A stretch of DNA of 53,151 nt, taken from positions 1 through 53,151 of the forward strand of contig JABJMO010000022.1 in the NCBI GenBank assembly GCA_018659375.1, read 5' to 3'. Position numbers and translations under genes: made by a program. Within the stretch, counting starts at the first letter, position 1, and each line of letters starts with the position of its first letter. The stretch is from Methanobacteriota archaeon (lineage in GTDB: Archaea > Thermoplasmatota > Poseidoniia > Poseidoniales > Poseidoniaceae). The notes beneath the pieces were generated by a model. The model did no database searches, was not told where the DNA came from, and saw only the letters and a program-made list of their open reading frames with translations. This document shows positions 1-53,151 of the stretch, piece by piece.

Positions 1-2
1 GT

Positions 3-1946
3 CGTTTAATCAATGCAGGATTTAGATGTCACAACCCAGAATGTATGGAAGAAACAACTGTACGTCCAGATATTCATGAGGTACTACCTGCGCCAAATTT
101 CCTGCCAGGTTTAGTGATTAAGAAAGAAATTAGCCGTTCTGTGATTGATCCAAGTATTGAGGTTACTAGCTATGTCGTCGATGATGATGCAACCATTGCT
201 AATCTTCGTGGGGAAGACGTAAACGGTAATCCATTAGAAAAGGAGGACCCAAGAGCAGCATTGCATTACAGATGGATGTGGGAATTAGAACAACTAGACA
301 AAGTGAATCCAGAACCATTACCGGAACATTTGGATGTTACCTGTCCACATTGTGGCAGCCCTGAAGACCCAATCTATGGTGAGAGAACTGGTGTAGAAGA
401 TCGACTTTCTACTTTCGACCGTGATGGCAATCCAAAACCAGGTATGCTCGTTGAGCGTCACTTGATTGATGGGGATGTCGCAATTTTCAACCGACAACCA
501 TCACTACACAGAATGTCAATGATGGTTCACGAAGTAAGAGTTATGCAAGGGCATACTTTTAGATTTAATCTAGCAGTATGTACTCCATATAACGCTGATT
601 TCGATGGCGATGAAATGAATCTCCACGTTATTCAATCTGAAGAAGCAAGAGCTGAAGCGAAAATTCTGATGCGTGTCCAAGAACACATACTAACCCCAAG
701 ATATGGCGGTGCAGTTATTGGTGGTATCCACGATCACATTTCAGGGGCTTATTTATTGTCAAGACCTGGAACTCTAATTCGTGTTGAATACGGCCTAGAA
801 ATGCTTGGTAACATTGGATGGACTGGTAAACTACCAGAAATCGTCAAGGATGAAAACGGCAAAGATAGTTTCCGCGGTCAAGATATCATTTCTTTGATTA
901 TACCAGATAATATCCACCTGCGATTTAGAAGTCGTTCAAATGACGACGTTGTAGTTAGAGAGGGAAGTGTTGAAGGAACCCTAGATAAGCGAGCCATTGG
1001 TGCAGAAGATGGAAGGTTGCTAGACGCAATTGTCCAAACGAATGGACCTGAAAAAGGTGCCAAATTCTTGGATGAATTTACTCAATTATCGATTGCTGCA
1101 TGTACTGCACTTGGATTTACTACAGGTATAGATGACGAAGATTTATCTCCGGAATCACTTGAAGCGATTGAAAAAGCCAATGCTGATGCAAGAACCCTTG
1201 TTGAAGAGGAACTTGCTGCATTTGGTAAAGATGGTAATGGCTACGAAACAAGACCGGGTAGAACTCCTAGAGAGACTCTCGAAGAGAATATCATGGTCAT
1301 GCTAGATGAAGGAAAGCAAAAGTCTGGTGACATTGCTAAGGATGAATTGAATCAATCTGGTTCGACAAATGCTGCGGTAAATATGGCAATATCTGGTGCA
1401 AGAGGTTCGATGGACAACTTGACTATGATGGCTGGTTCAATTGGTCAAGCAAAGGTTCGTGGAAAGCGACTAGAAAGAGGTTACAACGACAGAGTTTTAG
1501 CTCACTTCAAGCGTGGCGGACGTGGTGCTTTGGATCGAGGATTTATCTCCAATTCATTCAAGCGTGGTCTTGAGCCAACAGAGTTCTTTATGCTGTCAAT
1601 TTCAGGAAGGGAATCATTAGTCGACACTGCGGTTCGTACTGCAAAATCAGGATATATGCAAAGAAGATTAATCAATGCTATGGATGACTTGAAGGTTTAC
1701 GATGATGAAATGCTATCGGTAAGAAATACTGCTAACAGAATTATTCAGTTTAGTTATGGTGAAGATGGAATTGATCCATCTAGAGGTGTGCATGGTTCTC
1801 CATTCAACATTGATGTAATTGTCGATGATGCACTAGGAACCGAGGGCGCAACTGTAGTAGAAAGGAAATCACGAGAGCGAGACGAGAATGAAGAGGACAT
1901 GGGTGCTTGGGAATTCGAGGCAGAAACAGAAGGAGGCGAAAACTGA
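3..1946 (+). CDS. rpoA1: DNA-directed RNA polymerase subunit A' (partial, 5' end outside window)
   Basis: C-terminal part of the archaeal RNA polymerase largest-subunit N-terminal half. The frame is open to the left edge, so the gene starts before the window; an ATG at 45 is internal. The active-site motif [10 protein letters not shown], whose aspartates bind the catalytic magnesium, is encoded at 591-620, preceded by the conserved [13 protein letters not shown] block. A CPHC pair upstream looks like part of a zinc site inside an insertion. The gene ends in an acidic tail and its TGA overlaps the rpoA2 ATG by one base, indicating translational coupling. Start not visible; identity very secure. 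Confidence 0.97.
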
Positions 1947-3517
1947 TGGTAGTAAAGAGTGCAACCAAGAAGAAACTAATGGACCTAGGAATTGATGAGA
2001 ATTTTGCTCATATTCTAGCAGATGACCGTAAGTGGGATGATGTCAAGATTCTACCAGCAGAAAACATTGCTCAAATCTGTGAAACAGATTCAGAAACCGC
2101 TGGTAAAATCAAAGGAATTATTGATGGTGCGAACCAAAAAAATAAGTTAGCAAATAATGAAGCAATTGGTCCAGTAACATCGGTAAGACTGAGCCGAACT
2201 GGTCGTAAATCTAGAGCCAGGTCAAGGGTAAAATCCACAGCTGAAATGGATACCTACAATTCTGAAGCAAAATTGATTGGGTTAGAAGATGAATTATGCG
2301 ATGACCCAGTCTACAAATCACTTGTCGCTGCTGTTGAAGAGTCGGGATCCCGTAGATTTACTAACAGAATCTTTCATGATCTAACCGTTGCAATTCATGC
2401 AAGAGGTAAGAATAAAATCACTAAGCCTCAAGCGAAAAAGGTAGTTCAAGAATCGATTTTTGCTTTGAAAAGAGCCAGTATTGACCCTTATGAAGCTGCA
2501 GGTATTATCACCGCCCAATCTATTGGTGAACCAGGCACGCAGATGACAATGCGTACTTTCCACTATGCTGGTGTTGCAACTGTTAACGTGACTCAAGGTC
2601 TTCCTAGAATTATTGAAATTGTTGATGCTAGAAAAGTACCTCAAACACCAACTATGACCATTAGACTAGCTGGAGACAAGAAAAGTTCTGCAGAAGAGGC
2701 ACAAAAATTAGCGGCTTCCATTGAAGTTACCACGACTGTTGGTATCGCAACTCTAGAGACCGACGTTGCTCAAAGAAGATTAGTTTTGAAACTAAACAAA
2801 TCTAACTTGAAGCAAAAGAATATGACTGGTGCTGAAGTTAAAGATAAATTAGAACAAGCAACCAGACTTCTAGTTCAAGCAGACAAGGAAAAGAATCCTT
2901 CTAAGCTCACTATGATACCGGGAGTTCACTCTGCGGAAGACTTGGCTGACTTGGCAGAAAACCCACCATCTTACACAATGTTGTTACAACTTGAAGAAAA
3001 AATACGTGACTTAAGATTAAAGGGTATTCCAAACGTAGAAAGAGCAAATGTTCAACTTGACGATAAAACAGGTGAATATTATCTTTCAACAATCGGCTCA
3101 AACCTTTCAAGAGTAAGCGAAATTGAAACAATTGATCGAAGTAGAACATATACCAACAACATTATTGAAATCTATGAATATCTTGGTATCGAAGCTGCAA
3201 GACAAGCAATCGTCAACGAATTACAAGCAACACTTGATGGAGCTAGATTAGAAGTCGACGTTAGGCACTTGTTACTTGTTGCAGATGTCATGACATCTGA
3301 AGGTGAAGTTAGAGCAATTGGCCGACACGGAGTATCTGGAACAAAGCACAGTATTCTAGCACGTGCTGCATTCGAAGTTACCGTTAACCATCTTTTGAAG
3401 GCGGGAATTATTGGTGAAAGAGATCAACTAACCGGTGTTGCAGAAAACATTATTGTCGGTCAACCAATTTCACTGGGAACAGGTAGTGTAGAATTGTACT
3501 ATATCCCTGAAGAGTGA
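1946..3517 (+). CDS. rpoA2: DNA-directed RNA polymerase subunit A'' with N-terminal extension
   Basis: C-terminal half of the split largest RNA polymerase subunit, 523 residues. I chose ATG 1946 because AGGAGG lies at 1931-1936 and the ATG overlaps the rpoA1 stop; an upstream in-frame ATG at 1907 would read through the end of rpoA1. The conserved block [19 protein letters not shown] (trigger-loop/bridge region) lies near residue 187, followed by the FHYAGVA and [10 protein letters not shown] signatures. Typical A'' proteins are about 390 residues with this block far nearer the start, so about 120 residues are extra. The first 60 or so resemble helix-hairpin-helix DNA-binding units. Identity secure; role of the extension unknown. 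Confidence 0.96.
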
Positions 3518-3561
3518 TACAATCAACCATGAGAAACAATGTGGAGTATGGAGAGATAAAT

Positions 3562-3861
3562 ATGGATTTAAGTAGACAACTGAAAAACGCAATATCAACA
3601 GGTAAACTGTTATTTGGACAAAGACAAGCAGTAGATGCATGTGCATCTGGTGAAGCAAAATTGATTATTCTAGCAGCAAATTGCCCAGAAGATTACATCA
3701 ATACTTTGCATGCAAACCATCCAAGTGTCATAAAACATAGAGCAAATCTAGTCAATCGTGAACTTGGAATCGCTTGCGGTAAGCCATTCGCAGTTTCCAC
3801 AATTACAGTTTTAGAAGGCGGAGATAGTGAAATACTTTCTCTTGATTCTAACATTGAGTGA
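3562..3861 (+). CDS. rpl30e: Ribosomal protein L30e
   Basis: Large-subunit ribosomal protein eL30 of the L7Ae/L30e RNA-binding fold, 99 residues, the normal family length. Recognisable signatures are the N-terminal helix before STGKLLFGQRQAV, then KLIILAANCPED and the C-terminal LGIACGKPFAVSTITVLEGG. ATG 3562 is preceded by GGAGAG at 3550-3555 and gives the expected N terminus; the longer frame from 3514 adds unlike residues and overlaps the rpoA2 stop. It follows rpoA2 by 44 bases, the usual archaeal order. The nusA and rps12 genes that commonly follow are absent here. Confidence 0.95.
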   Translation: MDLSRQLKNAISTGKLLFGQRQAVDACASGEAKLIILAANCPEDYINTLHANHPSVIKHRANLVNRELGIACGKPFAVSTITVLEGGDSEILSLDSNIE

Positions 3862-3931
3862 TATTGGAAATAAGCGCCAAATAGGGAAGGTTTCATTTCC
3901 TTCTCATCACTAGCACACATAGGGCTAGCCT

Positions 3932-6900
3932 ATGGCAAGGAAAAATATTGGGAAATCGCTTATCGCAAATGTGTTGATTATTGTTCTGATAATAGGTTCC
4001 TTTTCCTCAATTAATTTAAATGAAAAGAGCACTAATCATAAACTGCTTGAAGATAATTTCGAAGATCTACCCAAGATGTTTAGTCAAAGAAACTCCAATG
4101 ATTGGTCAGCATCCGGTAGTGCTCCTAACCCTGTAGTAGCAATGGCCATTGATACATCATCAAACAACGAAATAGTAGCAGCAGGAGTCATTAGCGGATC
4201 TACAACTATGTCTATTGGCTCAGCATCGATTACATCAGGTCAATATGTAGAACCATGGATTGCTAAAGCGGACAGCAACGGAAACTGGCAATGGATAGAA
4301 AAAATTTCTATTACTGGTACGTCACAATATGCCGAAGCTTCCATTACGGATATTTCAGTTGCTGCGAATGGTGACATCTTTGCAACAGGTATGTTTTACG
4401 AGTCTATAGCGTTTGGTAGTATTGTACTGACTTCAACAGGATATTGGGATTGCTGGACTGCAAAGTTATCATCTTCAGGGCAGTGGCAATGGGCTGAATC
4501 GCTTAGAGGCGATGGAGATTATGACGGAGTCACTGTAACGACTTTAGACGTTGTCTATGGGACTTCCATTACCACAGATTCTAATTCAAATCCGATCATT
4601 GGTGGATTCTTTTTAGGTAATACGGATGTTGGTGTAGCTGCAGATACAGGTGCACAAAACGGAGACGACATCGAGATTTTCGTGGCTAAATATTCCAACT
4701 CCGGTAATTTAGAATGGACTGAAGTTGCCAGAGGACAAGGAATCCAAGAAGTTAACAGTATGGCTGTTGATAGCAGCAATAATATTTGGATTTCAACAAC
4801 CTTCGAAGTAAGTATGACTTTTGGTAGCGTTGTTGCCAATGCGGGAATTAACGAAATACCTGTCGGCATTGCAATGATTACTAACTCTGGGAGTTGGCAA
4901 TCAGCCTACGCAACTGCGGGTAGTGGACAAGCATCAATTACTGATTTTGAAATAGACGACCAAAATAATATCTTGATGACTGGATTTCACAGTGGTAGTG
5001 TTACCTTTGGCACTCAATTAACTAATGCAGGTCAAAGTGATGCACTAATTGCCAGTATGTCTCCTTCAGGGGCTTGGAATTGGGCAAAATCAATTGGTGG
5101 CAGTAGTTATGATGTTGGTTCTGGAGTAGCATACGACTCGGATACAGGATATACGATGATGGGATTATCATCCCAAAGTTCCTTTTCTTTTGGGGGTAAA
5201 AGTTTCACACCTCGGGGATTAAATGATTCATTAGTAGTAAGTTTTGATTCGAATGGTGGCTCAGTCTCTTTATTTGACGCAGGCAGTGCTGACGATGATG
5301 GAGTTGCTGGAATTTCTCTTATGCCAAATGGTGCGCTGGTAGTTGTTGGTAATTACAACGGAACTATTGATTTTGGTACTTCAAGTGCGCCTACACAAAC
5401 AACGTCAGTTTTGATGCCATATGTTTGGCTAACTGAAACTATAGCAGTGTTAGACGCAGATGGTGATGGAGTTGCAGACGAAGATGATAATTGTCCAAAC
5501 ATTGCTAATCCTGGCCAAGAAAATACCGATCTTGATTCAGAAGGTGATGCTTGTGATTCAGATGATGATAATGACGGAATAACTGATAATTTCCCGGATA
5601 ACTGTCCAAGAAATAGCCAAACAGGATGGACTAGTACCAGAGATTTCAACGATCCTGCTAGTTCTACTGATTGGGATAATGATGGTTGTAAAGATGACCA
5701 TCCTGAGGATAATGATGATGATAATGATGGAGTATTAGATGTAGACGATACTTGTCCAAGAACCTCATTTAACCCACCTCGACCGACATGGATATCAGAA
5801 CTTGGAACTGATATGGATGGAGATGGCTGCCGTGATAGCGATGAGGATTTGAATGATGATGGGGATGATTTTGATGACTCATTTGATGACTGTCCAACAT
5901 ATTACGGTACATCTACTCAAGGTGAACAGGGTTGTGCTGATTCAGATCAAGACTCATGGTCTGATAATAGCGATACATGCCCTTTGCAACCGGGTAACTC
6001 TACAGAAAATGGTAAAATAGGCTGTCTTGATTCTGATGGTGATGGATGGGCAAATGTAGATGATGCATTTGATTATGAACCGTCCCAGTGGTTGGATTCA
6101 GATGGTGATGGGTTTGGCGATAATGCTGCAGGTCTTAACCCAGATGATTGTCTAGAGATATCTGGTGATTCACTTTACGACCGACTGGGTTGTTACGATT
6201 TTGATGGCGATGGTTACTCAAACCCTGAAGGTAATTGGGATTCTGATAATGGTGCCGACGCTTTCCCGGTGAATCCGTTACAGTGGTCTGATTTTGATGG
6301 CGATGGATTAGGTGATAATTGGGGTAACCTTTCATGGACGGACCGTCCTGAAGGATGGCCTGGTCAGTATGTCGAATCAATCGCCGAAAATGAACAAGAT
6401 ACTTGTCCACTACAGTTTGGAAATTCAAACCAAAACGGAGCATATGGCTGCCCAGACCTTGATGGGGATGGTTGGTATGATGCAATTGACAGTTTCATCA
6501 ACGAACCCAGCCAATGGGCGGATTCAGATGGTGATGGGTTTGGTGATAATCTAGATGGTTTTAATGGAGATTATTGTAAAGACATAGCTGGTGATTCTAC
6601 CGACGACCGTAAAGGTTGTATTGACAGTGATAGTGATGGTTACTCTGATACAGATGAATTTTGGACAAAATATAGTGGCGGAGATGTCTTTGCCCAAGAT
6701 GCAACACAATGGTCAGATATCGATGGTGATGGATATGGAGATAATCCGGGCTATCCATTGTCAGATGATTGTATAGAAGTTGCAGGAGATTCCTCAGTTG
6801 ATCGAACTGGATGCTCAGACTTTGATTCAGATGGTTTCTCAGATCCAACAAGTGGATGGGACCTTTCGTCTGGTGCAGATGCTTGTCCTAGTGTAATTGG

Positions 6901-7378
6901 TAATTCTACAAATGATCGTAATGGTTGTTACGACAGTGATGGCGATGGTTACTCCAATAAGGATAACCAATGGAGTTATTCAGATGGAGCAGATGGATAT
7001 CCGGATGATCCAACTAGATGGGGTCTGCCTCCAAGTAGTGATAGTTCATCATTTGGAACGGTGGCAATTGCTGGAGGCGGTGTTCTAATATTGGTGATTT
7101 TAGGTTCGCTATTGTTCTTGCGCGGCAGGAACAGAGAGGACACCATGATGCCAAGTCAAATGGGATATCATAACCAGCAGAACAATTATGCCACACATGA
7201 CAAGATTATTCCTGCAGTAAACCATCAATCAGCATCTAATGTTACACAACAATACCAGCAGCCAACAGGTCAATCAGATCCAGCTAGAGATTATTACCAA
7301 AATCTAGTTTCTCAAGGTTATCCGCATGAGCATGCGGTAGCATATACCCAGCAATACTTCCCAAGTTTTCAAGGGTGA
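3932..7378 (+). CDS. Surface protein: beta-propeller repeats, thrombospondin type 3 repeats, C-terminal anchor
   Basis: 1148-residue predicted cell-surface protein. Residues 1-30 form a signal peptide (basic start, then a hydrophobic run). Residues about 45-500 contain SBBP-like propeller repeats with recurring WQW and FG(S/T) elements. Residues about 509-1035 are a long series of DxDxDG calcium-binding repeats of the thrombospondin type 3 kind, with cysteine pairs. A transmembrane helix at about 1043-1064 is followed by RGRNRED, so the roughly 80-residue tail should be cytosolic. That tail is Q/N-rich and ends in a short helical motif resembling SHOCT-type oligomerisation segments. Likely adhesin or particle-binding protein; ligand unknown. 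Confidence 0.8.
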   Translation: MARKNIGKSLIANVLIIVLIIGSFSSINLNEKSTNHKLLEDNFEDLPKMFSQRNSNDWSASGSAPNPVVAMAIDTSSNNEIVAAGVISGSTTMSIGSASITSGQYVEPWIAKADSNGNWQWIEKISITGTSQYAEASITDISVAANGDIFATGMFYESIAFGSIVLTSTGYWDCWTAKLSSSGQWQWAESLRGDGDYDGVTVTTLDVVYGTSITTDSNSNPIIGGFFLGNTDVGVAADTGAQNGDDIEIFVAKYSNSGNLEWTEVARGQGIQEVNSMAVDSSNNIWISTTFEVSMTFGSVVANAGINEIPVGIAMITNSGSWQSAYATAGSGQASITDFEIDDQNNILMTGFHSGSVTFGTQLTNAGQSDALIASMSPSGAWNWAKSIGGSSYDVGSGVAYDSDTGYTMMGLSSQSSFSFGGKSFTPRGLNDSLVVSFDSNGGSVSLFDAGSADDDGVAGISLMPNGALVVVGNYNGTIDFGTSSAPTQTTSVLMPYVWLTETIAVLDADGDGVADEDDNCPNIANPGQENTDLDSEGDACDSDDDNDGITDNFPDNCPRNSQTGWTSTRDFNDPASSTDWDNDGCKDDHPEDNDDDNDGVLDVDDTCPRTSFNPPRPTWISELGTDMDGDGCRDSDEDLNDDGDDFDDSFDDCPTYYGTSTQGEQGCADSDQDSWSDNSDTCPLQPGNSTENGKIGCLDSDGDGWANVDDAFDYEPSQWLDSDGDGFGDNAAGLNPDDCLEISGDSLYDRLGCYDFDGDGYSNPEGNWDSDNGADAFPVNPLQWSDFDGDGLGDNWGNLSWTDRPEGWPGQYVESIAENEQDTCPLQFGNSNQNGAYGCPDLDGDGWYDAIDSFINEPSQWADSDGDGFGDNLDGFNGDYCKDIAGDSTDDRKGCIDSDSDGYSDTDEFWTKYSGGDVFAQDATQWSDIDGDGYGDNPGYPLSDDCIEVAGDSSVDRTGCSDFDSDGFSDPTSGWDLSSGADACPSVIGNSTNDRNGCYDSDGDGYSNKDNQWSYSDGADGYPDDPTRWGLPPSSDSSSFGTVAIAGGGVLILVILGSLLFLRGRNREDTMMPSQMGYHNQQNNYATHDKIIPAVNHQSASNVTQQYQQPTGQSDPARDYYQNLVSQGYPHEHAVAYTQQYFPSFQG
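5455..7020 (+). repeat. Degenerate tandem repeats encoding DxDxDG calcium loops
   Basis: Protein-level tandem repeats inside the surface gene. Variants of GATTCAGATGGTGATGG recur many times at irregular spacing (for example near 6091 and 6523), encoding DSDGDG-type calcium loops of thrombospondin type 3 repeats. The irregular period and silent differences show coding repeats under protein selection, not a CRISPR or satellite array. Confidence 0.75.
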
Positions 7379-7435
7379 ACTGTTAGCGAAATTATCGTTT
7401 TTTAGCCGCTAGAAATTAATCTTATAATAATAATC

Positions 7436-8599
7436 TCAAGTTAATACTTCCAGCAACCTATCTTGCTCAGCAGCCATACGTAGTTCCATAGCGATTCTTC
7501 GACCACTAGACATTGGCTTTCTCCATGTGGCGTTACCGTATGGATGGCCAACATTAACGTGTACGTTGGTTCCACCACCTAATCTTGGAGCGACATCATA
7601 AATGTAGTAATTCATATCCTTATCGATACAGGTTTGAAGACAAAAGGGACCAATTATTCCAGGGTCATAATGCTCTTTGCTAGCTTTGATAAACTTCTCA
7701 CCAAGTTCGAATGCTTTCTCAAGTAATGATTCTCTAATAGTTGCTGTATTATGTCCTACGACAGTCATTTCAGGAATTTGTTGATGTATTGGCATTGTCA
7801 TTTGTTGCGGAGCTGGAAGTCGAACATGGCCGTCAAGCGATGATTCAAATCGCCAGTCAACACCTAAGAGTTCTAATTTCTCTCCCTCTTCTGCTAATGG
7901 GCTGTAAAAGAAGTTTAGATTAAACACTGGACCAATAACGTACCGTTCAATCCTAGCTCCATCAAGTGACGCTTGATCAATTACTCCTTCTTTGAGCAGT
8001 GCCTGAGATTTTTCACTATATTCAGTAAACGATGCACAGGTGAAGAAACCTCTTTCAAGTTTCTTTTGCGCATGATGTAATTTGACAATTACAAGACAGT
8101 CAATATCTTCTGGATGGCTTATTGCCTCTGGAAATGGGAGGCCGGCTTTTTCCAAGATCCAGTAATAATCTTGCTCTTCAGTTCTTTCTTCCATTCGCAA
8201 CATATTTCTAGAACCAAATAATGGAACTTTGAAAGTATTTTCAACATCGTCAATTGTCGAATATGAAGTAAATGAACGGTTTGGAATATATACCACATTT
8301 CTTTTACGCATCTCTGTTTGCATATCGGGATTCATAACGTCATTAAATGAGGACATTATGATGCTTTTGTCAACCATTCCTCTTACAACTCTGCCAGAAT
8401 TAGTTCGATGTGTTTTGAAATAATTAGCGTAGGTTTTGTGACGTCCTTCTTTGCAGTATGCTACTGTGGGGAATCCTTCTTCAATTGCTCCATCACATAT
8501 ATCCAATGCAGAGTGCGAGGCAGTCATACCAATTCGCAGTTTAAGTCGGTCATAGTTGTCAACAATTTGAGCAACTTCTTCCCGATTAATCATGGTCAC
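7436..8599 (-). CDS. purP: 5-formaminoimidazole-4-carboxamide ribotide synthetase (PurP-type)
   Basis: Archaeal formate-dependent enzyme making FAICAR from AICAR, ATP and formate, the second-last step to IMP. The 387-residue product fits the family (about 360). It shows the PurP N-terminal TASHSALDICDGA and KEGRHKTYANYF, then an ATP-grasp body with VIVKLHHAQKKLERGFF, and the C-terminal APRLGGGTNVHVNVGHPY block. The start may be ATG 8599 or the second methionine two codons in. It runs convergent with the surface gene, 57 bases apart. PurP replaces bacterial PurH transformylase in many archaea, supporting the archaeal assignment. Substrate inferred from family. Confidence 0.92.
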   Translation of the reverse strand: MTMINREEVAQIVDNYDRLKLRIGMTASHSALDICDGAIEEGFPTVAYCKEGRHKTYANYFKTHRTNSGRVVRGMVDKSIIMSSFNDVMNPDMQTEMRKRNVVYIPNRSFTSYSTIDDVENTFKVPLFGSRNMLRMEERTEEQDYYWILEKAGLPFPEAISHPEDIDCLVIVKLHHAQKKLERGFFTCASFTEYSEKSQALLKEGVIDQASLDGARIERYVIGPVFNLNFFYSPLAEEGEKLELLGVDWRFESSLDGHVRLPAPQQMTMPIHQQIPEMTVVGHNTATIRESLLEKAFELGEKFIKASKEHYDPGIIGPFCLQTCIDKDMNYYIYDVAPRLGGGTNVHVNVGHPYGNATWRKPMSSGRRIAMELRMAAEQDRLLEVLT

Positions 8600-8642
8600 G
8601 CCTCACACTTGCTTTCTTACAGACGGTATTTGATGTTTGACA

Positions 8643-9521
8643 TCAGTCAAATTTCTGTAATTGCATAAGTTCTTCAGTAGATAATGTGTCTCCTGACATA
8701 AGTTTGCTCATCAAATCTTGAACTTGAACTCTTGCTCCAGATTTACCTTTTCCGTTACTAATACCAGACATTGCTGATAACATATCTTGAGCAGAGTGTA
8801 AACAACGAAGAGATACTATGTACAAATGGTGTGCTTTGTCAGCTTCTTTCTTTGACTTACGTAATTCTCTGTGGCATGATTCAGCCTTTTCTCTTTGCTT
8901 GTCAACTTCTTTGTTCCACTGAAGCATCAGTTCATGTGCTTCTTGAGCAGCATTAGCTGCGTTTTGTACTTCTTCGTGTGCTTCCTCTTGTTCTGCTAAG
9001 GCAGCCCTTAAGTCATCTCGAAGCGATGTCATATCGTCGTTTTTATCATCAACAGAGTTCATCTTTTTGAGTAAAGAACTGATTTCTTTCATTCTTTTCA
9101 TGACTTTAGTTTCGTTTTTACCAGTGTGTCGGCCTTGCTCAAACTCTCTTTCGAGTCTCTGAAGTTCACGCTTTAGTGTGTGTGGCGTGACCGGTTTCTG
9201 GCCTCTTCGACCTCTTTGATTATCTTGTTCTGGAGCACCGCCTCTTGATACATCAAGTTTAGACTTAATGTCCTTTACTTTGACGTTTGCATCTTGTCGA
9301 ATTTGCTTCTTTTCTCTAACCAATTCGTTCATCTGCTCTCGAATATCTCTTTGCTCACGAACTTGAACAATTAATTCTTTAACTTCCCCATTGAGTTCAT
9401 TTCTAGCGGTTGAATGGGTTTTTGACTTCTTATTCCACTCATCTCGTGTTTCACGAAAAGCTGTCGCTTTTTCGTTAACCATATTCTTCTTTTCTTCGAG
9501 AACTTGACTGATTTCTGCCAT
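8643..9521 (-). CDS. COG1340-type coiled-coil protein with C-terminal SGDTLSTEEL motif
   Basis: 292-residue protein that is almost wholly charged heptad coiled coil, rich in E/K/R/Q, of the archaeal COG1340 kind. I prefer ATG 9521 (MAEISQVLEEKK) because GGTGAG lies just upstream; an in-frame start at 9554 adds 11 unlike residues. A glycine-rich hinge at about residues 92-105 breaks the coil. The last 17 or so residues (KLMSGDTLSTEELMQLQ) form a compact motif also seen near the C terminus of the nucleotidyltransferase at 10483-12546. No catalytic motif is visible. Function unknown; the shared motif suggests a common partner. Confidence 0.75.
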   Translation of the reverse strand: MAEISQVLEEKKNMVNEKATAFRETRDEWNKKSKTHSTARNELNGEVKELIVQVREQRDIREQMNELVREKKQIRQDANVKVKDIKSKLDVSRGGAPEQDNQRGRRGQKPVTPHTLKRELQRLEREFEQGRHTGKNETKVMKRMKEISSLLKKMNSVDDKNDDMTSLRDDLRAALAEQEEAHEEVQNAANAAQEAHELMLQWNKEVDKQREKAESCHRELRKSKKEADKAHHLYIVSLRCLHSAQDMLSAMSGISNGKGKSGARVQVQDLMSKLMSGDTLSTEELMQLQKFD

Positions 9522-9626
9522 TGAAAAACTCACCTTGTTGTGTAAGATTCTCACCTTACACTCCCTTGCGACTGATATCCCCCATTTAATGCTTGATATT
9601 TTGCATTGCGCACAGAACTAATCAAC

Positions 9627-9959
9627 TTATCTTGAACTTGCCTTGAGGTAGGCATTCAGTCTGTCGGTGGCGGCGGATATTTGATGCCTTATTGCGCCAA
9701 GATTACACTTTGCTAAACAAAACGCGATGAGGGTGTAGTTTCTCTCTAGTTTATGCACCAGAATAATATGTTTATCAGTTATCAAGGTAGTTGATTGAAA
9801 TTCTTTGGAATTGTTTAGATTATTACCCAACTGTGACATCAGGTGATTGTTTTTTTCTTGATTTGGTTCGATTGCTTTGACAAAACCATCCCCATCAAGT
9901 AGAGCAACGCTCTGGATATCCTTTGACTCGCACAAGTCAGACACCACAAACTCTTCCAT
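9627..9959 (-). CDS. Roadblock/LC7-domain protein
   Basis: 110-residue single-domain protein. VALLDGDGFVKAI near the N terminus, the central TTLITDKHIILVHKLERNYTLIAF strands and the closing amphipathic helix match the roadblock/LC7 fold (helix, two strands, helix, three strands, helix). In bacteria and archaea such proteins usually bind small GTPases or act as dimeric scaffolds. No GTPase gene lies nearby. It follows the GNAT gene by 29 bases but has its own TATA-like element at about -25 to -30 from its ATG and no Shine-Dalgarno, so it may be made from a leaderless mRNA. Fold fairly likely; partner unknown. Confidence 0.65.
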   Translation of the reverse strand: MEEFVVSDLCESKDIQSVALLDGDGFVKAIEPNQEKNNHLMSQLGNNLNNSKEFQSTTLITDKHIILVHKLERNYTLIAFCLAKCNLGAIRHQISAATDRLNAYLKASSR

Positions 9960-9980
9960 GGGTTGACATATTGGTTAGGT

Positions 9981-9993
9981 GTATAATTTTATA
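9981..9993 (-). promoter_or_regulatory. TATA-like element upstream of the roadblock gene
   Basis: On the minus strand this reads TATAAAATTATAC, centred 25-30 bases before ATG 9959, the usual archaeal TATA-to-start distance. The start codon lacks a Shine-Dalgarno, which fits a leaderless transcript. It overlaps the end of the GNAT gene. Confidence 0.4.
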
Positions 9994-10465
9994 CTGTTCC
10001 CACCATCATATATCCATCTTCATCAGCGTAGTAATTATCGATAGTCTGTTGGATATTTAGCCCAAAACGTTGGTAAAATTTTTGAGCCCTTAGATTTGAC
10101 ACCCGTACTTCCAATTGAATTGTATTTCTTTCAATTTCTCTTGATGTTGTGAATAATTCTTTAATCACTTTGGTTCCAAGACCTTGCCCCTGATATTGCT
10201 TTTCAATTACTAACGCAACGATTCTCACTCTGTCATCAAATATTTGTTTTGACCACAAAACTCCAATCAATGATTTTGGATGGGGGTAATCTTGATGATT
10301 GATCAGTAGACGATTACCATTCCATTCAGGTATTTGCAGCATTCGGAAAGTGGAATCTGTGTATGATTCCCCAGTCTCCTGCTTGAACAATTGACTAATT
10401 CTTAACTTCCAGGTTTCAGGCATATCTTCAGGTTTTGGACCTAGAATCCATGAAATATTACTCAT
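9989..10465 (-). CDS. GNAT-family N-acetyltransferase (RimI-like)
   Basis: 158-residue GCN5-related acetyltransferase. The acetyl-CoA loop QGQGLGTKVIKEL (Q/RxxGxG/A) lies after the VRIVALVIEKQY strand, and the C-terminal EVRVSNLRAQKFYQRFGL with a closing YY...DGYMM resembles RimI-type N-terminal acetyltransferases. A strong Shine-Dalgarno (AGGAGGTG) sits about 5 bases before ATG 10465. The upstream nucleotidyltransferase stops only 17 bases away, so they are probably cotranscribed. The substrate is not predictable; a protein or ribosomal target is possible. Confidence 0.85.
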   Translation of the reverse strand: MSNISWILGPKPEDMPETWKLRISQLFKQETGESYTDSTFRMLQIPEWNGNRLLINHQDYPHPKSLIGVLWSKQIFDDRVRIVALVIEKQYQGQGLGTKVIKELFTTSREIERNTIQLEVRVSNLRAQKFYQRFGLNIQQTIDNYYADEDGYMMVGTV

Positions 10466-10482
10466 AAAAGCACCTCCTAGTA

Positions 10483-12546
10483 TTATTGATTTTTAGAAGA
10501 TTTACCTCTTTTACCTCTTTGAGGAGTAACGGAATGATTATTTTTTTTGTGCTTATTTTTACCCTTTCTGTGGGTTGCTTTGGTTTTATTCACGGAACTT
10601 AACCCACCGTTTTTCAATAAAACCTCTAAGTCTTGCAAAGAGAAAGAATCCCCAGAAACAACTTTACTTTTTACCGCATTCACTTTAACATTGTCAACGG
10701 ATTTTTTTCTCTTTCCTTTATTTCTAGAATGTTTGTTATTATTAAAGTGGGTCTGTTTCCTGAGCCAAGCCTCAAGGCGACCAATTTCTCTCCTCAAGTT
10801 TCTGCGCTCTCTTTTGAGTGGATTTAGTTCCTTTAGCAATTTCATTGCCAAGTCATCAAAATCAGTAAACTTTCCAAAAGATTGAATTTCTATCATTTCT
10901 TGTCTGATATCTTTGATATGCTCAATTGAATGTTGCTGTTGTTCTAATAACTTCAAAAATTCTCGATGATATTTTCGAGCCAGTTTGGAGTGTTCATACA
11001 TACTTTGAAGTTCAAAGAACCAAGAAAACATTTGTTTTTCTTTTTCTAGGCTCAGTTCTACTCGATTTGTGTTTTCAGTTGTCAATATCGAATACACTCT
11101 GGAGAGCTCTTCTTCAATGAAATGTACTGGTATGTAATGATTGTTTGAGGAATCTCGCTTACTTTGCAATTCATCAATTTTTGAACGTCTTGGCCTTAGT
11201 TCTGAAGACAAACCAGATTGTTCCTTAGCTAACTCAGCATTTCTTCGCAATGCTTTGGACATTTTGATCGCATCATTACGTTCACTTTCCCTTACCAGAA
11301 CACTCTTTTCAACCTGTTTTAGTTGTTCATACAGTATTTTTAAATCATGCTTAGTTTTGTCGTCATTTTGGTTTCTTAAATCTTCAAATAAGTCAAGTTT
11401 TGGTTTGTTGGGTGTTATTTCAGGGTATTTAATTTCAGTGATTATACTCCAATTAGTATTTTTTGAAATCAATTGATAAGCCCTTATAACTTCGTCTCTT
11501 ATTTCAAAAACACCCTCGACGTCAAGTACTCTACTCAAATCATGTTTGTTGTCGAATGGGTCTTCAACGGGTAGTGCGAATTTGCCAAGTCGCTTTATCT
11601 CGGGATCTTGTATAGCGTCGCTAACGTACGGTTTAGTAGCAACCCAATTCTTTTCCTTTCGGGTTAATATTTTTCCAGATCCTACAGATATCACTCCATT
11701 ATTCCATGGCCAATCTTTGGCCAGTACCTCAAAGAATCCACTCACCAATTCTCCAATATTAGACTTGTTTAGAGTGGTGAAATGTAATTCTTCATCCAGA
11801 AACATCCCGATGTCATAGTTTGTACCGTCGATATCAACTGTATCGGAGTCATCTTTTTTCAACAAATTTGGTAGGACTTCCTGCTCTAATGATTGAAGAT
11901 AATTAATCGCAATTAAGGTCCATGCATAGGAAGAAAACGTACCCATGGCCGCATCTGAAATTCCACGGTTTCTTGCCCAATATTTGATTGAAATAATGAA
12001 CGGTTTCACTCTAGAATCTAATGCTGAGTATCTACGTAGTAATTCAGTATTGTGAACGGCGAGACTGTTATTTATCGAAATATCGACAGGGATTTTTGAT
12101 TGGCTATCAATAAATTTGACAATCGGTACTTTTGCAGTCGTAATTAATGTTACATTATCCATGCCATCTTCATTAAGCATTCTCGCAATCTTCTTTAGAA
12201 CTTTTTTGGGCTTTTCTCCGTTGAATTGCAAACATAGGTCGATGTCACCATTGATTAAACTAAGGCCCGATTCAAAGGAACCAAAGGTAGTGACCGTAGA
12301 ACCTCGGAACTTATTTGTTAGTACTTTTGTCAAATGTTTGGTAATACCATTTCTCCGCTTCATCAAGTTATCAGAAGTTTTCTGACTAGAGGCAAATTTC
12401 TTAATTTCTGTGTCTAGGTGATTCGTATTTTCGACAACTAAACTTATCTTTGATAAATCTAAACTTCCAACCTTCAAAGCCGTGACGAAAGGCCAAGATT
12501 CAATCTTGCCGATATCAAAATCTATTCGTTCAAAGTCAGCAAGCAA
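10483..12546 (-). CDS. Cid1/TUT-like terminal nucleotidyltransferase with coiled-coil C-terminal half
   Basis: 687-residue protein closely resembling eukaryotic non-canonical poly(A)/poly(U) polymerases. The Pol-beta-type catalytic motif is TFGSFESG...DIDL with G89, S90, D101 and D103; the third carboxylate is D155 in IPVDISINNSLAVHN. Then come KPFIISIKYWARNRGI and GTFSSYAW (central domain) and a PAP-associated block including IGELVSGFFEVLA, SVGSGKILTRKEKNW and VEDPFDNKHDLSRV. H335 aligns with fission yeast Cid1 His336, which favours UTP. Residues about 390-600 are coiled coil; a motif like the COG1340 C terminus and a lysine/arginine-rich tail follow. The likely start is TTG 12546, one base after the upstream stop and behind AGGGGGG. 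Expected activity: adding U (or A) to RNA 3' ends. Confidence 0.85.
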   Translation of the reverse strand: MLADFERIDFDIGKIESWPFVTALKVGSLDLSKISLVVENTNHLDTEIKKFASSQKTSDNLMKRRNGITKHLTKVLTNKFRGSTVTTFGSFESGLSLINGDIDLCLQFNGEKPKKVLKKIARMLNEDGMDNVTLITTAKVPIVKFIDSQSKIPVDISINNSLAVHNTELLRRYSALDSRVKPFIISIKYWARNRGISDAAMGTFSSYAWTLIAINYLQSLEQEVLPNLLKKDDSDTVDIDGTNYDIGMFLDEELHFTTLNKSNIGELVSGFFEVLAKDWPWNNGVISVGSGKILTRKEKNWVATKPYVSDAIQDPEIKRLGKFALPVEDPFDNKHDLSRVLDVEGVFEIRDEVIRAYQLISKNTNWSIITEIKYPEITPNKPKLDLFEDLRNQNDDKTKHDLKILYEQLKQVEKSVLVRESERNDAIKMSKALRRNAELAKEQSGLSSELRPRRSKIDELQSKRDSSNNHYIPVHFIEEELSRVYSILTTENTNRVELSLEKEKQMFSWFFELQSMYEHSKLARKYHREFLKLLEQQQHSIEHIKDIRQEMIEIQSFGKFTDFDDLAMKLLKELNPLKRERRNLRREIGRLEAWLRKQTHFNNNKHSRNKGKRKKSVDNVKVNAVKSKVVSGDSFSLQDLEVLLKNGGLSSVNKTKATHRKGKNKHKKNNHSVTPQRGKRGKSSKNQ

Positions 12547-12547
12547 C

Positions 12548-13270
12548 TTATGCCCCCCTGGTCATATTTTTCTTTCGATTAGTACGGTGTATTTGTCTAC
12601 TAGACGGTCCACCATCTGCAACCCTTTTGGCGTCAACTAACAATTCTTCAAAACCGTCATTAAGTCTTGATTGCCAGAATTCAGCAGCAGTTTTTGACTC
12701 AGCTAATGATGATGTTAACTTAGTAAATCTCGATTCCAATTTCCTACGATGACCTTCCGCTTTATTCCATTCTTGTACTAAGGTCAAGTAAATTGGGTTT
12801 AGTTCACCTAGGGCAGTGTTTGCTTTGTTCGATTGAATTAATTTGGCGGAAAGAGGACCATTTGACTCCAAAAGGGTAACGACTTCCGACAACTTTTCCA
12901 AGTTTTCATTAAACTCTTCAACACTAGCGTCAGCAATTGATAGTGCTTCGATTATCTGCGATAATTCTAGTTGTTGCTCTTTTTTGAGATGTTCTATCGG
13001 GGATTCTTGTTTAAGCGCCTGAGTGACTACCTTCCTTTCCATTTTAAGGGCAGAGATTTTACTCTCTAAATTTTCTTTATTACTACGCACTTGTCGAGCA
13101 ATTTTTTCAGCAGTATGCTTTTGATCACCTGTTTGCGATAATAATTGAGGTAGTGATTGAGTGATTCTTTCACGCTTGTGAAGTATCAATTTTGTGAGGA
13201 CTTCTGTTCTCACCGCCATCAGGTCCTCGGGTGTCACGCCTCGGTGGTAAAATTCAATGTTGAAAAACAT
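12548..13270 (-). CDS. Coiled-coil protein cotranscribed with the nucleotidyltransferase
   Basis: 240-residue mostly coiled-coil protein, no recognisable enzyme motif. It ends in a basic tail (RTNRKKNMTRGA) similar in flavour to the tail of the coiled-coil protein at 18203-19201 (KKKNMRRVDVSRRR). Its stop is one base before the nucleotidyltransferase start, so the two are almost certainly translated together and may bind each other. The start is uncertain: ATG 13270 lacks a Shine-Dalgarno and would be leaderless, while ATG 13219 (MAVRTEVL) has GAGG six bases before it. Function unknown; scaffold or RNA-binding partner is an inference. Confidence 0.75.
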   Translation of the reverse strand: MFFNIEFYHRGVTPEDLMAVRTEVLTKLILHKRERITQSLPQLLSQTGDQKHTAEKIARQVRSNKENLESKISALKMERKVVTQALKQESPIEHLKKEQQLELSQIIEALSIADASVEEFNENLEKLSEVVTLLESNGPLSAKLIQSNKANTALGELNPIYLTLVQEWNKAEGHRRKLESRFTKLTSSLAESKTAAEFWQSRLNDGFEELLVDAKRVADGGPSSRQIHRTNRKKNMTRGA

Positions 13271-13326
13271 GGCGCAGGAGTTAACTACGGCGTGAAGGTC
13301 AAGAACCCTCAGTATTACCGGGTATT

Positions 13327-15810
13327 ATGGCGGGAGACTCAAACACTGTATTCCCAAAAATCAGCGTCATATTCGTGCTGACATTACTGTTGTTAAATCT
13401 GCCAACTGCTGCAGCAAGTGGTAATGGTATATTGATTAATAATTCGACAATCAACCTAACTGATTTTCAATCCACTAATGACTCATATTTTACCCTAGAA
13501 TTCGATGTTGACGCTTTTGGTCAGAGTTCGACAGGCTACTATGAAGGTATAATTCATTATGAGATGCAAAAGATAGATGGTTCAGTATTGTCAAATCAAA
13601 GTGTTAATTTCAATATATCAGAGGCTAGTAGCCAACAAATCGTAGTTAATCTAACCAGTTTAGATATTGGGTATACTGTGGTGGTTTTGGGTTTAACAGG
13701 TGATGTTGGAACAGAATCACAAAGTCATTCGAGTCACTTTGAAAGAACAATTCATCGTCTAAATCCCCTAAATATTTCTATCGCAGAAATCAGTTCAATA
13801 CTCTTTGAACCGGTTGATTCAACCAACACTGCGACTGGAAATAATTCCATCTCAGATGGCGATTACTTACAACTACAAATACCGGTAATTAACAGTGGTG
13901 ATTTTGACTGGAATGGTTCGTTAAACATTACCATAGATGATGGTAATAGGCTTGAGCAAGGAGTTTCAGAAGAGTTTCAGGTAAATGATTTTCAAACCGT
14001 AATAATTACTTATAATTCGACAAATCAATTCTTTGAAGGTGATTTAATTGTCACGATTGACTTAGTCGGTGAAAATGATTCATACTCAGAGGATGATACA
14101 AGATCATTCACGATATCTGTTCAGCCACCACCGTTGCCATTAATACAAGTTGAGATAAATTTTGTTGGTGAAAATCTTGTAGCAGGCGACCCGCTTCCCT
14201 TTGAGGTCGTGATATACAATAACGGTACAGTTGCTTTCGCTGGAGAATTGAATTGCGATTTTAATGGGGAATCAGTGAGTGAATCATCCATAATCTCCGC
14301 ACCACAATCAATTGTTTCGAATAATATTTCCGTAATTACCAAACCAGGTTTGATCATGTGTGAGGTGACAGGGCAACGAATGGATGTTTCATCCAACAGC
14401 ATTTCAACAATCCAAATCGATGTAGAATCTGCAATGTTTGAACTTGCAGGAAGTTCATCACCTTCAGCATTAGGAGGTCCTTGGCACGCTGGTGATGAAG
14501 CACAGATGTCTTTGCTGATTAGAAATTCCGGTGAGATAACTGGTAATGCTTCACTGAAGATTGAGTCTAATGGTGTCATCATGCAGGGTCAATCAATCAA
14601 TTTACTTCCCGGTGAGGCAGGAGAAGTCACTCTGTCAATGCCGTTAACTCAAGTTGGTCAACAAATACTAAATTGGTCTCTATACACAACAGATGGCGAT
14701 ACAGTTGGCGACCTTTCTGGTTCAATTTCTATTCCTGTTGCTCAAAGGCAAACACTTGATTTTACATTTACGGAGGTGACTTGGGATACTGATGAAGGAA
14801 TCGATGCTTCATGGTCTGTAGATCTTTCCAATGGAATAGAGCGCGACGTGAATATCAAAATAGGGTATTCATATCTGTCAGAGGAAACTACAATATTTGA
14901 TGTTGACATGATATTGCAGCCTGGAAATACCGCAGGCCAAATTAACATTGGAACAATATCTGCGGATTTTGTAGTAATTCGAGTTCAAGAGTTGAACTGG
15001 ATAGCAGAATCATCTTTTTCATCCTATACAAAATTAGTACCAGATGATAGGCCAAACTATGATATTGAGTTCACTGGACAATCAAATCCTAATCGGCCCA
15101 GTGCCGGTCAGCTGTCTACCGTTAGTGTCACGGTGTCCAATATTGGTGAAACTTCAGGGCCAAATGGAAATTTGATTCTATATGGGCAAAGTGGGAGGAT
15201 CTTAGATCAAAAAACGACTGCTAGTCTGGCCAGTGGTGATTCAACATTAGTTACTTTCAGTTTCTCGTGGCCTGCAGGAAGTGAGGTGACGCTAAATTGT
15301 AAATGGGATTATGGTGAAGACTCAACCAGCATTGATCGTCAATTCATTTCGAGTGTTATCGAAGAAGACTCAAGCAAAACATCAATTCCTTGGGGAGGGA
15401 TTCTTGGTGGTCTAGCGGTAGCTGCAGTAATAATATTACTAATTAGGTTGAAGGACTCGAGTAAAACTAAACCTCAAGTTGTTAAATCATCAGTTTCCGA
15501 GAGTAAAAAATCAACAGATATTTCAGCAATTAAAATTGAAATAAGTTGTCCTGAGTGCTCTAGACAATTAAGAATCCCACAGAATTATTCAGGTACAGTA
15601 AAATGTCCTGACTGTTCTAATAGTTTTGAAGTTGATGACACAATTGAAGAAATCGAAGAGGAAGAAACAGTCGAAACTCTAAATGATGGTAAAATCGAAA
15701 TTTCATGCCCAGAATGCAGACAAAGTCTGCGTATTCCAAATTCTTATGAAGGCTCAGTTAGGTGTCCATCATGTAAGAATATTTTCAAATCAACAGATAG
15801 CGAAGTTTGA
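13327..15810 (+). CDS. Surface protein with Ig/CARDB-like domains and two cytosolic zinc ribbons
   Basis: 827-residue single-pass membrane protein. Residues about 9-30 form a signal peptide ending TAAASG. The ectodomain (to about 685) has several beta-sandwich units with the NSGxxxxxxxLxI and NIGETSGP patterns of CARDB/alpha-galactosidase NEW3-like domains. A transmembrane helix lies at about 689-708. The cytosolic part carries two near-identical zinc ribbons at about 741-766 and 798-823, each CPEC...CP(D/S)C with an (L)RIPxxYxGxV(K/R) core, joined by an acidic linker. The duplicated cytosolic zinc ribbons are unusual for such a surface protein and suggest signalling or assembly. Confidence 0.78.
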   Translation: MAGDSNTVFPKISVIFVLTLLLLNLPTAAASGNGILINNSTINLTDFQSTNDSYFTLEFDVDAFGQSSTGYYEGIIHYEMQKIDGSVLSNQSVNFNISEASSQQIVVNLTSLDIGYTVVVLGLTGDVGTESQSHSSHFERTIHRLNPLNISIAEISSILFEPVDSTNTATGNNSISDGDYLQLQIPVINSGDFDWNGSLNITIDDGNRLEQGVSEEFQVNDFQTVIITYNSTNQFFEGDLIVTIDLVGENDSYSEDDTRSFTISVQPPPLPLIQVEINFVGENLVAGDPLPFEVVIYNNGTVAFAGELNCDFNGESVSESSIISAPQSIVSNNISVITKPGLIMCEVTGQRMDVSSNSISTIQIDVESAMFELAGSSSPSALGGPWHAGDEAQMSLLIRNSGEITGNASLKIESNGVIMQGQSINLLPGEAGEVTLSMPLTQVGQQILNWSLYTTDGDTVGDLSGSISIPVAQRQTLDFTFTEVTWDTDEGIDASWSVDLSNGIERDVNIKIGYSYLSEETTIFDVDMILQPGNTAGQINIGTISADFVVIRVQELNWIAESSFSSYTKLVPDDRPNYDIEFTGQSNPNRPSAGQLSTVSVTVSNIGETSGPNGNLILYGQSGRILDQKTTASLASGDSTLVTFSFSWPAGSEVTLNCKWDYGEDSTSIDRQFISSVIEEDSSKTSIPWGGILGGLAVAAVIILLIRLKDSSKTKPQVVKSSVSESKKSTDISAIKIEISCPECSRQLRIPQNYSGTVKCPDCSNSFEVDDTIEEIEEEETVETLNDGKIEISCPECRQSLRIPNSYEGSVRCPSCKNIFKSTDSEV

Positions 15811-15834
15811 ATAATATGTAGGATAGGGATTAAT

Positions 15835-16494
15835 GTGTCAAGCGGTCATTTCCAAGAATTCGAGGATGAGTACCTAGAGATGATGTACCAATTTTACGAA
15901 AAAGACCCGGATTCAAGAGTACGTACAGGTGATTTGGCAGAGGCCTTGCGTGTCACTCCAGCATCGACTACAGAGATGGTGCAAAGACTAGCAATTAAAG
16001 GATTTTTAGACTATGTTCCCTACAAGGGATCAAGTTTGACAGAACAAGGCCTCATTCATGGTAAGAAAATGAAGCGTAGGCATAGGTTAGCAGAAGTTTT
16101 GTTAGAACACCTACCGTTTGATGGTAATCAACATTCGACAGCTTGTCGACTCGAACACGCAATTGACGATGATTTAGAGGTCGCGTTAACCATATATTTG
16201 GACAACCCTGTAAAAGACCCCAGTGGAACAAAAATACCAAGCATGTCATCTGATATCGAAGAACGGGTTACAAAATTAAATTCGGGGCTTAGTTCACTCG
16301 CAAACTTGGCAGTTGGCAGTAGCGGTGTTGTCAAAATCATCGCATTGGGTAAACTAGATACCGATCTTGTTAAACAATTTAACATAACTATCGGCGACAT
16401 GGTTAGTAAAACTGGAGACAGTAGTTATCAGTGTAATGATTCAGATATCCAACTGCATGACGACATTGCTGCAAAAATGATAATAAGTCAATAA
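15835..16494 (+). CDS. DtxR/MntR-family metal-dependent transcriptional regulator
   Basis: 219-residue regulator. An N-terminal winged helix (residues about 8-65: RTGDLAEALRVTPASTTEMVQRL then GFLDYVPYKGSSLTEQG) is followed by the dimer/metal domain with the DtxR signature ACRLEHAIDDDLEVAL and NPVKDPSGTKIP, supplying Cys, Glu and His ligands. Residues about 155-215 look like a FeoA/SH3-like domain (GVVKIIALGKL). The start is GTG 15835 behind GGATAGGG. Family members repress iron or manganese uptake genes when metal-bound. No transporter is adjacent, so its targets are unknown. It follows the surface gene by 24 bases. Confidence 0.88.
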   Translation: MSSGHFQEFEDEYLEMMYQFYEKDPDSRVRTGDLAEALRVTPASTTEMVQRLAIKGFLDYVPYKGSSLTEQGLIHGKKMKRRHRLAEVLLEHLPFDGNQHSTACRLEHAIDDDLEVALTIYLDNPVKDPSGTKIPSMSSDIEERVTKLNSGLSSLANLAVGSSGVVKIIALGKLDTDLVKQFNITIGDMVSKTGDSSYQCNDSDIQLHDDIAAKMIISQ

Positions 16495-16545
16495 ACTACA
16501 TTCATTTGACTCAACACTTTAGAACGGTGTCGACTTCGACCACCC

Positions 16546-18150
16546 ATGGGTGATGATAAAATCACAGACCAACCTGTTGATTCCAAGGTTGAAGAGGAAT
16601 CAGTCAATGCTGATGATAATAATAATTCTAATTCAGATTCAGAGCAAAGCTTTACTGATACTGTCAAGGCATTGAGTAATAACTCGATAAAAAAAATCAG
16701 GAAATGGAACAACGAGGCGTTTTTATACGCCTTTGATCGTCAATTAATTTCCTTTGGATTAAGATTATTATTATTCTTGCCTGGGTTCGCTATTCTGACC
16801 TTTTTTGGAGCATGGGCTTATGCTAACACTTCACCGGGTTGGTGGGACAGTTTTATCGAACCAACATTAAACCAAAGTTTTTCAACAATATTAGTGGGGT
16901 TAGTATTTGTAATCTTACTTGGGTATATACTTGCTCTGGCTCTACATAGGCACCGAGTTAATTTGACAATCAGGTCATTTGAAGAAGAAGTCAAAGCAGC
17001 CCAATCAAAACATTTGTCCATTAAATCATTGCACGGTTATGAGCCTCTCGAGGATTCAATAAAACGTTCAGTGACCAAGCATTTCTTTTCCTTAACTTGC
17101 TCTCTGCTAGCGATATCTGCTTTATCTGGTATAGCATTTTATGGTATGCAAAGTGACATGGGGAAGAACCTACTCGCTCTCTCATTTTCCCTGACTATGC
17201 TTTCACTTGGCCAACATATTGCGACAAGATCATCAAACTTCAATATGGCAGAACGAACTGGTCTTTTGCAAGCATACAATTCACCAGTCCACCCATCAAC
17301 TCTTGACATGGTTTTTTCCGATTTAGTTAAGTCACAACTCGATCCATTACTCAAGTCTGAATATGAGACATTTGTGAAAGATGTTGAAGCATACGTAAAG
17401 CGAGGCGTAGAGCCGAGGTTTGCTAGAGAAAAAATGATGATGACGCTTTACAAACATTCGCAAGGCCTCGACCTATCATCAGTTTACTCAGAATTTGGTG
17501 AAATTCTAACTAAGGCTGGAGTGGAATTTGTTAAGACTCACGAGGTTTTTACCATCGAAGAATGGTTACTTATTATCGATTATATAGAATCACAATGCCC
17601 AGCCTTTTTCCGCATGATTGGACGAATTGAGGAGGATTTATCGGCGGGAAGGAAATCTATCAAAGACGATATAATTTTTGAAGTGGATATGGAAAATGTC
17701 GTTTACGGAAAGGCAAATTTGTTTACCTACATGCACAATCTCTCAGATGAGACAAGAACAGTTGTATTAAGAGTTCAATCTCCAGACTTTAGGCCTCACG
17801 ATATTGCGATGACTTACCGCTTAGAACCTGGTGAAAAGCAATGGTGGCCTGCACAAGGTTTGCCTCTCTCACAATCTGGTGATGATGACATTTTAGCAAT
17901 TATGTCCGCTCTGTTAAGGGACGGTACGGTTGCTTGGCAGTCTTTATTGCCTGAACGATTTGGAGAAGCAACAGTTTCTGTGAGACTCGAAGAAGTTAGT
18001 GGAGAATTACTCACTGGTTCACAAATGAATGTCCGAATACGCTCGGTATTCAAAGAAAGAATACGTGCCGCCAGTTCCCTTGTGTTCAATGTAATTGGAC
18101 TAGCAGGTACATTAATTTCATCGACATTATTGACATTTATTATTGTTTAA
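16546..18150 (+). CDS. Multi-pass membrane protein of unknown function
   Basis: 534-residue protein not recognised. Residues 1-50 are acidic and S/N/D-rich, likely disordered. Hydrophobic segments lie at about 66-90, 105-128, 180-202, 206-225 and 508-533, with the last ending the protein. A soluble region of about 280 residues between the fourth and fifth segments includes a helical part (YETFVKDVEAYVKRG, EEWLLIIDYIES) and a beta-rich part (VDMENVVYGKANLFTY, VVLRVQSPDFRP). No catalytic motif seen. It lies between a metal regulator and a COG1340 coiled-coil gene on the same strand, with gaps of about 50 bases. Confidence 0.7.
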   Translation: MGDDKITDQPVDSKVEEESVNADDNNNSNSDSEQSFTDTVKALSNNSIKKIRKWNNEAFLYAFDRQLISFGLRLLLFLPGFAILTFFGAWAYANTSPGWWDSFIEPTLNQSFSTILVGLVFVILLGYILALALHRHRVNLTIRSFEEEVKAAQSKHLSIKSLHGYEPLEDSIKRSVTKHFFSLTCSLLAISALSGIAFYGMQSDMGKNLLALSFSLTMLSLGQHIATRSSNFNMAERTGLLQAYNSPVHPSTLDMVFSDLVKSQLDPLLKSEYETFVKDVEAYVKRGVEPRFAREKMMMTLYKHSQGLDLSSVYSEFGEILTKAGVEFVKTHEVFTIEEWLLIIDYIESQCPAFFRMIGRIEEDLSAGRKSIKDDIIFEVDMENVVYGKANLFTYMHNLSDETRTVVLRVQSPDFRPHDIAMTYRLEPGEKQWWPAQGLPLSQSGDDDILAIMSALLRDGTVAWQSLLPERFGEATVSVRLEEVSGELLTGSQMNVRIRSVFKERIRAASSLVFNVIGLAGTLISSTLLTFIIV

Positions 18151-18202
18151 CGACATTTTTTACAAAGCGTAGATTTGAAATGGTGAACTCTTACGACCAA
18201 CC

Positions 18203-19201
18203 ATGCGCGGGAAGTTGAATGAGGGCGAAGAAACGCCGGACGCTGAACTTCGTGACAAGCTCCATGCAATGGAGTCCAGAGTTCGTAAGATGAAAGAAAC
18301 TCGTAACAATTTCAATGCTCAGGCTAAGGTTTCAGCAGAAAAGAGAAATTCAGTACAGTCTCAGTATAAGGAACATCGAGAGAAAATTGAACTATTTGTG
18401 GCAGAAGTAAGAGCCATGCGTGCTGAAATAAAATCCTTTAAAGAAAAGCGTAATGCCATCCAAAGTCAAATGCGTGACTTAATTTCACAAATTAAGGGTA
18501 AAAGAAAAGATCGCACCGAAAAGCGTTCAGCCACAGCAGAATATGCTGATTTGAAGCAACAAGTAGACGCTCTTGAAAAGAGATTTGAGACCACTTCTGT
18601 TGGTGTGAATAAGGAAAAAGAAATGGTTAAGAAAATCAAAGAATTTTCTAAGAGAATTGAAGAACTAGAGCCTGAAGTGACCAAGTTCAAAATGGTTGAA
18701 GTAGATATGTCAGATATCGATTCTGCCATTAAAACCCTCAAAGCCGAGGCAGACGCAGCTCACAATTCAATGATTGAAGCGGTAGAGAGACTAAATGCCA
18801 AAACACCAGAAGTCGATGAGGCATTTGTTCACCGTGATTTCCTAAAGTCAGAAGGAGACAGGTTTCATACAGAATTTGTCGAACTTAAAGAAAAGGCTAA
18901 CGAAGTGCATGCAAAGATAGAGGAATTGATGGTTGATGTCAACAAAGCCAAAGATGAATTAAAATCTGTAAGGGAAGAAAGAAAATCTTGGTTGACAGAT
19001 CATAATTCATCGGTCAAGAAAGAGATGAAAACAGGCGCCCAGTCTGAAGAAGTTGCAGATTTACTTACTAATTCACTATTGTCCAATGGCTCTATTACAT
19101 TTGGTGGATTGAGTAACGAAGATTTTGTTTCTAAATCTAAATCAAAGAAATCAGACAAAAAGAAAAACATGCGAAGAGTTGACGTTTCTAGAAGAAGATA
19201 G
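18203..19201 (+). CDS. COG1340-type coiled-coil protein
   Basis: 332-residue highly charged coiled-coil protein, clearly related in style to the protein at 8643-9521 (same N-terminal pattern of KMKETRNNFNAQ-type heptads, EVRAMRAEIKSFKEKRNAIQ, then a middle segment EKEMVKKIKEFSKRIEEL). A break near residues 90-100 again separates two coil halves. The C terminus differs: SNGSITFGGLSNEDF followed by a very basic end (KKNMRRVDVSRRR), suggesting nucleic-acid or ribosome contact. The next gene starts 8 bases after the stop. Function unknown; COG1340 proteins are broadly archaeal and poorly characterised. Confidence 0.75.
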   Translation: MRGKLNEGEETPDAELRDKLHAMESRVRKMKETRNNFNAQAKVSAEKRNSVQSQYKEHREKIELFVAEVRAMRAEIKSFKEKRNAIQSQMRDLISQIKGKRKDRTEKRSATAEYADLKQQVDALEKRFETTSVGVNKEKEMVKKIKEFSKRIEELEPEVTKFKMVEVDMSDIDSAIKTLKAEADAAHNSMIEAVERLNAKTPEVDEAFVHRDFLKSEGDRFHTEFVELKEKANEVHAKIEELMVDVNKAKDELKSVREERKSWLTDHNSSVKKEMKTGAQSEEVADLLTNSLLSNGSITFGGLSNEDFVSKSKSKKSDKKKNMRRVDVSRRR

Positions 19202-19209
19202 GTGTCAAT

Positions 19210-20265
19210 ATGATTGGCGTTATTATGGCCGGTGGAAAAGGAACTCGGCTTTATCCATTAACTGCGAATAGGCCTAAACCACTCGTACAGGTCTTAGGAA
19301 AACCAGTAATAGATTATGTCAATGATGCATTACTTGACGCAGGGGTAAAGGAAGTAATTTTAACCACAGGTTACCAAGGTGAAGGTTTGGTTTCTTTAGT
19401 AAAAGAATGGAACCAACAGAAATCAGGGGTCTTTTCAGTAAATAATGAAGCTAGGCCTATGGGGACTGCTGGCAGTGTAAAATTATTGCAAGACAAACTT
19501 ACTGATACCTTTATCGTAGCCTCTGGTGATGCAATTCTGTCTTCTGATTTAAAGAACTTAATTTCAGCACACAAATTTTCTAAATCTAAGGTGACAATGG
19601 CTCTTTGGGAAGTTGAAGACCCCACTCAGTTTGGCATTGTGGGTTTATCTTCCAAATTAAAAGGGCAAGTTAAGGCAAATCTTTCTGAAGGTTATATCAC
19701 AAGATTTTTGGAAAAACCCTCCCTTGAAGATGCTTTTAGTAATGTCATAAACGCTGGATTGTACATTATTGAACCTGAGGTATTAGAGCATATTCCGTTT
19801 GATACCAAATATGATTTTAGTAAAGACCTGTTTCCTAAATTATTGGAATTGGGATGGCCCTTATATGCTAAGAAGCTAGATGGACTATGGTTTGATGTTG
19901 GAACACCAAGCGAACTGGTAAGAGCACAAAATGAGTTGATTGTTAAACGAATGGAACTCCCTTTCAAAATCCCACCAGGTGAAATTACTGCTGATGGTGG
20001 ATATATTTTTGATATGGCTAATTCTCGATCTAGAGTAATTAAGAGTGTACTTTGTGATCAAGTCTCAGTTGGTGAAAATTGTGAAATTGAAGATAGTTTA
20101 ATCATGAAAAACTCAAAAGTTGCTGATAACACTAAAATTAAAAGTTCGGTTATTGGAAATAATGTCACTATAGGGTCTGAATGTTCGTTAATTGGTTGTG
20201 TAGTTGGTGACAATGTATCGATTAAAAACAAGACTAATTTAGTAAATTCCCAAGTTGATTCCTAG
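19210..20265 (+). CDS. NDP-sugar pyrophosphorylase with left-handed beta-helix tail
   Basis: 351-residue sugar-1-phosphate nucleotidyltransferase. The N terminus holds the signature IMAGGKGTRLYPLTANRPKP, which binds NTP and includes the catalytic Arg/Lys; FIVASGDAILSS carries the metal-binding Asp, and RFLEKP and VINAGLYIIEPE follow. Residues about 280-350 are hexapeptide repeats (IEDSLIMKNSKVADNTKIKS, IGNNVTIGSEC) of a left-handed beta-helix, as in GlmU- or mannose-1-phosphate guanylyltransferase-like proteins. It activates a sugar for glycan or glycolipid synthesis; the exact sugar and nucleotide cannot be read from sequence. The start is coupled to the upstream coiled-coil gene by AGGTG. 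Confidence 0.88.
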   Translation: MIGVIMAGGKGTRLYPLTANRPKPLVQVLGKPVIDYVNDALLDAGVKEVILTTGYQGEGLVSLVKEWNQQKSGVFSVNNEARPMGTAGSVKLLQDKLTDTFIVASGDAILSSDLKNLISAHKFSKSKVTMALWEVEDPTQFGIVGLSSKLKGQVKANLSEGYITRFLEKPSLEDAFSNVINAGLYIIEPEVLEHIPFDTKYDFSKDLFPKLLELGWPLYAKKLDGLWFDVGTPSELVRAQNELIVKRMELPFKIPPGEITADGGYIFDMANSRSRVIKSVLCDQVSVGENCEIEDSLIMKNSKVADNTKIKSSVIGNNVTIGSECSLIGCVVGDNVSIKNKTNLVNSQVDS

Positions 20266-20308
20266 ATAATTAATAGCATTGAATAAATATGACTTGTTAC
20301 AGGATTGG

Positions 20309-20560
20309 ATGAGTAAGATGGCTGATGAGAATGAAACTCCCTACCGGTCATACAATCGTACCTGGTCTGAGATTGAACAGATGCTCGAGGATGCTGAAGG
20401 TCGATTAGTTCAGTGGAAGCAATGGTACGACCAGTGTCGAAAGAATGGTGACCTAGATGGCATGAAGGAAGCGGCTAGAACTCACAAGGCTTTACAAGGT
20501 GTAGTTAAGACTTTGAAATGGACATTAGGTGAGGAAGGAATTGATAATCCTCTAGAGTGA
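20309..20560 (+). CDS. Small conserved-looking protein of unknown function
   Basis: 83 residues from ATG 20309; TTG 20279 in frame would add ten. No clear Shine-Dalgarno decides. The protein is helical, rich in W/Q/K/E, with WSEIEQMLEDAEGRLVQWKQW and a second helix MKEAARTHKALQGVVKTL, likely a two- or three-helix bundle. No family recognised. It follows the sugar nucleotidyltransferase by 43 bases and ends exactly where pdxS on the other strand ends, sharing the hexamer TGATTA. Confidence 0.6.
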   Translation: MSKMADENETPYRSYNRTWSEIEQMLEDAEGRLVQWKQWYDQCRKNGDLDGMKEAARTHKALQGVVKTLKWTLGEEGIDNPLE

Positions 20561-21553
20561 TTACCAGCCGCGCTGATCTAATCTTACTTCCAAGGTTTCT
20601 AATTCGTCACCTTTCATCGGCTCTCCAAGAGTCATTGCCATTGCTTCAGCGACTTTTGCACCATCACCATAATGTGCGGTAGCAAGAACAATTGCATCAG
20701 CCATGGTTTTTGGGTCGTCAGATTTGAAAATACCGGACCCGACAAACACTCCATCCATGCCCATGCGCATCATTAGCGAGGCGTCGGCAGGCGTGGCGAT
20801 TCCACCAGCAGAAAATGTCACTACTGGGAGACGTTGGATTTCTTTTATCTCTGAAAGTATTTGCACAACTTCTTGGTGCATTGTATCATCAATTGGTCCA
20901 AATGGCGTAACTTCATAGGTTCCCGGGAGCGTTGATTTTTGTGACAATACTTTGTATCTGGAAATTATCGAGTCAGCGGCAACGCTTAGTTGCTCTTGGT
21001 CGAGATTTTGTAGTTGTTTAATTTCCTGGTCGATGAGTCTAGCATGAGTCACTGCCGCAACAACATTGCCAGTGCCAGCTTCGCCTTTGGTCCTAATCAT
21101 TGCTGCACCTTCGTAGATACGCCGGACAGCCTCAGGAAGTTCGGTTGCTCCGCAAACAAATGGAATTTCAAAATCTTTTTTGTTGATGTGGAAGAATGGG
21201 TCTGCTGGAGTTAACACCTCCGACTCATCAATCATGTCGACGCCCATAGATTCGAGAATCCTTGATTCACCTTGGTGGCCAATTCTTGACTTAGCCATTA
21301 CTGGTATTGATGTGCAATCTAATATTCCTTGAATCATGTCTGGATGACTCATTCTTGCTACGCCGCCTTGTTTTCTAATGTCGGCAGGCACTCTTTCCAA
21401 AGCCATTACTGCCACAGCACCTGAATCCTCTGCTACTGCTGCTTGTTCTGCGTTAACGACGTCCATAATGACGCCGCCTTGTTGCATTCTTGCAAAACCT
21501 CTTTTCAAAAGTTCGCTGCCGCTACGAAACTGGGTAAAATCTAAATCTGCCAT
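20561..21553 (-). CDS. pdxS: Pyridoxal 5'-phosphate synthase lyase subunit PdxS
   Basis: 330-residue (beta/alpha)8 enzyme that builds PLP from ribose 5-phosphate, glyceraldehyde 3-phosphate and ammonia delivered by the PdxT glutaminase. Signatures: [35 protein letters not shown], the [10 protein letters not shown] strand, [16 protein letters not shown] (phosphate loop) and [16 protein letters not shown]. Full family length is about 295; the extra residues lie around 200-225. No pdxT is in the window. It lies 17 bases downstream of a ferredoxin gene, probably one operon. Identity very secure. Confidence 0.96.
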
Positions 21554-21570
21554 GATATCACAGCCTTCAA

Positions 21571-21846
21571 TTAGTCAGCGAGAACCGGAGATTCTCCTTC
21601 TGCTACTTCTGCATCTACTGATTCGTCAGCATTGCGGTCAATCCAGTGTTCTTCTTCATCGGGAACATCAGTGTCAGCAAAAATTGCGTCTACCGGGCAT
21701 TCGGGAACACAAGCGCCGCAATCAATGCATTCGTCTGGGTCGATAACTAGGTAAGTTTCGGCTTCTCTAAATGCGTCAACAGGGCAAACTGCTACGCATT
21801 CTTGGTACTTGTGGTCTACGCACGCAGTAGTTACAACATGGGTCAT
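21571..21846 (-). CDS. 7Fe (3Fe-4S/4Fe-4S) ferredoxin with acidic tail
   Basis: 91-residue ferredoxin of the FdxA/7Fe class. Cysteines 9, 17 and 50 match the 3Fe-4S ligands and 21, 40, 43 and 46 the 4Fe-4S ligands; the position between C9 and C17 that is Cys in Azotobacter FdI is His12. Diagnostic motifs are [20 protein letters not shown] and [12 protein letters not shown]. Residues from about 58 on are acidic and without cysteines. A strong Shine-Dalgarno (GAGGAG) precedes ATG 21846. A soluble cytosolic electron carrier; its redox partner is unknown. Adjacent pdxS does not need it, so the pairing is likely only transcriptional. Confidence 0.92.
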
Positions 21847-21931
21847 AATTTCTCCTCATTACCTCGGTGGAACTTGAGATACTTAACCTCTTGTGATTCA
21901 TCGTAAAGGTTTAGGGTATACGAAAGTTCTC

Positions 21932-22351
21932 TTATTGTTCGAACAAGATGTTGTTTATTTCGCCGATAGCTGTCTGCCCGGGGTATACTTCAATTTTGAT
22001 ATTACACTTGACTGATTTTTGAGTTGAATTTGTTATCAATACACGTTGTTCAACCAAATTATCCAAACATAATCGAATGTGCAGAGTATTATTCTCATCT
22101 ATTTTTTCAGATAATTTTTCGGCAATTACGGTTTTGTCGACAGTTTTAATCTTGCTGATAAATTGTTTTACCGCTTTATTTTTGCTTAACTTAAACGAAA
22201 TTAGGTATACTGCTGAGCCGTGATAAGAAGTTGATTTATCAACCGTTATGTCTGGCTCGTCACCTGCTAACCACTCCATGGCGTCAACAATTGTCGCAGT
22301 ATTATCTACGCCACTAGCAGTGACTCGACAACTTACGTGGTGTAGGCCCAT
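21932..22351 (-). CDS. COG1325-type RNA-binding protein (predicted exosome-associated)
   Basis: 139-residue protein resembling the small archaeal RNA-binding family COG1325/PF01877, long predicted to act with the exosome or in rRNA maturation. Visible features: an N-terminal strand MGLHHVSCRVTASGVDN, MEWLAGDEPDITVDKSTSYHGS with the conserved Y-H-G-S turn, and LHIRLCLDNLVEQ in the second half. ATG 22351 is preceded by GGGG five bases upstream; the longer frame to 22399 lacks a site. It is divergent from rps3ae across a 147-base gap. Family call moderate. Confidence 0.65.
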   Translation of the reverse strand: MGLHHVSCRVTASGVDNTATIVDAMEWLAGDEPDITVDKSTSYHGSAVYLISFKLSKNKAVKQFISKIKTVDKTVIAEKLSEKIDENNTLHIRLCLDNLVEQRVLITNSTQKSVKCNIKIEVYPGQTAIGEINNILFEQ

Positions 22352-22440
22352 ACTACCCCGGAAGGCTGGTTGTTGAAGAGTTTTGTTGAATATTATCAAT
22401 TATTTACTACTCCCTGCAATAGTCCCTTTGAAATAGGGGG

Positions 22441-22486
22441 GGTTAGTCGGCAACTTGCAAGTGGGGTAGCCCCCGCAAGACTAACC
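22441..22486 (+). promoter_or_regulatory. Hairpin in the rps3ae leader
   Basis: Arms GGTTAGTC (22441-22448) and GACTAACC (22479-22486) are perfectly complementary. Inside them TTGC (22455-22458) pairs with GCAA (22475-22478), and GGGG (22463-22466) pairs with CCCC at 22470-22473, leaving a six-base bulge GGCAAC on the left. The structure ends 12 bases before ATG 22499, where a ribosome site would lie. A TATA-like TTATTTA near 22400 would start an RNA that includes it. It may regulate translation, but the function is inference. Confidence 0.55.
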
Positions 22487-22498
22487 GAGTTGATATCG

Positions 22499-23467
22499 AT
22501 GGCAAAGAAAGTGAGTGCAAAGGCACGTGCAGCAGCACGTAAACAGCGTGACAAGTGGAAGACAAAGAGATGGTACACTATTCGTGCACCAAGACATCCA
22601 TGGGATTTCAAGAATATCGGAGAAACGATCGGTGAGTCGGATGAGCACATTATGGGCAGAGTCTACGAAATGACTTTGCAAGAATTCAACGGTGACTTCA
22701 CTAAGATGCACGTTATTCTAAGGTTCCGTGTTGACGAATGTGTTGGACAAGATGCGCTAACAACTTTCATCGGTCATCACCACCAAACAGACCACATCAG
22801 AAGGCAAATCCGTAGATACCGCGGAAAGGTAGACGATGTCGTTGATGTAGTGACCACAGACGGTTATTTGGTTAGACTAAAACCATTGATTATTACTCAG
22901 AAAAGAGTTCAAACATCAGTTAAGCAAGTTATGCGCTCTAAGACGAGAGATCTACTTCTCGGCTTTGCCGCAAAGAACACCTACGCTAAGTTACAAGAAG
23001 CAATTCTAGGTGGAGAACTTGAAGAAGATGTAAGAAAAGCGGTAAAACCAATCTATCCTATTAAATCCATTTCTATTAGGAAGAGTCAATTGTTACAAAC
23101 TGGTGTAGTAAATGAAAAAGGTCCAACCCTCGATGAAATTCATGCAGAAGAGGCTAAAACAGCTTCAGAACTGAAGGCTAAGAAAGCAGCTGCTCTAGCA
23201 GCAGCCATGGAAGATGAAGAAGAAGCAGAAGCAACTCCTTCGATTCTAGATGCAGCAGAAGCCATGGAACCAGAATCTGAAAAATCGAATGAGGTTGTAG
23301 AAGAAGCACCTGAGGTTGAAGAAACCAAAGAAGTAGCACAAGAAGATGCAACAGAATCAGTTGACCATAGCAGTATGTCAGTGGCAGAACTGAAAGAACT
23401 CCTAAAGGCTGCTGGAAAGCCAGTATCAGGAAAGAAAGCAGATTTGATAGCCCGACTAGAGGAATAA
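22499..23467 (+). CDS. rps3ae: Ribosomal protein S3ae (eS1) with C-terminal SAP domain
   Basis: Small-subunit ribosomal protein eS1, 322 residues. The conserved core runs from KTKRWYTIRAPRHPWDFKNIG through EMTLQEFNGDFTKMHV, DHIRRQIRRYRGKVDDVVDV and PIYPIKSISIRKSQLL to about residue 205. An acidic A/E-rich linker of about 80 residues follows, and residues 292-322 form a SAP-like nucleic-acid-binding helix-turn-helix (SVAELKELLKAAGKPVSGKK). Typical archaeal S3ae is about 200-220 residues and lacks this domain. ATG 22499 gives the normal N terminus and lies just after a structured leader; no Shine-Dalgarno is visible. Ribosomal identity secure. Confidence 0.93.
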   Translation: MAKKVSAKARAAARKQRDKWKTKRWYTIRAPRHPWDFKNIGETIGESDEHIMGRVYEMTLQEFNGDFTKMHVILRFRVDECVGQDALTTFIGHHHQTDHIRRQIRRYRGKVDDVVDVVTTDGYLVRLKPLIITQKRVQTSVKQVMRSKTRDLLLGFAAKNTYAKLQEAILGGELEEDVRKAVKPIYPIKSISIRKSQLLQTGVVNEKGPTLDEIHAEEAKTASELKAKKAAALAAAMEDEEEAEATPSILDAAEAMEPESEKSNEVVEEAPEVEETKEVAQEDATESVDHSSMSVAELKELLKAAGKPVSGKKADLIARLEE

Positions 23468-23496
23468 CCAACCAACCATTCTATTGGTGATGCCTA

Positions 23497-24300
23497 ATGG
23501 AACGCATTGGCATTATTGGCGGTACAGGTCTAGTTGATTTTGAATTCAAAGACGGTCCTAATGAAGAATACCACATGTTCGAAAAAAGAACAGACAATGT
23601 GATGGTACAAACAGAATATGGGCAAGTCCCCCTAAAATGTATGACAATTAACATAATTGGCAATGATGAAGAAAAGGAATTATTCTTCCTTCAACGACAT
23701 CATAATGGTGACCAAGCAAACAAACCTCCACATTCAATTAATCACAAAGCCAATATGGCCGCGTTAAAAGAAGCATGCTGTGATGTAATTATCTCTGTTT
23801 GTTCAGTTGGAACACTAGAAGCAGATTTCCCTCCTGGGAAAGTTGCTTTGGCAGATCAGTATATTGATTTTAGTGGAATTGCTTCGACTTTCAGCGAAGA
23901 GTTTGCGACTTTCACCTCTGTTACGGAACCATTCTCAACTCAATTAAACAAAAAATTAGAATCAGGGTTAAGAACTTCCCAAGGATTTGATGACACGAAT
24001 GAGCGGATGTATTACACTTATTGGCTTGCCCAAGGCCCTCATTTCGAGACAAGAGCTGAGGTAGATGCAATTGGCCTTCTTGGTGGCCATATGGTTGGTA
24101 TGACTATGGCAAGAGAAGTAAAACTCGCCAATGAATTGAATATTCCCTATTCAGCAATCTGTATTTCATCAAATTGGGCTGCAGGCAGAGAACCAGGCGA
24201 CCCCGGCGCAGAATTATCTCATCAACAGGTTTCTGCCCAAGCCAATGAACGCTTAGAGCCTGTTTTTCAAACCTTATTCAATATTTTAAGGGATGAGTAA
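23497..24300 (+). CDS. mtnP: S-methyl-5'-thioadenosine phosphorylase (MTAP/PNP family)
   Basis: 267-residue purine nucleoside phosphorylase of the MTAP branch, splitting methylthioadenosine (or a related nucleoside) with phosphate for methionine and purine salvage. Motifs: IGIIGGTGLVDF at the start, FLQRHH with PHSINHKANM (phosphate and substrate binding), CSVGTLEADFPPGKVALADQYIDF and the C-terminal GGHMVGMTMAREVKLANEL. Methylthioinosine or another purine nucleoside is possible, because the base-specificity residues near the C terminus differ from textbook MTAP as I recall it. It follows rps3ae by 29 bases. Confidence 0.82.
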   Translation: MERIGIIGGTGLVDFEFKDGPNEEYHMFEKRTDNVMVQTEYGQVPLKCMTINIIGNDEEKELFFLQRHHNGDQANKPPHSINHKANMAALKEACCDVIISVCSVGTLEADFPPGKVALADQYIDFSGIASTFSEEFATFTSVTEPFSTQLNKKLESGLRTSQGFDDTNERMYYTYWLAQGPHFETRAEVDAIGLLGGHMVGMTMAREVKLANELNIPYSAICISSNWAAGREPGDPGAELSHQQVSAQANERLEPVFQTLFNILRDE

Positions 24301-24332
24301 GAACTATTCTGTACCGCTGTATCATTGCCTAT

Positions 24333-24701
24333 ATGGAAGGATTGAACGTTGAGGATTGGGTCGCTCACGAGCCGGGCAATGAATGGGAAACAATGATGAA
24401 AAAAGTCGCCCATTTTCATCACAAACATGATTTCGCGGGTAAAAATGGTCACGATATGGGTTACCGTATTGCTCTGACTGTTGAGGAATTAGGTGAACTC
24501 TCTGCGGCTATTACCAAGAGTAAACCCATTGAGGAATGCGCAGAAGAAATGGCAGATATTCTGATCTTGCTAATGGGCCATTCGATTGCGATGGAAATTG
24601 ATTTAAAATCAGCGTTTGAAAAGAAGTATGCTAGGATTATGCAAAGAGAAGCACTGACTGGGCGATTGGGCGTGAGAGTAACTGAATACAAAAAAAAGTA
24701 G
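24333..24701 (+). CDS. MazG-like nucleotide pyrophosphohydrolase
   Basis: 122-residue all-alpha NTP pyrophosphatase of the MazG/dUTPase-2 clan. The magnesium-binding pattern EExxE...ExxD is visible as VEELGEL followed about 20 residues on by CAEEMADILILL. It would hydrolyse an NTP or dNTP to NMP and pyrophosphate. It sits beside dihydrofolate reductase and thymidylate synthase on the opposite strand, making dUTP or dCTP removal for dTMP synthesis a reasonable but unproven role. Stop-to-stop distance to folA is only 6 bases. Confidence 0.8.
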   Translation: MEGLNVEDWVAHEPGNEWETMMKKVAHFHHKHDFAGKNGHDMGYRIALTVEELGELSAAITKSKPIEECAEEMADILILLMGHSIAMEIDLKSAFEKKYARIMQREALTGRLGVRVTEYKKK

Positions 24702-24707
24702 TTTTAC

Positions 24708-25175
24708 TTATTTAGAAAGCTTTTGGAAAGTCATGTCGTACTGATCCCGTTGTGATTTTTCAACAAAGTTATGTTCGTCTAACGCAAACACCGACTCATC
24801 AATTTCTGGTGCAAAGGTATCTGGCTGGTTAACAGTACAGTGAATAATTGTGCGGTAAATGATTTGTGTATACGGCAAAAATAATTCATATATTTCGCCA
24901 CCACCTATTACAAACAAATCCTGTGATTTAGCCATCTCAATTATTTCATCAAAGGTTGCTGTTTCTACATCAGACCTATCGCTTCGAGTTAACACCACGT
25001 GCCTTCGATTAGGCAACTTACCTGGTAAACTGTCCCAGGTTTTTCTGCCCATTACTATAGTTCCACCACTGGTTATTGTTTTGAAATGCTGTAAGTCAGT
25101 TGATTGGCGCCATGGTAAATCACCATTTTTGCCGATGGCGTTTTTTTCGTCACAAGCATATATCATTATTATCAT
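24708..25175 (-). CDS. folA: Dihydrofolate reductase
   Basis: 155-residue bacterial-type DHFR reducing dihydrofolate with NADPH. Motifs: N-terminal IIMIYACDEKNAIGKNGDLPW (Met20-loop region), DLQHFKTITSGGTIVMGRKTWDSL (NADPH and folate contacts), RRHVVLTRS and FVIGGGEIYELFLPY. It lies 9 bases after thyA and shares an operon with it, the classical arrangement in which DHFR regenerates folate oxidised by ThyA. Many archaea lack DHFR, so this pair suggests acquisition from bacteria. Identity secure. Confidence 0.95.
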   Translation of the reverse strand: MIIMIYACDEKNAIGKNGDLPWRQSTDLQHFKTITSGGTIVMGRKTWDSLPGKLPNRRHVVLTRSDRSDVETATFDEIIEMAKSQDLFVIGGGEIYELFLPYTQIIYRTIIHCTVNQPDTFAPEIDESVFALDEHNFVEKSQRDQYDMTFQKLSK

Positions 25176-25184
25176 GTCATCAAC

Positions 25185-25979
25185 TCAGATGGCAATTGGT
25201 GCTGATATGTGTGGATGGTGCTGATAATTTAGCACTTCGATGTCATCAAAGGTAAATTGGTCAATATCATCAATGGCTGCATTTAATTTTAGTGTAGGTA
25301 AATTCATTGGTTCTCTAGTAATTTGAAGACGCGCTTGTTCTAGATGATTGTTGTATAAGTGAGCATCACCGATTGTGTGAACAAATGCTCCTGGTTGAAG
25401 ACCGCAAACTTGGGCCATCATGTGGGTAAGTAATGCATATGATGCAATGTTAAAAGGTACTCCAAGAAATACATCTGCGCTTCTTTGGTAGAGTTGACAA
25501 TTTAGCTTACCATTTGCTACGTGGAACTGGAAAAAAGCATGACATGGCATTAATGCCATTTCCTCTAATTCTCCGACATTCCAAGCTGAAACAATTATTC
25601 TACGACTATTAGGGTTATTTTTTATCATACCGATTGCACCAGTAATCTGGTCAATTATCTCGCCGGTTTTGGATTCCCAATGGCGCCATTGTTTGCCGTA
25701 AACAGGGCCTAAATCGCCATTGTCATCAGCCCATTCATTCCAAATTCTAACACCATTATCTTGGAGGTATTTTACATTGGTATCGCCCTTTAAAAACCAT
25801 AGCAGTTCATAAATAATGGATTTTAGATGTAACTTCTTGGTTGTCACCATGGGAAATCCTTTCGATAAGTCAAATCTCATTTGGTGACCAAATACCGACA
25901 GTGTACCAGTGCCTGTTCTGTCGCCCTTCTGTTCACCTTCATCTAAAATTCGTCGGATTAAATTTAGATATTCTTCCAT
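25185..25979 (-). CDS. thyA: Thymidylate synthase ThyA
   Basis: 264 residues, the same length as the E. coli enzyme, converting dUMP to dTMP with methylenetetrahydrofolate. The catalytic cysteine is C146 in [29 protein letters not shown] and [15 protein letters not shown] are the classical substrate-binding segments, and the dUMP phosphate arginine is in DRTGTGTLS. First gene of a thyA-folA unit. Bacterial-type ThyA rather than ThyX or archaeal ThyA-like. No Shine-Dalgarno precedes ATG 25979, so initiation may be leaderless. Confidence 0.97.
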
Positions 25980-26061
25980 AATGTCGCCAGCCTAACCAAA
26001 GGGAGGAAGCATTTGATAATTTTCTAATTTCAGTTCGCCGAATAAATGGGGTACGTGCAAT

Positions 26062-26850
26062 TTAGGGTGCTCCTAATTCACTAATACTCACCATTAATTG
26101 GTCAGTGAATTTTCTATAAAGTGTGGCAATGCGTGATTTGATATCATGTTTCTCTAAATCAGCCATGGCTCTAATTTGTTTAGCGGACATATTTCCACCC
26201 TCTCCGCTACTAAGCCACTCCAGCCAAGAAATCTTCTGGCCGTAATTTATTTTTACCGTTTTCCATAATTTAGGTAGTTTATCTGCTTGTGGTGCCATCA
26301 TTTTTCTGGTTCCTTCTAACGCAACTGGGACTATATTTGCATGCGGGAAGGATGCAGCAAGCCTAGCAACACCAGTTTTTCCAGGCAGTAACAATGGTTT
26401 CTCAGTTTTCTTTGATCTTGTCCCTTCAGGAAAAATTCCTAACGCACAATTCGATTCAAGAACATCAGCAGCAGATGCAAGTGCCAAATCACCACCTTCT
26501 TCTCGTTGAGTCTCAATCTGTCCGGTGAGATTCATAAATTTCCGAAGAAAGAAATTTTTGAAATGACCATCCTTCGCTAAATAATGAACTTTCCTTCTTG
26601 ATGATGCAATTACCAGTATCGGGTCAACATGCGATAAATGATTGGCTGCAAAGATGGTTGGTCCTTTAGTTGGTATCCTTTCAGAACCAGACATCTTTAT
26701 CCGTAACAAGCCTCTAATCAAAGGAGAAAAAATGAAACGGATAAAGGAGTAACCTGGGGTTGGTGCTATCCCGCCGTTGCGTGGAGTGATTTTCCAGTAT
26801 GGCTCAAGAGTGTTCCATGCCTCGAGAATGTCATCGAGACTGTCGTTCAT
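26062..26850 (-). CDS. plsC: 1-acyl-glycerol-3-phosphate acyltransferase-like protein (PlsC family)
   Basis: 262-residue acyltransferase of the PlsC/LPLAT family. The catalytic H71xxxxD76 is in NHLSHVDP, and E142-G-T-R145 in FPEGTRSK binds the glycerol phosphate. A weak hydrophobic stretch at about 36-50 may anchor it to the membrane. The family transfers fatty acyl groups to lysophosphatidate; true archaeal membrane lipids are ether-linked isoprenoids, so its presence is notable. GGGAAG precedes ATG 26850. Substrate unproven: it could acylate something other than lysophosphatidate. Confidence 0.88.
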   Translation of the reverse strand: MNDSLDDILEAWNTLEPYWKITPRNGGIAPTPGYSFIRFIFSPLIRGLLRIKMSGSERIPTKGPTIFAANHLSHVDPILVIASSRRKVHYLAKDGHFKNFFLRKFMNLTGQIETQREEGGDLALASAADVLESNCALGIFPEGTRSKKTEKPLLLPGKTGVARLAASFPHANIVPVALEGTRKMMAPQADKLPKLWKTVKINYGQKISWLEWLSSGEGGNMSAKQIRAMADLEKHDIKSRIATLYRKFTDQLMVSISELGAP

Positions 26851-26894
26851 ATCTTCCCGTCACGGGATTTACCTTTGATTGTTGCTTCAGATAT

Positions 26895-26912
26895 AATCAT
26901 AATATAATGATT
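26895..26912. promoter_or_regulatory. AT-rich palindrome between divergent genes
   Basis: AATCAT and ATGATT flank AATATA, an 18-base inverted repeat midway between plsC (minus) and the surface gene at 26985 (plus). It could be an operator or a paired TATA region; no function is shown by the sequence alone. Confidence 0.25.
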
Positions 26913-26984
26913 TCAACATGATTCCAAAAATCCTACAATACGAAGTATCAAAACTAAGGATAATAACCAAGAATTACCCGGGTT

Positions 26985-28193
26985 GTGATTGTTGTGAAGA
27001 ATGCCAGTATTTTGACGGTAATTCTTTTTTCCTTGCTCGGTTTAATTTTCTCTCCATCAGTTATTGCTGACGCAAAGTGGGATGAAGACGGTTGGCTCAA
27101 CACCTCTCTAGCTACAGAGCGGCTCAATAACGGAGATGAGTTTGGTTGTTATGAGATGCCAGGGCTATCTTGGAATTCCGATCCGGGTGCAGTGGCAGGA
27201 GAATGCAGAGAGTATATCGAGAAAAGAGTTGATGCAAGTCTATGGGGTGAGAACCCGGTATCCACATATACGCCAAATTCTCTTACTATGTCACAGCATC
27301 AAATTATTTCACAGCAAGGATTTGTCGTCCATGGAGATGATAATTCACTTGGCTACACAGCATGGCATAATTCAACGGACATTCCTGCGGATTTATGGGA
27401 TTGGTACAATTTAGGCCGCCGCGGTGGCAGTTTAGAGCAGGTAGTTGGTTCAGTGGACACAGTCAAGGACGCAGTTGAGGAAGGTGGTTTGGTAAATCTG
27501 TACTGGATTGGCCGAGTTAACGAGGCGACAATTCGACACGATTCAGGAATTGAAGAATACATCAGTGATGATGCGGATGCATGGTTAACTACATGGGGTC
27601 AAGCTTGGTCATACTGGGTCAAAGAGAAATGTTACCAATTTGACCATTCTGTGAGTGCAGTTGATGACAACTATGTTATTTCTTTTAAATCACTAGCTAC
27701 TGAGCAATGTGACGAATTATTTCCGGAGCGTTGGAATGTTCCAATTACCTGGATGTTGGATATTGAAGAATCTGCAATCATTTCAATATCTTCCGATGAT
27801 TTACCATTGGAAGACATCACCAGTTCAAGGCATACGAAAGAAGGTTACAGTCAATCACCAAATGGATATTTGCTGTTGAGCGTGATTGATGAACGGGAAG
27901 TGAACATAACTGTGACCAATTCAACTTATGACGTGATGGGTATCACTGAATTTTGGAATAATCACTCTGCCGCAATTACAATAGCTGCCCATGAAACTAC
28001 AGATTTATTCAAATGGTCAAAGAGATTTGCCGATCAAGATGATTTAGTTTTCACATGGTTGCTTAAACCAAGGCCAATAGACGCAGAAGCAACATGGATT
28101 CCATATGTTGCAGTTGCAATAGGGTCAGGGGTTATTCTTAGTATGTTATTGATTCTCAAACGAGAAGGTATAGGCCCTTTGGCTAATAAATGA
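26985..28193 (+). CDS. Secreted, membrane-anchored protein of unknown function
   Basis: 402-residue single-pass protein. Residues 1-29 are a signal peptide (VKNASILTVILFSLLGLIFS then cleavage near VIADA). The ectodomain is W-rich and contains four or more cysteines (for example CYEM, ECREY, KCYQF, EQCDELF) likely forming disulfides. A C-terminal transmembrane helix lies at about 374-394 with a short basic end. GTG 26985 or GTG 26994 may be the start. No catalytic motif or known family recognised; it lies alone between plsC and trpS. Confidence 0.72.
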   Translation: MIVVKNASILTVILFSLLGLIFSPSVIADAKWDEDGWLNTSLATERLNNGDEFGCYEMPGLSWNSDPGAVAGECREYIEKRVDASLWGENPVSTYTPNSLTMSQHQIISQQGFVVHGDDNSLGYTAWHNSTDIPADLWDWYNLGRRGGSLEQVVGSVDTVKDAVEEGGLVNLYWIGRVNEATIRHDSGIEEYISDDADAWLTTWGQAWSYWVKEKCYQFDHSVSAVDDNYVISFKSLATEQCDELFPERWNVPITWMLDIEESAIISISSDDLPLEDITSSRHTKEGYSQSPNGYLLLSVIDEREVNITVTNSTYDVMGITEFWNNHSAAITIAAHETTDLFKWSKRFADQDDLVFTWLLKPRPIDAEATWIPYVAVAIGSGVILSMLLILKREGIGPLANK

Positions 28194-28278
28194 CATTATC
28201 TCTAATTGCCATTATCACTTGAATTATATCGAAGCCTTGATGACATAAAACAAATGAAGACCGATTGCTGGGATTGCC

Positions 28279-29664
28279 ATGGTTGCGGATAAAGTAAACA
28301 TTGATCCATGGAGTAGTAACCAATCTACAGATTATTCTAGAATAATAGACCAGTTCGGATTATCGGATTTCTCTAATATTACCTTGCCAAACCCTTCACA
28401 TCTTCACAGGCGTGGAATTGTTTTTGCTCACAGAGATCTCGATTTGGTTATCAATGCTCATAACTCAAACGAATCATTTGGAGTATTAACTGGATTAATG
28501 CCTAGTGGACGGATGCACCTTGGTCATTCAATGGTTATTGAGCAGGTTAAGTGGTTTCAGCAACTTGGTGGTGACGTCACCATTGCAGTAGCTGATTTGG
28601 AGAGTCAGGCAACCCGAGGGGTTGGGCTAGCTAAAGGGAGAGAAATAGCTTTGCAAGAGTATGTGGCAAACTATGCTGCTTTGGGATTAGATCCGCAAAA
28701 AACTAATGTATATTTTCAATCAACAAGATCAGTTGTCCAAAGGTTAGGGTTTCAGTTAGGTAAAAGAACGAACCTCAATGAATTTGAGTCGATTTATGGT
28801 TTCAAGGGCGATACCAACTTAGCTCATCTCCAAGCTCCAATGGTCCAAGTTGGTGACATATTGCATCCTCAGACAGAAGAATATGGTGGCTTAAGGCCAA
28901 TAGTGGTCCCAGTTGGAGTGGATCAAGATCCTCACCTCAGATTAACTCGCGGTATTGCTGCTAAGTCTAATTGGTTCAATGTGAACGACAATAACGGTCC
29001 GGGACTACTTGTTGGACTTTCAATACAAGATGAGAACGCTGAGATTCTTGGTCAACAGCCTAATGGTCGTATTGATCGAACTAAGGTCGCTGAGGTTTTC
29101 AACGGAATTGTAACCAAATTATCTGGGTTAGGTTTTTCAGACATTAACTCTAATCCTAAACAAGGTACTATCGTAATCCCAGGTGCAACACAACGAGATA
29201 AAGCCAAAATCAGAATGAAATTATTAGAACTAGAACGCGAGTTAGGGGGCATGGGTCTACTTGCCCCATCTTCCACATACCATCATTTTGCGATTGGATT
29301 GACCGGTGATAAGATGAGTAGTAGTAAACCTAAGACTACAATATTCCTAAATGACGATATTAATACCATCAGCAAAAAAATACGCAAAGCCTACTCAGGT
29401 GGTCAATCAACAATCGAAGAGCATCGAAGATTAGGTGGTAATCCGGATGTTGATGTAGCATATCAGTACATGATGTATTTCTTTGAAGATGATGACAGTT
29501 ATCTGGCGGAATTAAATTCGGATTATCGAAATGGTAAGATTCTTGCTGGGGAAATGAAACAAATCTGTGTTGATAAAGCCACTGAATGGATGACAAACCA
29601 CATAGAGTTACGCGACCAAACCAATCATTTAGTTGGGGAATTCTTAGCCAGTGACTCTAAATGA
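28279..29664 (+). CDS. trpS: Tryptophanyl-tRNA synthetase
   Basis: 461-residue class I aminoacyl-tRNA synthetase of the archaeal/eukaryotic TrpRS type. The N-terminal IDPWSSNQSTDYSRIIDQFG and HLHRRGIVFAHRDLD precede the HIGH-like HLGH (residues 80-83, in MPSGRMHLGHSM). VPVGVDQDPHLRLTRGIA is the Trp-specific GxDQ block, and KMSSS lies at 345-349. It charges tRNA-Trp in the cytoplasm. The stop TGA abuts the stop of the zpr1-like gene on the other strand without a single spacer base. Identity secure. Confidence 0.95.
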   Translation: MVADKVNIDPWSSNQSTDYSRIIDQFGLSDFSNITLPNPSHLHRRGIVFAHRDLDLVINAHNSNESFGVLTGLMPSGRMHLGHSMVIEQVKWFQQLGGDVTIAVADLESQATRGVGLAKGREIALQEYVANYAALGLDPQKTNVYFQSTRSVVQRLGFQLGKRTNLNEFESIYGFKGDTNLAHLQAPMVQVGDILHPQTEEYGGLRPIVVPVGVDQDPHLRLTRGIAAKSNWFNVNDNNGPGLLVGLSIQDENAEILGQQPNGRIDRTKVAEVFNGIVTKLSGLGFSDINSNPKQGTIVIPGATQRDKAKIRMKLLELERELGGMGLLAPSSTYHHFAIGLTGDKMSSSKPKTTIFLNDDINTISKKIRKAYSGGQSTIEEHRRLGGNPDVDVAYQYMMYFFEDDDSYLAELNSDYRNGKILAGEMKQICVDKATEWMTNHIELRDQTNHLVGEFLASDSK

Positions 29665-30297
29665 TTATGCAGAAAAGACTGCTGGGTCAGGTCCGGTTGG
29701 TAATTCAGCAATTTCCTCATCAGTAAGTTCTCTTTCTACAGCAGATTCATCCAAGATCATAGAATGACCATGTGGGTCCAAAAATTCTAGAGTAATAGCA
29801 ACTGAATTATCCAATCCCGCATTTTTCACACTAGAAATCATTAATTCTAATTGAACAATTTCCTTAATTGTTTGAGTCAAATCTACCCTACTTCCTTGGA
29901 CATTTTGGTCTTCAATATCTAATTGTAGGCCTCGAAGTACCGTATTCATTACTTCTAGGAATCTATTGAGAACACCCTCGACATTAGATACATAGCCGGT
30001 CGAACTACTACCAGGATTGACTTGTAAATCTAGTTCAGGTATTCTAACAGTACACGAACTAGACCTTACAACTCGAGATCTAAGTTGTGTCTCGTTGGTA
30101 ATTGCTAATTTCCAACATCCTGCTTTTTTACCTTCAGCAGGAATAAAATCTGTTTGTTTCCATCCACAGCTATGGCACATGACGGTAACTTGTGTGTGTT
30201 CACCAAAATATGGGATTTCGTCTATATGGGCAATCATAAACACATCGCCTCCTTGGTGACAAATAGGGCAGGGGATGTTTACAGGTGACTCTTGTAT
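29665..30297 (-). CDS. ZPR1-type zinc finger protein, start codon apparently AUA
   Basis: Archaeal ZPR1-domain protein. The four-cysteine finger reads CPIC...CHSC-GW around IDEIPYFGEHTQVTV, diagnostic of ZPR1, followed by the beta-rich ZPR1 domain (SRVVRSSSCTVRIPELDL) and an acidic tail. The first CPIC lies upstream of every ATG or GTG start; extending in frame reaches ATA 30297 with GGAGG 8 bases before it, overlapping the sepF stop as TAATA. ATT 30303 is a worse alternative, and GTG 30243 would delete half the finger. In eukaryotes ZPR1 binds the elongation factor eEF1A; the archaeal role is less clear. 210 codons. Confidence 0.85.
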   Translation of the reverse strand: MQESPVNIPCPICHQGGDVFMIAHIDEIPYFGEHTQVTVMCHSCGWKQTDFIPAEGKKAGCWKLAITNETQLRSRVVRSSSCTVRIPELDLQVNPGSSSTGYVSNVEGVLNRFLEVMNTVLRGLQLDIEDQNVQGSRVDLTQTIKEIVQLELMISSVKNAGLDNSVAITLEFLDPHGHSMILDESAVERELTDEEIAELPTGPDPAVFSA

Positions 30298-30911
30298 TAC
30301 AATCGCCTCCGGCCTAATTCTTCTGCTGTGGCGGCAAACGCTTCCATTTCAACTCCTTTCAAACCTCGGCATCCAGGAGGTAAAAGCATTAATCTCGTGT
30401 CGGTCAATTGAATGATTTGCCCCCCAAGGTCACCTTCTATGAAAGTGTGCATTGCATTAAGAGTTGAATTAAATTCAGTATCTCGCTTGATTAAGCGGCC
30501 TAATTCAACTATTGCAGCATGTCCGTCAGATAGCCAATCAAGCAAAGTAGAGGTTCCCGTGATGTCGTTTAATACTGCTCTATGGACTACTAGGCCCTTG
30601 GCGTCAGATTTTATCGGTGGATTAGGATACTTATTTCCTAAATTGTGGAAAATGAGTTCAGAGGGGACTTGATTAGATTTTTTGGCAGTATTCATACTCG
30701 GCATTTCAAAGGTGTTTAGAGTGTTATTCGACGGTGACTTTATTTCCTCATTTTGTTTGATTAATTTGTCAGCTTTGGCAAGTTTGTCCAAATCTGGCAT
30801 GCTTGGGAGTTTGATATCAGAAAAAGAATCCAGAGATGACTGGTGCGGGTCATCCTCCTTGTTATTCTTCATATGGCATGCGACAAGTCGTAAGCACAAG
30901 AATACTCGCAT
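30297..30911 (-). CDS. sepF: Archaeal SepF, cell-division protein
   Basis: 204-residue protein whose C-terminal third is a SepF (DUF552) domain: VVHRAVLNDITGTSTLLDWL, GHAAIVELGRLIKRD, then MHTFIEGDLGGQIIQLTDTRLMLLPPGC. Archaeal SepF anchors FtsZ to the membrane. The middle (about residues 15-100) is polar and disordered. The start is ambiguous: ATG 30911 adds MRVFLCLRLVACH, a possible membrane-targeting segment as expected for SepF, whereas ATG 30872 would lack it. Neither has a clear Shine-Dalgarno. It is coupled to the zpr1 gene by overlapping stop and start. FtsZ is not in the window. Confidence 0.78.
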   Translation of the reverse strand: MRVFLCLRLVACHMKNNKEDDPHQSSLDSFSDIKLPSMPDLDKLAKADKLIKQNEEIKSPSNNTLNTFEMPSMNTAKKSNQVPSELIFHNLGNKYPNPPIKSDAKGLVVHRAVLNDITGTSTLLDWLSDGHAAIVELGRLIKRDTEFNSTLNAMHTFIEGDLGGQIIQLTDTRLMLLPPGCRGLKGVEMEAFAATAEELGRRRL

Positions 30912-31034
30912 CGAAAAGAAAGATTAAGACCCATTTCAAGAGAAAATTTGTCGCACGATATTAATATTGAAATAGATTGGAGGTCAGGACTTCATGCGCC
31001 AATGTTCAAAAGGTGCCGACTTTAGGAGAGATTG

Positions 31035-31661
31035 ATGATGATGGATAACGACGCAAACGTGCTAAAAACCGGAACCAGTACATTAGGTATAACTTTCAAC
31101 GGAGGAGTCGTTGTTGGGGCAGACCATAGGGCGACAATGGGGCATTTCATTGCCAACAAATCAGTTCAAAAATTATTCCAAATAGGCAACAACCTTGCAC
31201 TAACTACTGCCGGGCTAGTCGGTCATGCACAATCTCTCTCAAGAACCCTAACAGCAGAAGTTGCCCTGTTCGAACTACGCAGACAGCAATCAATGACTGT
31301 CAAGGGAGCCGCTACTCTAACAGCAAACATACTATCAGGCAGACCTCATTGGGTTCAACTGTTGATTGTTGGTGTTGATGAAGATGGGGGTCATGTATAC
31401 TCAATTGACTCAGCAGGTGGTTCTATTCCAGATGTATATTGTGCAACAGGTTCAGGGTCCCCTTACATGTATGGTGTATTAGAGGATGGTTTCAAAAAGG
31501 ATATGACTGAGACCGAAGCATTGAAACTTGCAGCCCGCGCCCTTCACGCATCAGGACAGCGAGATGCAGCCTCCGGAAACGGAATGGATCTTGCCGTCAT
31601 TACCAAAAAAGACGGATTTGTTCTTCAAACAGAAGATCAACTCAGTAAACTTCTTTCTTGA
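31035..31661 (+). CDS. psmB: Proteasome beta subunit
   Basis: 208-residue 20S proteasome catalytic subunit. A short propeptide ends at Gly before the nucleophile Thr in KTG|TSTLGITF, followed by GVVVGADHRATMGHFI, the conserved basic residue and Asp set (including GADHR) and the SGSGSPYMYGVLE block. Autoprocessing should expose that threonine. ATG 31035 is preceded by AGGAG with 6-base spacing; TTG 31032 is less likely. Together with an alpha subunit (not in the window) it degrades unfolded proteins in the cytoplasm. A T-rich stretch after the stop (GATTTTTATT) may be a terminator. Confidence 0.95.
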   Translation: MMMDNDANVLKTGTSTLGITFNGGVVVGADHRATMGHFIANKSVQKLFQIGNNLALTTAGLVGHAQSLSRTLTAEVALFELRRQQSMTVKGAATLTANILSGRPHWVQLLIVGVDEDGGHVYSIDSAGGSIPDVYCATGSGSPYMYGVLEDGFKKDMTETEALKLAARALHASGQRDAASGNGMDLAVITKKDGFVLQTEDQLSKLLS

Positions 31662-31733
31662 TTTTTATTCCCGCAGTTTACTGCATTGTGTTCGACACAT
31701 GTGTTGCTAGGTTGCGGATAAGCGGGTGGAAAT

Positions 31734-33638
31734 GTGCGTCTCACATTCAAAGAACTGAAAGATGAAATAAGTAAAATTGTACCAAAGTCAATCGATTATA
31801 AAGTTGACTTAGAAGCAGGAAATATTGCCATTGTTACCGACGAACCAGAAAAGTTTGGTGGCGGCGACGGTCTTGTTGGTAAGATTGCTAAGAAAATAAA
31901 AAGGAAAATAAAAATCCGCCCCGACCCGAGTATCGTGAAATCAGAACTAGATGCTAAGGCGATAATAGAATCTATAATTCCTGTGGAAGCAGAAATTTCC
32001 CATATTTATTTTGACAGTTGTTTCAGTGAAGTAATCATTCAGTGCAAGAATCCAGGTGAAGCTGTTGGTCGTAGAGGAGTTAACGTAAATGAGATCAGAA
32101 CTAAATCTGGATGGATACCAATTGTTGAGAGAACACCTCCACTATTGTCAAAAACTGTTCATGACATACGTGGCTACAGGCAGGTAAATGCTGAAGAAAG
32201 GCGTAAGTTGTTGAAGAATTTTGGCTTGAATATACATCGACCAAAGCGACCAGGATCAATGTGGGCTAGAGTAACTGCCCTTGGTTCATACCGAGAAGTA
32301 GGCCGGGCTTGCCACTTGGTAACCACTAACGAATCAAGAATTATGATTGATGTAGGAGTGAATGTCGCTAATGATAATGATCCGATGCCATTTTTTAACG
32401 CCCCCGAAGCGTTGCCAGTGGACAAACTCGACGCGGTGATTCTAACACATGCACATCTGGATCATGCTGGAATGTTGCCAATTTTATTCAAATATGGTTA
32501 CCGTGGTCCTGTTTACTGTACTCCTCCTACACGAGATTTGATGCTGTTGTTACAAACTGATTATCTAAAAATTGGTGGCACTGAAGGGAAAAGGGCACCA
32601 TATAGTATGGAAGATATCCGTACTTGTCAAAGACACGTAGTTGATGTCGCTTGGGACGAAACCACTGATATCGCACCAGATGTTAAAATGACGTTTTCTA
32701 ATTCAGGTCACATCCTTGGTTCATCCGCAGTACATCTACACATAGGTGACGGGAAGCATAACCTTCTGTTTAGCGGTGATCAGAAATACGAAAAATCTTG
32801 GTTATTCGATGCAGCTAATACTCGGTTCCCACGTGTTGAATCTCTGGTTTTGGAATCAACATATGGCTCGGAAGGTGACTACCAACCATCACGGCAAGAA
32901 GCAAATCAAGAATTGAAGGATATTGTCTCAAGAACCCTAAGTCGAGGTGGAAAAATGGTATTTCCAGTGTTTGCAGTAGGTCGAAGTCAAGAAGTTATGA
33001 TTGCAATTGATGAGTTGTTTCGCTCTGGAACGGTTAAACCAGTTCCAGTCTGGCTGGATGGTATGATTCAAGAAGCCACAGCAATACATGCAGCCCATCC
33101 AAACTATCTTACCAATACCCTTCGTAAATCTCTGCTCAAAGATGACGGAGGTAACCCGTTTAGTAACGAATGGTTCCGGCCAGTAAAAAGTCGTGATCTC
33201 AGAGAAAATATTCTGATGGACCCATCTCCTTGTATCGTGTTAGCGACTTCAGGAATGATGAATGCTGGCCCTGTTGTAGAGTATTTCAAAAATTGGGCAC
33301 ATAGCAAAAGGAACTCTTTATGTTTCGTAGGTTACCAAGCAGAAGGGACCCTGGGCAGGAGATTGCAAAAGGGATTCAGTGAAGTTCCCATGGTGATCAA
33401 TGGTCACACAGAAATAGTCAAAGTCGGATGTGAAATGGCAACTATTGATGGCTTTTCAGGACATTCCGACAGGCGACAACTGTTGGAATTTGTTGAACAA
33501 CTCAACCCGAAGCCCCGCAATATTATCTGTCATCATGGAGATTATCACAAGTGTAACGAATTGGGTCACGCCTTAAGAGAGCGGTATAAGTGTAGAACTT
33601 ACGCGCCAAAAAATTTGGAAACTATCAGGTTGCTATAA
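31734..33638 (+). CDS. aCPSF1/FttA: KH-domain beta-CASP ribonuclease and transcription terminator
   Basis: 634-residue archaeal CPSF73-like protein. Residues 1-145 form the KH-type RNA-binding part (GEAVGRRGVNVNEIR). The metallo-beta-lactamase motif THAHLDHAGM gives H239, H241, D243 and H244; SGHILGSSAVH, a second-domain SGD and FPVFAVGRSQEVM (beta-CASP) follow, and the C-terminal HSDRRQLLEF and ICHHGDYHKC carry further metal ligands. Family members cleave RNA at U-rich sites and end transcription by archaeal RNA polymerase. GTG 31734 is the likely start. The stop TAA abuts the stop of the gene on the other strand. Confidence 0.93.
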   Translation: MRLTFKELKDEISKIVPKSIDYKVDLEAGNIAIVTDEPEKFGGGDGLVGKIAKKIKRKIKIRPDPSIVKSELDAKAIIESIIPVEAEISHIYFDSCFSEVIIQCKNPGEAVGRRGVNVNEIRTKSGWIPIVERTPPLLSKTVHDIRGYRQVNAEERRKLLKNFGLNIHRPKRPGSMWARVTALGSYREVGRACHLVTTNESRIMIDVGVNVANDNDPMPFFNAPEALPVDKLDAVILTHAHLDHAGMLPILFKYGYRGPVYCTPPTRDLMLLLQTDYLKIGGTEGKRAPYSMEDIRTCQRHVVDVAWDETTDIAPDVKMTFSNSGHILGSSAVHLHIGDGKHNLLFSGDQKYEKSWLFDAANTRFPRVESLVLESTYGSEGDYQPSRQEANQELKDIVSRTLSRGGKMVFPVFAVGRSQEVMIAIDELFRSGTVKPVPVWLDGMIQEATAIHAAHPNYLTNTLRKSLLKDDGGNPFSNEWFRPVKSRDLRENILMDPSPCIVLATSGMMNAGPVVEYFKNWAHSKRNSLCFVGYQAEGTLGRRLQKGFSEVPMVINGHTEIVKVGCEMATIDGFSGHSDRRQLLEFVEQLNPKPRNIICHHGDYHKCNELGHALRERYKCRTYAPKNLETIRLL

Positions 33639-33965
33639 TCACATAAGTGGTATGTCTATGTCACTATCCAATGGATTTGGTATCACTGATGCTTGATTTA
33701 TTTTAGCATCATTTGAGTTTGGCATGGTATATTTCTCAATAACTCCGGGTGAGGAATTCTGATTGAAGTCATTACTACCGGTTTTTTCAAATAAATTCCA
33801 AAAAACCACGGTAATTGTGAGTACTAAAAAACTTAGAAAAACAACTGACGCAGAAGTAGTACCCTTCTGATATCCAACAATTAATCCGATAGCGATGAGG
33901 GTTAATCCAACCAGCAAAATTACCCCTCGATATCTCGCGACCATGTACCCTGATAACCATTTCAT
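33639..33965 (-). CDS. Small membrane protein
   Basis: 108-residue protein with two transmembrane helices (about 14-31, LLVGLTLIAIGLIVGY; and 39-59, SVVFLSFLVLTITVVFW) and a hydrophilic tail rich in S/N/D/P. No family recognised. It starts only about 30 bases from the PvlArgDC-like gene, so the two divergent promoters must overlap each other or the coding starts. Its stop shares the TAATCA hexamer with the aCPSF1 gene. Confidence 0.6.
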   Translation of the reverse strand: MKWLSGYMVARYRGVILLVGLTLIAIGLIVGYQKGTTSASVVFLSFLVLTITVVFWNLFEKTGSNDFNQNSSPGVIEKYTMPNSNDAKINQASVIPNPLDSDIDIPLM

Positions 33966-33994
33966 TCAAGAACCTCTTGCGACTGGTACCGTAC

Positions 33995-34645
33995 ATGAAG
34001 CCGGGAAGGGTGTCTCGAGGAAGTCAAGGTTGGTTGATGACTGCTGTAGCTCCATGGGGTGAAAACGCCGAAGACGCTTACGACCAAGGTCTAGTTGAAT
34101 TAGGCCTTGGAGATACCCGATTAATTGAAGTGAAAGGTGCTATGCTACCGTTGAATTTTGAAGCAACTCAACCAAGGCCACTGCCCATGGGGTCATTAGT
34201 TGAATGTCACATGGCAACGGCTTATTCTTACCACGGTTCTAGTGCTTGTGCCGGAGTTGCTTGGGCATCTTGTATTACTCCTGAAGGTGATGAATGTGCA
34301 ATAGTAGCAACCATCTCTACGGAAATGGACTATGAAGAAACAACGATTTTACTTAGGAGGAATCTTCAACGTAGATTGGCCTCTAGAGACTTAGAAGTAA
34401 TCACATTCGATGTGGCGGTAGATGAAGTTACAGCCGGAGCAGAACATCACGGTGTGGCAATGGCTGCACTTATTTTACCAAATTCTCTTTCGATTGGTGG
34501 TAGGCAATCTACTGGTCCAATTAGAGGCGGTTTGATGGTGCCAGAAGATAAAAAACAGAAACGTGTTGATGTTAAAGCTCCTGCTGCTCCAGCACTAAGA
34601 CCGGGTAGTAAGAAAAATGGGACAGGTTCAGATTTCAGCCTTTGA
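33995..34645 (+). CDS. PvlArgDC-like protein lacking the self-cleavage serine
   Basis: 216 residues from ATG 33995 (TTG 33977 and a later GTG or ATG are alternatives). AEDAYDQGLVELGLGDTRLI and PLPMGSLVECHMATAYSY match the core of archaeal pyruvoyl-dependent arginine decarboxylase (PdaD), which makes agmatine. Aligned by eye to the Methanocaldococcus jannaschii enzyme, the processing pair Ser52-Ser53 (RISSIMPP) is VKGAMLP here: K47-G48. The catalytic Glu in its IMEYEG segment falls at IVATIST here. Self-cleavage and pyruvoyl formation should therefore fail. The last 35 or so residues are a basic A/P/K-rich extension. Fold likely, decarboxylase activity doubtful. Confidence 0.65.
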   Translation: MKPGRVSRGSQGWLMTAVAPWGENAEDAYDQGLVELGLGDTRLIEVKGAMLPLNFEATQPRPLPMGSLVECHMATAYSYHGSSACAGVAWASCITPEGDECAIVATISTEMDYEETTILLRRNLQRRLASRDLEVITFDVAVDEVTAGAEHHGVAMAALILPNSLSIGGRQSTGPIRGGLMVPEDKKQKRVDVKAPAAPALRPGSKKNGTGSDFSL

Positions 34646-34682
34646 TAGTCATTTTCAATAACCACCGCCGGAATTCATTCTC

Positions 34683-35120
34683 ATGGCAGATACTTGGAAT
34701 GTGTTCAAATGTCTTGCTTGCAATAATTGTCATGGCAGAAAAGCCACAGGTCATTCATGCCCACATTGCGGTCAACGGATTGGTGAATCAACACCTGTAG
34801 TTGAAAAAGCAGCCAATCCCAGTGAACTAAGACGGAAAGTCATACTAGCAAATACACCTCCTGAACTTAGGAGTGCATTATCAAAGCAATTGAACAAAGC
34901 GGAAAGTATAGCCCAATCAACAACTGCGTTTAATCCTAAAAAAGGTCTTCAGATACTACGTGAGTCACTAGATCATGAAAGTAAAATTTCACTGATAACG
35001 GTAAAAAAAACTTTCAAGCAGAAGGGATTTGAAAAATCAGTAATATCCTTCTTGGAAATGGCTGAGGCTGAAGGGTTAATTCTCCGTTTGGATGAGGGAT
35101 TATGGCAATTTCTTGAGTGA
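34683..35120 (+). CDS. Zinc-ribbon protein with C-terminal winged-helix-like domain
   Basis: 145-residue protein. Residues 9-30 form a zinc ribbon (CLACNNCHG...CPHCGQRIG, with CxxCxxC and CPHC). After a 30-residue linker, residues about 80-144 look like a helix-turn-helix or winged helix (KGLQILRESL, KISLITVKKTFKQKGFEKSVISFLEMAEAEGLILRLDEGLWQF), similar in shape to the DNA-binding tail of MCM or regulatory proteins. Possibly a DNA- or RNA-binding factor. It ends 34 bases before tRNA-Pro. Not assigned to a named family. Confidence 0.68.
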   Translation: MADTWNVFKCLACNNCHGRKATGHSCPHCGQRIGESTPVVEKAANPSELRRKVILANTPPELRSALSKQLNKAESIAQSTTAFNPKKGLQILRESLDHESKISLITVKKTFKQKGFEKSVISFLEMAEAEGLILRLDEGLWQFLE

Positions 35121-35154
35121 AGTTGATAACAGGGAAGTCGTGGCAAAACACAAC

Positions 35155-35232
35155 GGGCGTATGGGTTAGTTTGGCCTATACTCGGGCGTTTGGGACGCTT
35201 GGACCCAAGTTCAAATCTTGGTACGCCCACCA
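35155..35232 (+). tRNA. tRNA-Pro (anticodon UGG), CCA encoded
   Basis: Acceptor GGGCGTA (35155-35161) pairs with TACGCCC (35222-35228), discriminator A at 35229. T arm CCAAG-TTCAAAT-CTTGG, anticodon stem GGGCG/CGCTT with two G-U pairs, loop TTTGGGA giving anticodon TGG. The D arm is short with a T-T mismatch at 13-22. The sequence continues with CCA at 35230-35232, so the 3' end is encoded. Only two bases separate it from the end of the convergent parvulin gene. Confidence 0.93.
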
Positions 35233-35234
35233 TT

Positions 35235-35564
35235 TTACTGCTGCTCAGTCTTTGAGTGTACCCAAATTATGTGATAACCAAATTGAGTTTTCACAAATTT
35301 CGATGGTGTTTGGTCAATATCTGTAGCCCAAACTGCCTTTTCGAAATCCACTGCCATTTGACCCTCAACAAACTCACCTAAATCACCTTTTTTGGAACCA
35401 CTTGGGCAATTAGAATATTTTTTGGCCAATCTTTTGAACATCCTTAAAGGGTTTTTAGCGTTAGTAATTAGTTCGATCAAATCCCTTGCCTCTGGTTTAT
35501 GTCCAACAAGAATGTGTCGTACATGGGCACTTCGTGGTTTATTCCGCTTATCGTGCCTGCGCAT
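35235..35564 (-). CDS. Parvulin-type peptidyl-prolyl isomerase
   Basis: 109-residue single-domain parvulin. Motifs: SAHVRHILVGH at the start, FKRLAKKYSNCPSGSKKGDLGEF and VKTQFGYHIIWVHS, with His18 (HIL) and the C-terminal Q-FGYHII typical of the active site. No signal peptide, so cytosolic. It catalyses cis/trans isomerisation before proline. Its start overlaps the end of the glycosyltransferase gene upstream by 17 bases, so the two are probably cotranscribed. Confidence 0.92.
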   Translation of the reverse strand: MRRHDKRNKPRSAHVRHILVGHKPEARDLIELITNAKNPLRMFKRLAKKYSNCPSGSKKGDLGEFVEGQMAVDFEKAVWATDIDQTPSKFVKTQFGYHIIWVHSKTEQQ

Positions 35565-36495
35565 TTTTCCTCAACTCTATTCTGGTTTTTACTGCCATTC
35601 TGTCAAAAACATGAGCAGCAGTCCAACTTATGCAAACTAGGAATATAATTCCGCTTGTACTATTGGCAATCTCCCGTTCTAAATCTGTGCTTACCGATGG
35701 TATAATGGCCATCCAACCAATCAAGTACGCCACTAAAGAAAAGAGACTATGCGGTACAACATTACGATTGAATAACATTGACAGACATCGCTTATGGAGC
35801 ATGATAAACATCATGGCACCAACAGAGAACAGAAATCTTAGCATCTTTAAATTAGACTTTTCCTCTCCATATATTGATTTCACTGGCACTTCCATTACCT
35901 CAAACGAGAGTTTAGACAATTCGATTAGCCAATAGTTGGGATACCCATATTTCCTCCATGATTTAGACCAATTCCATTTTTCAAGAACTTGATGATTTGT
36001 AGCTGTATAACCACACTGAGGGTCATTAACTGGTATACCTGAGGCAAGAGTTGTTAAAAAGGCTAGAATTTGGCTAGCAAATCTTCTAATCATTGGCATA
36101 TTACCTAATCCTTCAGCATGACTAAATCTGTTACCTTTGACATAATCACACCTTTCTTCAACAATTGGGGTAATAATTTCATGCATGTCTTTTGGGTCCA
36201 TCTGTCCATCTCCAGCCATGACCACACTAACAAATGGTTTTGGACAATTTTTCAGCATTTCCATATGGCCTGCATCAATAGCAGCACCAACGCCCTTTCC
36301 GTCAAGACGAATTATCCGCAAATTATAGGTTTGATTTAGATAATTTTCAGCCACCTTGGAAGTGCCATCTGAAGAGCCATCATCGACTACCACAACAGAA
36401 TCCACAAAAGTTGGCAGGGTTTCAAGTACTGCACCAATAAATAATTCCTCATCTTTTGCGGGGATGACTACACCTACATGCCATCCTTTGTGCAT
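35548..36495 (-). CDS. Family 2 glycosyltransferase, DPM1-like, membrane-anchored
   Basis: 315-residue GT2 enzyme. VVIPAKDEELFIGAVL and VVVDDGSSDGTSKVA bind the nucleotide sugar; VVMAGDGQMDP holds the DxD-like metal site; YIN-type acceptor elements follow (DPQCGYTA). Three hydrophobic segments in the last 90 residues (about 222-240, 250-270, 280-298) anchor it. Likely transfers a sugar to a polyprenyl phosphate for N-glycan or lipid glycan synthesis. It overlaps the parvulin gene by 17 bases. Specific sugar unknown. Confidence 0.87.
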   Translation of the reverse strand: MHKGWHVGVVIPAKDEELFIGAVLETLPTFVDSVVVVDDGSSDGTSKVAENYLNQTYNLRIIRLDGKGVGAAIDAGHMEMLKNCPKPFVSVVMAGDGQMDPKDMHEIITPIVEERCDYVKGNRFSHAEGLGNMPMIRRFASQILAFLTTLASGIPVNDPQCGYTATNHQVLEKWNWSKSWRKYGYPNYWLIELSKLSFEVMEVPVKSIYGEEKSNLKMLRFLFSVGAMMFIMLHKRCLSMLFNRNVVPHSLFSLVAYLIGWMAIIPSVSTDLEREIANSTSGIIFLVCISWTAAHVFDRMAVKTRIELRKNAQAR

Positions 36496-36611
36496 GGTAG
36501 GGCTAGATTGTCAATAGTCATCAAGATAACTTAACGGCCCTGAATAAAACTAGGAAAAATTGTGCGAAAGTACTCAAATCATACGCAGAGTATAAGTTCA
36601 ATTGAGTTGGA

Positions 36612-37469
36612 ATGGTGAATGTGACTGGAGACAAGTTACGGGTAGTTTATGTCGGAAGAGACATTGAACTGAGGATAATATCTTTGTTGGTTAGAGCGCA
36701 AGAGATTTCTCAAGAAGTAGTCTTAGTCGACCTTGGTTCTAGTGATTCTACTATTGAACTGGCAGAAGACTTTGGTTGCCATGTGTTAAATTATGGCGAT
36801 CAATTAAACGCTTGTGATTTAGCAAAGTTTTTGTCTAATTCATCACTATCTGAGAATTATAATAGCTTAATAATCATGGTAACTCAAGAGTGGAAATTAA
36901 GGGAATTGCCGGTTATTGTTAACAGGTCTCGTGAAGCGTGGGATATTTATTTTTCATTTGTCAAAAGTGATACTGCAGAAAAAATCAACGAAGACGATTT
37001 GGTGATTGCTTCGCTAGAAATCAATCATCTTTTTCTATCAGCATCCGGATTGACCGGTTTAGCAAACACCACTGAATTATCTACCGCAATGAACTTTTCA
37101 TCAGACTACAAAGTACGGATCATCGAATCTTCGGGTCAAGTAAATTTACCTCAAAGAGAATCGCTCGCTACTGCATCTAGATTTGCACAGTTATTTTATT
37201 GGATGCTGGAAACTAAGCATCCGTTGTTCTTATTTGGTATTCCAGGAATTGTGTTATTCATTCTAGGTTACAAATTATCTGGTAATGTAGTAGATACATT
37301 TAGTGAATTAAATTCTGTCTCTATAGGCGTGACACTAACTACTATTGCCATGACTTTGATTGGATTATTTGCCATGATGGTGGCTATTATTCTCTACATC
37401 ATGGGTAAACAAGTTGAGCAAATTCAATCCCAGTATCAATGGAATAAACTAGATGATAAAGTATCATAA
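36612..37469 (+). CDS. GT2-like membrane protein apparently lacking the catalytic Asp motif
   Basis: 285-residue protein with a degenerate GT2 fold: VVLVDLGSSDSTIELAEDFG matches the nucleotide-binding strand and turn of DPM1-like enzymes, but where they have a DxD metal motif (LDSDGQH in the gene at 51755) it has VTQEWKLRE. Two transmembrane helices at about 202-222 and 238-265 follow HPLFLFGIPGIVLFILGY, nearly matching KPLLVLGIPGLGLFATG in the protein at 51755-52699. It is therefore a relative that probably lost catalysis and may regulate or scaffold an active enzyme. It is immediately upstream of the HAD gene. Confidence 0.65.
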   Translation: MVNVTGDKLRVVYVGRDIELRIISLLVRAQEISQEVVLVDLGSSDSTIELAEDFGCHVLNYGDQLNACDLAKFLSNSSLSENYNSLIIMVTQEWKLRELPVIVNRSREAWDIYFSFVKSDTAEKINEDDLVIASLEINHLFLSASGLTGLANTTELSTAMNFSSDYKVRIIESSGQVNLPQRESLATASRFAQLFYWMLETKHPLFLFGIPGIVLFILGYKLSGNVVDTFSELNSVSIGVTLTTIAMTLIGLFAMMVAIILYIMGKQVEQIQSQYQWNKLDDKVS

Positions 37470-37481
37470 GGAGGTATGTAT

Positions 37482-38243
37482 GTGTCGGATTTTCGTTATT
37501 TAGTCTGTTTAGATATGGACCGTGTATTAGTTGACCATCTTTCAACTTGGCAGTTTGTTTACGATAAATTAGGTATTTCAAATGACGAATCATTTGAACT
37601 TTACAATCAAGGCTTGTTGAATGAGTGGGATTGGATAAAATTGGATATTGCTCTAATAAAAAGTAGTATTAAAGATCGGAAAATCACCGATTCCGAATTA
37701 CGCTCTTTGATGGAAGGTATGCCAATGATGGATAATTGGCATTTATTAATCTCTGAATTAATCGAAGATGGTGCCAAGGTTGTGATTGTTTCAGGTGGTC
37801 TGCAACAGACTGCTAGAGATATTGCAGCCCAGTTCCCTTCCAACTTGCCATGGCGTAGAAGGTGGGGCGGAATTGATCGGTTTACTGCTGAACGATACGG
37901 GAATGGTTTTGATAGTAAATTATCGGTTTTTACCAATGGTTGGCTGCGTGGCAACCAGCTATCAAACGGGATGTATGAATTAGATGATTTTGGACGATAT
38001 CAAGTTCAAATGAATGGCAAAGGTGCAATTGTAAAAATGTTACAAAGACGTTATGATATATCGAAAAATAAAACAATATCTGTTGGTGACTCTGCGGGAG
38101 ATATCGGAATGTTTCAGGAGTCTGATTTGGCGATATGCTTCAATCCATGGGATGAAAGGCCACTAAAGTACTGTGACGAAGTTATCGAAGAGAAGGATTT
38201 GGCATTAGTATTGAACTTGATAAAAGCAAGAATGAATAGTTAG
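37482..38243 (+). CDS. HAD-superfamily phosphatase (phosphoserine phosphatase-like)
   Basis: 253-residue HAD hydrolase. Motif I is LDMDRVLVDH (nucleophile D, with R where G is usual), motif II VIVSGGL, motif III/IV GKGAIVKML and SVGDSAGDIGMF. A cap domain lies between. It resembles SerB but the substrate is not certain. The start is decided by AAGGAGG at 37468-37474: GTG 37482 has ideal 7-base spacing, whereas ATG 37476 is only one base away. The preceding gene's stop (37467-37469) overlaps this Shine-Dalgarno, so translation is coupled. Confidence 0.82.
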   Translation: MSDFRYLVCLDMDRVLVDHLSTWQFVYDKLGISNDESFELYNQGLLNEWDWIKLDIALIKSSIKDRKITDSELRSLMEGMPMMDNWHLLISELIEDGAKVVIVSGGLQQTARDIAAQFPSNLPWRRRWGGIDRFTAERYGNGFDSKLSVFTNGWLRGNQLSNGMYELDDFGRYQVQMNGKGAIVKMLQRRYDISKNKTISVGDSAGDIGMFQESDLAICFNPWDERPLKYCDEVIEEKDLALVLNLIKARMNS

Positions 38244-38254
38244 GTGATGATAAA

Positions 38255-38368
38255 TTGGTAATTGATGAAATAGATTCAATCTCATCGTTTTGTCCTCATT
38301 GTGGATTTATGTTGGGAGTATTTATTCCAGGCATGGAATGCCCTATGTGCGGAGAGACCATCATTTGA
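38255..38368 (+). CDS. 37-residue zinc-ribbon microprotein
   Basis: Short frame starting at TTG 38255 behind GGTGAT (6-base spacing), directly after the HAD gene. The product is 37 residues with two CPxC knuckles, SFCPHCGF and MECPMCGET, 18 residues apart, giving a compact four-cysteine zinc ribbon. Codon use matches its neighbours and the spacing suggests coupling to the HAD gene. It overlaps the end of the convergent saccharopine dehydrogenase-like gene by 8 bases. Function unknown; a real gene is likely but not certain. Confidence 0.55.
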   Translation: MVIDEIDSISSFCPHCGFMLGVFIPGMECPMCGETII

Positions 38369-39410
38369 TAGAACGTTGAACAGATACACCGTTACGTGTG
38401 ACAAACTCTATAATTCGATTAATAGATTTGCTGTCTAAATCTTCTGGCGATAGCACCCCTGACTGTGAGAGTGTCGATTGGTTATTTGATTTATTCATTA
38501 GTTCGATAAAACACGCAACAGTGACTAAACCAGTGCTTCTTGCCATTGAACTAAAACCATCTTTGCCGGTATCAGATATTATCCATGACACGGTTTGGTC
38601 AACATAATGTATGGCGATTTCCATCCAAGTGAACTCATCACGCTGCTTATCAAATTTCCACGCCTCAAGTAACTCATCCTCGGTTAGTTCTCCAGCTAAT
38701 TCAATCCACTTATCGATATGTCCAGGCCATCTTACTGTGTATTCTTTCATATTTTCACTAAGGTTTGAAACTAGTAGACTTCTTAATCCGTCGGTTAGAA
38801 ATGCTTCCATTTGCCCAAAACCATCTACATCAATTGAATGTTTTTCAGTCAGTGCAGGGACAATTTTTACTTCCCCATCAACTAAAATTCTTGCTGGCCT
38901 AATGTATTCTTCTATGACATCAGAGGGAGAGAATGGAGCCATGTATGACCATTTGTCATCAGGTGACTGGGGGTTGCCGCCGACTTTGATTGTGGCTGAT
39001 AGAATATTCTTATCTTCTTCAAACTCTTTCTTAATTATCATATTAGATAATCCCGGAGCGATTCCGACATCCCAAATCATCGTTGATGAGTATTTTTTGG
39101 CCAATGAGTTATGTTGACTTGGATCTTGTTCGGTAAATGCTAAATCAACAACATCCATGCCACCTTTAATCAATATGGTACGCATTTTTTCACCAATTCG
39201 TCCAGGCAACATATTTACTGCAATACCTGCTTTGGGCATTTGGCTTAAGAGTTCAAATACATCTCCTTCTTGAAAACTGACTAATGAGTTATTTTTTATC
39301 AAATCTGGAATCTTAAGGTCAATAACATGTACTTGATAGCCTAGTTTGGTTAATTCACAGATGACAAATTCTCCAACTAGTCCACTACCTAATGCAATTG
39401 CATCAACCAT
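38361..39410 (-). CDS. Saccharopine dehydrogenase-like oxidoreductase
   Basis: 349-residue NAD(P)-dependent protein of the saccharopine dehydrogenase / lysine-oxoglutarate reductase family. An N-terminal Rossmann fold (IALGSGLVGEFVICELTKLG) is followed by VNMLPGRIGEKM, DVVDLAFTEQDP and the family block IAPGLSNMI. The C-terminal half has a beta-rich catalytic/dimer domain (VRWPGHIDKW). Could act in lysine or another amino acid pathway; the true substrate is not visible. It precedes no other lysine gene here. Start ATG 39410, 9 bases after asnS ends. Confidence 0.8.
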   Translation of the reverse strand: MVDAIALGSGLVGEFVICELTKLGYQVHVIDLKIPDLIKNNSLVSFQEGDVFELLSQMPKAGIAVNMLPGRIGEKMRTILIKGGMDVVDLAFTEQDPSQHNSLAKKYSSTMIWDVGIAPGLSNMIIKKEFEEDKNILSATIKVGGNPQSPDDKWSYMAPFSPSDVIEEYIRPARILVDGEVKIVPALTEKHSIDVDGFGQMEAFLTDGLRSLLVSNLSENMKEYTVRWPGHIDKWIELAGELTEDELLEAWKFDKQRDEFTWMEIAIHYVDQTVSWIISDTGKDGFSSMARSTGLVTVACFIELMNKSNNQSTLSQSGVLSPEDLDSKSINRIIEFVTRNGVSVQRSIK

Positions 39411-39419
39411 TTTACCAAC

Positions 39420-40766
39420 TCAAGGAGTAATTCTTCGTGAATCTCTAGGGAATGGTATCACTTCTCTAATGTGGTCTGCACCAGTTAGCCAAGAGCATAC
39501 TCTATCAACACCGAGTCCAAATCCACCATGTGGAACTCCGCCGTAGGTTCTTGTGTCGATGTAAAATTGATATGGCTCCCTTGGCGTTCCCTCTTCATCA
39601 ATTCGAGCAAGTATCTCTTCTTCTGACCATGTTCTTTCACCACCGCCAATAATTTCTCCATATCCTTCAGGAGCCAGTAGGTCATGACACAAAACATAAT
39701 TTTCATCATCCGGATCAACGCGATGATAAAACGGTTTGGCTATTTTAGGATAATGAGTTAGGAAATGGGGGACATCAAAGTCCTGAGTCAAAACCTTCTC
39801 CTTAGAGTAATCCAAATCTTGACCCCATTCAATTTCAACTCCCATGCCTTGTAGAGTTTCTACGGCTTCATCATATCTTATTCTAGGAAACTTTGAGTCA
39901 GCATAACGAGCAATAGTTTCTAGGTCCCGATCTAGTGATTCTAATTCCGCACTTCTTTCTTCCAATAATGTGGTGGCGATTTTTCTAACTACGCCTTCAC
40001 CATAACTCATTATCTCTTGATTATTAGCCCATGCCACTTCCATTTCAGCATGCCAAAACTCAGTCAAATGTCTCCTCGTCCGAGATTTTTCAGCTCTAAA
40101 CGAGGGAGCAATTGTGTAGAGTCTCTCAAGAGCAGGCATGGCAGCTTCAGCGTATAATTGCCATGACTGGGTAAGATAGGCTTTCCTCTCTGGATTCTTC
40201 TCGGTTGGGAAATATGGCACTTCAAAAAGTGTTGATCCACCCTCAACAGCTCCAGCAACAAAATTAGGGGCTTGATATTCAATGAAATCTTGGTTTCTAA
40301 AATATGAGTGAATTGCACCAAAAACGGAACTTCTAATTTTCAGCATCGTGGTCATCCTTGATGTGCGAAGATATAGGTGACGGTTGTCTAATAGAAACTC
40401 TGTTTCTCCTCCGTCGGCTGCTGCCATTGCTGATTCAGTAATTGGGAATGGATTCTTTGGATTGACAGGGCCAATAATTTCAACTGATTGAATTACTAGT
40501 TCATATCCGCCATCCGCTCTTTCATCAGGATTTACCATTCCATTGATTATGATTGATGATTCGATTAAAGCAGACTTTAATTGCTCAAACGCATCATCTC
40601 CCAAAGTATCTTTTTTGCCAACACATTGTATGGCTCCAGTTGAGTCTCTAAGGACTAAAAAGCGGATTTTGTTAGAGCCGCGTGAACGCTTTACCCAACC
40701 TTTTAATTCAATATTTTGACCGTCAAATTTACCATTAAGTACATCCGAAATCCAAATTGTCTTCAT
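39420..40766 (-). CDS. asnS: Asparaginyl-tRNA synthetase
   Basis: 448-residue class IIb enzyme. The anticodon-binding OB fold (ELKGWVKRSRGSNKIRFLVLRDSTGAIQ) is followed by motif 2 (APSFRAEKSRTRRHLTEFWHAEME) and motif 3 (GFGLGVDRVCSWL). AsnRS rather than AspRS is suggested by its AEAAMPALERLYTIAPSFRAE and RTYGGVPHGGFGLG blocks. ATG 40766 has GGTGAGG immediately upstream and gives the usual N terminus; ATG 40817 adds 17 residues. A dedicated AsnRS means Asn-tRNA can be made directly. Confidence 0.9.
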   Translation of the reverse strand: MKTIWISDVLNGKFDGQNIELKGWVKRSRGSNKIRFLVLRDSTGAIQCVGKKDTLGDDAFEQLKSALIESSIIINGMVNPDERADGGYELVIQSVEIIGPVNPKNPFPITESAMAAADGGETEFLLDNRHLYLRTSRMTTMLKIRSSVFGAIHSYFRNQDFIEYQAPNFVAGAVEGGSTLFEVPYFPTEKNPERKAYLTQSWQLYAEAAMPALERLYTIAPSFRAEKSRTRRHLTEFWHAEMEVAWANNQEIMSYGEGVVRKIATTLLEERSAELESLDRDLETIARYADSKFPRIRYDEAVETLQGMGVEIEWGQDLDYSKEKVLTQDFDVPHFLTHYPKIAKPFYHRVDPDDENYVLCHDLLAPEGYGEIIGGGERTWSEEEILARIDEEGTPREPYQFYIDTRTYGGVPHGGFGLGVDRVCSWLTGADHIREVIPFPRDSRRITP

Positions 40767-40898
40767 ATCCTCACCAATACTCCGTATAATGTCCGGTAAT
40801 TGAAAGTCGCGCTTCAAGTTATCAACTTAGACTCAAAATCACCGTTTGATTCTAGTTCTGACAGAAAACCTCAAACTAGACATTAACATGCATATTTC

Positions 40899-41810
40899 AT
40901 GCAGAAGGTGGTAGTTTATGCAATCGGCGGCAATGCTTTACAAAATCCATCTTCGATAAAATCTGGTGAAGCCGAGGAAACTCTTGCTAGAGTTATGAGT
41001 GACGTAGTTGACTTATTAGAATCAGGCTGGAGTGTCATTCTCACTCATGGAAATGGGCCACAAGTTGGACACTTGATGCAATTAGACGAAAAATTCTCGC
41101 ACACTATGGATGATTGGGTTTCAGCAACACAAGGAATGATTGGTCACTCTTTAGCGTTGAATCTTGATTCTATTTTGATGAAGAGGCGGCGACCAGAAAG
41201 AACAGTTTGTTTAATCACTAGAGTTGAGGTTGATGTTAATGACGCTGGATTCCAACATCCAACAAAACCAGTAGGTCCTATTTTGTCTAATAGTGTGGTA
41301 ATGACTGCTGACTGGGATATTGCGGAAACAGCTAACGGGCCAAGAAGGGTTGTTGCCAGTCCTTTACCGATGAATGTTTTAGATCTGGAAGTGATTAAAA
41401 AATTAGTTGAACTCAGAGCAGTAGTTATCTGTGGAGGTGGTGGAGGTATTCCGGTGGTGAAACAAGAAAACCACTATGTTGGTGTTCCTGCAGTGATTGA
41501 TAAAGATCGACTTTCGTCACTAATAGCAATAAAATTAAACGCCGATGCATTGATAATTTCCACAGCAGTTGATTCTGTTAAAACAGGTTTTGGTACGACT
41601 GAAGAACAATCCCATCGCGTTCTTACACTTGACCAATGTGAAAATTACATGGCCCAAGGGGAGTTCCCAAAAGGCTCTATGGGCCCTAAAGTGGGAAGTC
41701 TAATGGAATCTTGTTTACATAATCCCAACCTAACTGCGATTTTATGCCAACCAGGTGATGCATTAAAGTCCCTGAGAGGGGAAAAGGGAACCACAATAGT
41801 GGCAAAATAA
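40899..41810 (+). CDS. arcC: Carbamate kinase
   Basis: 303-residue amino-acid-kinase-fold enzyme using ATP/ADP with carbamate/carbamoyl phosphate. Motifs: YAIGGNALQNP, VILTHGNGPQVGHL, VVICGGGGGIPVV, VIDKDRLSSLIAIKLNAD and PKGSMGPKVGSLMESC, the last typical of carbamate kinase. No arginine deiminase or ornithine transcarbamylase gene is adjacent, so its pathway (ATP from carbamoyl phosphate, or the reverse) is unknown. It is followed 39 bases later by sodN. Identity secure. Confidence 0.93.
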   Translation: MQKVVVYAIGGNALQNPSSIKSGEAEETLARVMSDVVDLLESGWSVILTHGNGPQVGHLMQLDEKFSHTMDDWVSATQGMIGHSLALNLDSILMKRRRPERTVCLITRVEVDVNDAGFQHPTKPVGPILSNSVVMTADWDIAETANGPRRVVASPLPMNVLDLEVIKKLVELRAVVICGGGGGIPVVKQENHYVGVPAVIDKDRLSSLIAIKLNADALIISTAVDSVKTGFGTTEEQSHRVLTLDQCENYMAQGEFPKGSMGPKVGSLMESCLHNPNLTAILCQPGDALKSLRGEKGTTIVAK

Positions 41811-41849
41811 AACCACATATTGATAAATTGATGACTCCTCGCAAGGATT

Positions 41850-42284
41850 ATGACAGCAATAGAAGCAAATGCTCACTGTGATGGACCATGTGGTGTATAT
41901 GACCCAGCCAGTGCAAGAGTAGCAGCAGAAGCAGTACAATCAATGACCAAAAAAATGCTAACGTTAGCTGCAAACCACTCCACAGATAGTGGTTCGGCAG
42001 CATACATCAACACAATGAGTCGTTACGCAGCAATTAAAGAAGAAGAGGCACACAAGTGCAAAGAAGAATTATTGGTACTCTGGACTGATTTTTTCAAGCC
42101 ACAACACTTGCAAGAAAATCCAGATATTCATACAATCTTCTGGCAAGCTGCAAAACTGTGCAGCGCATGTAAAGTTGAGGTTTCCTCAGAACACGCACAA
42201 GAACTTATGGACGCTGTTGAGCACATTCACAATATGTTTTGGAAAGTAAAGGGACGAGATGTTCCTTGGATTCGCGCAAGTTGA
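41850..42284 (+). CDS. sodN: Nickel superoxide dismutase
   Basis: 144-residue NiSOD precursor. The nickel hook HCDGPCGVY begins at residue 9 (H9, C10, C14 are the mature His1, Cys2, Cys6), preceded by an eight-residue propeptide MTAIEANA that must be removed so that His1 can bind nickel. The rest is a four-helix bundle (ATKKMLTLA-type helices, EEEAHKCKEELLVLW, CSACKVEVSSEHAQELMDAVEHIHNMFW). It removes superoxide in the cytoplasm. The next gene, 4 bases on, encodes the matching protease, confirming the call. Confidence 0.96.
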   Translation: MTAIEANAHCDGPCGVYDPASARVAAEAVQSMTKKMLTLAANHSTDSGSAAYINTMSRYAAIKEEEAHKCKEELLVLWTDFFKPQHLQENPDIHTIFWQAAKLCSACKVEVSSEHAQELMDAVEHIHNMFWKVKGRDVPWIRAS

Positions 42285-42288
42285 TTTT

Positions 42289-42573
42289 ATGGGACAATTA
42301 TCTGTCACCGTTCGAGGTGATAGTATGTGGCCTACTCTAAAAAATGGCGATATTATCTGTTGTAGACCTTACAATGGTGAGGTCCTAGTCCCACAACAAA
42401 TCATCGTATTTCCCAGTCCGTTTGACTCAACAAATATTTTGATAAAACGCATCAAGTCAGTTCATGATGACTTTTTGTTTGTTGAAGGTGATAACCCAGA
42501 TCCCACCGCAAGTAGTGATTCACATAATTTTGGTAAAATTAAATCTTTTACTGTAATTGCAGTTTTTGATTAG
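42289..42573 (+). CDS. sodX: NiSOD maturation protease (S26-like, SodX)
   Basis: 94-residue soluble signal-peptidase-like protease. The catalytic serine is S12 in RGDSMWPTLKNGD and the general-base lysine K53 in ILIKRIKSV, then EGDNPDPTASSDS as in S26 peptidases. No transmembrane segment, as expected for SodX, which trims the NiSOD propeptide. ATG 42289 lies 4 bases after the sodN stop; an overlapping start at 42259 is less likely. The stop TAG (42571-42573) abuts the 3' end of tRNA-Lys on the other strand. Confidence 0.92.
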   Translation: MGQLSVTVRGDSMWPTLKNGDIICCRPYNGEVLVPQQIIVFPSPFDSTNILIKRIKSVHDDFLFVEGDNPDPTASSDSHNFGKIKSFTVIAVFD

Positions 42574-42647
42574 CGGGCCTGACGGGGTTCGAACCCGCGA
42601 CCGACGGATTAAGAGTCCGTCGCTCTACCTGACTAAGCTACAGGCCC
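42574..42647 (-). tRNA. tRNA-Lys (anticodon CUU), CCA not encoded
   Basis: Minus strand reads GGGCCTG...CAGGCCC acceptor with discriminator G at 42574, D arm GCTTAGTCAGGTAGAGC, anticodon stem ACGGA/TCCGT with loop CTCTTAA (anticodon CTT), and T arm GCGGG-TTCGAAC-CCCGT. Length 74. The bases beyond the discriminator are CTA, so CCA must be added by enzyme. A TATA-like element sits about 25 bases before the 5' end. Confidence 0.96.
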
Positions 42648-42667
42648 ACTCCGCCCTGCCGCAGGTC

Positions 42668-42675
42668 GTATTTAA
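42668..42675 (-). promoter_or_regulatory. TATA box for tRNA-Lys
   Basis: On the minus strand this reads TTAAATAC, centred about 25 bases upstream of the tRNA 5' end at 42647, the canonical archaeal TATA distance. It lies in the 47-base gap between tRNA-Lys and rpiA. Confidence 0.6.
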
Positions 42676-42694
42676 TTTTTCATTGAAGAATAGT

Positions 42695-43402
42695 CTATTC
42701 AGCCAATCTTCCATTTTGGTTAACCAATAACTCTACGCCGTCGTTATTGGCTAGAATTACTGCATCGCACATTTCATTAAATAATCCAACTTGTACTACG
42801 CCAGCAATTTTTAGCACTGCCATTTCTGTCTGACATGGATTGCTCAGATTCGGCCCACAATGAGCATCAGCAATGTAATTCCCATTATCGGTAATTACCG
42901 GATTATCTCCTGACATTCGACAATTAACTCGGCAATCCAATAATCTAGAAAGTTGCCTAATTGTTGCTTCAAATGAAAACGGTGTAATCTCTATTGGAAG
43001 AGGAAATGCACCTAATGTGTCTACTTGTTTTCTATTATCAGCAACGACAACCATTGCCTTGGCTTCTTGTGCGACTATCTTCTCTCTTAGTAAAGCGGCA
43101 CCTCCACCTTTAATCAGATTAAATTCGGGGTCGAATTCATCTGCCCCGTCAATCACAATGTCCAAATGTGTACAATCAGACAATTCAACTAGAGGTATGC
43201 CGACTTCAGTGGCGAGTTTTTGTGTTGCTAGTGATGTTGGCACCCCGACTATTTCCATACCTTCCTCAGAAATCATTCGGCCTAATTCAATAACCGTATA
43301 TTTGACGGTGGAACCAGTTCCTAAACCGACTTTCATGCCTGAATTAACATATTTGCATGCTGCGATTCCGGCTTGCTGTTTAAGCAGTTCAACCTTGTCC
43401 AT
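42695..43402 (-). CDS. rpiA: Ribose-5-phosphate isomerase A
   Basis: 235-residue RpiA converting ribulose 5-phosphate and ribose 5-phosphate. Motifs: KVGLGTGSTVKYTVIELGR (phosphate loop), DIVIDGADEFDPEFNLIKGGGAALLREKI (with catalytic Asp and Glu) and a C-terminal GVVQVGLFNEMCDAVI. ATG 43402; ribose 5-phosphate feeds nucleotide synthesis and PdxS. Identity secure. Confidence 0.95.
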   Translation of the reverse strand: MDKVELLKQQAGIAACKYVNSGMKVGLGTGSTVKYTVIELGRMISEEGMEIVGVPTSLATQKLATEVGIPLVELSDCTHLDIVIDGADEFDPEFNLIKGGGAALLREKIVAQEAKAMVVVADNRKQVDTLGAFPLPIEITPFSFEATIRQLSRLLDCRVNCRMSGDNPVITDNGNYIADAHCGPNLSNPCQTEMAVLKIAGVVQVGLFNEMCDAVILANNDGVELLVNQNGRLAE

Positions 43403-43479
43403 GGCTTGTGACTAATCAGCAGGCTATTGAGTATTGCGTATGGCTATTTTCATGATTTTATGGAGAAAGGTTTTGACCT

Positions 43480-46400
43480 GTGATATTTCGTACCAATCTC
43501 ATGGGGAGCGCTGCGGGCGGCAAACTTTTGGCAATCACAATGCTGTTGATTTTTGCTGTCTCTACTCAAATCAATTACTTTGATAATCAGGAAGAAGTAA
43601 TTATTGAAGAAATTATTACCAATCAAGCAACTCCACTTGGCCAACCTACTACAGTTTCTATTGGCTCTTATCCTGACGGTGCAGTTGAGAAAGTTTCAGT
43701 AGCAATTCCAGATGGTCAAGTCGTTCAAACAATGAGTATTGACATGGAGCCTTCCAGTCTGTCTACCTCCACAGCGTATTCATTCACCGATGCCAGTGAT
43801 TTTTCTAGTTCAACCTTATTTGAAGGCGTCAATGTAAATACCAGTTCTTTGTCATTATTACCCCAAGAATGGTCATGGGATTTTGAAAGTGGTTCATTTG
43901 GGCCTGAGTGGAGGCTTGGTGGAGTATCAAACTGGCTAATACAATCCACCAACCTCCTTTCAGGTTCTCAAACAGCCAAAGCAGGCACAATAACGAGTAA
44001 TCAAGAAACATCCTTGACGCTTGATGTCTCAGGTATTCCAGCAGGGTCTGGCGAATTTTTGTACCAGGTCTCATCTGAAAGTGGTTTTGATTACCTAGTA
44101 TTCTGTATTGATAACACCGGGTGCACAAGGTCAAGTGGCTTTGATCAACGTTGGGCTGGAGTAACTAGCGGTACACATAGCTTTACCATGGGAGCAAATG
44201 TTCAAACTTTAACTTGGAAATATGCCAAAGATGGTAGTGTTGATTCAGGTTCAGATACTGCATGGATAGACGACATAACAATCACTCCAACAGGAGGCGC
44301 TGGAAATGGAATTGGTTCATGGACTTCTCCTGCTTTTGGTCCTTCACTAACCGGTCAAGGTGAGCCTAGGTCCTATGGTTTCATGTACATGGACGCTTAC
44401 ATTCCAGCAGATTCAAGATTCGAATGGAGTCTTTTAGATGCATCAAATGACCAGATTTTGCCTGGTTTTACCGGACTTACGGTTACAGAAATGGATTTTG
44501 GAATAATAGATTGGAAAACTTATCCTTTAGTTAAAATGCAGATAGATATGGAAACCACCACAGGGTCACTGCCAGTTGTCCACGGAATACATTTTGACGG
44601 ACTAATAGAAGATGATTTTGATACAAATCCTAGTACAAAAGGATGGCTAATGAGCGGTAGTACATGGAGTTCGGGTCAGATTAGCGGTTCAGGTACTCTA
44701 CAGACAACAGAATATTACATGAGAGGAGGGTTTGTCGGGATAAAATCCCAATCTTATCTGACAGGTTCTGGACAGTTACAGTACTCGCTTGATTCGGGTT
44801 CGAGTTGGAATCAATTGCCAAACAATACACTTATTTCGTTTGATAAACCCAATTTTGATATTATCCTAAAGGTTCTAAGCAGCGGTAATAATTGGGTGTT
44901 GGATAAATTATCTGTCGAAATGATTAGAACAAGTGTGGTAGAAGGATTAGAATTAGATATCGGACTTGATAATATTGCCGATTGGACCATGGATAAATCC
45001 GGAGTCGGAAAATTAGGCTTACAAGACCGTCTTTCAGACGGGTCATTTTGGTCTGTAAAACAATCAACAGCTTCTTCGCCGGCAGAATTTTCCATTTACC
45101 TGCCTGTTTCTGGTATTGATAACTTTGAATTTGCAGTTGCTAGCCCAAACGCACCCTTTGTCAACCCATTCATGACCGTTTCACTGGGTTCTCAAGATAT
45201 TTTGACTAGTTCGTTAATTGATTTTTCATCACTAACAACAATCCGTATGACTCCATCTCAACTTTCTGACATCAACAATATGCTAACACAGTCGCCTGCA
45301 AGCGTTGATTTAAATGGATTTAAGTTAGTAGAATTAACTATTAAATTAGGTTCTTCCACTACCGCAACAAATCTACATGCGGGTGGATTCTTGGCTACCT
45401 ATGGTGGGGAATTAAATCTAGCCTTCTCAGGTTCTGATCAACTAGTAATCGGCATTAACAGTGCTTTAATGAACACGATTGCCACTAATGGAGTTAGAGA
45501 AATCACAATTCCAGTTAGGATGGCAAGCACAGGTTCAATAAAAATAACTGTCAATTCTTTAACTTATTCACCTTCTATCAGTCCTGTTTCTATTACCGTA
45601 TCTAATGTCACAGATACATTTACTCCATCGATGAATTGGATTGATGTAAAGAGTACTTTTGATTTCTCAACCGTCGGTATATCCAACCCATATGATTATG
45701 CTAGGGCAAATTCATGGTTGGTCGATTTTAATTTAATTGGTAAGGAAAATTCAGCGCAGATCCGATGTTCAGCATTATCATTACCAATAATTGGTCCAGG
45801 AGTTAGCGGCTGCATAGAGAGCGGTGTAGAAATGATCTGGTCTGACTTAGGTACCAACGGGGCGGTAATGATGACAGACTCAGCGGCTTTGTTAGAAATA
45901 ACTCACCGTTTCAAATTCCCAGTAGAATGGGATGATGAGGAATTTCTAGTTGTCTCAACTAACTTAGTTTCTAGTTCTGGTCCAATGTTGCCGGTGAGTA
46001 AATCATTTGGACTGGGTAATTCGCTGGGTGTTGAAAATGATATTTCGGTAAAAGACTGGGAAGTAGTTGGCCTAAATGGAATTGGCTCTGATATTAACTA
46101 TCCGTATCTCAAGAAAGGTGAACCTGTAGCAGTCAAGGTTCACCTTGGATTTGAAGGTGATGAGGGGACATCTCCAAGAACAGGCCACGCACTTGTTAGG
46201 TTACTGGTAAACGGTAACGAATATGGTTCCTCCTCGATTATTAATGATGGAGTTGCATCAATTCAATGGGTCGTTCCATCTGTTGGCGAAGACGTAGAAC
46301 TAGAAATTGATGTTCTACCGTTGAAGAACCAAGATGTTAGTTATGAAGTTCCTAGAGAAATAGAATTTGGCTTTGATTCGGTTTCCCCACAATTGCTCTA

Positions 46401-48486
46401 CATGAATATTGATGAGTTCGATCACTTTGAATCCAGTCCATCCAAAGTGTTAGAATTTACCATAACAGATAGACCCGTTTTGCCTTCCCAAGCTGAAATT
46501 AATATCTGGCGTTCTTGGACTGATGATATTAACATGAACGGCGAAATAGATCAAGGTGAGTATACGACAAGTGAACTCCATATGCCTGATAACCTGATGA
46601 CCTTAGAGGGTGTTTACGATTATAGCTTAGACACATCTACAGCACCTGATGGTGGCTATGCTAGAGGTTGGATTACCGTTGCCGATTCTGCTGGTAACAC
46701 ACTGCCTAATTCTGGTAATTGGACAAATCCATTGTTTAATCTACTAATCAGCAGTGATGGCTCTCCCCAACTTGGTTATTCTGAACTCGCTTGGGAATTT
46801 GGTACACTGCCATGGCTTCATCCGGGAGAAAACATAAGTCTACAGATTCCAGTATGGGATAAAAATGGCGTTACAGATATTACTAATCTAGAGTTTGACC
46901 TATCGATAAACCAACCAGATTCTTCAACAATCTTTTGGAATCGACAAACCAATATCTGTTCATCATCCACTCTTTACATTGAAGTATTGACTTGTTCTAT
47001 GGTTGGAAATACAGATACTGGATTATTTACTAACTCCGGCCAATTTTCTGTCACTTTTCAACTCAAATGGGGCTTTGATCCTGATGATAGTGTCACTAGA
47101 ACGCCAAATTTAGTTTTGAGTGATCTAAAAGGGCAATCAACAGTTATTCAATTGACAGAACTAAACTGGCGTTACTCTGGTGAGATGTCTGTAGACCAGA
47201 GCAGCATTGAATACTCTATTACGGGAAATAATGACTCTAGTAGCGGTGCATGGGTAATGGCGAGAGAAGAAATCGATATTAGTGGAGCATTAGAATGGAT
47301 TAAAACTGGTAGAACTGTTAACCAGGAATTGCAGTTAATGTATAACCTTGGATTGAATATAGCAAATGTAGAATACTCCTCGGGTATGTTTAATGGCACG
47401 ATAATTACCCCAGCCTCATCAGGTAATTACGCTCTTGATATTTCTTTGCTCAATGCGCCAAATGGGGCATCCATAACTGCGCCCACATCTCCATTGTTGT
47501 GGTTTATTGTTGACAATGAAGCACCTTCAATCGTCAGTATAGACTCTCCTTCTTTAACTGAAGAAATCAAAGAAGAATATTGGAGCGACTTAAGCCTAAA
47601 ATTCACTATGTCTGAAAACTTATTTCTGGACGAAGAATCTGTATACCTTAGTTGGGAAGTGCATCGTTCAGGGTTTGGTTTTTCATCTTCAAGCATTGCT
47701 AATGGTACTGATGTGATTGAATTACTGGGTGGTCAGCCATTTGGCGATATTATTACAGCCCAAATGAGTATAGACCTTGATTCTGTCATACCGGTAGAAA
47801 CTCGAACTGAATCATTGGAATTGAGAATATGGATCAGTGGTAGTGATATGGCTGGAAATACCTTTGGCTCTGTATCGGATGAAATCTTTTCACCATTTGC
47901 TGTTTGGCAATTAGAGCAACAGTTGCCAGAGTACATACTTACCCAGCCATCTATTGGGACCAGTAGCGACGTTACCGTCGGAACACCACTTGATTTATCT
48001 GTGGTCATCCAAAATATTGGCCAGTCTGATGGATTTGCTCAACTTAGAGTAGAGAGAGTTGAAAGCAATGGAGCTAGAACAATTATCCATACTCAAGAAG
48101 TGAAAGTACAATCTGGTGGAAGTGGATTCTTTAATCACCGTTGGACTCCCGACAGGGACGGTTCTATGTGGATTGAATTCATTATAGTTGGAGGTCCTAA
48201 TTCACAAACTGAAACATTCTATGCCAGTGATGGAGAATCAGATGGTTTCTTTGGTGGAATTGCTGAGATTAACCCGGTTTTGTTGATTATAATATTCCTA
48301 TTGATCGCTTCATTGATCGGTTTGATAGTTTTCGGATTAAGAACCCCTAGTGCGAATAATAATCAAAGATTACCACCAACTAAGAATTATCCAAAGGTAG
48401 GGGGGCAAATACCAATGCCTCAACAAGAATCACATTATGCTCAGCAGCAAGTAGTTACTTCTCCCGGCGATAACCCATATCAATGA
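43480..48486 (+). CDS. Giant surface protein (1668 residues)
   Basis: Very large secreted, membrane-anchored protein. A hydrophobic segment at about 16-31 acts as signal peptide. Residues about 125-290 look like a LamG/MAM-type beta-sandwich (WDFESGSFGPEWRLGG...WIDDITITP). The middle is long repeating beta-sandwich sequence with S/T/N-rich linkers. Residues about 1480-1580 resemble a CARDB/Ig module (PLDLSVVIQNIGQSDGFAQL). A transmembrane helix at about 1594-1618 is followed by a short Q/P-rich cytosolic tail. The start may be GTG 43480 (behind GAGAAAGG) or ATG 43501. Likely adhesion, glycan binding or cell-envelope role; no enzyme motif recognised. Confidence 0.72.
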   Translation: MIFRTNLMGSAAGGKLLAITMLLIFAVSTQINYFDNQEEVIIEEIITNQATPLGQPTTVSIGSYPDGAVEKVSVAIPDGQVVQTMSIDMEPSSLSTSTAYSFTDASDFSSSTLFEGVNVNTSSLSLLPQEWSWDFESGSFGPEWRLGGVSNWLIQSTNLLSGSQTAKAGTITSNQETSLTLDVSGIPAGSGEFLYQVSSESGFDYLVFCIDNTGCTRSSGFDQRWAGVTSGTHSFTMGANVQTLTWKYAKDGSVDSGSDTAWIDDITITPTGGAGNGIGSWTSPAFGPSLTGQGEPRSYGFMYMDAYIPADSRFEWSLLDASNDQILPGFTGLTVTEMDFGIIDWKTYPLVKMQIDMETTTGSLPVVHGIHFDGLIEDDFDTNPSTKGWLMSGSTWSSGQISGSGTLQTTEYYMRGGFVGIKSQSYLTGSGQLQYSLDSGSSWNQLPNNTLISFDKPNFDIILKVLSSGNNWVLDKLSVEMIRTSVVEGLELDIGLDNIADWTMDKSGVGKLGLQDRLSDGSFWSVKQSTASSPAEFSIYLPVSGIDNFEFAVASPNAPFVNPFMTVSLGSQDILTSSLIDFSSLTTIRMTPSQLSDINNMLTQSPASVDLNGFKLVELTIKLGSSTTATNLHAGGFLATYGGELNLAFSGSDQLVIGINSALMNTIATNGVREITIPVRMASTGSIKITVNSLTYSPSISPVSITVSNVTDTFTPSMNWIDVKSTFDFSTVGISNPYDYARANSWLVDFNLIGKENSAQIRCSALSLPIIGPGVSGCIESGVEMIWSDLGTNGAVMMTDSAALLEITHRFKFPVEWDDEEFLVVSTNLVSSSGPMLPVSKSFGLGNSLGVENDISVKDWEVVGLNGIGSDINYPYLKKGEPVAVKVHLGFEGDEGTSPRTGHALVRLLVNGNEYGSSSIINDGVASIQWVVPSVGEDVELEIDVLPLKNQDVSYEVPREIEFGFDSVSPQLLYMNIDEFDHFESSPSKVLEFTITDRPVLPSQAEINIWRSWTDDINMNGEIDQGEYTTSELHMPDNLMTLEGVYDYSLDTSTAPDGGYARGWITVADSAGNTLPNSGNWTNPLFNLLISSDGSPQLGYSELAWEFGTLPWLHPGENISLQIPVWDKNGVTDITNLEFDLSINQPDSSTIFWNRQTNICSSSTLYIEVLTCSMVGNTDTGLFTNSGQFSVTFQLKWGFDPDDSVTRTPNLVLSDLKGQSTVIQLTELNWRYSGEMSVDQSSIEYSITGNNDSSSGAWVMAREEIDISGALEWIKTGRTVNQELQLMYNLGLNIANVEYSSGMFNGTIITPASSGNYALDISLLNAPNGASITAPTSPLLWFIVDNEAPSIVSIDSPSLTEEIKEEYWSDLSLKFTMSENLFLDEESVYLSWEVHRSGFGFSSSSIANGTDVIELLGGQPFGDIITAQMSIDLDSVIPVETRTESLELRIWISGSDMAGNTFGSVSDEIFSPFAVWQLEQQLPEYILTQPSIGTSSDVTVGTPLDLSVVIQNIGQSDGFAQLRVERVESNGARTIIHTQEVKVQSGGSGFFNHRWTPDRDGSMWIEFIIVGGPNSQTETFYASDGESDGFFGGIAEINPVLLIIIFLLIASLIGLIVFGLRTPSANNNQRLPPTKNYPKVGGQIPMPQQESHYAQQQVVTSPGDNPYQ

Positions 48487-48525
48487 TTACGAAGCCTTCA
48501 AATGATTTTCGCAATTAGGTAAACT

Positions 48526-48826
48526 GAGGGAGTAGGAGGACTGCTGACAGAGTTCGACTCTGAGGAAAGTCCCCTCTCCATAGCGCATGTGCCTCACAGA
48601 AGAGAGAAATCAGAGATGGTTAGGTCAATGCAATAGAAACGAACGAGGTAAGGGTGGTACAATGATGTTGCAAGACAGAGGTTTCCTTATTATCGATGAA
48701 ACGAGCAACCGCACAGGAGCAAGTCCAAGTAGTTCCATTGAGATTGCGCGTCTAGGAACAGGTAGGATGCTTAGTTGAATGCAGTCACCGCAAGGTAACA
48801 GAAAGGGGCTTACTCCCTACTCCCTC
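48526..48826 (+). ncRNA. rnpB: RNase P RNA (archaeal type A)
   Basis: About 301 bases. The terminal helix is closed by GAGGGAGTAGG (48526-48536) and CCTACTCCCTC (48816-48826). The universal CR-I GAGGAAAGTCC is at 48562-48572, and the 3' CR-V motif ACAGAAAGGGGCTTA at 48798-48812. It is the catalytic RNA that trims tRNA 5' ends. It ends one base before the stop codon of the RND gene on the opposite strand. Ends are set by the P1 helix. Confidence 0.93.
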
Positions 48827-48827
48827 A

Positions 48828-51683
48828 TTATTCTTCTAAAACAGCATCTAATGGTTTCATAGAAATAGGCGAAGATAAGGCTATCCCTTCACCATAATCA
48901 ACCCAATATGGTTCTCCCTTTATTGCTGCCTTGACAACCTTTTCAGAGGTTATCACTGCCGGCATAAGGAAGGTACTGGTGATGAATGCGAAAATAATCA
49001 ATAAACACATTATCATGAAGAAATTCTCTAGACCGGGGAAAGTAACTAAGAATCCTGCCCCAATTCCGCTTACTGTGGTAATTGTTGTTTCAAATATTGT
49101 TTGACCTGTCTCTTCTATAGAATTTGCAATACCAACTGGTGTTTCGCCTTCCTCTTGTATTCTATGCATCACGTGAATGGAATCATCAACTCCTATACCA
49201 AATACAATCGTCCCAATCATCGCGGTAAATATGTTGACATTGACATCAGGACTGTTCATCAATAGAGGCTGCCATAATATGACCACAGCGACAGGAATCA
49301 TGGTAATGATTCCCAATCTTATCGATCTAAAAACAATCGCTAGGACAATTGTTAGAATTATCATAGTTACAATTGTCGTAAGGTTTTGTGAACTGTGAAT
49401 TCCTTCATTAATATCAAGTGATACAGGAAGTCCACCAGTTAATTTAGATGATTCAGTACCTTCTAAACCAGTATCTTCTGTCAACATGTCATCTATTTGT
49501 TCTCGAAGGACAGCAGCTTCATTTAGATTCATGTAAGGCTGAGAAACATAGACAATACCTTTGGTGCCTTCTTCATTCAATAACATTGATTTTACTTCAT
49601 TGCTTAATGTGTCAAACACGATATTTACCATGTCTTTTCTTAGCTGTTCTCTACCGCCTTCACCACTAGCATCAAGCAGTAGCCAAGCATGACATTGGAT
49701 TGGGTCATTTGATTCCCAACATGGCTCGTGAAGCAAATCCCATAGAGTACCTTGGTACAGGTTAATGTCATCATTAAGGCCAATAGTTACAGGAATGGTT
49801 CTCAAGAAAGTAACAATACTCGTAGTATTTGTTCGCTCAACATCTCCAATTTGCTGCTCAAGGTAGTCGATAACGTCTAACACAGGCAAATCTCTAATTT
49901 GGTCAGTATTGTTATTGTTAGGCCGCTCTTCTGCACTGAAGATGAACAAAGAGGTTTGTCCTCCACTAAAAAATTCAGAATATTCTGCTAGTGAATCCAA
50001 CGATTCAATACCATCTGGTGCTTCGGATGAACCCGTTATTGGTTCATTCATTGAATCTAAGCTAATAATGCCGTAAAATGTTACTGACCCAAAGATGAGT
50101 AGGATAATAATAAAGCCCTTTACCGGTATTTTACCAATATTCTTCCACATTGTCGGATTTGTTCGTTTATTATATTTCAACATCCAAGCTAGTGTTGGTA
50201 CTAGAATTATGCTGAGAACTAGTGTTGATGCTATACCCAATACTAAAGTTACACCAACAGAGCGAATAGGGGAAACAGTGACAATTTGGGGAGCAATCAA
50301 CACTGAGAATCCGATAATTGTGGTGACCGCAGATAGAAATACTGCCACGCCAGTTGAACTAGCCATTTCAAGTACACATTTCTTGTAGAAGTCAAAATCC
50401 CATAGGTCTGGTAGTTTGAGAGACTTTTCCCCTCGCTTTTTGCGTCTCGTATTCTCTTCAATTATTTTTTCTAATTCTTTACGCCGTACTTCTTCAATAC
50501 GATTTACCATGTGAAGTGCGTAATCAACACCTAGGCCAATTAAGATAGGGAATGTGGCAACAATCATTGGAGTCAAAGTAATATCTAGAATTACTGAAGA
50601 GCCAAAAGTAAATGCTAATGCCATCACGATTGGTGTGCCAGTTATAGCAACGACTTTCAATGAACGATGTAAAAGAGTGATGACAAGTACAGTAAACAAT
50701 ATTGACCAAGGTAAGATCATAAGCAGGTCTTCATAGATTGCATCAGAAATATCTTCTAGAACTTTAGTCAAACCAGTAACTGCCATCATTGGTACTTTTT
50801 GTTCTTCTGAACTATCTGACTTTGGACGATTATCTACAACTTTTTCAAAATGTGCCAGAAGTTCCTCAAAGTTGTTGAAATCATCAATTACGTCAAAATT
50901 CTGATTCATTCCGACAATTATTGCAGTAGTATCCCAAATTCCGTCTTGGTTTGTGTCTTTAATTAATGCGTCAAAACTTCCATTGGATTGCTCAATTATG
51001 GTGTCAATTCTCTCTTGCTCTGGAATTGCATATTCACCACCGCCTGGCAATTGGTCGCAATCCAAATCAATAACTGGTACTCTTGTATCTATTCCATGTT
51101 CACAAAGCGAATTGTTGAATCTCCCATCAGCTGAATTAATTTCCTTGATTACTTGAGCAGGTGAAATGATCCACAAGACTCCATCATTGCGACCATTATC
51201 GTTTTTATCGTAATCAATACCTCTGCTGATTGAATCTCCACCGACATTTCTGTCGTCTCCTTCAACCCAACTAATGATTTCTAGAACTTCTTTGTCAGTG
51301 ATATTAGTCTCACCCTTATCCCACTCGGGTTGGTCGTTTTCATCAAGTGGCGGATCTGCATTGTTTGATTTAATGTAAATTACTGTAATATCGGTAGACC
51401 ATTCTTCTCTTACTTCTAGAAGTAACTCAGTGGAAGGTGCGCCATCTGGTAGGAAAATTTCAACATCATCATCAATTTGTGATTGGAAGGCCATGCCTTG
51501 TTGCGCAAAAAAGGCAGCAATTATTACCAATAGAATTACTACAGTCGCTGGTGAAGTTAGAACGTTCGTGTACATTTTGTCAAGAGATTGCATGGTTTTT
51601 TTAGCAGCAATAACTTTGAGTTCTTTGCCTTTTGCCAAAACTGAGCTAATCGGCCCATCATCTTGATTTGATGGTTCGCTCAT
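48828..51683 (-). CDS. RND/MMPL-family membrane transporter
   Basis: 951-residue protein with the 12-helix RND layout: a first helix at about 44-66, a large external loop (about 67-330), a five-helix bundle with the sterol-sensing-like stretch IGLGVDYALHMVNRIEE, a second loop, and a second bundle with IVFGIGVDDSIHVMHRI. The GxxxDD/Y pairs in the two bundles are the proton-relay positions of MMPL exporters. Single-gene RND proteins of this type export lipids or hydrophobic compounds in archaea and actinobacteria. Substrate unknown. Confidence 0.9.
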   Translation of the reverse strand: MSEPSNQDDGPISSVLAKGKELKVIAAKKTMQSLDKMYTNVLTSPATVVILLVIIAAFFAQQGMAFQSQIDDDVEIFLPDGAPSTELLLEVREEWSTDITVIYIKSNNADPPLDENDQPEWDKGETNITDKEVLEIISWVEGDDRNVGGDSISRGIDYDKNDNGRNDGVLWIISPAQVIKEINSADGRFNNSLCEHGIDTRVPVIDLDCDQLPGGGEYAIPEQERIDTIIEQSNGSFDALIKDTNQDGIWDTTAIIVGMNQNFDVIDDFNNFEELLAHFEKVVDNRPKSDSSEEQKVPMMAVTGLTKVLEDISDAIYEDLLMILPWSILFTVLVITLLHRSLKVVAITGTPIVMALAFTFGSSVILDITLTPMIVATFPILIGLGVDYALHMVNRIEEVRRKELEKIIEENTRRKKRGEKSLKLPDLWDFDFYKKCVLEMASSTGVAVFLSAVTTIIGFSVLIAPQIVTVSPIRSVGVTLVLGIASTLVLSIILVPTLAWMLKYNKRTNPTMWKNIGKIPVKGFIIILLIFGSVTFYGIISLDSMNEPITGSSEAPDGIESLDSLAEYSEFFSGGQTSLFIFSAEERPNNNNTDQIRDLPVLDVIDYLEQQIGDVERTNTTSIVTFLRTIPVTIGLNDDINLYQGTLWDLLHEPCWESNDPIQCHAWLLLDASGEGGREQLRKDMVNIVFDTLSNEVKSMLLNEEGTKGIVYVSQPYMNLNEAAVLREQIDDMLTEDTGLEGTESSKLTGGLPVSLDINEGIHSSQNLTTIVTMIILTIVLAIVFRSIRLGIITMIPVAVVILWQPLLMNSPDVNVNIFTAMIGTIVFGIGVDDSIHVMHRIQEEGETPVGIANSIEETGQTIFETTITTVSGIGAGFLVTFPGLENFFMIMCLLIIFAFITSTFLMPAVITSEKVVKAAIKGEPYWVDYGEGIALSSPISMKPLDAVLEE

Positions 51684-51754
51684 GGTTGTTGGATTAAAGC
51701 GAGGGATTTGAACAATCCTGTCGATAGTTCACTAAATCTTGGATTGTGTTTAAT

Positions 51755-52699
51755 TTAGTCTAGGCCAAATTCTTTGACAATTAAATGTCTTAAGAATCCT
51801 CTAGCAGATTGTAATACTAATCCTGTTGCCATAAGTGAAAGACCTAACACACCAATCCAGACTGCTGACAATCCTGTACCGATATATCCGTCAATTTGTC
51901 CAGTTACATTTTGCGCTAAATTTAGCCCCATTGCTGTTCCAGTGGCAAACAGGCCAAGACCTGGAATGCCTAGTACTAGCAATGGTTTTTTGTGAGATAA
52001 TGAAACAAGCGCCCAAGATAATACGGTGAACCCATGTGATACAGCAGTGAAATTGGAGCCTTTTGGAACATCATATCTTACGACAGTGGGGACTTCAGAA
52101 ATTTTGAGTTGTTTCTCATGGGCATCTTCTAACATTTCTAAGGACAATTCCATGCCCTCGCAATCAAATCGCAAAACTTCAAGGGCATGAGCGGAAAATG
52201 CTCTAAATCCAGATTGTGTATCTTTGATGGATATATCTCGAGATAAATTACTTGCTGCTGTAATAACTTTGATTCCAAGTCTGCGATAAGCAGGCATGTC
52301 TGTGCCACCTCCGCCATCAATGAATCTTGAACCAATTACGAAATCTGCCTGTTTGTCAAGTATTGGTTTGAGTAACTGTGGTATGTCTGCTGCTTCATGC
52401 TGCCCATCACTGTCTAGTACTACAAGAGCAGTAGCATTCATCTCAATCGCCTTGATAAATAGTGATTTCAAAGCACCACCATAGCCACGATTTACTCGGT
52501 GTCGAATTACTGTTGCGCCACACGCTTCCGCTATTCTGGCACTCGAATCAGATGATCCATCATCAACACAAATTACCGCATCAGCGTGTTTCAATGCTAA
52601 AGTAACAACAGTGCCGATTGTCTCTTCTTCATTGTACATTGGCATGCCAGCAACGATGAAGTTTTTTTCTCCATCTGCCTCACTAGTCCCATCAAGCAC
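51755..52699 (-). CDS. DPM1-like family 2 glycosyltransferase, active-site intact
   Basis: 314-residue GT2 enzyme. IVAGMPMYNEEETIG, VICVDDGSSDSSARIAE and VVLDSDGQHEAADIPQL (the DxD site) and FVIGSRFIDGG are typical of polyprenyl-phosphate sugar synthases. Two transmembrane helices (about 240-262, 275-298) anchor it. GTG 52699 starts exactly about 26 bases downstream of a TATATAT box and lacks a Shine-Dalgarno, indicating a leaderless transcript. Its C-terminal region is close to the apparently inactive protein at 36612-37469. Confidence 0.88.
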   Translation of the reverse strand: MLDGTSEADGEKNFIVAGMPMYNEEETIGTVVTLALKHADAVICVDDGSSDSSARIAEACGATVIRHRVNRGYGGALKSLFIKAIEMNATALVVLDSDGQHEAADIPQLLKPILDKQADFVIGSRFIDGGGGTDMPAYRRLGIKVITAASNLSRDISIKDTQSGFRAFSAHALEVLRFDCEGMELSLEMLEDAHEKQLKISEVPTVVRYDVPKGSNFTAVSHGFTVLSWALVSLSHKKPLLVLGIPGLGLFATGTAMGLNLAQNVTGQIDGYIGTGLSAVWIGVLGLSLMATGLVLQSARGFLRHLIVKEFGLD

Positions 52700-52721
52700 A
52701 TTAATTCGGCTTATCGGGGAC

Positions 52722-52728
52722 TATATAT
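52722..52728 (-). promoter_or_regulatory. TATA box of the 51755 glycosyltransferase
   Basis: TATATAT (minus strand ATATATA), centred about 26 bases before GTG 52699, the expected spacing for an archaeal TATA box when the mRNA starts at the first codon. No ribosome-binding site precedes the GTG. Confidence 0.5.
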
Positions 52729-52868
52729 CAGTATTGATAAAATATATCAACTAGATTATTAATTTGATACCCCAAATGGGCCTAAACCCGATTTGAAGCA
52801 TTAAGCCAGAAGCTGGAATGATAATTTAACATTGATTAAATTATGCAAAATTTGGTGATTGTCTCGCT

Positions 52869-53123
52869 TCAATCGACTATTTGACTGATAGTAGTAACAA
52901 CTCTTTCTCCGTCCAGCACCTTGTTAAGGGCGTTGACTGAGATAATTAGCGGGACATATTCCTGCCCATCCCCGGTTACATATGTTTCACATTCAGTAAA
53001 CGCATCGGTATTTATTGAAACTTTTACCGCGCCACCTGCATTGCTCTTTCTAACATACCCAACTAAGTTAGTTTTGTTTTCTACATCATTCATCATATTC
53101 TTTGCTTGTTTATTTTTAGCCAT
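52869..53123 (-). CDS. Small conserved-looking protein of unknown function
   Basis: 84 residues. After a polar start (MAKNKQAKNMMND) a compact beta-rich domain reads LVGYVRKSNAGGAVKVSIN, then ETYVTGDGQEYVPLIISVN and LDGERVVTTISQI. I think similar small proteins occur in other archaea, but I cannot name a family. Possibly nucleic-acid binding given the size and basic start. It is separated from the glycosyltransferase by a 169-base gap, in which I see the TATA box at 52722 and nothing else. Confidence 0.6.
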   Translation of the reverse strand: MAKNKQAKNMMNDVENKTNLVGYVRKSNAGGAVKVSINTDAFTECETYVTGDGQEYVPLIISVNALNKVLDGERVVTTISQIVD

Positions 53124-53151
53124 TTTTACACATCCACTGCTTGTGCAGCAA

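Follow-up and report, generated by a model that had tools for sequence, protein, structure and literature searches.

How a gene for a Cid1/TUT-type terminal nucleotidyltransferase could come to stand in an archaeal operon, and what its product would do there, is the question raised by an open reading frame in a 53,151-nucleotide stretch of DNA from a member of the Poseidoniaceae (contig JABJMO010000022.1 of assembly GCA_018659375.1; this whole stretch, at its full length, is called the window below). RNA uridylation is treated as a eukaryotic process in the accessible parts of several reviews (PMC4442281, PMC6240794, PMC7988573). Literature that was mostly non-subscription, including the accessible parts of PMC11646218, PMC6240794, PMC4442281, PMC6461757 and PMC7988573, yielded no report of a TUT in archaea, and the terms sought on this subject are not mentioned in PMC6336850.

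The enzyme family itself is already known; what is new is the architecture, the host and the range of active, dead and lost states in which the enzyme occurs. Here, we report an analysis of the gene, its neighbours and its relatives. We consider it likely that the protein is an active template-independent RNA 3' nucleotidyltransferase of the Cid1/TUT type, with a probable preference for UTP, and that the enzyme part was gained in the course of Poseidoniaceae evolution and joined to the N-terminal end of a coiled-coil protein already resident there. If it is catalytically intact, tail-based RNA control would extend to archaea, in an abundant surface-ocean group, and the locus would clearly exemplify the incorporation of a eukaryote-type RNA enzyme into an archaeal operon.

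Domain architecture and predicted fold

The gene and the parts of its product are located as follows.

10483..12546 (-), TUT–coiled-coil fusion gene, 687 aa, TTG start
12025..12417 (-), nucleotidyltransferase palm with G89-S90, D101, D103 and D155 (PF22600, residues 44-174)
11542..11760 (-), PAP-associated domain PF03828 (residues 263-335), the last residue of which, H335, stands at the motif position of Cid1 His336
10486..11415 (-), C-terminal coiled-coil module and basic tail (residues 378-687), widespread in the order

The TTG start codon lies one base past the stop of the upstream gene, with a GGGGGG run upstream. The original prediction had read a complete Cid1-family core from this frame, and G89, S90, D101, D103, D155, the FSSYAW element and the PAP-associated domain are all present in it, together with the motifs KPFIISIKYWARNRGI and EDPFDNKHDLSRV. 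The profile searches that it had proposed gave scores above the Pfam cut-offs throughout: 109.9 bits for the MTPAP-like palm PF22600 (cut-off 27, E 1.4e-31), 38.5 bits for the Cid1-family PAP_assoc domain PF03828, which follows the palm (cut-off 22.6), and 31.8 bits for NTP_transf_2, PF01909 (cut-off 21). NCBIfam gave no match for the protein.

Among PDB chains, the best relatives in phmmer searches were TUT7 (2.5e-48), URT1 (8e-45), TUT4 (2.6e-44), CutA (2e-40) and Cid1 (9.7e-39), and not CCA-adding enzymes; GLD2, Tut1, MTPAP and Trf4 scored below these five. The whole-chain totals of TUT4 and TUT7 are sums over two modules, and the best single module is that of URT1, with 156 bits versus 121 for the catalytic module of TUT7. 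With a profile of 12 relatives, the whole-chain order was TUT4, TUT7, URT1, CutA, Cid1 and GLD2. The AlphaFold2 model of the window protein (mean pLDDT 80.6) was compared by Foldseek, the structural check suggested at the outset, and gave TM values by target length of 0.90 to URT1 (7xs4_A), 0.89 to TUT7 (5w0o_B) and up to 0.88 to Cid1, within a range of 0.76-0.90 to the listed single-module chains of CutA, Cid1, URT1 and TUT7. Judged by its domains, residues and predicted fold, the product is a Cid1/TUT-type terminal nucleotidyltransferase, in agreement with the original prediction, and the residues and the predicted fold suggest that it is catalytically competent.

Each of these enzymes also differs from the window protein. 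Arabidopsis URT1 has the same palm, central and PAP-associated domains and an EDPFxxxHDLxRV motif with the His, but does not match the archaeal coiled-coil module. S. pombe Cid1 represents the minimal TUT core with the UTP-selecting His336, whereas the archaeal protein is ~310 residues longer and the phmmer match to Cid1 stops near window residue 368. Although human TUT4 and TUT7 reach the top whole-chain scores, their chains are long and contain a second TUT module without the motif His. CutA from Aspergillus has the same fold, and its motif Arg recurs in a minority of the archaeal sequences, but it prefers C, according to the accessible part of PMC7498324, whereas the window protein carries His.

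Operon and host

The TUT gene lies second in an operon, the other members of which are listed here.

12548..13270 (-), coiled-coil protein, termed CC240 here, first operon gene
9989..10465 (-), GNAT acetyltransferase, RimI-like, operon member (72.7 bits, under the rimI cut-off of 86.4)
9627..9959 (-), Roadblock/LC7-like small protein, operon member (18 bits, under the Pfam cut-off of 23)
8643..9554 (-), DUF7121 coiled-coil protein, operon member
7436..8599 (-), PurP-type ligase, operon end (DUF1246 and DUF1297)

A scan of contigs by sequence patterns confirmed 111 relatives, and the best 80 of the 111 were analysed as loci. The order CC240, TUT, GNAT, Roadblock, DUF7121, PurP recurs in these best 80 loci, which come from many assemblies: CC240 was found in 78, a TUT ORF in 75, GNAT in 72, DUF7121 in 71, PurP in 62 and Roadblock in 57. 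Where CC240 (L023, L042) or a complete TUT ORF (L068, L078, L092, L094, L097) is wanting, the match lies near a contig end; the Roadblock gene is short and divergent and was missed even within longer loci. The operon is also found on the 2,064,136-base chromosome record CM001443.1 (L050). The genome that contains the window is archaeal by its nearest named relatives, and the best 80 of the 111 relatives are Poseidoniales or euryarchaeal by record, bar one. Owing to the recurrence of the operon and to the occurrence of PF03828 across the family, the TUT gene can be assigned to the archaeon, so that the unusual host named in the original prediction stands. The one deviating record (L096) is a contig labelled as a Rhodobiaceae bacterium that carries the Poseidoniales operon and clusters with the others in the operon tree; it is probably mis-binned.

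Further genes nearby, named without a family search, are those that we take to be RNA polymerase subunits and an L30e-like protein. With the RimI-like GNAT and the coiled-coil proteins, these putative neighbours fit an RNA or ribosome setting, which is not proof of one. Rfam gave no match at the gathering threshold between window positions 6000 and 20000.

The C-terminal coiled-coil module

The C-terminal module was found in 112 of the 115 genomes of the order, the exceptions being G062, G103 and G342. In a second family, f2, it stands alone (306-353 aa) and adjoins CC240 at all 12 loci read, with a weak CC240 match at one of them (L145), and the catalytic-core profile matched no ORF at these 12 loci. 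Outside the order, a phylum sample of 292 genomes gave weak matches in eight (best E 5.5e-7). Since the module is order-wide and stands by itself in f2, it was the enzyme part that joined a protein already present across the order; the C-terminal half is a separate module, older than the fusion, to which the TUT part was joined within one family, f1. From the record names and the accessible part of PMC6461757, we infer that f1 is Ca. Poseidoniaceae (IIa) and f2 is Ca. Thalassarchaeaceae (IIb).

A coiled-coil protein encoded elsewhere in the window proved to resemble this module.

18203..19201 (+), coiled-coil protein, termed CC332 here, with a DUF7121 match under the cut-off and a profile resembling the TUT C-terminal module

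The two were matched by hhalign at 97%, with reversed-sequence controls at 5% or less; profile comparison of the module with CC240 gave 26%, and CC332 is the one convincing profile match. Assignment of the C-terminal half to DUF7121 itself was considered and rejected: direct comparison with the family gave 2.8%, which is not significant, and the window TUT protein had no match to PF23435 (DUF7121) at E 0.1. The likeness to DUF7121 proteins thus runs through CC332. No convincing PDB relative was found for either the C-terminal module or the DUF7121 protein (best E 0.021 and 0.086).

In all, four coiled-coil proteins or modules lie within ~11 kb, at 8643-9554, 10486-11415, 12548-13270 and 18203-19201. 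Several of the coiled-coil family profiles match one another at 94-97% (reversed controls again 5% or less), and the four may constitute a paralogous set.

Distribution, degeneration and loss of the enzyme domain

PF03828 occurs once in the genome that contains the window, in 92 of the 145 genomes of its family (this genome counted) and in none of 14 control genomes. The search for TUT proteins covered the window's phylum by profile (389 genomes) and contigs by one pattern-limited scan; within the 389 genomes, strong matches to the catalytic profile (E 5e-54 or better) were confined to 50, every one in f1, and three genomes outside f1 matched weakly (E 1.4e-5 or worse). Two g1 genomes are without a match, and these absences look like assembly gaps: PurP stands at the contig start in G062, and the operon PurP was not found in G103.

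In f1 genera without a PF03828 match, the same operon slot is occupied in g2, g5, g6 and five g10 loci by a shorter ORF that can be aligned only to the C-terminal half; 11 of 15 g10 genomes have the short frame only. A further state is found in genus g7, which encodes a full-length protein with a dead TUT domain at both readable loci (L127:6151-8151 and L128:5342-7357), a third locus (L126) ending ahead of the gene. In the degenerate copy, D101 is replaced by Gly, D103 by Glu and D155 by Arg. The catalytic-core profile still matches the dead domain (E 6e-37 and 9e-32 per domain, Z 1000), no Pfam family does so at E 0.01, and its model (pLDDT 80.3) gives TM values of 0.63-0.79 to single-module chains of Cid1, URT1 and TUT7. 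As the g7 copies are predicted to keep the fold without the triad, it can be retained without catalysis.

The order of these events was approached through a midpoint-rooted tree of 88 rows, built from five operon genes by a quick method. One 79-row clade (100*) unites 74 TUT-form rows, the window among them, with five short-form g10 rows; since the latter stand beside TUT-keeping g10 and Poseidonia rows, they reflect loss. Genus g7 (dead), g2 with g6 (short) and g5 (short, on a long branch) fall outside this clade in an unsettled relative order, so that in g2, g5 and g6 the domain may have been lost or may have been absent from the start. Should g7 branch off outside the active clade, the TUT domain would be older than the g7 split. 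The tree of the catalytic domain speaks against this: in it, the g7 rows stand within the archaeal rows, beside the window (88/58), on a very long branch of 3.3, a position that could reflect long-branch attraction or a transfer into g7 at a later time.

Origin of the enzyme domain

In phmmer comparisons with URT1, the archaeal proteins (154-157 bits) scored like Cid1 (152-158), between CutA (211) and GLD2 (123-138), with Trf4 at 81; in those with Cid1, URT1 scored 158, two archaeal proteins 133-155, CutA 104 and GLD2 at most 93. These scores favour an origin inside the eukaryotic TUT group, a pattern that unequal rates could also yield. A maximum-likelihood tree of 21 rows, unrooted, splits the 15 archaeal from the six eukaryotic rows (97/98). 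Trf4 has a very long branch in this tree (3.5) and joins Cid1 weakly (74/78), and for this reason the tree does not establish in which direction the domain was transferred; a root between the archaeal and eukaryotic rows would fit it as well. Given how narrowly the enzyme domain is distributed, and that it is joined to a resident domain, we regard transfer from a eukaryote as the most parsimonious interpretation.

Catalytic residues, base selection and alternative explanations

A 15-row alignment shows no variation at G89, S90, D101, D103 and D155. Among 78 long rows, including the window, 75 retain the whole Asp triad (D101 is Asp in 76, D103 in 75, with one X and two Glu, and D155 in 76), and the two rows without any of the three Asp residues are the g7 copies. 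Most of the 78 rows came from a scan with patterns around EDPF and SSY, which inflates the apparent conservation there and at position 335, but not that of the triad; with this bias, position 335 is His in 69 of the 78 rows, the window protein among them. The nine remaining rows have Arg (five) or Leu, Val, Phe and Lys (one each), and two of the nine, those with Phe and Lys, are the degenerate g7 rows. The same motif contains His in URT1 and in the catalytic module of TUT4, and Arg in CutA (printed alignment). In Cid1, H336 selects UTP, and its replacement by Ala or Asn gives poly(A) activity (PMC4357723, accessible part); R557 of CutA occupies the matching position, and R557H raises U incorporation without making CutA a U enzyme (PMC7498324, accessible part). 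On the strength of H335 and these reports, the window protein is predicted to prefer U, and the relatives in the Arg minority may possibly prefer C or A.

The same residue bears on the rival reading of an active tailing enzyme that uses ATP, CTP or mixtures instead of UTP, like GLD2 or CutA. Five Arg rows and two non-degenerate rows with Leu or Val at position 335, as well as the Arg of CutA and the outcome of its R557H change, speak for such an enzyme; against it, the window protein has the His of URT1, TUT4 and most of the archaeal rows, and we regard it as unlikely. More improbable still is that the domain no longer tails RNA and instead binds nucleotides or RNA, or modifies another substrate such as signal nucleotides or proteins. 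The degenerate g7 copy and a weak match to the PADLOC oligonucleotide-cyclase profile (E 0.0014) point this way, but the full triad persists in nearly all long rows, and the similarity to RNA uridylyltransferases, exemplified by URT1, far exceeds that to the cyclase. A role in a defence system was dropped, as the PADLOC matches are weak only. tblastn in phage or plasmid records gave no match at E 0.01, and of 27 stretches in viral contigs that fitted a pattern, none was confirmed.

A tRNA CCA-adding enzyme in a lineage that lost the archaeal one is a further candidate, in which we place very little confidence. PF09249, the domain of the archaeal CCA enzyme, gave matches in 0 of 29 family genomes versus 4 of 14 controls, and the tRNA-Lys gene of the window has no encoded CCA. 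However, PF09249 is equally absent from the TUT-less genomes among the same 29, and 28 of them encode the bacterial-type PolyA_pol/CCA domain PF01743 (above the cut-off in 27), which makes CCA addition an unlikely task for the TUT; nor did the window protein match PF09249 at E 0.1. A eukaryotic contaminant or a chimeric assembly, which a eukaryote-type domain in a fragmented assembly of 80 contigs might bring to mind, has a negligible probability, given the same gene order in the best 80 of 111 loci, one of them in a chromosome record, and the fusion of the domain to an order-wide module; the recurrence of the operon gene order rules it out.

Proposed reaction and RNA-decay context

For the favoured active, probably UTP-preferring tailing enzyme, catalysis and the choice of UTP are argued by analogy with its relatives. 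D101, D103 and D155 would hold the metal ions, and H335, with D329, would read the incoming base. The coiled-coil module and basic tail might dock the enzyme on an RNA or RNP, short U tails would be added to the 3' end of a putative RNA target, and such tails could plausibly serve as entry points for 3'-5' decay, carried out by the archaeal exosome and by an RNase R-like exonuclease in genomes that encode one.

Candidate partners are encoded in these genomes. RNase_PH-domain genes, which we take to be of the exosome core type, occur in 92 of 96 family genomes, and the genome that contains the window has two adjacent ORFs of 244 and 263 aa. Its RNB-domain protein (L120, G000:C70) is closest to bacterial RNase R and then to Dis3L2; the adjoining ORFs, named without a family search, are presumably DnaJ-like and metal-ATPase-like. 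RNB was found in 47 of the 115 genomes of the order, namely 47 of 54 in TUT-form genera, 0 of 3 in other f1 and 0 of 58 in f2, the family of 48 genomes without a match having been deduced from the sample used to count the C-terminal module. Four g10 genomes without the TUT part keep RNB (G009, G025, G032 and G038), and the TUT occurs without an RNB match in three g11 genomes and in both genomes of g9. The coincidence of RNB and TUT therefore amounts to one clade, that is, one phylogenetic event, and is neither an independent correlation nor a strict co-variation. The LSM domain was found in 0 of 29 family genomes at E 0.001, with matches in 3 of 14 control genomes; U-tail decay thus seems to lack its Lsm branch.

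Tentatively, and with rather more doubt than confidence, we propose a wider picture of uridylation-driven RNA surveillance in archaea, in which a eukaryote-derived TUT, fused to an order-wide coiled-coil adaptor, would act beside an RNase R-like exonuclease and the exosome, in parallel with eukaryotic TUT–Dis3L2. Some lineages would have switched the base (Arg for His), one would keep a dead scaffold and others the adaptor alone. The original prediction took an archaeal system for RNA 3' uridylation or adenylation to be implied; this reaches beyond the evidence, as competence is read from residues and fold. Because active, possibly base-switched, dead and lost states occur on one resident adaptor, function can be tested across sister genera. 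The Poseidoniales coiled-coil operon, furthermore, gains its first functional handle: RNA.

Other features of the window and its genome

The PF01743 protein of this genome is encoded at G000:C45:14546-14911. Two tRNA genes of the window differ at their 3' ends: the tRNA-Pro gene (35155-35232) encodes the CCA end, and the tRNA-Lys gene (42573-42647) does not. The window also encodes a ribosomal S3Ae family protein with a C-terminal SAP domain (22370-23467) and a PPIC-type rotamase, parvulin-like, in this archaeal genome (35235-35564).
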